A DNA stretch of 38,259 bases, from positions 1 through 38,259 of the forward strand of contig CACYRM010000017.1 of the NCBI GenBank assembly GCA_902776845.1, written 5' to 3'. The position numbers and the translations under genes were made by a program. The stretch comes from Oscillospiraceae bacterium. Lineage in GTDB: Bacteria > Bacillota > Clostridia > Saccharofermentanales > Saccharofermentanaceae. Positions within the stretch are counted from its first letter, which is position 1; each line of letters begins with the position of its first letter. The notes beneath the pieces are model-generated. The model was not told the DNA's origin. It saw only the letters and a list, made by a program, of their open reading frames with translations, and did not search any database. Shown one piece after another: positions 1-38,259 of this stretch.

Positions 1-95
1 TCATAAAGATCTATTAGAGAATCAAGTCTGTATTCACAGTTTTCGCGCGGTATGACAGTGTCTGCAGTCTCATGTCCCAGAAATCCGTAACCCAT
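1..95 (-). CDS. Unidentified protein, N-terminal fragment only (runs off left edge)
   Basis: An ATG at 95-93 opens a frame that stays open for the 31 codons to the window edge. A GGAG element about seven bases upstream supports the start. The visible peptide begins MGYGFLGHETADTVIPRE and shows no signal peptide or membrane segment. It lies downstream of the hpf terminator, so it probably has its own promoter in the AT-rich stretch at about 100-170. I do not recognise the family, and 31 residues are too few to assign one. Confidence 0.5.
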   Translation of the reverse strand, partial: MGYGFLGHETADTVIPRENCEYRLDSLIDLY

Positions 96-170
96 ATCTT
101 TACTCCGTTAATCCGTTCTGCTGTCCTGTATTTCTTTCACATTTTCGTATATGCAAAATAAAAAATCAAT

Positions 171-199
171 TAAAAAGAGGCTGCCCGGAGGCAGCCTCT
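171..199 (-). terminator. Intrinsic terminator of hpf
   Basis: Perfect 10-bp stem (176-185 with 190-199) and a 4-base loop. On the minus strand it is followed by a run of T. It starts about 20 bases past the hpf stop codon, so it ends the hpf transcript. Confidence 0.9.
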
Positions 200-220
200 G
201 AAATAATCACTTTCTGTATA

Positions 221-763
221 TCAGTATTCAGGTTCGAGCAATCCGTAACCGCCATCGTATCTCTTATATACAACGCAGACAGAATTCGTGTCGCTGTCAA
301 GATAGACAAAGAAATCATGACCTAACATCTCAAGCTGGAGGATAGCATCCTCGGATGTCATCGGTCTTAATGCGAACTGCTTACGCTTGGTGATCTTCTC
401 ATCTTTCTCATCTACGAAATCAAAATCGGCACCGCCGTCATCCTCAAGATAATTAACGATTCCCGGGAAGTCCTTCTTTCTCTTAAGGAATTTGGTCTTT
501 TGTCTTCTGATCTGAGATTCGAGCTTGTCAACTGTTCTGTCAACTGCTGTCAGGATATCCTCATCTACTGCCTCAGCTCTTAAGATCCTGCCGTCGAATT
601 TCATTGTGATCTCGACTACCATATCGGATCCTTCAGGTCTGATGCGGACATTGAGTGTACCTTCATCACCGAAGTACTTGTCGAACTTCGACATCTTAGA
701 AGCGATCTTCTCCTCAAGTCTTGTACCGATGCGAATTCCGTTTCCCTGTGTAGTGATCTTCAT
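221..763 (-). CDS. hpf: Ribosome hibernation-promoting factor, long form
   Basis: 180-residue HPF/YfiA-family protein that binds the 30S decoding centre and dimerises idle ribosomes into 100S particles. Residues 1-100 are the S30AE-type domain, opening with MKITTQGNGIRIG and carrying the usual basic stretch (QIRRQKTKFLKRKK). After an acidic linker, residues about 125-180 form the C-terminal dimerisation domain (KRKQFALRPMTSEDAILQLEMLGHDFFVY). The length matches the long HPF of Firmicutes, not the short Hpf/RaiA of enterobacteria. The ATG at 763 has a GGGAG element seven bases upstream. The gene sits 100 bp after ilvN, has a promoter-like sequence in that gap and ends at a strong terminator, so it is probably a single-gene unit. 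Confidence 0.96.
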   Translation of the reverse strand: MKITTQGNGIRIGTRLEEKIASKMSKFDKYFGDEGTLNVRIRPEGSDMVVEITMKFDGRILRAEAVDEDILTAVDRTVDKLESQIRRQKTKFLKRKKDFPGIVNYLEDDGGADFDFVDEKDEKITKRKQFALRPMTSEDAILQLEMLGHDFFVYLDSDTNSVCVVYKRYDGGYGLLEPEY

Positions 764-815
764 AAAATCACTCCCTTCCGTTTTGAAGTTTCAAAAGGCT
801 TTGACCTTTGATTAA

Positions 816-843
816 ATTATAAACGATTGAGGGAGTGAATTAA
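816..843 (-). promoter_or_regulatory. Candidate hpf promoter
   Basis: On the minus strand a TATAAT -10 (821-816) is preceded, 16 bases upstream, by a weak -35 TTAATT (843-838). It lies between the ilvN stop and the hpf start. The -10 is perfect; the -35 and spacer are suboptimal, so another sigma factor is possible. Confidence 0.4.
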
Positions 844-863
844 GTTAAATTTGTATTAATTCA

Positions 864-1376
864 TCAGTCTTCGTGTTCAGACCAGATGTTCGTACCGCCG
901 CGGTCAAGCGCGACAAGTCCGGTACGGCACATCTCGATGATGTCGAATTTCTTCATATACTCGATGAATGCGTCTATCTTCTGGCTGTCGCCTGTTGCTT
1001 CTATACTTATTGCCTCATCGGTAAAGTCGATTATCTTCGTACGGAAGATATTTGTTGCTTCCACGATATCAGAATGAGCTTCTTCGGTATTTCTTACCTT
1101 GATAAGGAGAAGTTCTCTCTTGATACATTCCTCTGAAGAAAGAACGACAACCTTCTTTACGTTATACAGTTTTCGAAGCTGGGAAACGACCTGATCCTTA
1201 TCATTCTTTTCCGCAGTCAGAGTGATGGTTATACGTGAATATTCCGGAGATTCTGTCTCACCTACCGTCAGTGAATCGATGTTATAACCTCTTCTCGTAA
1301 ACATCGCGGTAACGCGCGAGAGGACACCATACTGGTTATCAACGTAAATCGCAATGATTATCTTATTTTTCTGCAT
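864..1376 (-). CDS. ilvN: Acetolactate synthase small (regulatory) subunit
   Basis: Regulatory subunit of acetohydroxyacid synthase, the first common step of branched-chain amino-acid synthesis. It raises the activity of IlvB and usually carries valine feedback inhibition. An N-terminal ACT domain is visible at about residues 3-75 (IAIYVDNQYGVLSRVTAMF, RRGYNIDSLTVGETE), followed by the ALS small-subunit C-terminal domain (ELLLIKVRNT, IEATGDSQKIDAFIEYM). At 170 residues the length is normal. Start: a GGGAGG element is six bases from a GTG at 1379 and nine from the ATG at 1376; I chose the ATG. The start overlaps the 3' end of ilvB by 14 bases, which suggests translational coupling and fixed subunit stoichiometry. 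Confidence 0.96.
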   Translation of the reverse strand: MQKNKIIIAIYVDNQYGVLSRVTAMFTRRGYNIDSLTVGETESPEYSRITITLTAEKNDKDQVVSQLRKLYNVKKVVVLSSEECIKRELLLIKVRNTEEAHSDIVEATNIFRTKIIDFTDEAISIEATGDSQKIDAFIEYMKKFDIIEMCRTGLVALDRGGTNIWSEHED

Positions 1377-3045
1377 CACTGATATCCTCCCTTCTCAAGA
1401 TAAGATTATTGAATGTCCCGCCGGGTTTGAGCATCGGAAGAACAAGACTGTCCGTCTTGACCGAAAGGTCGATGATAACAGGTCCGTTTACCTTATAAGC
1501 CTTCTTAAAAACTTCTTCAAAAGACTCTTTATCGGCTGCTTTATAACCCTTGGCTCCGAATGCCTGCGCGAGCTTGACAAAATCAGTTTTCCGGTCAAGA
1601 GAAGTATTCGAATATCTTCCGTCGAAAAAGATTTTCTGCCACTGTCTTACCATACCAAGAGCATGATTATTGAATATAACTATCGTTACCGGAACGTTGT
1701 AAGTAACGGCTGTCGCAAGTTCATTAAGACACATACCAAAGCTTCCGTCGCCTGTGATAAGAACGCTTCTCTTGCCTGTTCCCATATAACTTCCGATCGC
1801 GGCACCCAGACCGAATCCCATCGTTCCCAGACCGCCTGAAGTGATCCATGTTCTCTTTTTACGGAATCTGAAGAACTGCGCTGTCCAGCACTGGTGCTGT
1901 CCGACATCGGTCACAAGTCTCGTATCGGGTTTTACGGTATCGGAAATGATATTAATGGCATCTCTCGGCAGGAAAGGAAGACCTTCGTATGCATCCGCTT
2001 CTCTTTTCCTGAGCTGCTCGACCTTCTTTATCCATTCGGTATTCTTACGCTGCGGCGCCGCTTTTGTAAGGCACTTCACAAAGTCTTTTATGTCACAGCA
2101 GACACCGAGATCGACAGGAACATTCTTGCCTATTTCCGCGCGGTCACAGTCAACATGTATCTTTGCAGCGGACAAAGAGAACTTCTCGGTCTTTCCCGTT
2201 GCCCTGTCCGAGAATCTTACGCCGAGAGCGATTATGAGGTCAGCTTTCGCAAGGGCCACTGAAGAAGCGTATCGTCCGTGCATTCCCTGCATTCCCAAAA
2301 ACCTCGGAGAATCTGATGGGATCTCAGAAAGACCCATCATCGAACAGCCGATAACAGCATCTAGTTTATCCGCAAGCTTAACTATATCTTCTCCGAGTTC
2401 GGTCCTTACGGCACCGCCGCCGAAATAGATATAAGGTCTCTTCGATTCCTTGATCAGCTGAACCGCCTTCTCCACATCCTTTGCGTCACAGCATGGAAGT
2501 GATGCAGGTCTTTCAACCGGTTTTTTCCTGAAATCGAAAACAGCTTCCTGGACATCTTTGGGTATATCGATAAGCACAGGACCGGGTCTTCCCGACTGCG
2601 CGATCTCAAAAGCTTTTCTTACCACATCAGCGAGCTTTGAAACCTTATGAACAAAGAAGTTATGCTTTGTAATCGGAAGAGTAATGCCGGTGATATCGAT
2701 CTCCTGAAATGAATCTCTTCCGATCATTGAATTTCTTACGTTTCCTGTTATGGCAACAAGAGGGATCGAATCAAGATAAGCCGTGGCTATTCCGGTAACA
2801 AGGTTTGTTGCGCCGGGGCCTGAAGTCGCGATAACTACTCCGGTCTTGCCGGTGGATCTCGCGTAACCGTCAGCGGCATGAACGGCGCCTTCCTCATGAG
2901 CGGTAAGGATATGCTTTATCTTATCCTGTTTGTCATAGAGTTTGTCATAGATATCAACGACCATTCCGCCCGGAAAACCGAACACGGTATCTACACCCTG
3001 TTCTATCAGGGTCTCGACAAGGATCTGCGCACCGGTCATCTTCAT
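1363..3045 (-). CDS. ilvB: Acetolactate synthase large (catalytic) subunit
   Basis: Thiamine-diphosphate enzyme that condenses two pyruvates to 2-acetolactate, or pyruvate with 2-oxobutyrate. 560 residues, the normal length. The N-terminal pyrimidine-binding domain has the family glutamate in AHEEGAVHAADGYAR (about residue 51). The central FAD-type domain spans about 190-330. The C-terminal domain has the ThDP/Mg motif GDGSFGMCLNELATA, ending in the NNHALGMVRQWQ segment. The ATG at 3045 has an AGAGGTG element upstream. The gap from the C11 protease gene is only 42 bp, too short for a T-box or leader-peptide attenuator, so no dedicated branched-chain control region is seen. It is coupled to ilvN downstream. 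Confidence 0.97.
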   Translation of the reverse strand: MKMTGAQILVETLIEQGVDTVFGFPGGMVVDIYDKLYDKQDKIKHILTAHEEGAVHAADGYARSTGKTGVVIATSGPGATNLVTGIATAYLDSIPLVAITGNVRNSMIGRDSFQEIDITGITLPITKHNFFVHKVSKLADVVRKAFEIAQSGRPGPVLIDIPKDVQEAVFDFRKKPVERPASLPCCDAKDVEKAVQLIKESKRPYIYFGGGAVRTELGEDIVKLADKLDAVIGCSMMGLSEIPSDSPRFLGMQGMHGRYASSVALAKADLIIALGVRFSDRATGKTEKFSLSAAKIHVDCDRAEIGKNVPVDLGVCCDIKDFVKCLTKAAPQRKNTEWIKKVEQLRKREADAYEGLPFLPRDAINIISDTVKPDTRLVTDVGQHQCWTAQFFRFRKKRTWITSGGLGTMGFGLGAAIGSYMGTGKRSVLITGDGSFGMCLNELATAVTYNVPVTIVIFNNHALGMVRQWQKIFFDGRYSNTSLDRKTDFVKLAQAFGAKGYKAADKESFEEVFKKAYKVNGPVIIDLSVKTDSLVLPMLKPGGTFNNLILRREDISDAEK

Positions 3046-3087
3046 CTTGTATCACCTCTTAAGTTAATTCTTTTCGCTGCCTGCGGA

Positions 3088-5952
3088 TCAGACAACCTGG
3101 CATGCCGAGATCAATATCCTGCTTCCTCCGTCACTATCACTGACCGCTATCATGTAATAGCCGGGTTGGATATTTCCCGAACCATCGTAATCAAAGTGGT
3201 AATATGTGACTCCGTCTTCTGTTACGGGAGAAGCCTCACCGGAATAGACTATCGTCTGAAGCTCCCTCTGGGAGAACATATTGTCAGGACTGTAATAATA
3301 TGTGTAGTAGAAAGTCTGGTCGGCAGAGCCGTCCACTTCCGATGTAAGGGAAAGAGCTCCTGTACCGGAATAATAAACTGAATCGGATTTGAGACTTCCG
3401 TCATATGAGATCCAGTCGGTATCGGCATCGCTTATTACAAAACCGTCCTGATAAACAACGACAAAACCAACCATGTAGGTTGCATCCACCGTACCTTCAT
3501 CGTAATCGCCGCCTGTGGAATATCCGCCGTCATTTCCTCTTACAACGTCTATCTCGTATGCGGGTTTTCCGGGTCTTAAGGCAACATAATAATCGTTGTT
3601 ATAAACATCGTAGAGATCGAATCCGATATAGCAGTTGACATCATCATAATTAACAGTTGAATAGCTGTAATTTGATACCGCCTTATCATATGAGACCGCA
3701 TCACCGAGCTCCATATAATCCATGTAATCGCCGGGTATATCGTAATACTCTTCAACGAATACGATCCTGTCATTTTCGGTAAACTGGTAAAACTGGTTTA
3801 CATCATATGTATCATTGATAATATCGGCATAATAGTAACCGATTATCGTGCCATCAGGATCGTCGGAACTGAATGCTATTACAACATATGCCGTCTGGCC
3901 GTTTACCAGCGCTTCGGCACCCAGATACTTATACCATTTGCCGTCTTCGGCAACATCATACTTAAGGCACTCGCAGGTAACAAATCCGAAATCCCTGAAG
4001 AAAACCCAGTTTGTCGGATTCTGAATGATGATGTATCTGTTGCTGTCGATCGAATACTGGTCATCCGTACCGAGATAATAGATAGTCTCGTCATCATCAT
4101 CAAACATGTAAGCAAGCGTAACCTTGACTTCACGTATGATCTCCCAGTCCTCATCCACAAGAGCGATCGCTTCATAACCGCCCATGTCCGTAACAAGGGT
4201 TGAAATATCGTATATGTTTCCTGACTGGATGTTATTCGCATCAGCAGGCTTAACATACCAATCGCCTGCATATGCTGTGGCATTGAGGATATACAGTTCT
4301 TTACTTACGAACTTGTCATAAAACTTGATCGTTGAATCACTGTATCCCAAAGTAAGGAATGTCAGTCTTGCCTCATCATAATACTCTGGATACAGGAACG
4401 GCGCATATGTCGTCATGCCGTGAGCATATGTGTAGGAGTTGTTGCTTTCGGTAAATACACAGTTGCTGACTTCATTGATTAGCTTGCTTGCAGCTCTCTC
4501 GATCTCCTGGTCACCGCAGTTGATATACTTGCCCGCAAGGGTAGTAAGGTCAACCGAGTCAGTGGATTCAAAAGCACCGCAGTCATCCCTCAGCTGGACA
4601 TATTCAACATATCCGTCCTGCGCGAAGACTCTCTTGTCCAGAGCGGCGATGAATCCTTCATAAGCATCGAAAACCTCGATGATATTATCCGTGTCTATTG
4701 CGGACATACATGTATCGATACCGAAATATCCGGTGCTCTGCTGCATATTCTCGACGGTATCCATATAGTCTCTGACTATGAATTCGCCGTAATCCTTTGC
4801 CGTACCGTTAAAATCCTTTCCGATGAAATTCAGGAAATTGGTGTAATTGATGCCGACATCATAGTACGCGCTTCCCCATGTGGGGCTCTCAGCGGCGATA
4901 ATGTATTCGGTATAAGGATCCAGTGCCTTGGCGACTTCCAAAGATCCCATGAGACATGCATTAAAGATGATCGACTCAAATTCAATATCGCAGTTGCCGA
5001 TAGCCTGAGCCATCTCTATTTCGGTAAGCGTTCCGTCGTGAAGTTCATCCATACCGAATCCCAACGGTACTCCGCCGCCGTGATCCCAGAGTACCAGGAT
5101 ATATTTCTCAGCGGGGCATTCTTTTTTCGCAAACCTGATAAAATCCTCCAAAGCCTGAGGCTCGACCATGTTGACATCTCCGAGATTATCAAGTTCGGTA
5201 AGCTTACCGTTGATGATCGAGAAACGCTGTGTGGCGCCGTCCTGCATATAGTTGTTCTGAAAATCCGAACAGCCGCCGGTCTGCATAACGATCTTAACGC
5301 CCTTACCGGGGTTTGCGGCCATCATCTCCTTGACATCAGCTGAAAGATTGGCACCCTGCGATTCAAGGTCCGTTCCGATCGCGTAGAACATGATCGTTCT
5401 TGTGGCAAGATCTGAAACCTGTCCGGAAGTCTCTTCAGTCTCGTGGGTAGGTCTCTTCGTTCTTTCAGTCTCTTTTGTCTGGTTCTTTATAAAGACTGCA
5501 AGAGCTACCGCAACACCGATAACGATAACGAGACCTGCCGCGGCAAGACCTATGATCAGCCCGATAATAGCCTTCTTTTTCTTTTTGGGCTCCCTGGATG
5601 CTGAAGTCGCGTTCTTAACAGATGAATTGACCTCGCCGAAAGCAGTCTGGACAGGAGCAGCCGGAGCAGGAGCAGGTCCGGGCGCTGGTGCGGGTCCCGG
5701 TGCAGGTGCAGGTGCTGCCATTACAGGAGCCGCAACGGGTGCTTTAACTGCCGGCTCTGGAGCAGGTCCGGGCGCGGGAGCAGGTCCCGGTGCTGGTGCA
5801 GGGACATATGATCCTGCAGATTCCGGAGCAGGTGATGACGCCTGCTTCAGTTCAGCTGAAGCCTGCCTTAACAGATCCGTTAAGTTGGTTCCGCAGGCTC
5901 CGCAAAATTTATCCGTATTCAACAATTCATTTCCGCAATTTGGGCAACGCAT
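3088..5952 (-). CDS. Membrane-anchored clostripain-family (C11) cysteine protease with N-terminal zinc ribbon
   Basis: 954-residue multidomain protein. Residues 3-20 form a zinc ribbon (CPNCG, then CGACGTNL). Residues about 50-100 are a Pro/Ala/Gly-rich linker of PAPAPGPAPA-type repeats. A lysine cluster at 123-127 precedes one membrane span (about 128-155). The rest should be extracellular: the C11 peptidase domain starts near 183 (RTIMFYAIGTDLES) and keeps the catalytic His in WDHGGG (His291) and Cys in NACLMG (Cys333), so it should be active, with the family's preference for cleaving after Arg or Lys (family knowledge). About 400 further residues are Tyr/Asp-rich and beta-like, of unknown role. 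The ATG at 5952 has a good AGAGGTG site. It lies 23 bp after fprA. Substrate unknown. Confidence 0.88.
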   Translation of the reverse strand: MRCPNCGNELLNTDKFCGACGTNLTDLLRQASAELKQASSPAPESAGSYVPAPAPGPAPAPGPAPEPAVKAPVAAPVMAAPAPAPGPAPAPGPAPAPAAPVQTAFGEVNSSVKNATSASREPKKKKKAIIGLIIGLAAAGLVIVIGVAVALAVFIKNQTKETERTKRPTHETEETSGQVSDLATRTIMFYAIGTDLESQGANLSADVKEMMAANPGKGVKIVMQTGGCSDFQNNYMQDGATQRFSIINGKLTELDNLGDVNMVEPQALEDFIRFAKKECPAEKYILVLWDHGGGVPLGFGMDELHDGTLTEIEMAQAIGNCDIEFESIIFNACLMGSLEVAKALDPYTEYIIAAESPTWGSAYYDVGINYTNFLNFIGKDFNGTAKDYGEFIVRDYMDTVENMQQSTGYFGIDTCMSAIDTDNIIEVFDAYEGFIAALDKRVFAQDGYVEYVQLRDDCGAFESTDSVDLTTLAGKYINCGDQEIERAASKLINEVSNCVFTESNNSYTYAHGMTTYAPFLYPEYYDEARLTFLTLGYSDSTIKFYDKFVSKELYILNATAYAGDWYVKPADANNIQSGNIYDISTLVTDMGGYEAIALVDEDWEIIREVKVTLAYMFDDDDETIYYLGTDDQYSIDSNRYIIIQNPTNWVFFRDFGFVTCECLKYDVAEDGKWYKYLGAEALVNGQTAYVVIAFSSDDPDGTIIGYYYADIINDTYDVNQFYQFTENDRIVFVEEYYDIPGDYMDYMELGDAVSYDKAVSNYSYSTVNYDDVNCYIGFDLYDVYNNDYYVALRPGKPAYEIDVVRGNDGGYSTGGDYDEGTVDATYMVGFVVVYQDGFVISDADTDWISYDGSLKSDSVYYSGTGALSLTSEVDGSADQTFYYTYYYSPDNMFSQRELQTIVYSGEASPVTEDGVTYYHFDYDGSGNIQPGYYMIAVSDSDGGSRILISACQVV
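5660..5805. repeat. GC-rich minisatellite coding for a Pro/Ala/Gly linker
   Basis: Two blocks of short GC-rich repeats (about 5665-5722 and 5756-5803) built on GCAGGTCCGGGCGC-like units, separated by a less repetitive spacer. They encode PAPAPGPAPA-type repeats between the zinc ribbon and membrane span of the C11 protease. Repeats of this kind can change in length by slippage without leaving frame. Confidence 0.75.
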
Positions 5953-5975
5953 TTATCTCACCTCTGTTTTATTTC

Positions 5976-7181
5976 TTAATTCCCGATATCCTCAATGATA
6001 GCATCTGCAAGCGCTTCGATCTCAAGTCTTGTATTACTGTTTCCCGAAGATCTGACCGTAACTGTCTGTCCGGTCATCCTGCAGTTCTTCATTTTCTCGA
6101 TCATCTGACTTAACGCTTTTCCGGCACTGGGTGCCCATGTGCCGTTTTCTATAACAGAAAACGATCTGGAATTCAGACCATGTGCGGCAAGCTCATTAAC
6201 GGCATGTTCAACGGGAGAATAGATACCGTTGTTGTATGTGGGTGTGGCAATAACTATATGACTGTACTTGAACGCCATTGCGATAATATCCGAAATATCC
6301 GCAGCCGAAGCATCAAGGATCTCGGCTCCGATACCTCTTTTATCAAGTTCGGTCATCAGAACTTCAGCGGCATTTGCGGTGTGACCGTAGATCGAACCTG
6401 CAAGGATAAAGACACCTTTGACTTCAGGGGTATAAGATCCCCACATTTTGTAGCAGCCGATGATCTTTTCAAAGTCTTTGCGCCATACATAAGAATGGAG
6501 AGGGCATATCATCTTTATATCAAGAGAAGAGACTTTATTGATCGCTCCTATAGTCTGCATTCCGTATTTGCCGACAATATTTGTATAGTAACGGCGGGCT
6601 TCATTGAGAAGGTCCTTTTCAAAGTCTTTGCCGTCGGCAAAGATCGAACCGTTGACCGCGCCGTAGCTTCCGAACGCGTCAGCGCTGAAGAGCATACCTT
6701 CTGTCTCGTCATAACTCATCATGACTTCAGGCCAGTGAACCATGGGTGCGAAAACGAATCTGAATCTGTGATCACCCAGTTCAAGCTCATCACCGTCTTT
6801 CACCTGGATCGCTCTTTCAGAATAATCCTTATCCGGGAAGAACTGAGAGATAAACTGGAGTGTCTTTGCGTTTGCCACGATCTTTGCATCAGCGTACAGA
6901 TCCATGACTTCCGCAAGAGTCGCCGAATGATCGGGTTCCATGTGATGGATAACGACATAATCGAGCCTGCGTCCGTCAAGACAATACTTCAGGTTCTCGA
7001 AAAAGACATCTGCCGATTCTCTTCCGACGGTATCAAAAAGCACAGTTGCTCCGGAATCCAGGAAATACGAATTGTAGTTCATTCCGGAATTAAGCTTGTA
7101 TACATTCTCAAATTTAGTGATCTTCCGGTCGATCCCTCCGATCCATGTCAGATCATCCGTCAGTTTTCTTACGTTGTACAT
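5976..7181 (-). CDS. fprA: FprA-family flavo-diiron protein (A-type flavoprotein)
   Basis: Soluble flavo-diiron protein that reduces O2 to water or NO to N2O; these protect anaerobes from oxygen or nitric oxide. The N-terminal metallo-beta-lactamase-like domain carries the diiron ligand motif HMEPDH (near 80), then His in VHWPE, Asp in FSADAFG and His in CPLHSYVW, so the set looks complete. The C-terminal flavodoxin domain (from about 255) starts with an FMN loop GSIYGHTANAAEV. At 401 residues it matches class A without extra rubredoxin or flavin-reductase domains, so electrons must come from a separate rubredoxin-type partner not seen here. The ATG at 7181 has GGAG upstream. It lies 8 bp after the transporter permease gene, probably co-transcribed. 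Confidence 0.94.
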   Translation of the reverse strand: MYNVRKLTDDLTWIGGIDRKITKFENVYKLNSGMNYNSYFLDSGATVLFDTVGRESADVFFENLKYCLDGRRLDYVVIHHMEPDHSATLAEVMDLYADAKIVANAKTLQFISQFFPDKDYSERAIQVKDGDELELGDHRFRFVFAPMVHWPEVMMSYDETEGMLFSADAFGSYGAVNGSIFADGKDFEKDLLNEARRYYTNIVGKYGMQTIGAINKVSSLDIKMICPLHSYVWRKDFEKIIGCYKMWGSYTPEVKGVFILAGSIYGHTANAAEVLMTELDKRGIGAEILDASAADISDIIAMAFKYSHIVIATPTYNNGIYSPVEHAVNELAAHGLNSRSFSVIENGTWAPSAGKALSQMIEKMKNCRMTGQTVTVRSSGNSNTRLEIEALADAIIEDIGN

Positions 7182-7189
7182 AATATCTC

Positions 7190-8182
7190 CTATCTGTCTT
7201 CACGATAATAATTCCGTCCGATAGCCTGCGGTTCCCCGCTCTTTCCCTTTGATGTCAGCGAGCTGGTGATAAGGACTATGAGCGTGATTATAAACGGCAG
7301 GGCCGAGAAGAAATGTGAAGGTATCTTTATAAGCCATCCCAATGTATCAGGGAATGTATACGCAAGCGCGGCATTCTGCACTCTTAATGTATTGAAGAAT
7401 CCGAATATCAGAGTGCCGAGGATTGCTTTAGCAGGGCTCCAGTTTGCGAAGATTACAAGCGCTATGGATATCCAGCCGTAACCGTTTATCCAGCAGTTGG
7501 ATCCTTCAAAGGTGCCGCCCATATTAAGTCCCATATAAAGGCCGCCGATTCCCATTATTCCTGAACCGATGATTATATGCACATATTTGTAAAGCGTGAC
7601 ATTAACACCCAGAGAATCTGCCGCACCGGGATTTTCTCCGATAGCCCGGAGCTTCAATCCGGGTAAAGTCTTTTTGAAGTAAAGCCACATAAATACCGCA
7701 ATGAGAACACCTAGATAAACAAGTATTCCATGTGATAACAAAGCTTTCCCGATCACCGGAATATCAGAAAGGAACGGGATATGTATGGCCTGGGACTGTT
7801 CATCTAAACGGGTGCCGCTGAGCTTAGGCCAGCCGTCCTCACTGTTGGATAACGCGTTGCCGATAAAATAATAGAAAGCAACACCGAAAGTCGTGATCGT
7901 AAGTCCCGTTACATTCTGGTTTGCCTGAAGTGTAACAGTCAGGAAAGAGAAAAGCAGTCCCACAAGTCCTGATGCGATAAAACTGACAAGACACGCAACA
8001 AACAGGCTGTCACATTTTGCTCCGGCAAGATAGCCGACTACGGCGCCTATAGCCATAGTGCCTTCAACACCCAGATTGAGCGATCCGGATTTCTCGATCA
8101 TTATCTCACCGGTCGTGCCGTACAGCAGCGGTATGTTGTATACGATAATGTTAAAGAGGAACAACGTGATTACATCGATCAT
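7190..8182 (-). CDS. Nucleoside ABC transporter permease (second permease)
   Basis: 330-residue BPD_transp_2 family inner-membrane permease, about eight to nine hydrophobic segments. The N-terminal IMIEKSGSLNLGVEGTMAIG block is the hallmark of the permeases partnered with BMP lipoproteins (B. subtilis YufQ/NupQ type). It forms the channel together with the 8182-9279 product. Its ATG overlaps the upstream stop codon (TAATG), showing translational coupling. Known relatives import purine or general nucleosides; the exact substrate cannot be read from sequence. Confidence 0.92.
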   Translation of the reverse strand: MIDVITLFLFNIIVYNIPLLYGTTGEIMIEKSGSLNLGVEGTMAIGAVVGYLAGAKCDSLFVACLVSFIASGLVGLLFSFLTVTLQANQNVTGLTITTFGVAFYYFIGNALSNSEDGWPKLSGTRLDEQSQAIHIPFLSDIPVIGKALLSHGILVYLGVLIAVFMWLYFKKTLPGLKLRAIGENPGAADSLGVNVTLYKYVHIIIGSGIMGIGGLYMGLNMGGTFEGSNCWINGYGWISIALVIFANWSPAKAILGTLIFGFFNTLRVQNAALAYTFPDTLGWLIKIPSHFFSALPFIITLIVLITSSLTSKGKSGEPQAIGRNYYREDR

Positions 8183-9279
8183 TATTTTGCCTCCTCCTTT
8201 TTCATGAGTCTGAAGTTAGCGGCAAAATCCGCAACCAGCACGGAGAACAGGATAATACCCTGAAGCAGGTCGGCAAAGTTTACATCGATAGCCGGATACT
8301 GCGTTGCAGCAGCCTGACATCCGTACTGAAGAACAGAAATGAGGACCGACGTAACAAAGACAGCGGGAATACTGAGTTTACTGAGCCATGCAACGATAAT
8401 ACCCGTCCACCCTACATCGTTTGTTATTGTCTCCGAGATCGTTCCTGCTGAAGAAACAGCAAGCGCCGCAGCAAGTCCTATAAGAGCTGATGATATGAAC
8501 ATCGTCCTGAGAACGATCTTTCCGACGCTCATTCCCGCATATTTCGCAGTCGCGCTGCTGTCACCAACAACAGAGATCTCATAACCCTGCTTAGTGTACT
8601 TGAGATATACATAGATGATCACCGTAAGAAGTACGGCAATGATGACAGCCCACAGAAGCTTAAACTTTCCTATAGGAATTCCACCCATAAATGCCGATTC
8701 GGGGAAAGTGCCGAAGATAGGTCTTTCCGAATCTTCCCTTAGGAAGAAATTCCAGTCGGCTTTTGTATCTCCGATATATCTTATGACATAGAGCATAATG
8801 TAATTCAGCATCAGCGTCATAAGGGTCTCGTTGGTATTGAATCTGACCTTTAATGCCGCGATCGCAACGCCAATGATACCGCTTGAGATCATGGCCGCAA
8901 GACACATCAGCACAACCGTTACAAAATTGGGAAGTCCCGAACTGTTGAATGCGACTATCGCCGCAGTGATGGCGCCGATCAGGAACTCGCCTTCTCCGCC
9001 GATATTCCAAAAACGCATCTTGAATGAGAGACTCAATGCAAGTGATGTGATAAGGAGAGGGACGAATATCTTAAGCAGTCCTTCAACGCTCTTGTAGCCG
9101 TATCTGTTTCCGACAAGTCCAATGGTAAACATCTTTCCGTAGTACTCTAACGGATTGATACCGAGGGCCGCAAGTATTACCGCGCCAATGATAAGCGAGA
9201 CAAGGATGCCGATCGCATAGTAGATAAGGGTTCTTTTCAGACTGGCATCTGCTCTTCTGACAAGGTGGAATTTTCTCAT
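8182..9279 (-). CDS. Nucleoside ABC transporter permease (first permease)
   Basis: 365-residue BPD_transp_2 family permease, YufP/NupP type. A short basic N-terminus (RKFHLVRRADASLKR) precedes a long membrane segment at about 17-38, followed by roughly eight more hydrophobic stretches. The block FKMRFWNIGGEGEFLIGA is the conserved loop of this permease type. The start overlaps the stop of the ATPase gene by four bases (ATGA), with a GAGGAGGG element upstream, so ATPase and permease translation are coupled. It works as a heterodimer with the 7190-8182 product. Confidence 0.92.
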   Translation of the reverse strand: MRKFHLVRRADASLKRTLIYYAIGILVSLIIGAVILAALGINPLEYYGKMFTIGLVGNRYGYKSVEGLLKIFVPLLITSLALSLSFKMRFWNIGGEGEFLIGAITAAIVAFNSSGLPNFVTVVLMCLAAMISSGIIGVAIAALKVRFNTNETLMTLMLNYIMLYVIRYIGDTKADWNFFLREDSERPIFGTFPESAFMGGIPIGKFKLLWAVIIAVLLTVIIYVYLKYTKQGYEISVVGDSSATAKYAGMSVGKIVLRTMFISSALIGLAAALAVSSAGTISETITNDVGWTGIIVAWLSKLSIPAVFVTSVLISVLQYGCQAAATQYPAIDVNFADLLQGIILFSVLVADFAANFRLMKKEEAK

Positions 9280-10908
9280 TGAACAGTACCCTCCTCATCT
9301 GTAATGGCAGAATCCTTGGCGATACCGTCTGTCTTGCCTTCTTTGTTAACGATATTAATGGTTCCGGTCATCATAAGACCAATCTCTTCTTTGGTAGTGT
9401 GTTCACTGTTTACAACGCCCTGTAATCTTCCGTGGCATATGACCATGATCTTATCGCAGAGCGAGAGCATAACGTCAAGATCCTCACCCACAAAGAGGAT
9501 CCCCACGCCCTTTTTCTTTTCCTCGTTCAGGATGTTGTAGATCGTATATGAGGAGTTGATATCAAGACCTCTGACCGGATATGCGGTAATGAGCACATTG
9601 GGGCCTGATTTGATCTCCCTTCCCAAGAGCACCTTCTGGACATTGCCTCCGGAAAGACGTCTTACCGGAGTTTCCGTGGAAGGAGTGTTGATCTCGAGTT
9701 TATCAACAACCTTCTTTGCTTCTTCACGGGCAGCTTTGCGATCAACAAATAAGCCCTTTGACTCGTTGTAATTCTTAAGGATCATGTTATCCGTGATCGA
9801 CAGCGAAGGCGCAAGACCCATTCCGAGTCTGTCCTCGGGAATAAAGCTCATGGAGATCCCGTGTTCCAGGATCTTCTTGGGAGACATTCCGACGATGCTC
9901 TCGCCTTCGTGGATCATCTGTCCTGTTTCTATCTTACGGAGTCCCGCTATTGCTTCGCAGAGTTCCTTCTGTCCGGAGCCTGCGATCCCGGCAACGCCGA
10001 GCATCTCTCCGCCTCTTATGTAAAAGTTGATATGATCGACAGCTACCGCGCCTTCATCATTCTTAACGGTGAGGTCTCTTATCTCGAGCAGGGGGTGTGT
10101 CTTCTCCATGACAGGTCTGTCGATATTAAGTGTGATCTTGCGGCCTACCATGAGTTCTGTAAGAGCTTTCTCATTCGTCTCTTTCGTGACTACAGTGCCG
10201 ATATAATCGCCGTGTCTCAATACGGCCACCCTGTCTGAGATCGCCATCACCTCATTCAGCTTGTGGGTGATGATAATGACAGAGTGTCCTTCTTCTTTCA
10301 TCTTCCTGAGGACAGCGAAAAGCTTATCGATCTCCTGAACGGTAAGCACCGCCGTAGGCTCATCCAAAATGATTATCCTCGCGCCGTAACAGAGGACCTT
10401 AAGGATCTCCAGTGTCTGCTTCTCGGACACTGCCATATTGGCAACGATCTTGTCCAGATCTATCTCAAAGCCGAACTTTGCGGCTGTATCTTCTATCTTC
10501 TGACGGACGTCCGCACCATGGAGGAAACGTCCCTGTCCCTTGATTCCTATACGGATATTTTCGAGAGCCGTAAATCTCTCGACCAGCTTAAAGTGCTGGT
10601 GAACCATTCCTATCCCGAGCTTGCCGGAATCTTCAGGTGAATTGATCTGCACCCTTTTCCCGTCAATAAAAATAGAACCGCTGTCGGGCATATAAATGCC
10701 CGACAGCATGTTCATCAGTGTTGTTTTTCCTGATCCGTTCTCGCCTAAGAGAGCAAGTATCTCTCCTTTTGCAAGCGACAGATTAATGTTTTTATTGGCC
10801 GCCACAGGGCCAAAGCTCTCCTTTTGCAAGCGACAGATTAATGTTTTTATTGGCCGCCACAGGGCCAAAGCTTTTTGTTATTCCCTTCAGCTCTATGGCG
10901 TATTCCAT
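9276..10908 (-). CDS. Nucleoside ABC transporter ATPase; 5' end frameshifted by a 55-bp tandem duplication
   Basis: Tandem-domain ATPase of the RbsA/YufO type that powers the neighbouring permeases. The first half has Walker A GENGSGKTT and a Walker B ending ILDEPTAVL. The second half has a degenerate Walker A (GIAGSGQKEL) and an intact signature LSGGNVQ. The proper start is the ATG at 10908: AGGAGAG lies four bases upstream and the peptide begins MEYAIELKGITKSFGPV. An exact 55-bp duplication (10761-10870) shifts that frame, which stops after 38 codons. The downstream frame can only be opened from a TTG at 10868 with no ribosome binding site, giving an abnormal N-terminus (MALWRPIK). As sequenced, the gene is broken or poorly expressed; deleting one copy restores a normal protein. 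Confidence 0.9.
10761..10870. repeat. Exact tandem duplication, 2 x 55 bp
   Basis: Positions 10761-10815 are repeated without mismatch at 10816-10870; identity continues for two more bases (CT). The unit covers codons for Ser13-Glu31 of the ATPase. Since 55 is not a multiple of three, the duplication destroys the reading frame. Slipped-strand or RecA-independent recombination could reverse it. Alternatively it is an assembly artefact, because 55 is a common final k-mer size and un-merged contig overlaps leave exactly this trace. Confidence 0.97.
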
Positions 10909-10938
10909 AAAACTCTCCTAAAAATCTTTATCTGTTTA

Positions 10939-12150
10939 TCAGTTTACCTGGGTAACGCCTGCAACATAATAGTTCATTGAACCCTGGATAACACCGTCAT
11001 CAACAGAGGCACCGCCTGCGGCAACAATCTCCGTTCCGTCATTTGTAACGAGAGGAGCATTGGTCTTCTCTACTGTGACAGAACCTGCATCTCCGCTGAA
11101 TGAGAGCTTTACGCCGGAGAATACATCCCACTCGCCTGCGATCATCATCTTCTTGGCAAGTTCGATAGCTTCCTTTGTCTGAGGCTCGCAATTGGATGAA
11201 AGAGCGGAAACGTCAACGAGACCCGCATTCAGACCTTCATAGTAATTGCCTACTTCAGTCATGAATGTATCGGGATTTGTCATAGCTGCCTTCATTGCGG
11301 TTGCATAATATGCATCCCAGTTCCAGATAGGAGCTGCGAGGTGAGCGTTGGGAGCTTCCTTGGTCATATCTGAATTGTATCCGCATCCGAATACACCCTT
11401 CTCGTTTGCAACGATCTGAGGCTGTGCGGAGTCGCAGTGCTGTGCAATAACGCAGCAGCCGTAAGTGTCGATAAGTGTCTCTGCAGCCTGTCTCTCAAGC
11501 TCCTGATCACCCCATGTTGATATCTCATATACGCTGATCTTCGCGTCTGGGTTAACAGCAAGAACACCAAGAGCAAATCCGTTGATACCGGAGCATGTCT
11601 CAGCATACTCTGTACCCCATGCGGATACATAGCCGATGTTATTGTTGCCTAATGCAAGGGACTTATAACCTGCGGCAATACCTGCAAGATAACGTGCCTG
11701 GTAGATTCTTCCGAAATAGTTATTGAAGTTCTTGTCGTTGGAAAGATAACCTGTTGCATGTGAGAAGATGATGTCAGGATATTCCTTTGCCTTCTCTTCC
11801 ATAGCGTTAATATAACCGAAACTGATACCGAAAATGATATTGCAGCCGTTGCCTGCGAGCTGGTCTATGGCCTGCTTTACCTTCTCGTCATCCTCAGGAA
11901 CATTGTCAACGATGAAAAGATCCTTAGAAGGATCAAGTCCCACCTTCTTCATTGCCTCGGTAATACCGTGGTGATGGGCATAAGTATAACCCGATGTGTC
12001 ATTCTGGCTGTTAATGTAGATCGCGCCTACCTTAAAGTCAGAAGCTCCGTTTCCCCCTTCATTTCCCTTAGCCGCGTTGCAGCCTGCAAGCGCAAACAGT
12101 GACGTAACCGCAAGAGCTGCCGTGACTAACATAGAAATCAACTTCTTCAT
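10939..12150 (-). CDS. BMP-family nucleoside-binding lipoprotein
   Basis: 403-residue substrate-binding lipoprotein (BmpA/PnrA/YufN type) that delivers nucleosides to the permeases encoded just downstream. The signal peptide (residues 1-23) ends in the lipobox LAGC with the lipidated Cys at 24, followed by a flexible AAKGNEGGNG linker. The periplasmic-binding fold is recognisable from GAIYINSQNDTSGYTYAH, the GCNIIFGISFGY segment and NNIGYVSAWGTEYAETCSG. Start choice: the frame also opens at a TTG at 12168, but that region contains the AGGAGG element itself; the ATG at 12150 is six bases downstream of it and starts the signal peptide (MKKLISM). It has its own promoter and follows xpt, consistent with purine-nucleoside uptake. 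Confidence 0.94.
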   Translation of the reverse strand: MKKLISMLVTAALAVTSLFALAGCNAAKGNEGGNGASDFKVGAIYINSQNDTSGYTYAHHHGITEAMKKVGLDPSKDLFIVDNVPEDDEKVKQAIDQLAGNGCNIIFGISFGYINAMEEKAKEYPDIIFSHATGYLSNDKNFNNYFGRIYQARYLAGIAAGYKSLALGNNNIGYVSAWGTEYAETCSGINGFALGVLAVNPDAKISVYEISTWGDQELERQAAETLIDTYGCCVIAQHCDSAQPQIVANEKGVFGCGYNSDMTKEAPNAHLAAPIWNWDAYYATAMKAAMTNPDTFMTEVGNYYEGLNAGLVDVSALSSNCEPQTKEAIELAKKMMIAGEWDVFSGVKLSFSGDAGSVTVEKTNAPLVTNDGTEIVAAGGASVDDGVIQGSMNYYVAGVTQVN

Positions 12151-12168
12151 AAATTGCCTCCTGTTCAA

Positions 12169-12197
12169 TATTTATATGCAAAGCAAATGCATATCAA
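12169..12197 (-). promoter_or_regulatory. Promoter of the BMP transporter operon, spacer contains an inverted repeat
   Basis: Minus-strand -35 TTGATA (12197-12192), 17-base spacer, -10 TAAATA (12174-12169), about 20 bases ahead of the lipoprotein start codon. The spacer is filled by an inverted repeat with arms TATGCA and TGCATA (12175-12193), which is where a repressor would bind. Confidence 0.6.
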
Positions 12198-12206
12198 TGA
12201 TCATAT

Positions 12207-12797
12207 TCAGACGCTTTGAGGTCTGAATTCCAACGAGTCATCGGTCATTTTGTCAATAATGGCCAGTGATTCCACCCTTATCCCCTTGGCGCGCAGACTG
12301 TCTCCGCCACCCTGAAAGCCTTTCTCGATCGCTATCGCGCATCCTGCCAGTCCGGCGCCAGCCTTTTCGACTATCTCGATAAGGCCTTTCAGCGCATTTC
12401 CTTTTGCGAGGAAATCATCAACTATCAGCACGGTATCCTCACTCGAAATGTAATCTGACGGCACGACGACCTTGTAAGTCTGCTGATGGGTATATGAAAA
12501 AACCTCTGTCGAGAGGACATCCCCCGACAGATTGCTGGTCGAATGTTTCTTCGCAAAGACAACAGGGACCCCCATGGCAATACCTGCCGCACAGGCTATC
12601 GCGATGCCTGAAGCTTCAATAGTCAAAACCTTTGTAACATTGTTACACGAGAATAACCGGGCAATCTCACCGCCGATTTCCTTAAGAAGGACAGTATCGA
12701 TCTGCTGGTTAAGAAAGCTTCCCACCTTGAGTACTTCACCGGGAAGGATCTGACCTTCGGCAAGGATCCTTTGTTCTAAAGCGCGGATAATAATCAC
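12207..12797 (-). CDS. xpt: Xanthine phosphoribosyltransferase (unusual start codon)
   Basis: Type I phosphoribosyltransferase that converts xanthine and PRPP to XMP, for purine salvage. Core motifs: KVGSFLNQQID near the N-terminus, VVFAKKHSTSNL, and the PRPP-binding loop VLIVDDFLAKGNALKG. About 193-196 residues, like B. subtilis Xpt (194). The start is odd. A GGGGAGG element (12803-12797) is followed not by ATG/GTG/TTG but by ATT (12794, 12791) and ATC (12788). Alignment to Xpt starts of the MxALxxRI type puts Met1 at the ATC. The coordinate given is the nearest conventional codon, a GTG at 12797 overlapping the ribosome site; a GTG at 12818 falls on the predicted transcription start. Strong promoter upstream; no purine riboswitch seen. 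Confidence 0.93.
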   Translation of the reverse strand: MIIIRALEQRILAEGQILPGEVLKVGSFLNQQIDTVLLKEIGGEIARLFSCNNVTKVLTIEASGIAIACAAGIAMGVPVVFAKKHSTSNLSGDVLSTEVFSYTHQQTYKVVVPSDYISSEDTVLIVDDFLAKGNALKGLIEIVEKAGAGLAGCAIAIEKGFQGGGDSLRAKGIRVESLAIIDKMTDDSLEFRPQSV

Positions 12798-12824
12798 CTC
12801 CCCAAGGATATGATCCACTTATAA

Positions 12825-12853
12825 ATATTATAATTATTACAAAGAGGTGTCAA
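12825..12853 (-). promoter_or_regulatory. Strong vegetative promoter of xpt
   Basis: Minus-strand perfect -35 TTGACA (12853-12848), 17-base spacer, -10 TAATAT (12830-12825). Transcription should start near 12818, giving a leader of only about 30 bases before the xpt coding region. The leader is too short for a guanine/xanthine riboswitch. Confidence 0.75.
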
Positions 12854-12898
12854 ACCAAATCAGGACCGCTTTTATTACATTTTTCGTTTTCACGGATG

Positions 12899-13555
12899 TC
12901 AGCTTTGCGGCACATAATCAGACACGGCAGTTTTAATGATACCCGGCAGTTCCTCCGCCAGATCCATGCCCCCCGCCTTGACCTTATCCTCAGGTATCAG
13001 GTTTTCCCTGTACCCCTTTCCGAGACAATAATAAAGAGAACTGTCCGGATTTTTGTGAACCATTCTGTAAGACAGGACCTCTCCCAAAAGATCACAGGCA
13101 TCTCCGCCTATAGCAACTACAGGGACACCATTCTGCGATACCGCATCAAGAAGAGCTTCTTTGCCTTTATCGGAAAGGACCGGACTTCCGCTTATAACAA
13201 TGAACAGATGATCGGAATAATCGACCGGGATATATTCTTTGGTCAGATTTCCGGCATCATCATATTCCGAGAAATGATACAAAGGGCTTTTTACCGGCAG
13301 ATTATCCGCAGACGCATTCTCAGGAGCGACCACGTTTACAACCGGCATAAGATGCTCAAGTTCCTTTTGCGGCTCCCCGATCCAGTAAATGGTAATATCG
13401 GCTTCGGCAATAACATCAAGCGTTGAATCAAGGTTTTCTATTCTGTCCAGGGCAGTCTGCCTTTTTACGCTGGAATTATAAAAGAAAGCGATAAAAAGGA
13501 AAAAAGCCGCCGCCAGAATAGTAAGAACTATCAGTCCTGTCTTATTCTTATCCAT
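12899..13555 (-). CDS. Membrane-anchored protein of unknown function
   Basis: I do not recognise the family. About 218 residues: a short basic cytoplasmic N-terminus (MDKNKTG), one hydrophobic span at about 8-26 (LIVLTILAAAFFLFIAFFY), then a soluble domain of about 190 residues that should lie outside. The domain alternates beta-like strands and helices (ITIYWIG, HLFIVISGSPVLSDKGKEALLDAV, VPVVAIGGDACDLLG), resembling a Rossmann-like or receiver-type fold, without catalytic motifs I can name. I chose the ATG at 13555; a TTG at 13585 would lengthen it but has no ribosome site. It starts 10 bp after the SseB-like gene, so the two probably act together. Confidence 0.8.
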   Translation of the reverse strand: MDKNKTGLIVLTILAAAFFLFIAFFYNSSVKRQTALDRIENLDSTLDVIAEADITIYWIGEPQKELEHLMPVVNVVAPENASADNLPVKSPLYHFSEYDDAGNLTKEYIPVDYSDHLFIVISGSPVLSDKGKEALLDAVSQNGVPVVAIGGDACDLLGEVLSYRMVHKNPDSSLYYCLGKGYRENLIPEDKVKAGGMDLAEELPGIIKTAVSDYVPQS

Positions 13556-13565
13556 AGCGGCAGTA

Positions 13566-14309
13566 TCATCCGTTCCTTGATACAAACGGCTTAACGCCGT
13601 TTATTACTTTTCCGGCAAAATCCTCTTTGCTCGAGACGACCATGGCATCCATATTGTCAAGGTAAGGAAGACAGTATTTTCTCAGGTTATCAAGAGTATA
13701 TTTCAAAGGCTCGCCTTCACCTTCGGCTTCCGCCACGATAAGCCAGATAAGTCTGTCTGTGCCGTTCTCGCGCATAAGTCTCACCCATATCTCAGATACT
13801 GTAGGTTCGATAAGAAGATATCCTTCAAGGGCCTTTTTCAGTTCCGGCGGATAGCGGTCCGGTTCCCCGACTTTTGCAGTGCCGTCGCCTCCGATACCCA
13901 TCTGGGCGGCGATCATCTTGAGCATATCATGACCAAAAAGAACTTCCTCGGATCCCGGATTGATAACAAAACCAGACAGTCCCATCTTAGGTGCCATGAC
14001 GACGTCTATAAGATCGGCAAATCCGGCAAGAACGCCGTTCTGAGGTTCCTTCTTATTCTCAAAGGCAACTTCAAAACTGTCCGTATCACAGTATACGACC
14101 ATATACTTAAGACCCTTGGAATCGCTTACGGCATGGAACCTGTAATCACCTTCAGTACCGTCAACGGGAACGATGAACTTTGATACGGCAGCCTCCTTAA
14201 GAACCGCGATCATGTTCTCTTCGGAACTGTCCTCACGTATCCTGCCCATGAGTTCTATCAGCCTTTCATTTTCGATCCTTTCGATCTTATTTGAACCTTC
14301 ACTCATCAT
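13566..14309 (-). CDS. SseB N-terminal-domain protein
   Basis: 247 residues, no signal peptide or membrane span, so cytoplasmic. Residues about 35-125 resemble the SseB N-terminal domain: VLKEAAVSKFIVPVD, then a GLKYMVVYCDTDSFEVAF strand pair and the family end-motif SGFVINPGSEEVLFGHDML. The C-terminal half (about 150-247) continues with a second alpha/beta segment (EIWVRLMRENGTDRLIWLIVAEAE) as in two-domain SseB relatives. SseB was named from enhanced serine sensitivity in E. coli; the biochemical role is not established, though related domains occur in type VII or polymorphic toxin settings. Start ATG at 14309 (or 14306) after AGAGGT. Co-directional and closely spaced with the AEC transporter and the anchored protein. 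Confidence 0.75.
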   Translation of the reverse strand: MMSEGSNKIERIENERLIELMGRIREDSSEENMIAVLKEAAVSKFIVPVDGTEGDYRFHAVSDSKGLKYMVVYCDTDSFEVAFENKKEPQNGVLAGFADLIDVVMAPKMGLSGFVINPGSEEVLFGHDMLKMIAAQMGIGGDGTAKVGEPDRYPPELKKALEGYLLIEPTVSEIWVRLMRENGTDRLIWLIVAEAEGEGEPLKYTLDNLRKYCLPYLDNMDAMVVSSKEDFAGKVINGVKPFVSRNG

Positions 14310-14324
14310 CTTTACCTCTTATCT

Positions 14325-15254
14325 TCAAAATACAGTCTTGACCGCCCACGTCCAGAACATGATCGTAACAAGCATGAACACCATTGACAACGATACAGTC
14401 CGCGCCGAGAAATGCGGTGCAACTTCATAATTCTCGGCAAATATAACATTCATTGAACCGCACGGCAAAGCACACATGAGAACAACAACGCTCTTTGTCT
14501 CGGAAGCTATGTCAAACCAGTTGGAAAGCAGCATAACGGCTCCCATCACAAGTCCGGGCAGAACAATTAATCTTAATGCGGAAACCACATATGCTTTCTT
14601 ATCCGTCAGGAGCTTTTTGATATTAACGCCGGCAAGCATTGAACCCATTACCATCATCGACATCGGAACGGTCATGTCGCCGATGAGTTTAAACGTATCG
14701 GCAATAAATCCGGGCATTCTCCACGGGAGGACGAACATAACGATCGCAACGATCGACGCAACAGAAACCGAACTCTTGAACATATCAAGCAGCGCAAAAC
14801 GAGGCTTTCTGGAAAACAGATAAACTGCATAAGTGTAGAAAAAGATGTTGTAGCAGAGATTAAATACCGCAGCGAGCAAAAGCCCGTAACTTCCGTACAG
14901 GGCTTCCATCAGCGGGAACCCTACAAAACCCGTATTTGCGAACACCGTGCAGGTGATCATGATCCGCTTCTCATCTTCAAGGATGTTGACCTTTTTAAGT
15001 GACAGCCTTAATGCAACCAGCGATATCACATAATAGCCAATCGCTATTGCCGCACACGTTATCATTCCGTTCACGGCATCCGTGGAATAAGTATGCTGAC
15101 TGGAATTGATTATCATAAAAGGCAGAACAGCCTTAAGCAGGATATCCGACAGTGCCCGTTCTCCGCTGCTGTTTATGATCTTGGATTTGTTTAAAGCAAA
15201 ACCTAAGAGCAGGAAAATGAATATCTTGAAAAAAACTATATAGACCTGAACCAT
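14325..15254 (-). CDS. AEC-family (auxin efflux carrier-like) transporter
   Basis: 309-residue integral membrane protein with about ten hydrophobic segments arranged as two halves, typical of the AEC/MleP family. Characteristic parts: the N-terminal FIFLLLGFALNKSKIINSSGERALSDILLKAVLPFMI block, the central MMVMGSMLAGV segment, and the LPCGSMNVIFAENY motif near the end. Bacterial members move organic anions such as malate or malonate; the substrate here cannot be inferred. The ATG at 15254 lies four bases past the glpK stop without a clear ribosome site, so translation is probably coupled to glpK. Confidence 0.9.
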   Translation of the reverse strand: MVQVYIVFFKIFIFLLLGFALNKSKIINSSGERALSDILLKAVLPFMIINSSQHTYSTDAVNGMITCAAIAIGYYVISLVALRLSLKKVNILEDEKRIMITCTVFANTGFVGFPLMEALYGSYGLLLAAVFNLCYNIFFYTYAVYLFSRKPRFALLDMFKSSVSVASIVAIVMFVLPWRMPGFIADTFKLIGDMTVPMSMMVMGSMLAGVNIKKLLTDKKAYVVSALRLIVLPGLVMGAVMLLSNWFDIASETKSVVVLMCALPCGSMNVIFAENYEVAPHFSARTVSLSMVFMLVTIMFWTWAVKTVF

Positions 15255-15258
15255 AGGA

Positions 15259-16797
15259 TCAATCGTTGCCGGACAGAAGTGTCGCTCTTACGGCGGAACG
15301 GTAACCCTCCATTTTCTCGGATACTTCAAATGCAGACATCCTAGGTTCATAAGAGGCTCCCGCCTTATAGAAACCTACAGTCTGATCAATGGACTCAAAC
15401 ACTCCCGCTTCTATACCGGCGGCAAGGCCCGCACCCATTGCGGTCATCTCATCGCTTAATGCCCTCGTGATCGTAACACCCAGAAGATCGGACTGGAGCT
15501 GCATAAGGAAACTGCTCGCGCATACTCCGCCGTCGACTTTCATCTGACCGGCTTTTATGCCTGTGTCATCAGTCATCAGGTTAACGAGTTCCGTCACCTG
15601 ATACGCGATCGATTCAACGCCTGCCCTGATTATCTGTGCCCTGCCGGTACCTCTTGTAAGGCCGGTCAGAACTCCTCTTGCGTCAGGTTTCCAATAAGGT
15701 GCTCCGAGACCCGTAAATGCAGGAACAAGATATACACCTCCGCAGTCTTCTATAGAATTGCAGAAGCCGTCACATTCTGAAGGACTGCTGATAAATCCGA
15801 GTTCGTCCTTAAGCCAGCTTATTACGGAACCTGCCTGGAAGATACTGCCTTCCAAAGCATAACTGGTTACACCCTTTACCGACCATGCGCACGAAGTAAG
15901 AAGCCCGTTCTTGGAGAATACAGGTGCTGTGCCGAGATTCATCAAAGTAAAGCTTCCCGTGCCGTATGTAGTCTTGGAATCGCCTTTGTTTATTGCACCC
16001 TGACCGAGAAGAGCAGCCGGCTGATCACCCAGAACACCCGTGATGTGAATACCGTTTACGGACATAAGATCCGATATCTCATCATCAGTAAAACCGTTTT
16101 TCTTCAGATATTCTTCCTTAAGTTCGATCTGTCCGTAATCGGCACATGATTCCGTGGGTTCCGCAAGAGCATTAACCGGTATTCCGAACAGGTCCAGGAA
16201 TTCCGCGTCATAAGCTTTGCGGGATATGTCGAAGAGCATTGTCCTTGAACAATTGGAATAATCGGAAGCATAGGTCTTTCCGTCAGTCAGCCTGTAAACA
16301 AGGAAGCCGTCGACCGTTGAAAGATAAGCTTCACCGCATGAGCAGCGCTCTCTTAAGCTCCTGATGTTTTCGAGGAGCCAGAGCATCTTGGTGGCTGAAA
16401 AATACGGGTCGGTTTTAAGACCCGTAATCTCCGTGATCCTTCTGTTCTGTTCCCTTATCTCCGGACGTCTGCAGATGTCCGAAGTCCTTCTGCACTGCCA
16501 TACGATCGCCTGCGTGAACGGCTTGCCGGAAGGGGAAAAAGCAACTGTCGTCTCGCGCTGATTTGTGATACCCATGCATGCGATATTTCCCTTTGACTCC
16601 GGATGTTCCTTCATGAGCATGGCAATTGCTTTCAGAACTGATACATATATCTCCTCCGCATCGTGAGAAACCCATCCGGGCTGAGGATAATACTGCTTAA
16701 AAGGCACATGTGTACCCTGTGACAGATTACCTTCCTCATCAAGAAGAAACGCCTTGGTGGAGGTGGTTCCCTGATCAATGCAAAGAATGTATTTCAT
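15259..16797 (-). CDS. glpK: Glycerol kinase
   Basis: FGGY-family kinase that phosphorylates glycerol to glycerol-3-phosphate. 512 residues, normal length. Motifs: phosphate-binding MKYILCIDQGTTSTKAF at the N-terminus, NQRETT (about 80), LGDQPAALLGQ and TTYGTGSFTLMN near the middle, and LVPAFTGLGAPYW, the FGGY glycerol-kinase signature. Start: the frame extends to a GTG at 16806, but that GTG is part of the AAGGTG ribosome site; the ATG at 16797 is used. It follows malQ by 10 bp. No glpF or glpD is adjacent, so here it sits in a carbohydrate unit with malQ. Confidence 0.96.
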   Translation of the reverse strand: MKYILCIDQGTTSTKAFLLDEEGNLSQGTHVPFKQYYPQPGWVSHDAEEIYVSVLKAIAMLMKEHPESKGNIACMGITNQRETTVAFSPSGKPFTQAIVWQCRRTSDICRRPEIREQNRRITEITGLKTDPYFSATKMLWLLENIRSLRERCSCGEAYLSTVDGFLVYRLTDGKTYASDYSNCSRTMLFDISRKAYDAEFLDLFGIPVNALAEPTESCADYGQIELKEEYLKKNGFTDDEISDLMSVNGIHITGVLGDQPAALLGQGAINKGDSKTTYGTGSFTLMNLGTAPVFSKNGLLTSCAWSVKGVTSYALEGSIFQAGSVISWLKDELGFISSPSECDGFCNSIEDCGGVYLVPAFTGLGAPYWKPDARGVLTGLTRGTGRAQIIRAGVESIAYQVTELVNLMTDDTGIKAGQMKVDGGVCASSFLMQLQSDLLGVTITRALSDEMTAMGAGLAAGIEAGVFESIDQTVGFYKAGASYEPRMSAFEVSEKMEGYRSAVRATLLSGND

Positions 16798-16807
16798 AAA
16801 TATCACC

Positions 16808-18439
16808 TTATCTGAAATAGATCCTGTTGAGATTCCTGTACCATTCGTTGTCTATGGAATCAAAGTCTTCCTTTGTGAACCTGACAACCCAGTTGCCTGA
16901 AGGCGTTCCCGGAACGTTCATTCTCGTATCTCCGCCATAGCCCAGCATATCCTGGATAGGGATTATCGCAACATCCGCATGGCTCATCCACAGCGTCCTG
17001 ATTATCGCTCTGCACGAGCCGCTGTGCGTGCCGCCGTCACCCCAGTTATCTCCCGTGAAACCGCAGTATTCAAGGCAGGTCTTACGCACTTCCTCCTTGC
17101 TGTCCCAAAGCCAGCCGAGCAAAGTATTGTTATCGTGAGTACCCGTATATGCGACACAGTTATTTACAAAATTGTGGGGAAGGAACGAGCTGTTGTCACC
17201 CGGATAGAAAGCAAATTCCATTACGCGCATGCCGGGGATTCCGACCTTGCCCATGAACTCCATGAGATCAGGTGTGACCTCGCCCAGATCCTCGGCGATA
17301 AGGCGCGATCTGTCTTTAAACTTCTTATCGTATGCTTCGAAGAAATCGAGGCCCGGGCCCGGGATCCACTTGCCGTCCCTTGCGGTCTCGGCATTCGCGT
17401 CGATCTCACAGTATGAGGAAAACGCACGGAAATGGTCGATCCTTAAATAGTCGAAGAGCTTGAAGTTATCTTCGAGTCTGCTCATCCACCATGCATAATT
17501 ATCCTCTTTCATCTTCTTCCAGTCATAGATGGGATTGCCCCAGAGCTGGCCGTCCTCGCAGAAATAATCCGGCGGAACGCCTGCCACGCTCTCGAAAACA
17601 AGAGCTTCCGGCTTCGGTTTTCTGGGTTCCTTCAAAGGCTCCTCAGCCTCTTCCTTATCCTTCTCCTGCTTCTCAAGTTCCTTCCTGTATTTATCGAGAG
17701 CCTTCTCGTAATCCTTAAGGACCTTGTTGACTCTTGCCGCGGAAGCCATCTTGAAAAGATCCCTGCTTGCCCATACATCAGCCGAATCGCCTGAAACATA
17801 GAACGGGATATCGCCGATTATGGAAATTCCGAGATCGTTTATCTCCTTCTTGATCTGTGCCCATTCATCGAAGAAAAGATACTGCACGAAGCCGTGATAT
17901 CTGTAATTGGGGTCATTCTTAAGTTCGGAAACGGCAGACTTGTCGTAATTTCTGAGTCTTGAATCGGACCATTCCCACCAGGGCTTTCCGAAGTCCGCAT
18001 CCTTTACTGTCTGATAAGCCGCGACATCCTGGACCCACTTGTTATCCTTAATGAACTTATCCGCCTTTGACAGAAGCTCCCTGTCTGCGCGCTCAAAAGC
18101 TTTTCTAAGGAGTTCATCCCTGTTGGTCCTTAAGAAATCGTAATCTATTCTCCACTTATTCTGATTATATTCAGCCTGCTGTACTTCAGCCGGTGTAAGA
18201 AGCCCTCTCTTCTCCAGCCTTCTGGGATCGATAAAGAGCCAGTTGCCTGCAAATGCCGAGAAACTCTGATAAGGTGAATTACCCATGCCCGGGTATGAGA
18301 ACGGCAGCACCTGCCAGTATTTCATCCCCTGTGAAGCCAACTGCTTTGCAAAGTCAATTGCCTCCTGTCCCATCACTCCCGTTCCGAACGGTCCCGGAAG
18401 TGAGCTGATATGCATAAGTACGCCTCCGCCACGTCTCAT
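16808..18439 (-). CDS. malQ: 4-alpha-glucanotransferase (amylomaltase) with a charged insert
   Basis: GH77 enzyme that transfers glucan segments between maltodextrins. 543 residues against about 500 usual. Family motifs: ISSLPGPFGTGVMG and GNSPYQSFSAFAGN; nucleophile Asp335 in YLRIDHFRAF; acid/base Glu383 in IAEDLGEVTP; Asp436 in YTGTHDNNT. All three carboxylates are present, so it should be active. The oddity is residues about 231-284: where the family has a short link between the DLFK strand and VAGVPPDYF, this protein has about 40 extra residues, rich in Lys/Glu and predicted helical or coiled-coil (17588-17749). The ATG at 18439 has only a weak AAGGG element. First gene of the malQ-glpK-AEC-sseB run. 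Confidence 0.95.
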   Translation of the reverse strand: MRRGGGVLMHISSLPGPFGTGVMGQEAIDFAKQLASQGMKYWQVLPFSYPGMGNSPYQSFSAFAGNWLFIDPRRLEKRGLLTPAEVQQAEYNQNKWRIDYDFLRTNRDELLRKAFERADRELLSKADKFIKDNKWVQDVAAYQTVKDADFGKPWWEWSDSRLRNYDKSAVSELKNDPNYRYHGFVQYLFFDEWAQIKKEINDLGISIIGDIPFYVSGDSADVWASRDLFKMASAARVNKVLKDYEKALDKYRKELEKQEKDKEEAEEPLKEPRKPKPEALVFESVAGVPPDYFCEDGQLWGNPIYDWKKMKEDNYAWWMSRLEDNFKLFDYLRIDHFRAFSSYCEIDANAETARDGKWIPGPGLDFFEAYDKKFKDRSRLIAEDLGEVTPDLMEFMGKVGIPGMRVMEFAFYPGDNSSFLPHNFVNNCVAYTGTHDNNTLLGWLWDSKEEVRKTCLEYCGFTGDNWGDGGTHSGSCRAIIRTLWMSHADVAIIPIQDMLGYGGDTRMNVPGTPSGNWVVRFTKEDFDSIDNEWYRNLNRIYFR

Positions 18440-18528
18440 TATTTGTAATTCCCTTCTTTCTTATATATAATTACTTGTCTTTGAAACAAGAATCCTGATT
18501 AGAACATTATACATTTATTGAGGGCAAA
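18440..18528. promoter_or_regulatory. Divergent malQ/prfC promoter region with inverted repeat
   Basis: 89-bp gap between divergent genes. For prfC a plus-strand TTGAAA (18481-18486) and CATTAT (18505-18510) with an 18-base spacer form a plausible promoter. For malQ, TTGTTT and TATATA on the minus strand are weaker. An imperfect inverted repeat with 5-bp arms CTTGT/ACAAG (18474-18490) overlaps both -35 regions and could be an operator. Confidence 0.45.
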
Positions 18529-20133
18529 ATGAATTCAGTTGAAGAAATTAAAAGACGTCGCACATTCGCGATCATATCGCACCCGGACGCAGGTAAGACC
18601 ACGATAACAGAGAAGCTCCTTCTCTACGGAGGAGCCATCCATCAGGCCGGCTCCGTAAAGGCCCGTAAAGCACAGCGGCATGCCACTTCAGACTGGATGG
18701 AGATAGAAAAAAAGCGTGGTATCTCGGTTACCTCATCAGTAATGCAGTTCGAATACGACGGCTGCCACATCAATATCCTTGACACCCCAGGCCACCAGGA
18801 CTTCTCCGAGGACACATACAGAACGCTCTGCGCAGCTGACTCGGCCGTAATGGTACTCGACGGAGCAAAAGGTGTCGAGGCACAAACCATCAAGCTCTTC
18901 CAGGTCTGCCGGAGACGCGGCATCCCGATCTTCACGTTCATCAACAAGATGGACCGAGCGGCAAAGAATCCTTTTGATCTCATGGATGAACTGGAAAAAG
19001 TCCTCGGTATAAGATCAGTTCCTATTAACTGGCCGATCGGCACAGACGGCGACTTCGAAGGCGTCTTTGAGAGAGCTTCACGCAACGTCCTTCTTTTCGA
19101 CCGCGAAAATAATGACCACGGCGCATCAATGGTTACCCAGAGCGTATCCGGCATCGACGATCCGAAGCTCGATGAGATGCTTATGCCCGGTCACCTTGAG
19201 ACATTGAGAAATGACATCGAACTTCTTGATATGGCAGGCGATGAGCTTGATATGGATAAAGTTCTTAATGGGGAACTTACACCCGTTTTCTTCGGTTCCG
19301 CCATAACAAATTTCGGTGTTGAACCTTTCCTTCAGCATTTCCTTAAGATGAGTCCCGGACCTGCCGTTCATCACACCACTGACGGCATGATCGAACCTGA
19401 AGATCCGATGTTCTCAGGCTTCGTATTCAAGATCCAGGCCAACATGGATCCTTCCCACCGCGACCGTATGGCATTTATCCGTATATGCTCAGGTCAGTAC
19501 GAGAAGAACATGACGGTAAATCTCATGCGTACCGGAAAGAAGATCACTCTGGCCCAGCCCCAGCAGTTCATGGCTCAGGACAGAGCCATCACAGAGGAGG
19601 CTTATGCCGGAGACATCATCGGTATATTCGATCCGGGCAATTTCAGGATCGGTGATACGATCATATCCACCAACCGCAAATTCGAATTTGACCCGATCCC
19701 GGTATTCGCGCCGGAGAATTTCGCCCGCGTTGAGCCCAAGGATTCAATGAAGCGCAAGCAGTTCCTTAAGGGTATCGAACAGCTTTCCCAGGAGGGCGCG
19801 GTCCAGCTCTACAAGCAGCCGAATATCGGAACCGAGACTTATGTTATGGGCGTAGTCGGAATCCTTCAGTTCGACGTTCTCGAATACAGGCTCAAGTCAG
19901 AATACAACGTTGACATAGTAAGGACTTCTCTTCCCTACAGGCTTGCACGCTGGGCAAAATCGGATGTCGAAGGGTTCGATCCCAAGGAGATGACTCTCAC
20001 TTCGACTTCGCTTCTTGTATTAGACAGGGACGATGCTCCGGTTGTGCTTTTTGAGTCTGAATGGGCCGTTGACTGGGCGATCGAACACAACGAGAAGATG
20101 AAGCTCTCGTTCGAGAATATCAACTCAAAATAA
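18529..20133 (+). CDS. prfC: Peptide chain release factor 3
   Basis: Translational GTPase that removes RF1/RF2 from the ribosome after peptide release. 534 residues, matching the family. The G domain carries G1 SHPDAGKTTITEKLLLYGG, G2 around KRGISVTSS, G3 DTPGHQDFSEDTYR, and G4 in FINKMDR, followed by the EF-G-like beta-barrel domain and the RF3-specific C-terminal domain (EGAVQLYKQPN, GVVGILQFDVLEYRL). The ATG at 18529 has an AGGG element. This is the only plus-strand gene in the window. It is transcribed away from malQ and runs into the small lipoprotein gene tail to tail with 10 bp between, and no hairpin terminator is visible there. Confidence 0.97.
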   Translation: MNSVEEIKRRRTFAIISHPDAGKTTITEKLLLYGGAIHQAGSVKARKAQRHATSDWMEIEKKRGISVTSSVMQFEYDGCHINILDTPGHQDFSEDTYRTLCAADSAVMVLDGAKGVEAQTIKLFQVCRRRGIPIFTFINKMDRAAKNPFDLMDELEKVLGIRSVPINWPIGTDGDFEGVFERASRNVLLFDRENNDHGASMVTQSVSGIDDPKLDEMLMPGHLETLRNDIELLDMAGDELDMDKVLNGELTPVFFGSAITNFGVEPFLQHFLKMSPGPAVHHTTDGMIEPEDPMFSGFVFKIQANMDPSHRDRMAFIRICSGQYEKNMTVNLMRTGKKITLAQPQQFMAQDRAITEEAYAGDIIGIFDPGNFRIGDTIISTNRKFEFDPIPVFAPENFARVEPKDSMKRKQFLKGIEQLSQEGAVQLYKQPNIGTETYVMGVVGILQFDVLEYRLKSEYNVDIVRTSLPYRLARWAKSDVEGFDPKEMTLTSTSLLVLDRDDAPVVLFESEWAVDWAIEHNEKMKLSFENINSK

Positions 20134-20143
20134 ACCCTCAGGA

Positions 20144-20371
20144 TCAATCCTTTAAGGCATTCCAGCCGGTATCTTTCCAGCACTTATTCTTGCCGATCTG
20201 ATCGGTCGACGAGTAATAAGGCATGGGAAGGGTTCCCGTAAGGCCTGTCTTTCCGGTCAGCACATCCGCAACAGCGTTGCCAGCCACATCTGATGCTTTT
20301 GTCCCTGAACAGGCAGTTCCGAAAAAGGCTGACAAAACAAGCAGTCCCGCAATAATCTTTCTGATCTTTAT
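20144..20371 (-). CDS. Small lipoprotein of unknown function, apparent ATA start
   Basis: About 75 residues: basic n-region (KIRK), hydrophobic core (IIAGLLVLSAFFG) and a lipobox-like GTAC-SG, then about 55 small and polar residues (ending KNKCWKDTGWNALKD). No family recognised. The start is unusual. An AAGGAG element (20384-20379) is followed by ATA codons at 20374 and 20371; the latter is at ideal spacing (seven bases) and begins a textbook signal peptide (x-KIRKIIAGLL). The only conventional upstream codon is a TTG at 20425, which lies inside the ftsH terminator's T-run and lacks a ribosome site. The small size makes this less certain than its neighbours, but signal peptide plus ribosome site favour a real gene. 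Confidence 0.6.
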   Translation of the reverse strand: MKIRKIIAGLLVLSAFFGTACSGTKASDVAGNAVADVLTGKTGLTGTLPMPYYSSTDQIGKNKCWKDTGWNALKD

Positions 20372-20423
20372 TATGTATCTCCTTTTCGAACGGAAGAAAA
20401 AGTGTCTGATAACGGTTTGATTC

Positions 20424-20474
20424 AAATAAAAAGGGGTATCCCGTGGCTGAGCAGAGCCGTTTCCGAGATACCCC
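20424..20474 (-). terminator. Intrinsic terminator of the rplI-dnaB-tilS-hpt-ftsH unit
   Basis: Long hairpin with outer arms GGGGTATC/GATACCCC (20467-20474 with 20433-20440) and an inner GGCT/AGCC stem, followed on the minus strand by TTTTTATTT. It starts about 25 bases after the ftsH stop codon. Confidence 0.9.
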
Positions 20475-20499
20475 GTCTTTTCAACTATAGATAAAGCAA

Positions 20500-22533
20500 T
20501 CAGTCTGACGGACCAGGATCATTCGAATCATCAGGATCATCATCTGAAGCCGAAGCATCAATTGCAGGGGCAGCAGCAACCGGTGCGGCAGAAGGAACTT
20601 CTGACGCTTCGCTCTCCGGACCATCAACGCTTCCGGATGTGTCTATTCCTGAATACTCCGAGGGATAAACAGCACTCAGATTGCCTTCGGCAACATATAT
20701 CTTCTCAAAATCAGGACCGTCGACCGTAAGCTTTTCGATAAGTCTGGAAGCAAGTCCCTTTACGGTAGTACTCTTCTCGATAAGGATCCTCTTGGTCTCC
20801 TCATAGCAGGTGTCGATGATAGACTTTATCTCTTCATCGATCTCAGCGGCAGTCTTATCGGAATAACTCTGAACCTGGCCCATTGAATAGCCAAGGAACA
20901 CTTCCTCATTCTCATCGCCAAATACCATGTTGCGGAACTTCTTGGAAAGACCGTAACGCTTGATCATATTCTTTGCGATATTGTTGCACTGCTGCAGATC
21001 GGAAGATGCGCCGGTGGAGACCTCGCCAAGGAATACCTCCTCAGCAGCACGTCCGCCCAGTGTCATCTTGATGGTATCAAGGAGCATCTTCTCAGTATAG
21101 AAATCCGTATCTTCGATTGGCTTATAGGCTGTGAATCCGCCTGCTCTTCCGGCAGGAACGATCGTTACACGGTCAACCTTCTCGAATTCAGATGTGGCAC
21201 GGAGAACAACGGCATGACCTGCTTCATGGTAAGCAGTAAGACGCTTAACCTTATCACTGAGCTTCTTGGAATTCTTCTGGGGACCCATCTGAACCCTGAA
21301 CATGGCATCGGTGATCTCCTGCATGCCGATCTCTTTCTTATTGTGACGCGCAGTCATGAGAGCAGCTTCATTAAGAAGATTCTCAAGATCCGCACCTGTA
21401 AAACCGACTGTGGAAAGAGCAACCTCATGGAGACTTACATCCTTGGCAAGAGGCTTCTTGCGTGCGTGTATCTTAAGGATAGCCTCTCTCTCATCCGCAT
21501 CAGGCATATTTACCATAATACGTCTGTCGAAACGTCCCGGACGGAGGAGCGCGGGATCCAATACGTCAACACGGTTGGTTGCCGCCATTACGATTACATT
21601 GGAATTAACATCAAATCCGTCCATCTCAACGAGGATCTGGTTCAGTGTCTGTTCACGCTCATCCTGACCGCCGCCAAGGCCTGCGCCTCTCTTACGGCCG
21701 ACAGCATCGATCTCATCGATAAACACTACGGAAGGAGCTTCTTTCTTGGCATCGGAGAACAGTGATCTTACACGGGAAGCGCCGACACCTACGAGCATCT
21801 CAACGAAGTCTGAACCTGAGATATAGAAGAACTTAACGCCTGCCTCACCTGCAACGGCTCTCGCAAGCAATGTCTTACCTGTACCCGGAGCACCGTAGAG
21901 AAGGACACCCTTCGGGATCTTGGCGCCAAGCTGCTGATATTTCTTCGGATTTTTGAGGAAGTCCACGATCTCCTGAAGCTCTTCCTTCTCCTCAACGGAA
22001 CCGGCAACATCAGAGAACTTAACCTTGTCTTTATTGGGGTCGGATACTCTTGCACGGTTGTTGCCGAAGCTGAATACGCTGTTGCCGTCCCTGCTCTGTC
22101 TTGTAATACTGAGGAACAGAACGATGACGATTACCAACGATACGCCGAACATAACGACATTGACTATCAGAGACCAGTCAAAAGGTTCGGAATAGTTATA
22201 GTTGCCGATCTTACCGGCAGCCTTTGCCTTATCAAGTTTCAGGACAAGATCATCAACGAATTCATAAGGAACATCCTGGGTTACCTCAAGATTGATCCCG
22301 GCTTCATTCTTATATTCAACAGTAACTGTCGTTCCCTTGATCTCAACAAGGCTGACCTCGTTCTTATCATCTTCAATGATGCTCATTACGTCTGACAGGG
22401 TTGTCTTTTCCTTCTGCCCGTAGTTGCCGCCGAAAACGATAGTTGAAAATGCTATCAGCACAACTATCATCACGATATAAAAGAATAATCCTCCGCCAAT
22501 CGGCTTAAAACTTTTCTCATTCTTATCTGCCAC
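20500..22533 (-). CDS. ftsH: ATP-dependent zinc metalloprotease FtsH
   Basis: Membrane-bound AAA+ protease that extracts and degrades membrane and regulatory proteins as a hexamer. 677 residues. Membrane span 1 at about 15-35, an extracytoplasmic domain of about 80 residues, span 2 at about 119-142. AAA module: Walker A GAPGTGKT (214-221), Walker [10 protein letters not shown] (269-277), arginine-finger region RPGRFDRR. Zinc site HEAGH (436-440) with the third ligand Asp in SSDLQQ (near 512). The tail after residue about 630 is Ala/Ser/Asp-rich and strongly acidic. Start is a GTG at 22533 immediately after the hpt stop; the ribosome site lies in the end of hpt. Last gene of its operon. Confidence 0.97.
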
Positions 22534-22539
22534 GATCTC

Positions 22540-23064
22540 TTATTCCTTTCTTACGATCCTTATATCATCAAAATCCCTGTACATGCCGTCAAGGTCAAGA
22601 CCATATCCGACAATAAACTCATCCGGAACGGTTATTCCGTTATAATCCGGCACAAGATCATTCACTCTTCTGCTGGGCTTGTCAAAAGCCGTACAGATCT
22701 TAAGTGACCTGGGATTCCTGCTTAATAACTGTTGTTTAAGAAGAGCAAGCGTTCTTCCCGTATCAATGATATCTTCGACAATGAGAACATTCTTGTCTTC
22801 GATGTCATATGACAGGTCTTTCTTTATCTTAAGCTCTCCTGTCGAAAACTCACCGACATAAGAAGACACCTGCATAAAATCAACTATGACCGGCATCTCA
22901 AGACGTCTTACAAGATCGGCAGTAAAGATAAACGCTCCGGTAAGTATCCCTACAACAACAAGCGGCTGGCCGCTGTAATCTCTGTTAAGTTCAGCACTCA
23001 GACGGTCGAGCATCTGCTCGATCTCTTCATGGGACACTAATACGGTATCAGTATTTATTGCCAT
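22540..23064 (-). CDS. hpt: Hypoxanthine (guanine) phosphoribosyltransferase
   Basis: 174-residue type I phosphoribosyltransferase that makes IMP or GMP from the free base and PRPP. The PRPP motif VLIVEDIIDTGRTLALL and the flanking PVIVDFMQVSSYVG segment identify the family; the usual C-terminal base-binding segment VPDEFIVGYGLDLDGMYRD is present. The ATG at 23064 starts eight bases after the tilS stop and the gene ends just before ftsH, the conserved tilS-hpt-ftsH order of Firmicutes. With xpt and the nucleoside transporter it covers most purine salvage in this window. Confidence 0.96.
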   Translation of the reverse strand: MAINTDTVLVSHEEIEQMLDRLSAELNRDYSGQPLVVVGILTGAFIFTADLVRRLEMPVIVDFMQVSSYVGEFSTGELKIKKDLSYDIEDKNVLIVEDIIDTGRTLALLKQQLLSRNPRSLKICTAFDKPSRRVNDLVPDYNGITVPDEFIVGYGLDLDGMYRDFDDIRIVRKE

Positions 23065-23071
23065 CCGAAGC

Positions 23072-24610
23072 TTACTGCCTTTCTATCGTAAACTTGACCA
23101 TGTTCTCAGGCATATCACCTTCAGGTCTGCCTGCGTTGTATCTTTCCCGGCTTAAGGCATCCGTAAACCCGGTGCCGTGGCCGAATCCCGGCAACCACAA
23201 TACTTCCCCGTCCTTTTCAAAGAAAAGTATCTGCTTTCTTGCAGATTCAGGAATCTTGAGATCAGTCATCAAACGGTTAAGCTCCTTGCTTCCCGCCGAT
23301 CCGGCCTTTCTCATGCGAAGGTCTCCCGCGATCCCGCTGCAGTTGCCGAATGTGATTCTGCCGCCCGGAAGTTTATCCAAAGGACAAAACCACGAATAGT
23401 AATTATACTCTAAATCTCCCTTATTCTCAATTCTTAATGCCTTGAGTTTTAGGGCAGAATTGGAGATTTTGACACTAAATCCGCCGTTTGCGTCAATATC
23501 CGGAAGCGCAAGTTCCGTATTAACAGGGTCAGAACATATCAGAAAGCCCATTTGCCCGGCTATCACGCCAGCCAGAGAACCTGTCCGTTCCTTATCGGAG
23601 AAGCCGAAATAATCCCCGCATCTGTATGCTTTTCGCCCGAAAGGCATATCAAGGATCATCTCTCCGCCGGATTCACGTGCCATAAGAGAAATGCAGCCGT
23701 TCAGGTGAACTTCCTCAAAATCTATAAGGTCCCCGAATGTTTCCTGCCATAAAAGCCGGATGACCCTGGAACGCAATGCGGGATGAAGATCCTTTGCTCC
23801 GGCAGCGCTGATAAAGGGGTGGCCTGAAAGAATGATCCTGTTTGACAGATATGACTCTTTAGCCGTCCTGCTGATAAGATCAAGATCATCTGCCAGAAGC
23901 TTATATGTCCTTGTGAGCGGAACAACCGGATCTTCGTTGTAATATGAGCCTATCTCAGGCAGGAATACATTGCGCCAGTTATTCCTCGTCCCCTCAGCGG
24001 TAAGATTGGTCTGATCTATCGCGTAACCGGTCTTACGCTCATCGAGATAAGCCGTAAGTTCACTTTTCTTAAGGCACAGAAGAGGTCTTATTATCCTTCC
24101 GGTAATACTTTTCGGATTGACCAGGCCTTCAAGGCCGGAACCTCTGAAGAGATTCATCATCATGGTCTCAGCGATATCATCTTTGTGATGCGCGATCGCG
24201 ATCCTGACAGTTTTGCCGGTGGAATTCTCAAAAGCACGGGCATACTGCTCGAAAGCTTCATAACGCAGGAGCCTCCCGGCAGTCTCTTCCGATATGTGGT
24301 TGCTTTCCGCAAACCCCTTGCAGTCAAAATCGATTACTTTTAGATCCAGCCCCAACTTTTCGCAAAGGCTTCTTACCTGCTCAGCCTCCTCATCACAGAC
24401 CATGGGTCTCAGGTGATGATTACAGTGAAAAGCGCGGATATTGCAGCTTATATCGTTACGGTCCTTCAGTTCCTTGAGGATACAGATCAATGCCACTGAA
24501 TCAGGACCTCCGGACAACCCGACAACAACGGTGCCGCAGTCAAAAAGCCCTTTGCTTTCTGAAAACTCAAGGACTCTGTCTAAGATCCGGTCTGTCTTAT
24601 CTTCTTTCAA
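23072..24610 (-). CDS. tilS: tRNA(Ile)-lysidine synthetase
   Basis: Converts C34 of the CAU-anticodon tRNA(Ile) to lysidine, so that it reads AUA and is charged with isoleucine. 512 residues, within family range. The N-terminal PP-loop ATPase has the signature VVGLSGGPDSVAL (about 28-40), then FHCNHHLRP and the AIAHHKDDIAETMMMNLFRGSG block. The C-terminal TilS domain is visible in the LRMRKAGSAGSKELNRLMTD and GEVLWLPGFGHGTGF regions. The start is a TTG at 24610, three bases after the dnaB stop; no strong ribosome site is seen, so translation may be coupled to dnaB. Confidence 0.95.
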   Translation of the reverse strand: MKEDKTDRILDRVLEFSESKGLFDCGTVVVGLSGGPDSVALICILKELKDRNDISCNIRAFHCNHHLRPMVCDEEAEQVRSLCEKLGLDLKVIDFDCKGFAESNHISEETAGRLLRYEAFEQYARAFENSTGKTVRIAIAHHKDDIAETMMMNLFRGSGLEGLVNPKSITGRIIRPLLCLKKSELTAYLDERKTGYAIDQTNLTAEGTRNNWRNVFLPEIGSYYNEDPVVPLTRTYKLLADDLDLISRTAKESYLSNRIILSGHPFISAAGAKDLHPALRSRVIRLLWQETFGDLIDFEEVHLNGCISLMARESGGEMILDMPFGRKAYRCGDYFGFSDKERTGSLAGVIAGQMGFLICSDPVNTELALPDIDANGGFSVKISNSALKLKALRIENKGDLEYNYYSWFCPLDKLPGGRITFGNCSGIAGDLRMRKAGSAGSKELNRLMTDLKIPESARKQILFFEKDGEVLWLPGFGHGTGFTDALSRERYNAGRPEGDMPENMVKFTIERQ

Positions 24611-24612
24611 AA

Positions 24613-26229
24613 TCAGAACCCGCTCGGGAAATCATCATTAGTCTGAGCGAAGAAATCATCGCCCTCGGGCGGTATATCCTCATTGTCAGGCTCGGGAGGT
24701 TCCGGGATCGGAGCCTCGTCAGTCGTTACACTATCAAAATTATAGTTCTGGGACGCCGTATCGCTGTCCACAGTTCTTGTATATGCGCTTCCTCCGTCAT
24801 CTTCAGGATCCTTCTCGCTGTGTTCAATAAACATAGTCTTTCTGGGGACCCACCATACAGAATCTCTTCCTGTCTTGCCGTGACGGTTCTTTGACAGGTA
24901 TATATATGCCGGCTTGGCGTCATTATTATCTTTAAAATTTACATTCTGGGGAGCTTCCTCCTCAGTGGAACCCTCCTCATCCTTTTTCTTGTAATAATCC
25001 GGTCTGTCGATAAACATAACCGTATCCGCATCCTGCTCGATCGCGCCGGAATCTCTCAGGTCTGAGAGCTGAGGGGTATGGTCATCTCTTTGAGCCGCGC
25101 CTCTCGAGAGCTGCGAAAGAGCAATAAAAGGAATGTTGAATTCCTTGGCAAGGAGCTTTAATGATCTTGAAATAGCCGTAACTTCCTCATTACGCGATCT
25201 TCCGCCTGCGCCCGGCATGGTCATCAGCTGAAGATAATCGATAACCACCAGCCTGGGAGCCTTGCGGGGATCCAAAGACAGCTGCTGAAGCTTGGACTTC
25301 ATCGTAACGGGATTCGTATCAGAATTATCATCAATATATATCGGAAACTCGGAGAGTTTTTCCAATGCACGGTCTATCTGTTTCCTGTCACTGTCGCTCA
25401 TCTTATGAGAGTAGATTATCTCGCTTACAGGCTTGTTCATAAACGAAGACATAAGCCTTGAAGCAATCTCCTGTTTGCTCATCTCAAGCGAAAAGATTGC
25501 TACCGGCTTCTGGTATCTTGCGACGTTCGCGGCCATGTTAATGGCAAGCGCGGATTTACCCATACTCGGACGGGCAGCCAGGATATTGAGAGAGCCCGGT
25601 CTTAATCCTCCGAGCATCGAATCGAGTTTTGGGAAACCGAGCTTGACCTTGCCTCCGACATTCTCATCCTTGAGTTCGGAAGTGATCTCACTCATCGTCA
25701 GCTTAAGGATCTCGGGCATTCCCTCAAATCCCTTTGTATCGCCGGTACTCTTCAGATGGGATATCTCATCGATAGCAAAATCGACGGCTTCGCCGGCACG
25801 CAGTCTGCCGTCCAGAGCCTTCTTTCTGACTTCCTCGACAGCCTTAAGGAGCTTGGTCCTCTCGCTTCTTTCCCTGATAGCATCAATATACCCGTTAAGA
25901 GCTGACTGGACCGCTGTCTTGTCGCCGACGCGGTATACATATCTCTGACCGCCGGCCTTATCTGCCAGACCTCTCTGCTCAAGTTCGGAATAAACGGTGA
26001 TCCTGTCTATCTGGGCATTATCAAGGAACATATCGATGATCACGCTGAATATCGTCCTGTTGCGGATATCGGAAAAATCCTCCTCCGAGATCTTATTCTC
26101 AACGACCTGCAGGATCGCATTATTCTTACGCATGCACAGCGCAAGAACAGCCATCTCGACCTCGACTTCGCCGCTGTCTTCAATTCCCTGATCGATAAGA
26201 TTATTCAAATATTCCGGATCATCAACCAT
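24613..26229 (-). CDS. dnaB: Replicative DNA helicase
   Basis: Hexameric replicative helicase (called DnaC in B. subtilis). 538 residues against about 440-470 usual. The N-terminal DnaB domain covers about 20-125 (EMAVLALCMRKNNAIL). The RecA-like core has Walker A AARPSMGKSALA and Walker B LVVIDYLQLM, plus the QLSRGAAQRDDHTPQLSDLRDSG block. Extra length comes from a charged insert of about 20 residues (KKKDEEGSTEEEAPQNV, before the KNRHGKTG segment) and an acidic tail of about 75 residues ending DDFPSGF. Both are low-complexity, so probably flexible. The ATG at 26229 lies 16 bp after rplI, as in the conserved rplI-dnaB pair. Confidence 0.97.
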   Translation of the reverse strand: MVDDPEYLNNLIDQGIEDSGEVEVEMAVLALCMRKNNAILQVVENKISEEDFSDIRNRTIFSVIIDMFLDNAQIDRITVYSELEQRGLADKAGGQRYVYRVGDKTAVQSALNGYIDAIRERSERTKLLKAVEEVRKKALDGRLRAGEAVDFAIDEISHLKSTGDTKGFEGMPEILKLTMSEITSELKDENVGGKVKLGFPKLDSMLGGLRPGSLNILAARPSMGKSALAINMAANVARYQKPVAIFSLEMSKQEIASRLMSSFMNKPVSEIIYSHKMSDSDRKQIDRALEKLSEFPIYIDDNSDTNPVTMKSKLQQLSLDPRKAPRLVVIDYLQLMTMPGAGGRSRNEEVTAISRSLKLLAKEFNIPFIALSQLSRGAAQRDDHTPQLSDLRDSGAIEQDADTVMFIDRPDYYKKKDEEGSTEEEAPQNVNFKDNNDAKPAYIYLSKNRHGKTGRDSVWWVPRKTMFIEHSEKDPEDDGGSAYTRTVDSDTASQNYNFDSVTTDEAPIPEPPEPDNEDIPPEGDDFFAQTNDDFPSGF

Positions 26230-26245
26230 ATTCCGACCGATCCTC

Positions 26246-26692
26246 TCAGGCTCCGGTTACCACTTCAACATTGATATCCGCTGATACCTGTGGATGAAGC
26301 TTTACTCTGGTCTTAAACATTCCGGTATTCTTAATGGGACTCGGAATGACCACTTTCTTTTTATCCACGTCAAAGCCTTCTTTCTTAAGGCTGTCTGAAA
26401 TATCCTGTGCGGTAACTGCTCCATAGAGTCTTCCGTCAGCACCGCCCCTGGCAACGACACGGAAGACCTTGCCGTCAAGGATCTTCTTGGCTTCCTGCGC
26501 TGCGATAAGGGCTCTTCTCTCATGCTCGGCTTTTGCGCCTGTCTGGAGCTTTACTTCATTCAGATTGGCAGAAGTTACTTCTTTTGCAAGTCCTTTCTTA
26601 AAAAGAAAATTCCTGGCATAACCGTCGCTGACATTAACGACCTCATTGGCTTTGCCGACATTCTTGACATCAGAAAGAAGAATAACCTTCAT
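26246..26692 (-). CDS. rplI: 50S ribosomal protein L9
   Basis: bL9, 148 residues. The N-terminal 23S-binding domain has [31 protein letters not shown], a long charged helix (about 40-75) follows, and the C-terminal domain ends [12 protein letters not shown]. The open frame extends upstream to 26734, but the ATG at 26692 is preceded by GGAGGT at ideal spacing and gives the conserved N-terminus. It is first in the rplI-dnaB-tilS-hpt-ftsH run and is preceded by its own promoter and a hairpin leader. Confidence 0.97.
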
Positions 26693-26721
26693 AAATATAC
26701 CTCCGCTGTTCCCCGTATTGC

Positions 26722-26783
26722 ATTTATAAAACAATCGGGCTTTCTCCTAGGAACATATTATATGCTCTGAGAGGGCCCGATTG
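26722..26783 (-). promoter_or_regulatory. Hairpin with U-run in the rplI leader (possible attenuator)
   Basis: Perfect 9-bp arms CAATCGGGC/GCCCGATTG (26783-26775 with 26740-26732). The 34-base interior can pair further (TCTC/GAGA and CATAT/ATATG). On the minus strand it is followed by TTTTATAAAT. It lies about 30 bases before the rplI ribosome site and downstream of a good promoter, so it is either an attenuator for rplI or simply the terminator of the rpsF-ssb-rpsR transcript. Confidence 0.65.
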
Positions 26784-26798
26784 GTATTACATTTTAAA

Positions 26799-26828
26799 AT
26801 TATAGCGTAGCTTCAGCGATTTGTGTAA
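26799..26828 (-). promoter_or_regulatory. Candidate promoter for the rplI operon
   Basis: Minus-strand perfect -10 TATAAT (26804-26799) with TTACAC 18 bases upstream (26828-26823), or TTTACA at 19. Transcription would start near 26791 and pass through the hairpin at 26783-26732 before reaching rplI. Confidence 0.55.
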
Positions 26829-26857
26829 ACCGCGTCAGACCTTGTCCCGGAAACGGA

Positions 26858-27130
26858 TTACTGTACCGTGTAGGGCAAAACTGCAACCTGACGTGCACGC
26901 TTGATAGCTGTAGTAAGCTCACGCTGATGGATAGCACATGTGCCTGTCATTCTCTTGGGAAGGATCTTTCCGTTCTCGGAAATATACTTCTTGAGAGTAA
27001 CATCATCCATAAAATCGATGGATTCGACTTTATTGGCGCAGAAGTTGCAAACCTTCCTGCGTGTTCTTCTCTGCCTCATTCCGCCGGCAAACTCTCTTCC
27101 ACCGGCTCTGGGTGCTCTGTTCTCTGCCAT
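26858..27130 (-). CDS. rpsR: 30S ribosomal protein S18
   Basis: bS18, 90 residues; binds 16S rRNA next to S6. The conserved [10 protein letters not shown] and [41 protein letters not shown] blocks are intact. Cysteines in CNFC plus Cys and His in CAIH mark the zinc-binding (C+) form. The first 25 residues are an Arg/Gly-rich extension. The gene lies 19 bp after ssb. The DHH-family phosphodiesterase gene (gdpP) found after rpsR in many Firmicutes is missing here; rplI follows directly. Confidence 0.97.
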
Positions 27131-27149
27131 TTTGAGTGATCTCCTTTAA

Positions 27150-27647
27150 TTAAATCTCAAACGGAAGCTCACCGGACTGACCTTCATCAAAACCGCCCAT
27201 AGTAGGTGCGTCTATCTGCATATTGGGAGCAGTAGGTGCACCGGCTGCAACAGAATCTGCCGGGGGCGGAGTGAAAGACTGCGCAGGAGCTGCGGGCTCC
27301 TGACGGTACGGGTCAACAACGGGTGTTGAACCTGAAGATTCCACAAATTCAGCCTCATCTATTACGACTTCCGTGATGAACTTCTTCTGTCCGTTCTGAT
27401 CATCGTAACTTCTGGTCTGAATGCTTCCTACCAGACCTATACGGCTGCCCTTGCGGAAATACTTCTGAATGAATACTGCCGTCTGGCGCCATGCAACACA
27501 GTTGATAAAATCAGCCTGTCTCTGACCGTTCTGGTCCTTGAAACGTCTGTCAACCGCAACTGTGAAGTTGCAGAACTGGGTCTGATTGGAAGTAAGCTTA
27601 ACTTCCGGGTCCTTAGTAAGTCTTCCTACTAATTCTACTTTGTTCAT
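27150..27647 (-). CDS. ssb: Single-stranded DNA-binding protein
   Basis: 165 residues. OB-fold domain at 1-110: MNKVELVGRLTKDPEVKLT, FTVAVDRRF, ADFINCVAWRQTA and GSIQTRSYDDQNGQKKF are classic. A Pro/Ala/Gln-rich linker (about 112-150) leads to the tail. The tail ends ELPFEI, whereas the usual SSB tip ends in an acidic run closed by Pro-Phe; here Glu-Ile follow Pro-Phe and only two acidic residues are near. It lies between rpsF and rpsR, the standard Firmicutes order, in one transcript. Confidence 0.97.
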   Translation of the reverse strand: MNKVELVGRLTKDPEVKLTSNQTQFCNFTVAVDRRFKDQNGQRQADFINCVAWRQTAVFIQKYFRKGSRIGLVGSIQTRSYDDQNGQKKFITEVVIDEAEFVESSGSTPVVDPYRQEPAAPAQSFTPPPADSVAAGAPTAPNMQIDAPTMGGFDEGQSGELPFEI

Positions 27648-27674
27648 TTACTGTTACCTTCCTGTCTGAAGTGA

Positions 27675-27962
27675 TTACTCACCGACACGAACAATGAGAT
27701 AACGGATTACACCATCAGTGATCTTGAGAACACGCTCAAGTTCCTTAGGGAAATCGCTATCGGCAGTAAATACAGTCTGAACATAGTAGCCGTTCTTCTG
27801 ACCTTCAATCTCGTAAGCGAGCTCACGTGTTCCGATCGTATCGCATGTAACGATCGTAGCGCCTGATTCGATCTTAGCCTTAATTGTGTCAGTAAGAGAA
27901 GCAATTCCCTCTTCACCCAAAGCGGTGCTGAGGATAGTGATCAAACGATATTGGTTTGCCAT
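27675..27962 (-). CDS. rpsF: 30S ribosomal protein S6
   Basis: bS6, 95 residues. The ferredoxin-like fold is evident from YRLITILSTALGEEGIASLTDTIKAKIE, the ELAYEIEGQKNGYYV segment and the final RVLKITDGVIRYLIVR strand. The ATG at 27962 has a strong AAGGAGGTG element upstream. It heads the rpsF-ssb-rpsR operon; S6 with S18 often represses this operon by binding the rpsF leader. Confidence 0.97.
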   Translation of the reverse strand: MANQYRLITILSTALGEEGIASLTDTIKAKIESGATIVTCDTIGTRELAYEIEGQKNGYYVQTVFTADSDFPKELERVLKITDGVIRYLIVRVGE

Positions 27963-28072
27963 GTTATTTTCACCTCCTTCTGGACTTTACGGCCCGGGAT
28001 TAACCGGGCAAGGATGCCGCCTTTATATAAACGGCAACGAGAAGAATAACACAGCTCAAGAGCCAAAGTCAA
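27963..28072 (-). promoter_or_regulatory. rpsF promoter and structured leader
   Basis: The promoter reads TTGACT (28072-28067), an 18-base spacer and TATTCT (28048-28043) with a TG extension. The leader of about 75 bases can form a hairpin with arms TGCCG/CGGCA and a second with arms GCCCGG/CCGGGC, then the ribosome site. This is where the S6:S18 autoregulatory element sits in other bacteria; several CCG triplets are present, but I cannot confirm the consensus by eye. Confidence 0.6.
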
Positions 28073-28285
28073 GCGATTATATAACCCCGGCTGTTCTCAC
28101 CGTTCATGTCCTGCCTTGGAATCGCCGGTCAGGTCCCCCGCGGATAGTCCGTCTCAGCTCATCCTGATTCTTACAATGGAAATTCTAACAACCGCAAAAT
28201 CAAAATTCCACCCTTTGAGAGCAGATTGAGACTTTAGAGGGGTATTTGAGACCGGTCTCAATTTTTTATTGTCCCAAAAACAGGA
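28073..28285. other. Intergenic stretch with repeated TTGAGA sites and a 16-bp palindrome
   Basis: No gene found here on either strand. TTGAGA occurs at 28215, 28226 and 28246, and inverted at 28256-28261; the last two form a perfect 16-bp palindrome (28246-28261) followed on the plus strand by a run of T. The spacing of 11 and 20 bases places the sites on one DNA face. No plus-strand gene would need a terminator here. The tsaC stop lies just to the right. Confidence 0.6.
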
Positions 28286-30088
28286 TCAGACCCTCGACGC
28301 CCCGAGATCCTTGATAATATAAGGGAATAAAAGTTCAAGCCATGCATTGAGTGCTTTCGCGGTATGAAGATAAGTCTCAAAATTCTCGCCTGAAGGGTCA
28401 GGAACGGATATGGACATCACTCTTCCGGACGAATCTTTCATGACAAGTCCGTTAGCTGCCGCAAATGTCGACAGCGAAAACACTTTATCTTTTATCTCCG
28501 GAAAAGCCTTGATTATGGCGAAAGCCTGCTCATCCCTTACTGTCAGGATAAGGTCATTGCAGTCGTAAACGGCAGGATCTGCTCTTCTTGACTCTATTGA
28601 ACCCAACCCCCTTCCGGTAAGCTCTTTTACAGCCCGGTCCATATCCGGATCCGAATCCATTCCGTCCATTGCCGTAAGGCCTGCAGACTCACAATAGATC
28701 TCAAATCCTGTATCGCGTGAACTGTCGGATATATAAGGCTCATTCTTTTCGAGAAGCATTCTCATAAGGATCTCACAGCAGGCAGACAGCGAAGTATTAT
28801 TATCATCTACAAACAGTACAGATGCGGTAACCGTATCCTTAAACGCATCGATAGGCAGAGGTGTTCTTGAGGGCCTTGCAGGCGCAGGCATTCCGGGAGT
28901 AAGGTCCTCTTTTTTACCTGAAGCCTTTGAAAGCCTGTTCATGTATGCGACAGACAGTCCGTCCCCGTCAAAACCCTGGGCAAGGATGACATCGACTTCC
29001 TGCACATCCAGGAATCTCAAGCCTTCGAAAAGCCCGTGGGAAGCGCTTGCGACATCAACAGTATTTCCGTAAACACAGAATTCCGTATGAGCGGACAGTA
29101 TCTTATCGTTGAGCTTGCCGTACATAGCCTTTATCTCGCCGCCGCAGTACAGGCCTATCCTTGCAAACGGGTTCTCTGAAAGGATCTCTCTTGAACGTAA
29201 TATGAACGGGGACGCGATGTTTACAAGTTCTTTTGCCTCATCGTCAGTCAGTTTCTTAAGATCGACAGGTTCATAACGGCCAGTCCTGCCGTCAGGACCT
29301 GCCGCGTTATCGCCTTTGATCTCAACGCCTTCCGGCATCTTCATGATCTCAACCCTTGCATATGGAGCATAGTGGCGGTACTTCATTCCCGGAGATCTCG
29401 GAGCTTCACTGCCCTTCAGACTTCCTGCCAGTACAGCCTCACCGCTTTGAAGAACAGCATCGATATCTGCCTTTGTAACAGCACCCGGCCTTAAGATAAC
29501 AGGATCCGTTCCGGTGCAGTCAACAACCGTGGACTCAAGTCCGAATTCGGAATCACCGCCGTCTATTACCGCGTAAATATATCCGTCCATATCCTCCATA
29601 ACTGACCTGCTGCTTGTGGGAGAAGGTCTTCCGGAAAGATTTGCGGAGGGTGCCGCTACGGGAATGCCGGCTTCCTTAAGGAACCTGTTGGCTGCAGGAT
29701 GCGAGGGCATTCTGACACCCACAGTATCAAGACCTGCGGTAGTCTCATAAGAGATCAGATCTGATTTCTTCATTACAAGAGTAATGGGTCCCGGCATAAA
29801 AGCATCAATAAGTCTTTGTGCCATGGGTGTGATCTCCGACACGATATCCTTTATCTGGGATTTATCTCCAATATGGCAGATAAGGGGATTATCGGCAGGT
29901 CTTCCCTTTGCCGCGAAAACCTTTTTTACGGCTTCACCGTTTCTTGCGTCACAGCCGAGACCGTAAACTGTCTCTGTCGGAAAACCGATCACTTCGCCGT
30001 CCTTAAGATGGCGGACGCAGTCCTTGATGCCCTCCTTGTCGTCTGATCTTATAAGTAATGTTTTCTTATATCTTTTCGCGCGTTCCAT
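28286..30088 (-). CDS. tsaC: Threonylcarbamoyl-AMP synthase (TsaC/Sua5) fused to a degenerate low-molecular-weight phosphatase domain
   Basis: 600 residues, three domains. Residues about 10-205 are the YrdC/TsaC domain that makes threonylcarbamoyl-AMP for t6A37 of tRNA (FPTETVYGLGCDA, KGRPADNPLICHI, VAAPSANLSGRPSPTSS, GLESTVVD, ILRPGAV). Residues about 225-390 are the Sua5 C-terminal domain (SPGMKYRHYAPYARV). Residues 421-600 match low-molecular-weight protein phosphatases/YwlE: SVLFVDDNNTSLSACC, ADPAVYDCNDLILTV, KVFSLSTFA and the acid-loop VPDPSGENFETY. But the catalytic CxGNxCRS loop reads DDNNTSLS: Cys is Asp428 and Arg is Leu434, so phosphatase chemistry should be lost while the Asp of DP (564) remains. 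ATG at 30088 after AGAGGT; 17 bp after prfA. Confidence 0.92.
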   Translation of the reverse strand: MERAKRYKKTLLIRSDDKEGIKDCVRHLKDGEVIGFPTETVYGLGCDARNGEAVKKVFAAKGRPADNPLICHIGDKSQIKDIVSEITPMAQRLIDAFMPGPITLVMKKSDLISYETTAGLDTVGVRMPSHPAANRFLKEAGIPVAAPSANLSGRPSPTSSRSVMEDMDGYIYAVIDGGDSEFGLESTVVDCTGTDPVILRPGAVTKADIDAVLQSGEAVLAGSLKGSEAPRSPGMKYRHYAPYARVEIMKMPEGVEIKGDNAAGPDGRTGRYEPVDLKKLTDDEAKELVNIASPFILRSREILSENPFARIGLYCGGEIKAMYGKLNDKILSAHTEFCVYGNTVDVASASHGLFEGLRFLDVQEVDVILAQGFDGDGLSVAYMNRLSKASGKKEDLTPGMPAPARPSRTPLPIDAFKDTVTASVLFVDDNNTSLSACCEILMRMLLEKNEPYISDSSRDTGFEIYCESAGLTAMDGMDSDPDMDRAVKELTGRGLGSIESRRADPAVYDCNDLILTVRDEQAFAIIKAFPEIKDKVFSLSTFAAANGLVMKDSSGRVMSISVPDPSGENFETYLHTAKALNAWLELLFPYIIKDLGASRV

Positions 30089-30105
30089 AAATACCTCTAA
30101 TATAT

Positions 30106-31194
30106 TTACTCTTCACTGCTTCCCGCTTTATCTGCAGCCTGAGCCAGAGTCAGGGCATCCACGATCTCATCAAGATCGCCTGCAAGTATACTGTCGAGCT
30201 TATACAGAGTTAACCCGATCCTGTGATCCGTTACCCTTCCCTGATGATAATTATATGTGCGTATTCTCTCGGATCTGTCACCGGTTCCGACCTGGGATTT
30301 CCTCTCATCATTATGTCTGTCCACATCGGCCTGATGGGCGATCTCCCATAAACGGCTCTGCAAAACAGCCATGGCCTTCTCCTTATTCTGGATCTGGGAT
30401 CTCTCATCCTGACATGTAACGACCATGCCGGTGGGAAGGTGCGTGATCCTGATAGCGGAAGATGTCTTATTGATATGCTGTCCGCCTGCGCCCGAAGCTC
30501 TGAAACGGTCGATCTTAAGGTCTGCGGGATTGATCTCCACATCGGTGGGTTCCGCCTTTGGCAGTACCGCTACAGTTGCAGTCGAGGTGTGGATCCTTCC
30601 TCCCGACTCGGTTACGGGAACCCTTTGGACTCTGTGGACTCCGCTCTCAAATTTCAGTTTTGAATACACACGTACTCCGTCGATCTCGGCAACGATCTCC
30701 TTGTAGCCGCCGAGTTCCGTCGGGCTCTCATCGACTATGCTTACATCAAAGCCTTTGAGCGCGGCATAACCCTTGTACATCTTGAAAAGATCTCCCGCGA
30801 AAAGCGCGGACTCCTCACCGCCTGCTCCCGCCCTGATCTCAAGGATTACGGATCTTGAATCTCTCGGGTCGCCCGGAGTCAGGTAGATCATCAGTTCCTT
30901 TTCGAGCACTTCAAGCTTTTCTTTGGCATCTGAAAGCTCAGCATTAGCAAGACTTCTCATCTCATCATCACCGCTTAAGTCTCCGCTCCCGAGAAGGGCA
31001 AGAATACCCTCTATCTCTTTTTCACACGCTTCGTAGCTCAGGATCGCTTCAACCTGAGGATTGAGAGCAGCAAGTTCCTTTGAATACCTTGTGTATTCAT
31101 CCGGGCGTGAAGCAACCGCCGGATCGCTCAATGTGCCGGTCAGTTCTTCATATTTTGCCTTGATAAGATCTGTCTTGCTTTTATCTATTGCCAT
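30106..31194 (-). CDS. prfA: Peptide chain release factor 1
   Basis: Releases peptides at UAA and UAG. 362 residues, full length. The peptidyl-hydrolysis GGQ motif is in RASGAGGQHINKTSSA; the codon-recognition region and the charged N-terminal domain (DKSKTDLIKAKYEELTG) are normal, as is the C-terminal RVTDHRIGLTLYKLDSIL. The ATG at 31194 has no visible ribosome binding site, and an AT-rich promoter-like stretch lies only about 15-40 bases upstream, so the mRNA may have a very short leader. It is followed by tsaC. The methyltransferase gene prmC, often between these two, is not present here. Confidence 0.97.
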   Translation of the reverse strand: MAIDKSKTDLIKAKYEELTGTLSDPAVASRPDEYTRYSKELAALNPQVEAILSYEACEKEIEGILALLGSGDLSGDDEMRSLANAELSDAKEKLEVLEKELMIYLTPGDPRDSRSVILEIRAGAGGEESALFAGDLFKMYKGYAALKGFDVSIVDESPTELGGYKEIVAEIDGVRVYSKLKFESGVHRVQRVPVTESGGRIHTSTATVAVLPKAEPTDVEINPADLKIDRFRASGAGGQHINKTSSAIRITHLPTGMVVTCQDERSQIQNKEKAMAVLQSRLWEIAHQADVDRHNDERKSQVGTGDRSERIRTYNYHQGRVTDHRIGLTLYKLDSILAGDLDEIVDALTLAQAADKAGSSEE

Positions 31195-31235
31195 AGTTAT
31201 ACAAAATTATCATATAAGAAAGATTATTTCCAACT

Positions 31236-31265
31236 TGAAAAAGCTGTTTCATTAACTGAAACAGC
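31236..31265 (-). terminator. Intrinsic terminator after the zinc-ribbon gene
   Basis: Perfect 9-bp stem GCTGTTTCA/TGAAACAGC (31243-31251 with 31257-31265), 5-base loop, followed on the minus strand by TTTTTC. It lies about 27 bases past the stop of the 31292-31771 gene. Confidence 0.88.
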
Positions 31266-31291
31266 CTTTAGACAGCAATTATTTCAGCGGG

Positions 31292-31771
31292 TTACTCCGC
31301 AGCTTCGGTCTCCGCCTGCTCAGGTTCTGTAACAGCAGGCTCGCTGTTCACTTCCGCAGGAGCCGGTGCCGCAGGCTGAAGTTCCGCAGAGCCTTCTTTT
31401 ACCTCATATTCCAGCTTGTGTCTCAAAGGTCTCTGGCAGCGGGGACAATAAACAAAACCGTGCGGATACCATGCCCTGTGTCCGAGATCATAGGAATGGT
31501 AATCGAATTCATAATAGCAATACTCACATTTGCAGTGAAATGTAGGATTGTACTCGGCATAACCTGCTACAGGATACGGGTTTACCACGCCTGAATTCTG
31601 GACCCAGGGTCTTGTCTGCGAAGAAGCTTTCTGCTGTGGATTCGCTGTTGCGACAACAGGCTGTACAACCGTTCCGCCTGTCTGCGGTTCGCTGAAATTG
31701 TAACCGCATTTCATGCAGAAATTGGCATCATCCTGACTTTGTGTTCCGCAGCGCGGACAGAATTTTCCCAT
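31292..31771 (-). CDS. Double zinc-ribbon protein with acidic tail, unknown function
   Basis: 159 residues, soluble. The N-terminal zinc ribbon has Cys5/8/19/22 ([15 protein letters not shown]). A Gln/Pro/Thr-rich linker spans about 30-75. A second cysteine set lies at 80-112 ([12 protein letters not shown] and [11 protein letters not shown]), probably a rubredoxin-knuckle type zinc site. The last 35 residues are Pro/Ala/Glu-rich and acidic. I do not recognise a named family beyond the zinc ribbons; the first ribbon resembles the one that opens the C11 protease at 5952. The ATG at 31771 has a strong GAGGAGG site, and a good promoter and a terminator flank it, so it is a single-gene unit. Confidence 0.85.
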
Positions 31772-31810
31772 ATAATATTCCTCCTCTTATTCCATGCTTT
31801 CGCTATATGA

Positions 31811-31840
31811 ATTATAAGACTTTGCGAGCTTGACGGTCAA
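31811..31840 (-). promoter_or_regulatory. Promoter of the zinc-ribbon gene
   Basis: Minus-strand -35 TTGACC (31840-31835), 18-base spacer and perfect -10 TATAAT (31816-31811). Transcription should begin near 31804, giving a leader of about 33 bases. Confidence 0.75.
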
Positions 31841-31910
31841 ATCAAAGATATTTGTATCTCTTCACGTCCAGTCCAAAACAGGCATATAACCGCACTTATT
31901 TACCAAACGG

Positions 31911-34145
31911 TTAACGTTCGATCCTGATATTCGTAAGCGCGATCTGGTCACCTGTAAGCACCACATAGATCTCGTCGGCATCGATCTTGACCTCTGTCGT
32001 GCTCTTGACCGATATTCCGTCATTCTCGGTATAAGCCACGACGGTGTTGGCATTCCGCTCAAAACTGATAGTACATTCATAACCGTCTTTGTTGTACTTC
32101 TTCCAGTGATCCCAACCCTCAAAGTTATGCCTGTCAACAAGCAGTGAGCAGTCGGATGCATCTCCGGATTTCCATGTCTCACCGTCAAGTCTCATAAGAG
32201 CAAACTCTTTATATCCCTTTCCTCCGACGGTACCGTCTTCAGAATAGAAAATAAGACATGTGGGACAATGCCATACAAGCCTTGCGGTAGGAAGGCTTTG
32301 GGTATGGAAAACAATCTTCATTTTTTCCGATATGGGGACGCCGACGGACGAAGCGGAACGGTAACCGTCGATCTGAACATTCGGGATATCGCCTTCAGGA
32401 CCGTCTATAAAGCTGATCTTCTCAGCGATCCTCGGGATATAACTCTCATCTATCATTTCCTTGGAACGGTTGATCGTCATATCACTTACCGTGCAGTTCT
32501 CTCCGGTAAATCCGATATAGGAATAGCGCGAACTGTCAGGCATCGCGATGATAGCTTCAAATGAACCGGCATTAGGGTTATAGGTCTTATCACTTCCCGT
32601 GATCCTGATAAGAGTATGATCCAAAAACCTGCACGCCTCGATCTTGTATCTGCCGGGACGCATTACAGTGTCTTCAGAATCAACAGGTCTGGTCTCGATC
32701 TTACGTGCGCCCTTATTTACTACCTGACCGTCAAATCCGATCTCACAATATTCGAAATAGATCAGATCACGGATCTCCTTCTCAGTATCATGGTAACGTC
32801 CGTCAAGAGCATCAAACAGGATAATAGAAGGCTTGGGGGCAACACCGGCTTTGGCCGGACCGATTTTTACGTTTATAGTAACCATATGAGGAGTAATATG
32901 TATGCCCGTCGAGACATCATCCCTGTGCTTTTCCACAGTCAGGACATCGTCGATCGTCGGCTGATTGATAACATCTTTTTCTTTCATCTTATACTTGGTA
33001 TCTTCGTCAATAAGATGGAGCATAATATTCGCAAACTTCGGATCAAACTGTGTCCCCGAACACTCCACAAGTTCCTCGCGGACTTTTTGCTGTGGGATAG
33101 TCTCACGGTAACTTCTGCTGGATGTCATGGCATCATAGGCATCAGCCACGGATATTATCCTCGCGATCTCAGGGATATCCGAACCCTTAAGTCCGTGAGG
33201 ATAACCCTTGCCGTCAAAACGCTCATGGTGATACCTGGCGCCTATACTCAGGTAAGGATAAACCGTTATATCCTGCAGTATCTGGGCTCCCATTTCAGTA
33301 TGCTGCTTAATGGCATCATACTCTTCGTCAGTAAGCCTGCCCTGCTTATTAATGATATGCTCCGGCACTCCGATCTTACCTACATCATGAAGAAGCGCAA
33401 CATAATAAATCTCGTCACACTCCGTCTGACTTTTCCCGGCCATCTCCGCGATCTTTCTGGAATACTCGGCAACTCTGGCTGAATGTCCGTGTGTATACTT
33501 GTCTTTAGCATCGATCGCGTTTACAAGAGCCATAGCCGTCTGACTGAAAAGTCTTTCAACGTTTTTATGTTCCTCTTCTTTTCGCAAAAGCTTGATCTGG
33601 TAAGAGACCATAACACCTATAATTCCGCTTACGATAAAAAGAGCCGCCAGTGTATCGAAATAATTACCCAATGTTGAATATCCGGTTACCAGTTCAGGAT
33701 GATAATATGCTGTGACCCAGGTAGCGATCATGACTATCGCTTCGCTGACAAACATCGCGACCTTGAATTTTCCTTCCAGAATCAGAGCTATATAAAATGT
33801 CCCGAGCAGGAGCCAGACAGGAGCGCCGCCTTCAACGCCTCCGTTTGTAAAGAACATTGCCGGGAGAAAGATAAAGACCAGGATTACCGATATGACGATC
33901 TTCGCCGTTTTGATACGCTTTTTTCTAAAAGAAAAGACCACATAAAGTGTAAAGAACACCGCTCCGACAACTGTCGAGATCGTCGCGGACAACGGTTCGC
34001 GCATAATGAGACCGAACGGAACTGCCAAAAACAGGGCAACAAGAACAGCAACTGAAAAAAGCATAAACGTGCGCTCTTTTATATCTATAGAGGCATCGTA
34101 CATGTATTTTTGGGTGCGACCGAGCAATCTTTTGATACTGTTCAT
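31911..34145 (-). CDS. Membrane HD-GYP domain protein with an unassigned C-terminal beta-rich region (paralogue 1)
   Basis: About 744 residues. Five to six hydrophobic segments (about 25-185) form a membrane sensor region, then a short helical linker (QIKLLRKEEEHKNVERLF). The HD-GYP domain keeps its metal and signature residues: HGHSARVAEYS, LLHDVGKIGVPE (HD at about 253-254) and HHERFDGKGYPHGLKG, so cyclic-di-GMP phosphodiesterase activity is plausible from the family. Residues about 391-744 form a region I cannot assign: beta-rich, with PSIILFDALDGR, ARLVWHCP, FALMRLDGETW and EIYVVLTGDQIALTNI, all shared with the neighbour at 34252. The frame extends to a GTG at 34217, upstream of the predicted promoter; I chose the ATG at 34145, though its ribosome site is weak. 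Confidence 0.88.
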   Translation of the reverse strand: MNSIKRLLGRTQKYMYDASIDIKERTFMLFSVAVLVALFLAVPFGLIMREPLSATISTVVGAVFFTLYVVFSFRKKRIKTAKIVISVILVFIFLPAMFFTNGGVEGGAPVWLLLGTFYIALILEGKFKVAMFVSEAIVMIATWVTAYYHPELVTGYSTLGNYFDTLAALFIVSGIIGVMVSYQIKLLRKEEEHKNVERLFSQTAMALVNAIDAKDKYTHGHSARVAEYSRKIAEMAGKSQTECDEIYYVALLHDVGKIGVPEHIINKQGRLTDEEYDAIKQHTEMGAQILQDITVYPYLSIGARYHHERFDGKGYPHGLKGSDIPEIARIISVADAYDAMTSSRSYRETIPQQKVREELVECSGTQFDPKFANIMLHLIDEDTKYKMKEKDVINQPTIDDVLTVEKHRDDVSTGIHITPHMVTINVKIGPAKAGVAPKPSIILFDALDGRYHDTEKEIRDLIYFEYCEIGFDGQVVNKGARKIETRPVDSEDTVMRPGRYKIEACRFLDHTLIRITGSDKTYNPNAGSFEAIIAMPDSSRYSYIGFTGENCTVSDMTINRSKEMIDESYIPRIAEKISFIDGPEGDIPNVQIDGYRSASSVGVPISEKMKIVFHTQSLPTARLVWHCPTCLIFYSEDGTVGGKGYKEFALMRLDGETWKSGDASDCSLLVDRHNFEGWDHWKKYNKDGYECTISFERNANTVVAYTENDGISVKSTTEVKIDADEIYVVLTGDQIALTNIRIER

Positions 34146-34167
34146 AAGACAGGTTACGACCTCGTTA

Positions 34168-34192
34168 TTTGCTATAAACGGATTATAGCAAA
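34168..34192. promoter_or_regulatory. Perfect 10-bp inverted repeat covering the -10 box of the HD-GYP gene
   Basis: Arms TTTGCTATAA/TTATAGCAAA (34168-34177 and 34183-34192) with a 5-base spacer. The minus-strand TATAAT (34187-34182) lies inside it, about 37 bases upstream of the ATG at 34145. The -35 is weak (TGCAGA-like). This is the arrangement of an operator blocking a promoter; a hairpin in the RNA is the alternative. Confidence 0.6.
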
Positions 34193-34251
34193 ATAATTTT
34201 ATCTCTGCATTTCGCACATATTAAAAATCTGAAAGGAAAAAACCTGAGATA

Positions 34252-36651
34252 TCAGTCATCTGTCTTGAAAAAGATCCCGGTAAGGGCGCACTGGTCTCCC
34301 GTCAGAGCCACATATACCGTATCATCATCAGAACGTATCGTAGTAATACTCTTCAGGAGGATCCCTCCGTTTTCCGTAATTACAGTGATGGTTTTCCCGC
34401 TGCGTTTGATAGAGACATGACAGTCAAAGCCTTCCCGGTTGATCTTCTTCCATCCGTCCCAGCCGTCAAATTGGTCATTCCTGCTTATGATCACTTCATT
34501 GGACGCATAATATCCGGTCTCCCATACCTCTCCGTCAAGCCTTACAAGCGCGAACTCACGGTAATCCTCATCAGTTACTTTACCGTTTGAAGACGTAAAC
34601 AGACAGACAAACGGGCAATGCCATATAAGCCTTGCCGTCGGAAGACTCTTGGCATGGAAATCGATTTCCATTGCGTTTTTCAAAAGAACTCCGTCCGTCG
34701 CATCGGTCCTGTAATTATCAACCTGCACATTCGGAACATTACCGGCCTCACCTTCGATATAAGAAACCAGTTCGGCAATACGCGGAATGGAATTCTCTTC
34801 AACCGCTTCATCCGAATGATCTACTGATATAACCTTGAGATGGTAATCCGCACCGGAAAAACTTATGTAGCAGTATCTGGTGCTGTCAGCAAGCGCAACT
34901 ATGTATTCGATCATCTTGTCTTCACCGATCAGTTTTACAAGAATATGGTCTTTCTGTCTGACGGCCTCGATCTCATATTCACCGCACACACCATTAGCCG
35001 GAACGGAAGAGGACGGGGATTTCATATTCATTATGTTCGGTCTTACGGCTCTGGCTTCGCCGGTCTTATATGTTCCGTCATATTTAAGTTCAACATACTC
35101 GGTATAGAGTAATTGTTCAGCCAGTTTTCCCGATTCATGGACTCTTCCGTCCAAAGCATCGAAAAGCACTATTACCGGATCGCAGTCTTTATTATCAAAA
35201 CCTTCAGCAGGAGAGATTTTTAAACGGATATTCAGCTTGCGTTCAGGAACCGCTAAAACACCTTCCGTGTGAAAATCCCTGAAGCCCGTAAAAGTGAATT
35301 CGTCATTGCCGGAAAACTCTTTTACATCCTCTTTCTCACGCATAGCGTATTCCTGGTCCTGATCGATCATATGTATCATCTGTGTGGCAAACAGCGGATC
35401 AAACTGCTCACCCATCTCCTCGATCAGGATCTGTCTTACCGTTGCCTGTGGAAGCGGGTCTCTGTAACTTCTCTTGGATGTCATGGCATCATAGGCATCG
35501 GCAACAGCTATTATCCTCGCAAGTTCAGGTATATCACTCCCCTTGAGCTTGTCAGGATAACCTCTTCCGTCAAATCTCTCATGATGGTGATGAGCTCCGA
35601 TACTGATATAAGGAAATTCAACTATACTCGACAGTATCTCCTTGCCTATAGTCGTATGCTCTTTGATCTTCTCATATTCTTCGTCAGTCAGTTTACCCTT
35701 CTTGTTGATGATCTCATCAGGAACACCGATCTTGCCTATATCGTGCAGGAGCGCGGCATAATATATATCTTCACATTCCTTATCATCCTTACCGGCCATT
35801 TTGGCTATCATCTTGGAATAGCCCGCAACTCTTGATGAGTGACCGTGAGTATACTTGTCCTTGGCATCGATCGCGCTTGCCAATGCTTCAGCAGTCTGTT
35901 CAAAAAGTCTTTTCATGCTCTGCTGCTCAGCAGTCAGGAGTTCTATCCGCAGATCGTTTGCATGGGCATAAGATTCGTTCATATCCTTCAATGCAAACAG
36001 ATAAAGCAGCAGCGCCATTGCCGCGATCGTTGTATTTATAAATGAAAGGCCGTAGATCTTCATCTGCACAACTGAGGCGATAAGCGGCAGGATCGAAAAA
36101 AGCATAAGCGACAGACTGATGATCGGACTGAGCTTTTTGCAGTTCTGTATAATGACAGAGACCTGCAGAATAAGCATAACCGCAGGAACAAGATAACAGA
36201 ACAGAAATCCGGGTCCGCGCTGATAGGTATTCGTTGCGTCGAACGAATAATACAGACCGGTAAACTGGGATACTATCAGCATTACCATACCCGCTATTCC
36301 CAAATAATTTACGACTTTAAGCCTCTTAAATCCCTGCCCGCTGTTTGAATCCTCATAAAGATCGGTGATATAAGCATTAAACGCAAACAGAATGCCTATA
36401 TTCATCAGAAAAACCAAAAAATTGCTGATCCTGACGATCCAAAAACCTTCAACAGACGGATCACCCCTGTAAGCATATGCAAAACAGTCTGCAGCCATAG
36501 TGACCATAGCGCAAACTTCAACAGCCAGGAGCGAATTGCGTCTCTTTTTGGGAAGGGCCTTCATGAACAGTACAAATACAGCAATAAGTCCGCACATACT
36601 GCTCAACATCATCATTATTGTTGCCTGATAACTAATCAAAAATCCAAGCAT
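34252..36651 (-). CDS. Membrane HD-GYP domain protein with an unassigned C-terminal beta-rich region (paralogue 2)
   Basis: 799 residues. About seven hydrophobic segments (5-32, 40-60, 70-95, 113-133, 148-168, 178-196, 205-221) make a 7TM-like sensor, longer than and not obviously related to that of its neighbour. A coiled linker (ESYAHANDLRIELLTAEQQ) leads to the HD-GYP domain: HGHSSRVAGYS, LLHDIGKIGVPDE (His303-Asp304) and HHERFDGRGYPDKLKG (GYP 364-366), all intact. Residues about 440-799 repeat the unassigned region of the 31911-34145 protein (PVIVLFDALDGR, ARLIWHCPF, FALVRLDGEVWETG, VYVALTGDQCALTGI). ATG at 36651; no strong ribosome site seen. A promoter lies about 85 bases upstream. Confidence 0.9.
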   Translation of the reverse strand: MLGFLISYQATIMMMLSSMCGLIAVFVLFMKALPKKRRNSLLAVEVCAMVTMAADCFAYAYRGDPSVEGFWIVRISNFLVFLMNIGILFAFNAYITDLYEDSNSGQGFKRLKVVNYLGIAGMVMLIVSQFTGLYYSFDATNTYQRGPGFLFCYLVPAVMLILQVSVIIQNCKKLSPIISLSLMLFSILPLIASVVQMKIYGLSFINTTIAAMALLLYLFALKDMNESYAHANDLRIELLTAEQQSMKRLFEQTAEALASAIDAKDKYTHGHSSRVAGYSKMIAKMAGKDDKECEDIYYAALLHDIGKIGVPDEIINKKGKLTDEEYEKIKEHTTIGKEILSSIVEFPYISIGAHHHHERFDGRGYPDKLKGSDIPELARIIAVADAYDAMTSKRSYRDPLPQATVRQILIEEMGEQFDPLFATQMIHMIDQDQEYAMREKEDVKEFSGNDEFTFTGFRDFHTEGVLAVPERKLNIRLKISPAEGFDNKDCDPVIVLFDALDGRVHESGKLAEQLLYTEYVELKYDGTYKTGEARAVRPNIMNMKSPSSSVPANGVCGEYEIEAVRQKDHILVKLIGEDKMIEYIVALADSTRYCYISFSGADYHLKVISVDHSDEAVEENSIPRIAELVSYIEGEAGNVPNVQVDNYRTDATDGVLLKNAMEIDFHAKSLPTARLIWHCPFVCLFTSSNGKVTDEDYREFALVRLDGEVWETGYYASNEVIISRNDQFDGWDGWKKINREGFDCHVSIKRSGKTITVITENGGILLKSITTIRSDDDTVYVALTGDQCALTGIFFKTDD

Positions 36652-36733
36652 AATAATCAGCCGTTTTTTTCATAAATCCTGTCGTGCCTTATATAAAGGA
36701 ACAGAAACCTTTTATATTTTTAATATATTTCTG

Positions 36734-36762
36734 ATTATCAACCGCTATTGATATTCGGTCAA
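36734..36762 (-). promoter_or_regulatory. Promoter upstream of HD-GYP paralogue 2
   Basis: Minus-strand -35 TTGACC (36762-36757), 17-base spacer, -10 GATAAT (36739-36734). The leader would be about 75 bases, AU-rich; it contains a short out-of-frame ATG reading frame of 13 codons that overlaps the gene start. Confidence 0.6.
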
Positions 36763-36781
36763 GAAATAATTAAACGCGCGA

Positions 36782-38056
36782 TTACAATATTCGCTCTGAA
36801 TCCGCGAGGATCACGTGATTTCCTATGAGTCCTGATCCAAATATGATCGAAACCGCGATCAGAACAAGGTTTCCGGAATAGATACCGATCAGCAGAACAG
36901 CAATTACAGGCAGTGTTGCTCCGGCTACGGGATATCCGGCAAATGACGAGTACAAGTATTTCTCGTTTTTCTTTTTTATATAAAATCTGATCCAATAGCA
37001 TTCATACAGGATAAGCAACACAAAAGCTGCAATCCACAAAATCAGGATCCAATCGAAATAGACTCCCTCAGGGTTGATCTTTACATGCGGATCAACCGAC
37101 TTGAATATAAGAAGGGATACAATCAGTGTAACTTCTCCGGCCCGTTCAAGAATCAACAGCAACCTGTTCTTCTCTGCTGCGTGTTTATTGCTGTCTGCAG
37201 TCTTTACTGTTCTAATCTGCAGGATCTTCGGAATAAACATCATTAAAAGGATCATTAAGCCTGTGACGGAAAACCCTATCTTATATGGAGGGTTCTCTCC
37301 AAAAATCACAGTGCTTATCCTGACCGTGCTGATCTTACCGGCATAGTGGTCTCTAAGTCTTCCATACAGGTATTCGGGCTTATCGGATCTTGTATGATCG
37401 CTTCCGTAGATACCCATCACCCTTCCGTCTGTCATGTCATATGCTTCTATGAAGTTTTCGACCAGATAGTTCTCACGGAGCGGTGATAATCCGGTATATA
37501 CAATATTGTCAGTATACACTTCGACTCCCTGTCTTATGCATTTAACCGTCTTCTCATATTCCGGGGAATCTTTTTTTCCGGTTTTTTCAAGATAATCCAA
37601 ATATCTTATACCGGTCGATTCAAACTGATGACCTATATCTGTACCATGAAAAACGGTTTCAGGACAACTGTTCTTTATTTCCTCGAAAAAACCGTAGTAA
37701 TATTCATTTCCCGCAGCGCTGCCCTGAAGATCTTCAAATACCTGATCGATGATTGCATTATCATCTTCGTTCATCCAGACATTTAAGAATTCCGCAGTAT
37801 AATACGGCAATTCTATAAACAGATCCCGGTATCCTTCATTGTAGTAATCCTTCCACAGATTAAATTCGGTTTCATAATAAGTCTCAGCACCATGATATTC
37901 ACCATAAAGCCTTATCTGCGTCTCATCCGTCGGGAAGACATCAATGGCATGATCCTTATATGAAAGGATAATTCCTGACAAAACAACTGTTCCGAGAACA
38001 GCAAACGAAATAACCGTCTTTATCCATTGTCTTAATCGACCGGGGCGATTGTTCAT
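36782..38056 (-). CDS. Polytopic membrane protein with an EreA/ChaN/TraB-like outer domain
   Basis: 424 residues. One membrane span at about 12-32, then about 220 residues that should lie outside the cell, then about five hydrophobic segments (261-281, 303-318, 335-351, 371-392, 396-411). The outer domain shows a pattern of the erythromycin-esterase/ChaN/TraB superfamily: GEYHG (52-56), a conserved-looking Glu in FIELPYY (82) and His in YGSDHTR (221). Members of this superfamily are hydrolases or haem-binding proteins; no specific reaction can be claimed. The ATG at 38056 has an AGGAAT element. It lies between the tRNA terminator and the HD-GYP pair. An identity other than this superfamily is possible, as similarity rests on short motifs. 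Confidence 0.75.
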   Translation of the reverse strand: MNNRPGRLRQWIKTVISFAVLGTVVLSGIILSYKDHAIDVFPTDETQIRLYGEYHGAETYYETEFNLWKDYYNEGYRDLFIELPYYTAEFLNVWMNEDDNAIIDQVFEDLQGSAAGNEYYYGFFEEIKNSCPETVFHGTDIGHQFESTGIRYLDYLEKTGKKDSPEYEKTVKCIRQGVEVYTDNIVYTGLSPLRENYLVENFIEAYDMTDGRVMGIYGSDHTRSDKPEYLYGRLRDHYAGKISTVRISTVIFGENPPYKIGFSVTGLMILLMMFIPKILQIRTVKTADSNKHAAEKNRLLLILERAGEVTLIVSLLIFKSVDPHVKINPEGVYFDWILILWIAAFVLLILYECYWIRFYIKKKNEKYLYSSFAGYPVAGATLPVIAVLLIGIYSGNLVLIAVSIIFGSGLIGNHVILADSERIL

Positions 38057-38099
38057 TTCTTTTTATTCCTTATAGTGTTATCCCAAAACAGGTTATATC

Positions 38100-38133
38100 T
38101 CAAAAGGCCCCGGTTCACATTCCCCGGGGCCTT
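38100..38133 (-). terminator. Intrinsic terminator of tRNA-Val
   Basis: Perfect 10-bp GC-rich stem AAGGCCCCGG/CCGGGGCCTT (38104-38113 with 38124-38133) and 10-base loop, followed on the minus strand by TTTTG. It lies 18 bases past the CCA end of the tRNA gene. Confidence 0.85.
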
Positions 38134-38151
38134 ATTCATAAGGTTTGAAAA

Positions 38152-38228
38152 TGGTGGATGCTACAGGACTCGAACCTGTGACCCCCTGCACGTCAAGCAG
38201 GTACTCTAGCCAGCTGAGCTAAGCATCC
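38152..38228 (-). tRNA. tRNA-Val (anticodon GAC)
   Basis: 77-base cloverleaf on the minus strand. Acceptor stem GGATGCT/AGCATCC, D-arm with GCTC, anticodon stem CCTGC/GCAGG with loop TTGACGT (anticodon GAC, reading GUC and GUU), T-arm ACAGG-TTCGAGT-CCTGT, and the CCA end is encoded. A TATACT -10 box (38250-38245) lies just upstream; its -35 falls outside the window. Confidence 0.95.
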
Positions 38229-38259
38229 GTATTCGAACTTTGAAAGTATACCTTGTTTT

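Follow-up and report, generated by a model that had tools for sequence, protein, structure and literature searches.

A predicted pseudophosphatase domain fused to Sua5 in a Clostridia genus whose McsB has lost its catalytic motifs

Genes and features of the locus

The window, i.e., the whole stretch of 38,259 nucleotides that was analysed, carries on its minus strand a gene in which a Sua5/TsaC part and a YwlE-like domain share one reading frame. The features relevant to this analysis are as follows:

28286..30088, minus strand: Sua5–pseudoYwlE fusion gene; 600 aa, ATG start, uninterrupted frame, with the same architecture found full-length across the genus
28295..28834, minus strand: YwlE-like domain, a predicted pseudophosphatase, residues about 419–598 (profile, model, fold and selection)
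28391..28402, minus strand: acid-loop segment PDPS, kept, residues 563–566 with Asp564 (alignment)
28784..28807, minus strand: degenerate phosphate-binding loop DDNNTSLS, residues 428–435, standing where CxGNTCRS is expected
28913..30088, minus strand: Sua5/TsaC part, residues 1–392 (Pfam and NCBIfam above cut-off)
30106..31194, minus strand: prfA (release factor 1; Pfam PCRF and RF-1), directly upstream of the fusion

The gap between prfA and the start of the fusion gene is 17 bases long, and nucleotides 28286–28828 correspond to residues 421–600 of the fusion protein plus the stop codon. Elsewhere in the window, positions 31911–34217 and 34252–36651 hold two large adjacent HD_5 (HD-GYP-type) proteins, which are apparently tandem relatives.

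The Sua5/TsaC part

The Pfam search placed Sua5_yciO_yrdC on residues 28–202 (E-value, 4.6e-58) and Sua5_C on residues 204–391 (E-value, 5.4e-23), and the fusion protein was identified by NCBIfam as an L-threonylcarbamoyladenylate synthase, with TIGR00057 above its cut-off. The motifs required in Sua5/TsaC proteins (KxRxxxxPL and SxNxSG) are present, and in the form of KGRPxDNPL and SANxSG they are invariant among 39 aligned sequences. In a full-length model (pLDDT 86), the first part matches Sua5/TsaC2 structures (best E-value, 2.7e-31) and the last part matches YwlE. Judging from domains, motifs and model, residues 1–392 are predicted to form a complete Sua5/TsaC enzyme of t6A synthesis. Like the known Sua5/TsaC threonylcarbamoyl-AMP synthases, the fusion has complete YrdC and Sua5 C-terminal domains, and its best structural match is Sua5 of P. 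abyssi, but it differs from them in bearing an additional C-terminal phosphatase-fold domain. The claim of the earlier note that a t6A enzyme is fused here to a phosphatase-like domain was upheld, as the 600-aa frame, the Pfam assignments, the model and the fold agree.

Fold and active-site residues of the C-terminal domain

When the C-terminal piece was searched alone, LMWPc of Pfam was matched with an E-value of 9.5e-5, i.e., 0.1 bit below the curated cut-off. A profile of 19 aligned relatives retrieved YwlE structures from the PDB at about 3e-8, and a structure from T. tengcongensis (4egs) at 4.5e-12. The structure prediction that the earlier note had called for was carried out: the AlphaFold2 model of the C-terminal piece (pLDDT 90.4, pTM 0.86) had its best Foldseek matches in YwlE (4etn, 4pic, 4kk4 and 4kk3) and 4egs, and alignment to these structures with VIA-align covered 147–152 residues with Z-scores of 20.9–22.9 and rmsd of 1.4–2.1 Å. 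As modelled, the C-terminal domain is of the LMW-PTP/YwlE fold along its whole length.

The phosphate-binding loop of YwlE-type phosphatases has the form C-X5-R, in which Thr occupies the specificity position, and Cys7 and Asp118 constitute the catalytic pair (PMC8001253). In the alignment, the Cys position of the fused domain is occupied by Asp428 and the Arg position by Leu434, which agrees exactly with the residue numbers previously given for this loss, and the general acid is retained as Asp564. The domain resembles the arginine phosphatase YwlE/PtpB of the LMW-PTP family in its fold, matched along the entire domain (Z about 22), and in the acid-loop Asp, but differs from it in that Cys is replaced by Asp, Arg is replaced by Leu, and the domain is fused to Sua5. 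Based on these residues, the fused domain would be without phosphatase activity.

The loop across the genus and the origin of the fusion

The genus set consisted of 59 aligned sequences from records named as Saccharofermentans-like or "Ruminococcaceae" bacteria; many of the records are from rumen or gut samples, and isolates AB4001, YAD3003, KHP2 and YRB3002 are included. Cys was found in 18 of the 59 sequences and Arg in two, both residues together were found in none, and the acid-loop Asp is present in 58, in line with the DP acid loop described from the window as kept. The fusions of all 16 genomes from outside the genus carry C[TSE]GNTCRSP, whereas Cys and Arg occur together in none of the 32 genomes inside it. 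The fusion occurs with an intact C[TS]GNTCRSP loop in four sister genera within the family, and the fused domains of these immediate relatives share the C-x-G-N-T-C-R loop with YwlE/PtpB. The comparison across relatives that the earlier note had proposed thus places the loss within the genus as a whole. With the fold matching YwlE and no genus relative keeping Cys and Arg together, neither of the two outcomes named in the earlier note as refuting was observed. Decay in a single strain and an assembly artefact were ruled out as explanations, since four isolates and dozens of MAGs are also without an intact C-X5-R loop.

The changes in the loop are not random, and could reflect a new ligand. The residue following the Cys position is acidic in 58/59 genus sequences, and Arg is replaced by Leu or Met in 56/59. 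Both regularities would suit a new catalytic or ligand-binding function residing on an acidic loop of the form [VI]-x-D-[DN]-[ND]-x-x-L-[SG], but relatives have Asp, Cys, Ser or Gly at the first loop position, a variation not expected of a catalytic residue, and we regard such a function as highly improbable.

In the tree of the Sua5 part, the genus forms a single clade (support 100/99), and Cys has given way to Gly, Ser or Asp depending on the branch. Elsewhere in the order, other families mostly have tsaC next to an intact ywlE, or carry a fusion in which the loop is intact. This gene order, along with the intact fusions of the sister genera, supports the earlier proposal that the domain arose by fusion of the neighbouring tsaC and ywlE genes. 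Because the sister genera are intact and the lesions are branch-specific, the fusion would have come first, with the phosphatase apparently active, and the decay would have followed later, in one genus and by more than one route.

McsB, ClpC and free phosphatases in the genus

A search with PF00217 detected one McsB per genome almost throughout the genus, with scores of 67–127 bits, the corresponding scores being 193–214 bits in the sister genera and about 157–223 bits in other families of the order. The ctsR-mcsA-mcsB-clpC order is kept around the altered genus McsB, so that the retention of a single McsB homologue in this operon is what the genus has in common with McsB arginine kinase systems. 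The motifs of the protein set it apart from the kinase: SSRxRLARN, NEEDH, C[PS][ST]N (CPTN.GTG) and VRGxxGE are all altered in 40/40 genus sequences. Going by the phosphagen-kinase family, we take SSRxRLARN to be the ATP-binding motif; in terms of function, the changes affect ATP-binding, catalytic and pArg-pocket motifs of McsB. All four are kept in 16 sequences from outside the genus, save for a Cys to Tyr change of the CPTN loop in one sister genus. By sequence, the genus McsB is probably catalytically dead, and no second, active McsB was found in any genus genome searched. The kinase-inactive C167S variant of B. subtilis McsB appears to keep its adaptor function (PMC7235348).

The RDxxRA pArg pocket of McsB is weakened already in the sister genera. 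In sister genus g20 (L224–L227 and L233–L235), the CPTN Cys is changed to Tyr and RDxxRA is lost, McsB is otherwise intact, and the fused YwlE loop is intact as well; this is possibly an intermediate state.

The phosphoarginine receptor pockets of ClpC involve Glu32 and Glu106 (PMC12583610). With the pocket positions placed by alignment only, Glu32 is lost in 27/40 genus sequences, including that of the window genome, and Glu106 in 7/40, both being kept in 16/16 sequences from outside the genus. The ClpC N-domain is strongly diverged in the genus, to the point that a sequence search with the copy of the window genome (L092, 4819–5300) found no PDB relative.

The free LMW phosphatase of the window genome is of the CHGNICRS type and is cut at a contig end. 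According to the literature, Ile in the loop of LMW phosphatases marks a preference for phosphotyrosine (PMC8001253). Replacement of the fused domain by a separate YwlE-type phosphatase was ruled out, this being the sole free LMW phosphatase found in an assembly that is 80% complete. A separate active YwlE and McsB had also been named as something to look for in this genome; the CHGNICRS phosphatase and the motif-less McsB were all that the search returned.

Selection on the two degenerate proteins

The dN/dS values are to be read as indications, few pairs being free of synonymous saturation: in close pairs within the genus, those of the pseudophosphatase domain are mostly 0.03–0.1, in the same range as those of the YrdC domain, and those of pseudo-McsB are about 0.07–0.15, compared with 0.016–0.06 for the intact McsB of a sister genus. 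Neutral decay of the domain was ruled out by the former range, with the same caveat as to saturation. Both the pseudophosphatase domain and pseudo-McsB appear clearly to be kept by selection. Since the constraint on the domain equals that on the catalytic YrdC domain, and lies above what a trapped passenger would need, a positive function is likely.

It has been suggested from the window that the domain reads phosphoarginine, i.e., that it was repurposed as a reader steering Sua5 or its partners. The strong purifying selection, together with the preserved fold, acid loop and general-acid Asp, would be expected of such a reader, but the phosphate-binding Arg is lost in 57/59 sequences, the acidic loop disfavours phosphate binding, and the lesions vary by branch. 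Moreover, the sole McsB of each searched genome lacks the catalytic motifs, and the search for a separate YwlE-type phosphatase returned none. A reader is improbable without a writer; the suggestion was not supported, and we give it very little weight.

Loss of McsB motifs across Clostridia

In total, 293 Clostridia genomes with completeness of at least 90% were surveyed, the window's own genome being counted apart. McsB was classed as intact in 166 genomes (assigned mostly by profile score rather than motif by motif), dead in 28 (the motifs were inspected in the 17 from other genera and in most of the 11 from this genus), partly altered in seven, cut at a contig end in one, and no McsB was found in 91. 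The YwlE loop, the presence of which was scored as a C-x-G-N-T-C-R DNA pattern, was detected in 162/166 genomes with intact McsB, in 3/28 with dead McsB and in 3/91 without McsB. Two of the three matches in dead-McsB genomes are probably not YwlE, as one (G001, inside the genus) lies on an unrelated contig and the other comes from a genome (G144) in which Pfam detects no LMWP. Comparison of the intact class with the dead class outside the genus plus the absent class yielded a Fisher p of about 1e-63, without phylogenetic correction for shared ancestry.

YwlE is absent from nearly all of the other-family genomes with motif-less McsB. The survey shows McsB without its catalytic motifs in at least seven of the sampled Clostridia families, nearly always together with the loss of YwlE. 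In loci of other families with McsB motifs lost (L246–L252, L254–L257 and L283–L287), the gene still stands beside mcsA and, where detected, clpC. Three genomes of family f37, genus g70 (L272, L274 and L275), have partly eroded McsB motifs and no YwlE, and may represent an earlier phase of this process.

Relation to known systems and proposed explanation

In B. subtilis, McsB and YwlE control the stability of TsaD through pArg-282 and ClpCP (PMC7546277). The regulatory link to the t6A pathway, presented in the earlier note as new, is hence not wholly so, since arginine phosphorylation is already tied to t6A via this protein. This known connection between arginine phosphorylation and t6A (PMC7546277) is the point of likeness, but in B. 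subtilis TsaD is the target and the enzymes work as separate, active proteins, whereas here the phosphatase site is lost and the domain is part of Sua5.

The control of a t6A enzyme by the McsB/YwlE/ClpCP system of B. subtilis (PMC7546277) and the kinase-independent adaptor activity of McsB (PMC7235348) are consistent with a reading in which the domain is a protein–protein module that ties Sua5 to ClpC proteolysis via pseudo-McsB/McsA, the old enzyme pair serving as a scaffold pair. In this genus catalytic residues have been lost from each of the partners, and purifying selection acts on the two of them. On the other hand, other pseudo-McsB lineages are mostly without YwlE, so pseudo-McsB needs no such partner; we consider this reading conceivable but rather unlikely. 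The same modest standing is given to its broader form, according to which arginine phosphorylation was abolished, and the writer and the eraser were kept as pseudoenzymes that now make up a phosphorylation-free adaptor system linking ClpC proteolysis to t6A synthesis.

Most simply, the domain would serve Sua5 structurally or in binding. The explanation that we favour, and hold to be reasonably probable, is that pArg signalling was lost in the genus, and YwlE, being fused to the essential Sua5, persists as a structural or binding pseudophosphatase. In the family ancestor, a still-active YwlE would have been joined to Sua5/TsaC, an essential enzyme of t6A synthesis. Protein-arginine phosphorylation would then have been lost in the genus ancestor, with the nucleotide-binding and catalytic motifs of McsB gone, and pseudo-McsB would have kept its place in the ctsR-mcsA-mcsB-clpC operon, where it presumably acts as a ClpC adaptor independently of kinase activity. 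With arginine phosphorylation lost, the eraser would have become dispensable: there would have been no phosphoarginine left to remove, and the phosphatase site would have degenerated in several lineages. Loss of McsB activity in other Clostridia would mostly have left no ywlE at all; in this genus, the domain is part of Sua5 and so cannot be cleanly dropped. Given the strong selection, the domain must still have some function, and the pseudophosphatase was probably kept for a structural or protein-binding role in Sua5.

Pseudoenzymes, YwlE and Sua5 are already known, and the new point is the paired decay of McsB with a fused YwlE. A literature search, with most subscription papers outside its reach, found no description of a pseudo-McsB, a Sua5–YwlE fusion or their paired decay. 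Since the loss of McsB motifs recurs with the loss of YwlE in Clostridia families, arginine phosphorylation may be absent where a genome is annotated as encoding a "protein arginine kinase". The related genera, all of which share the fusion, offer a natural experiment, as one set has a seemingly working kinase/phosphatase pair and in the other both appear dead. That McsB has adaptor activity independent of its kinase raises the question of which roles of McsB and YwlE are enzymatic and which are binding roles, and comparison of these genera could separate the two. In this gut and rumen genus, a whole signalling chemistry seems to be dead, though its proteins were kept.
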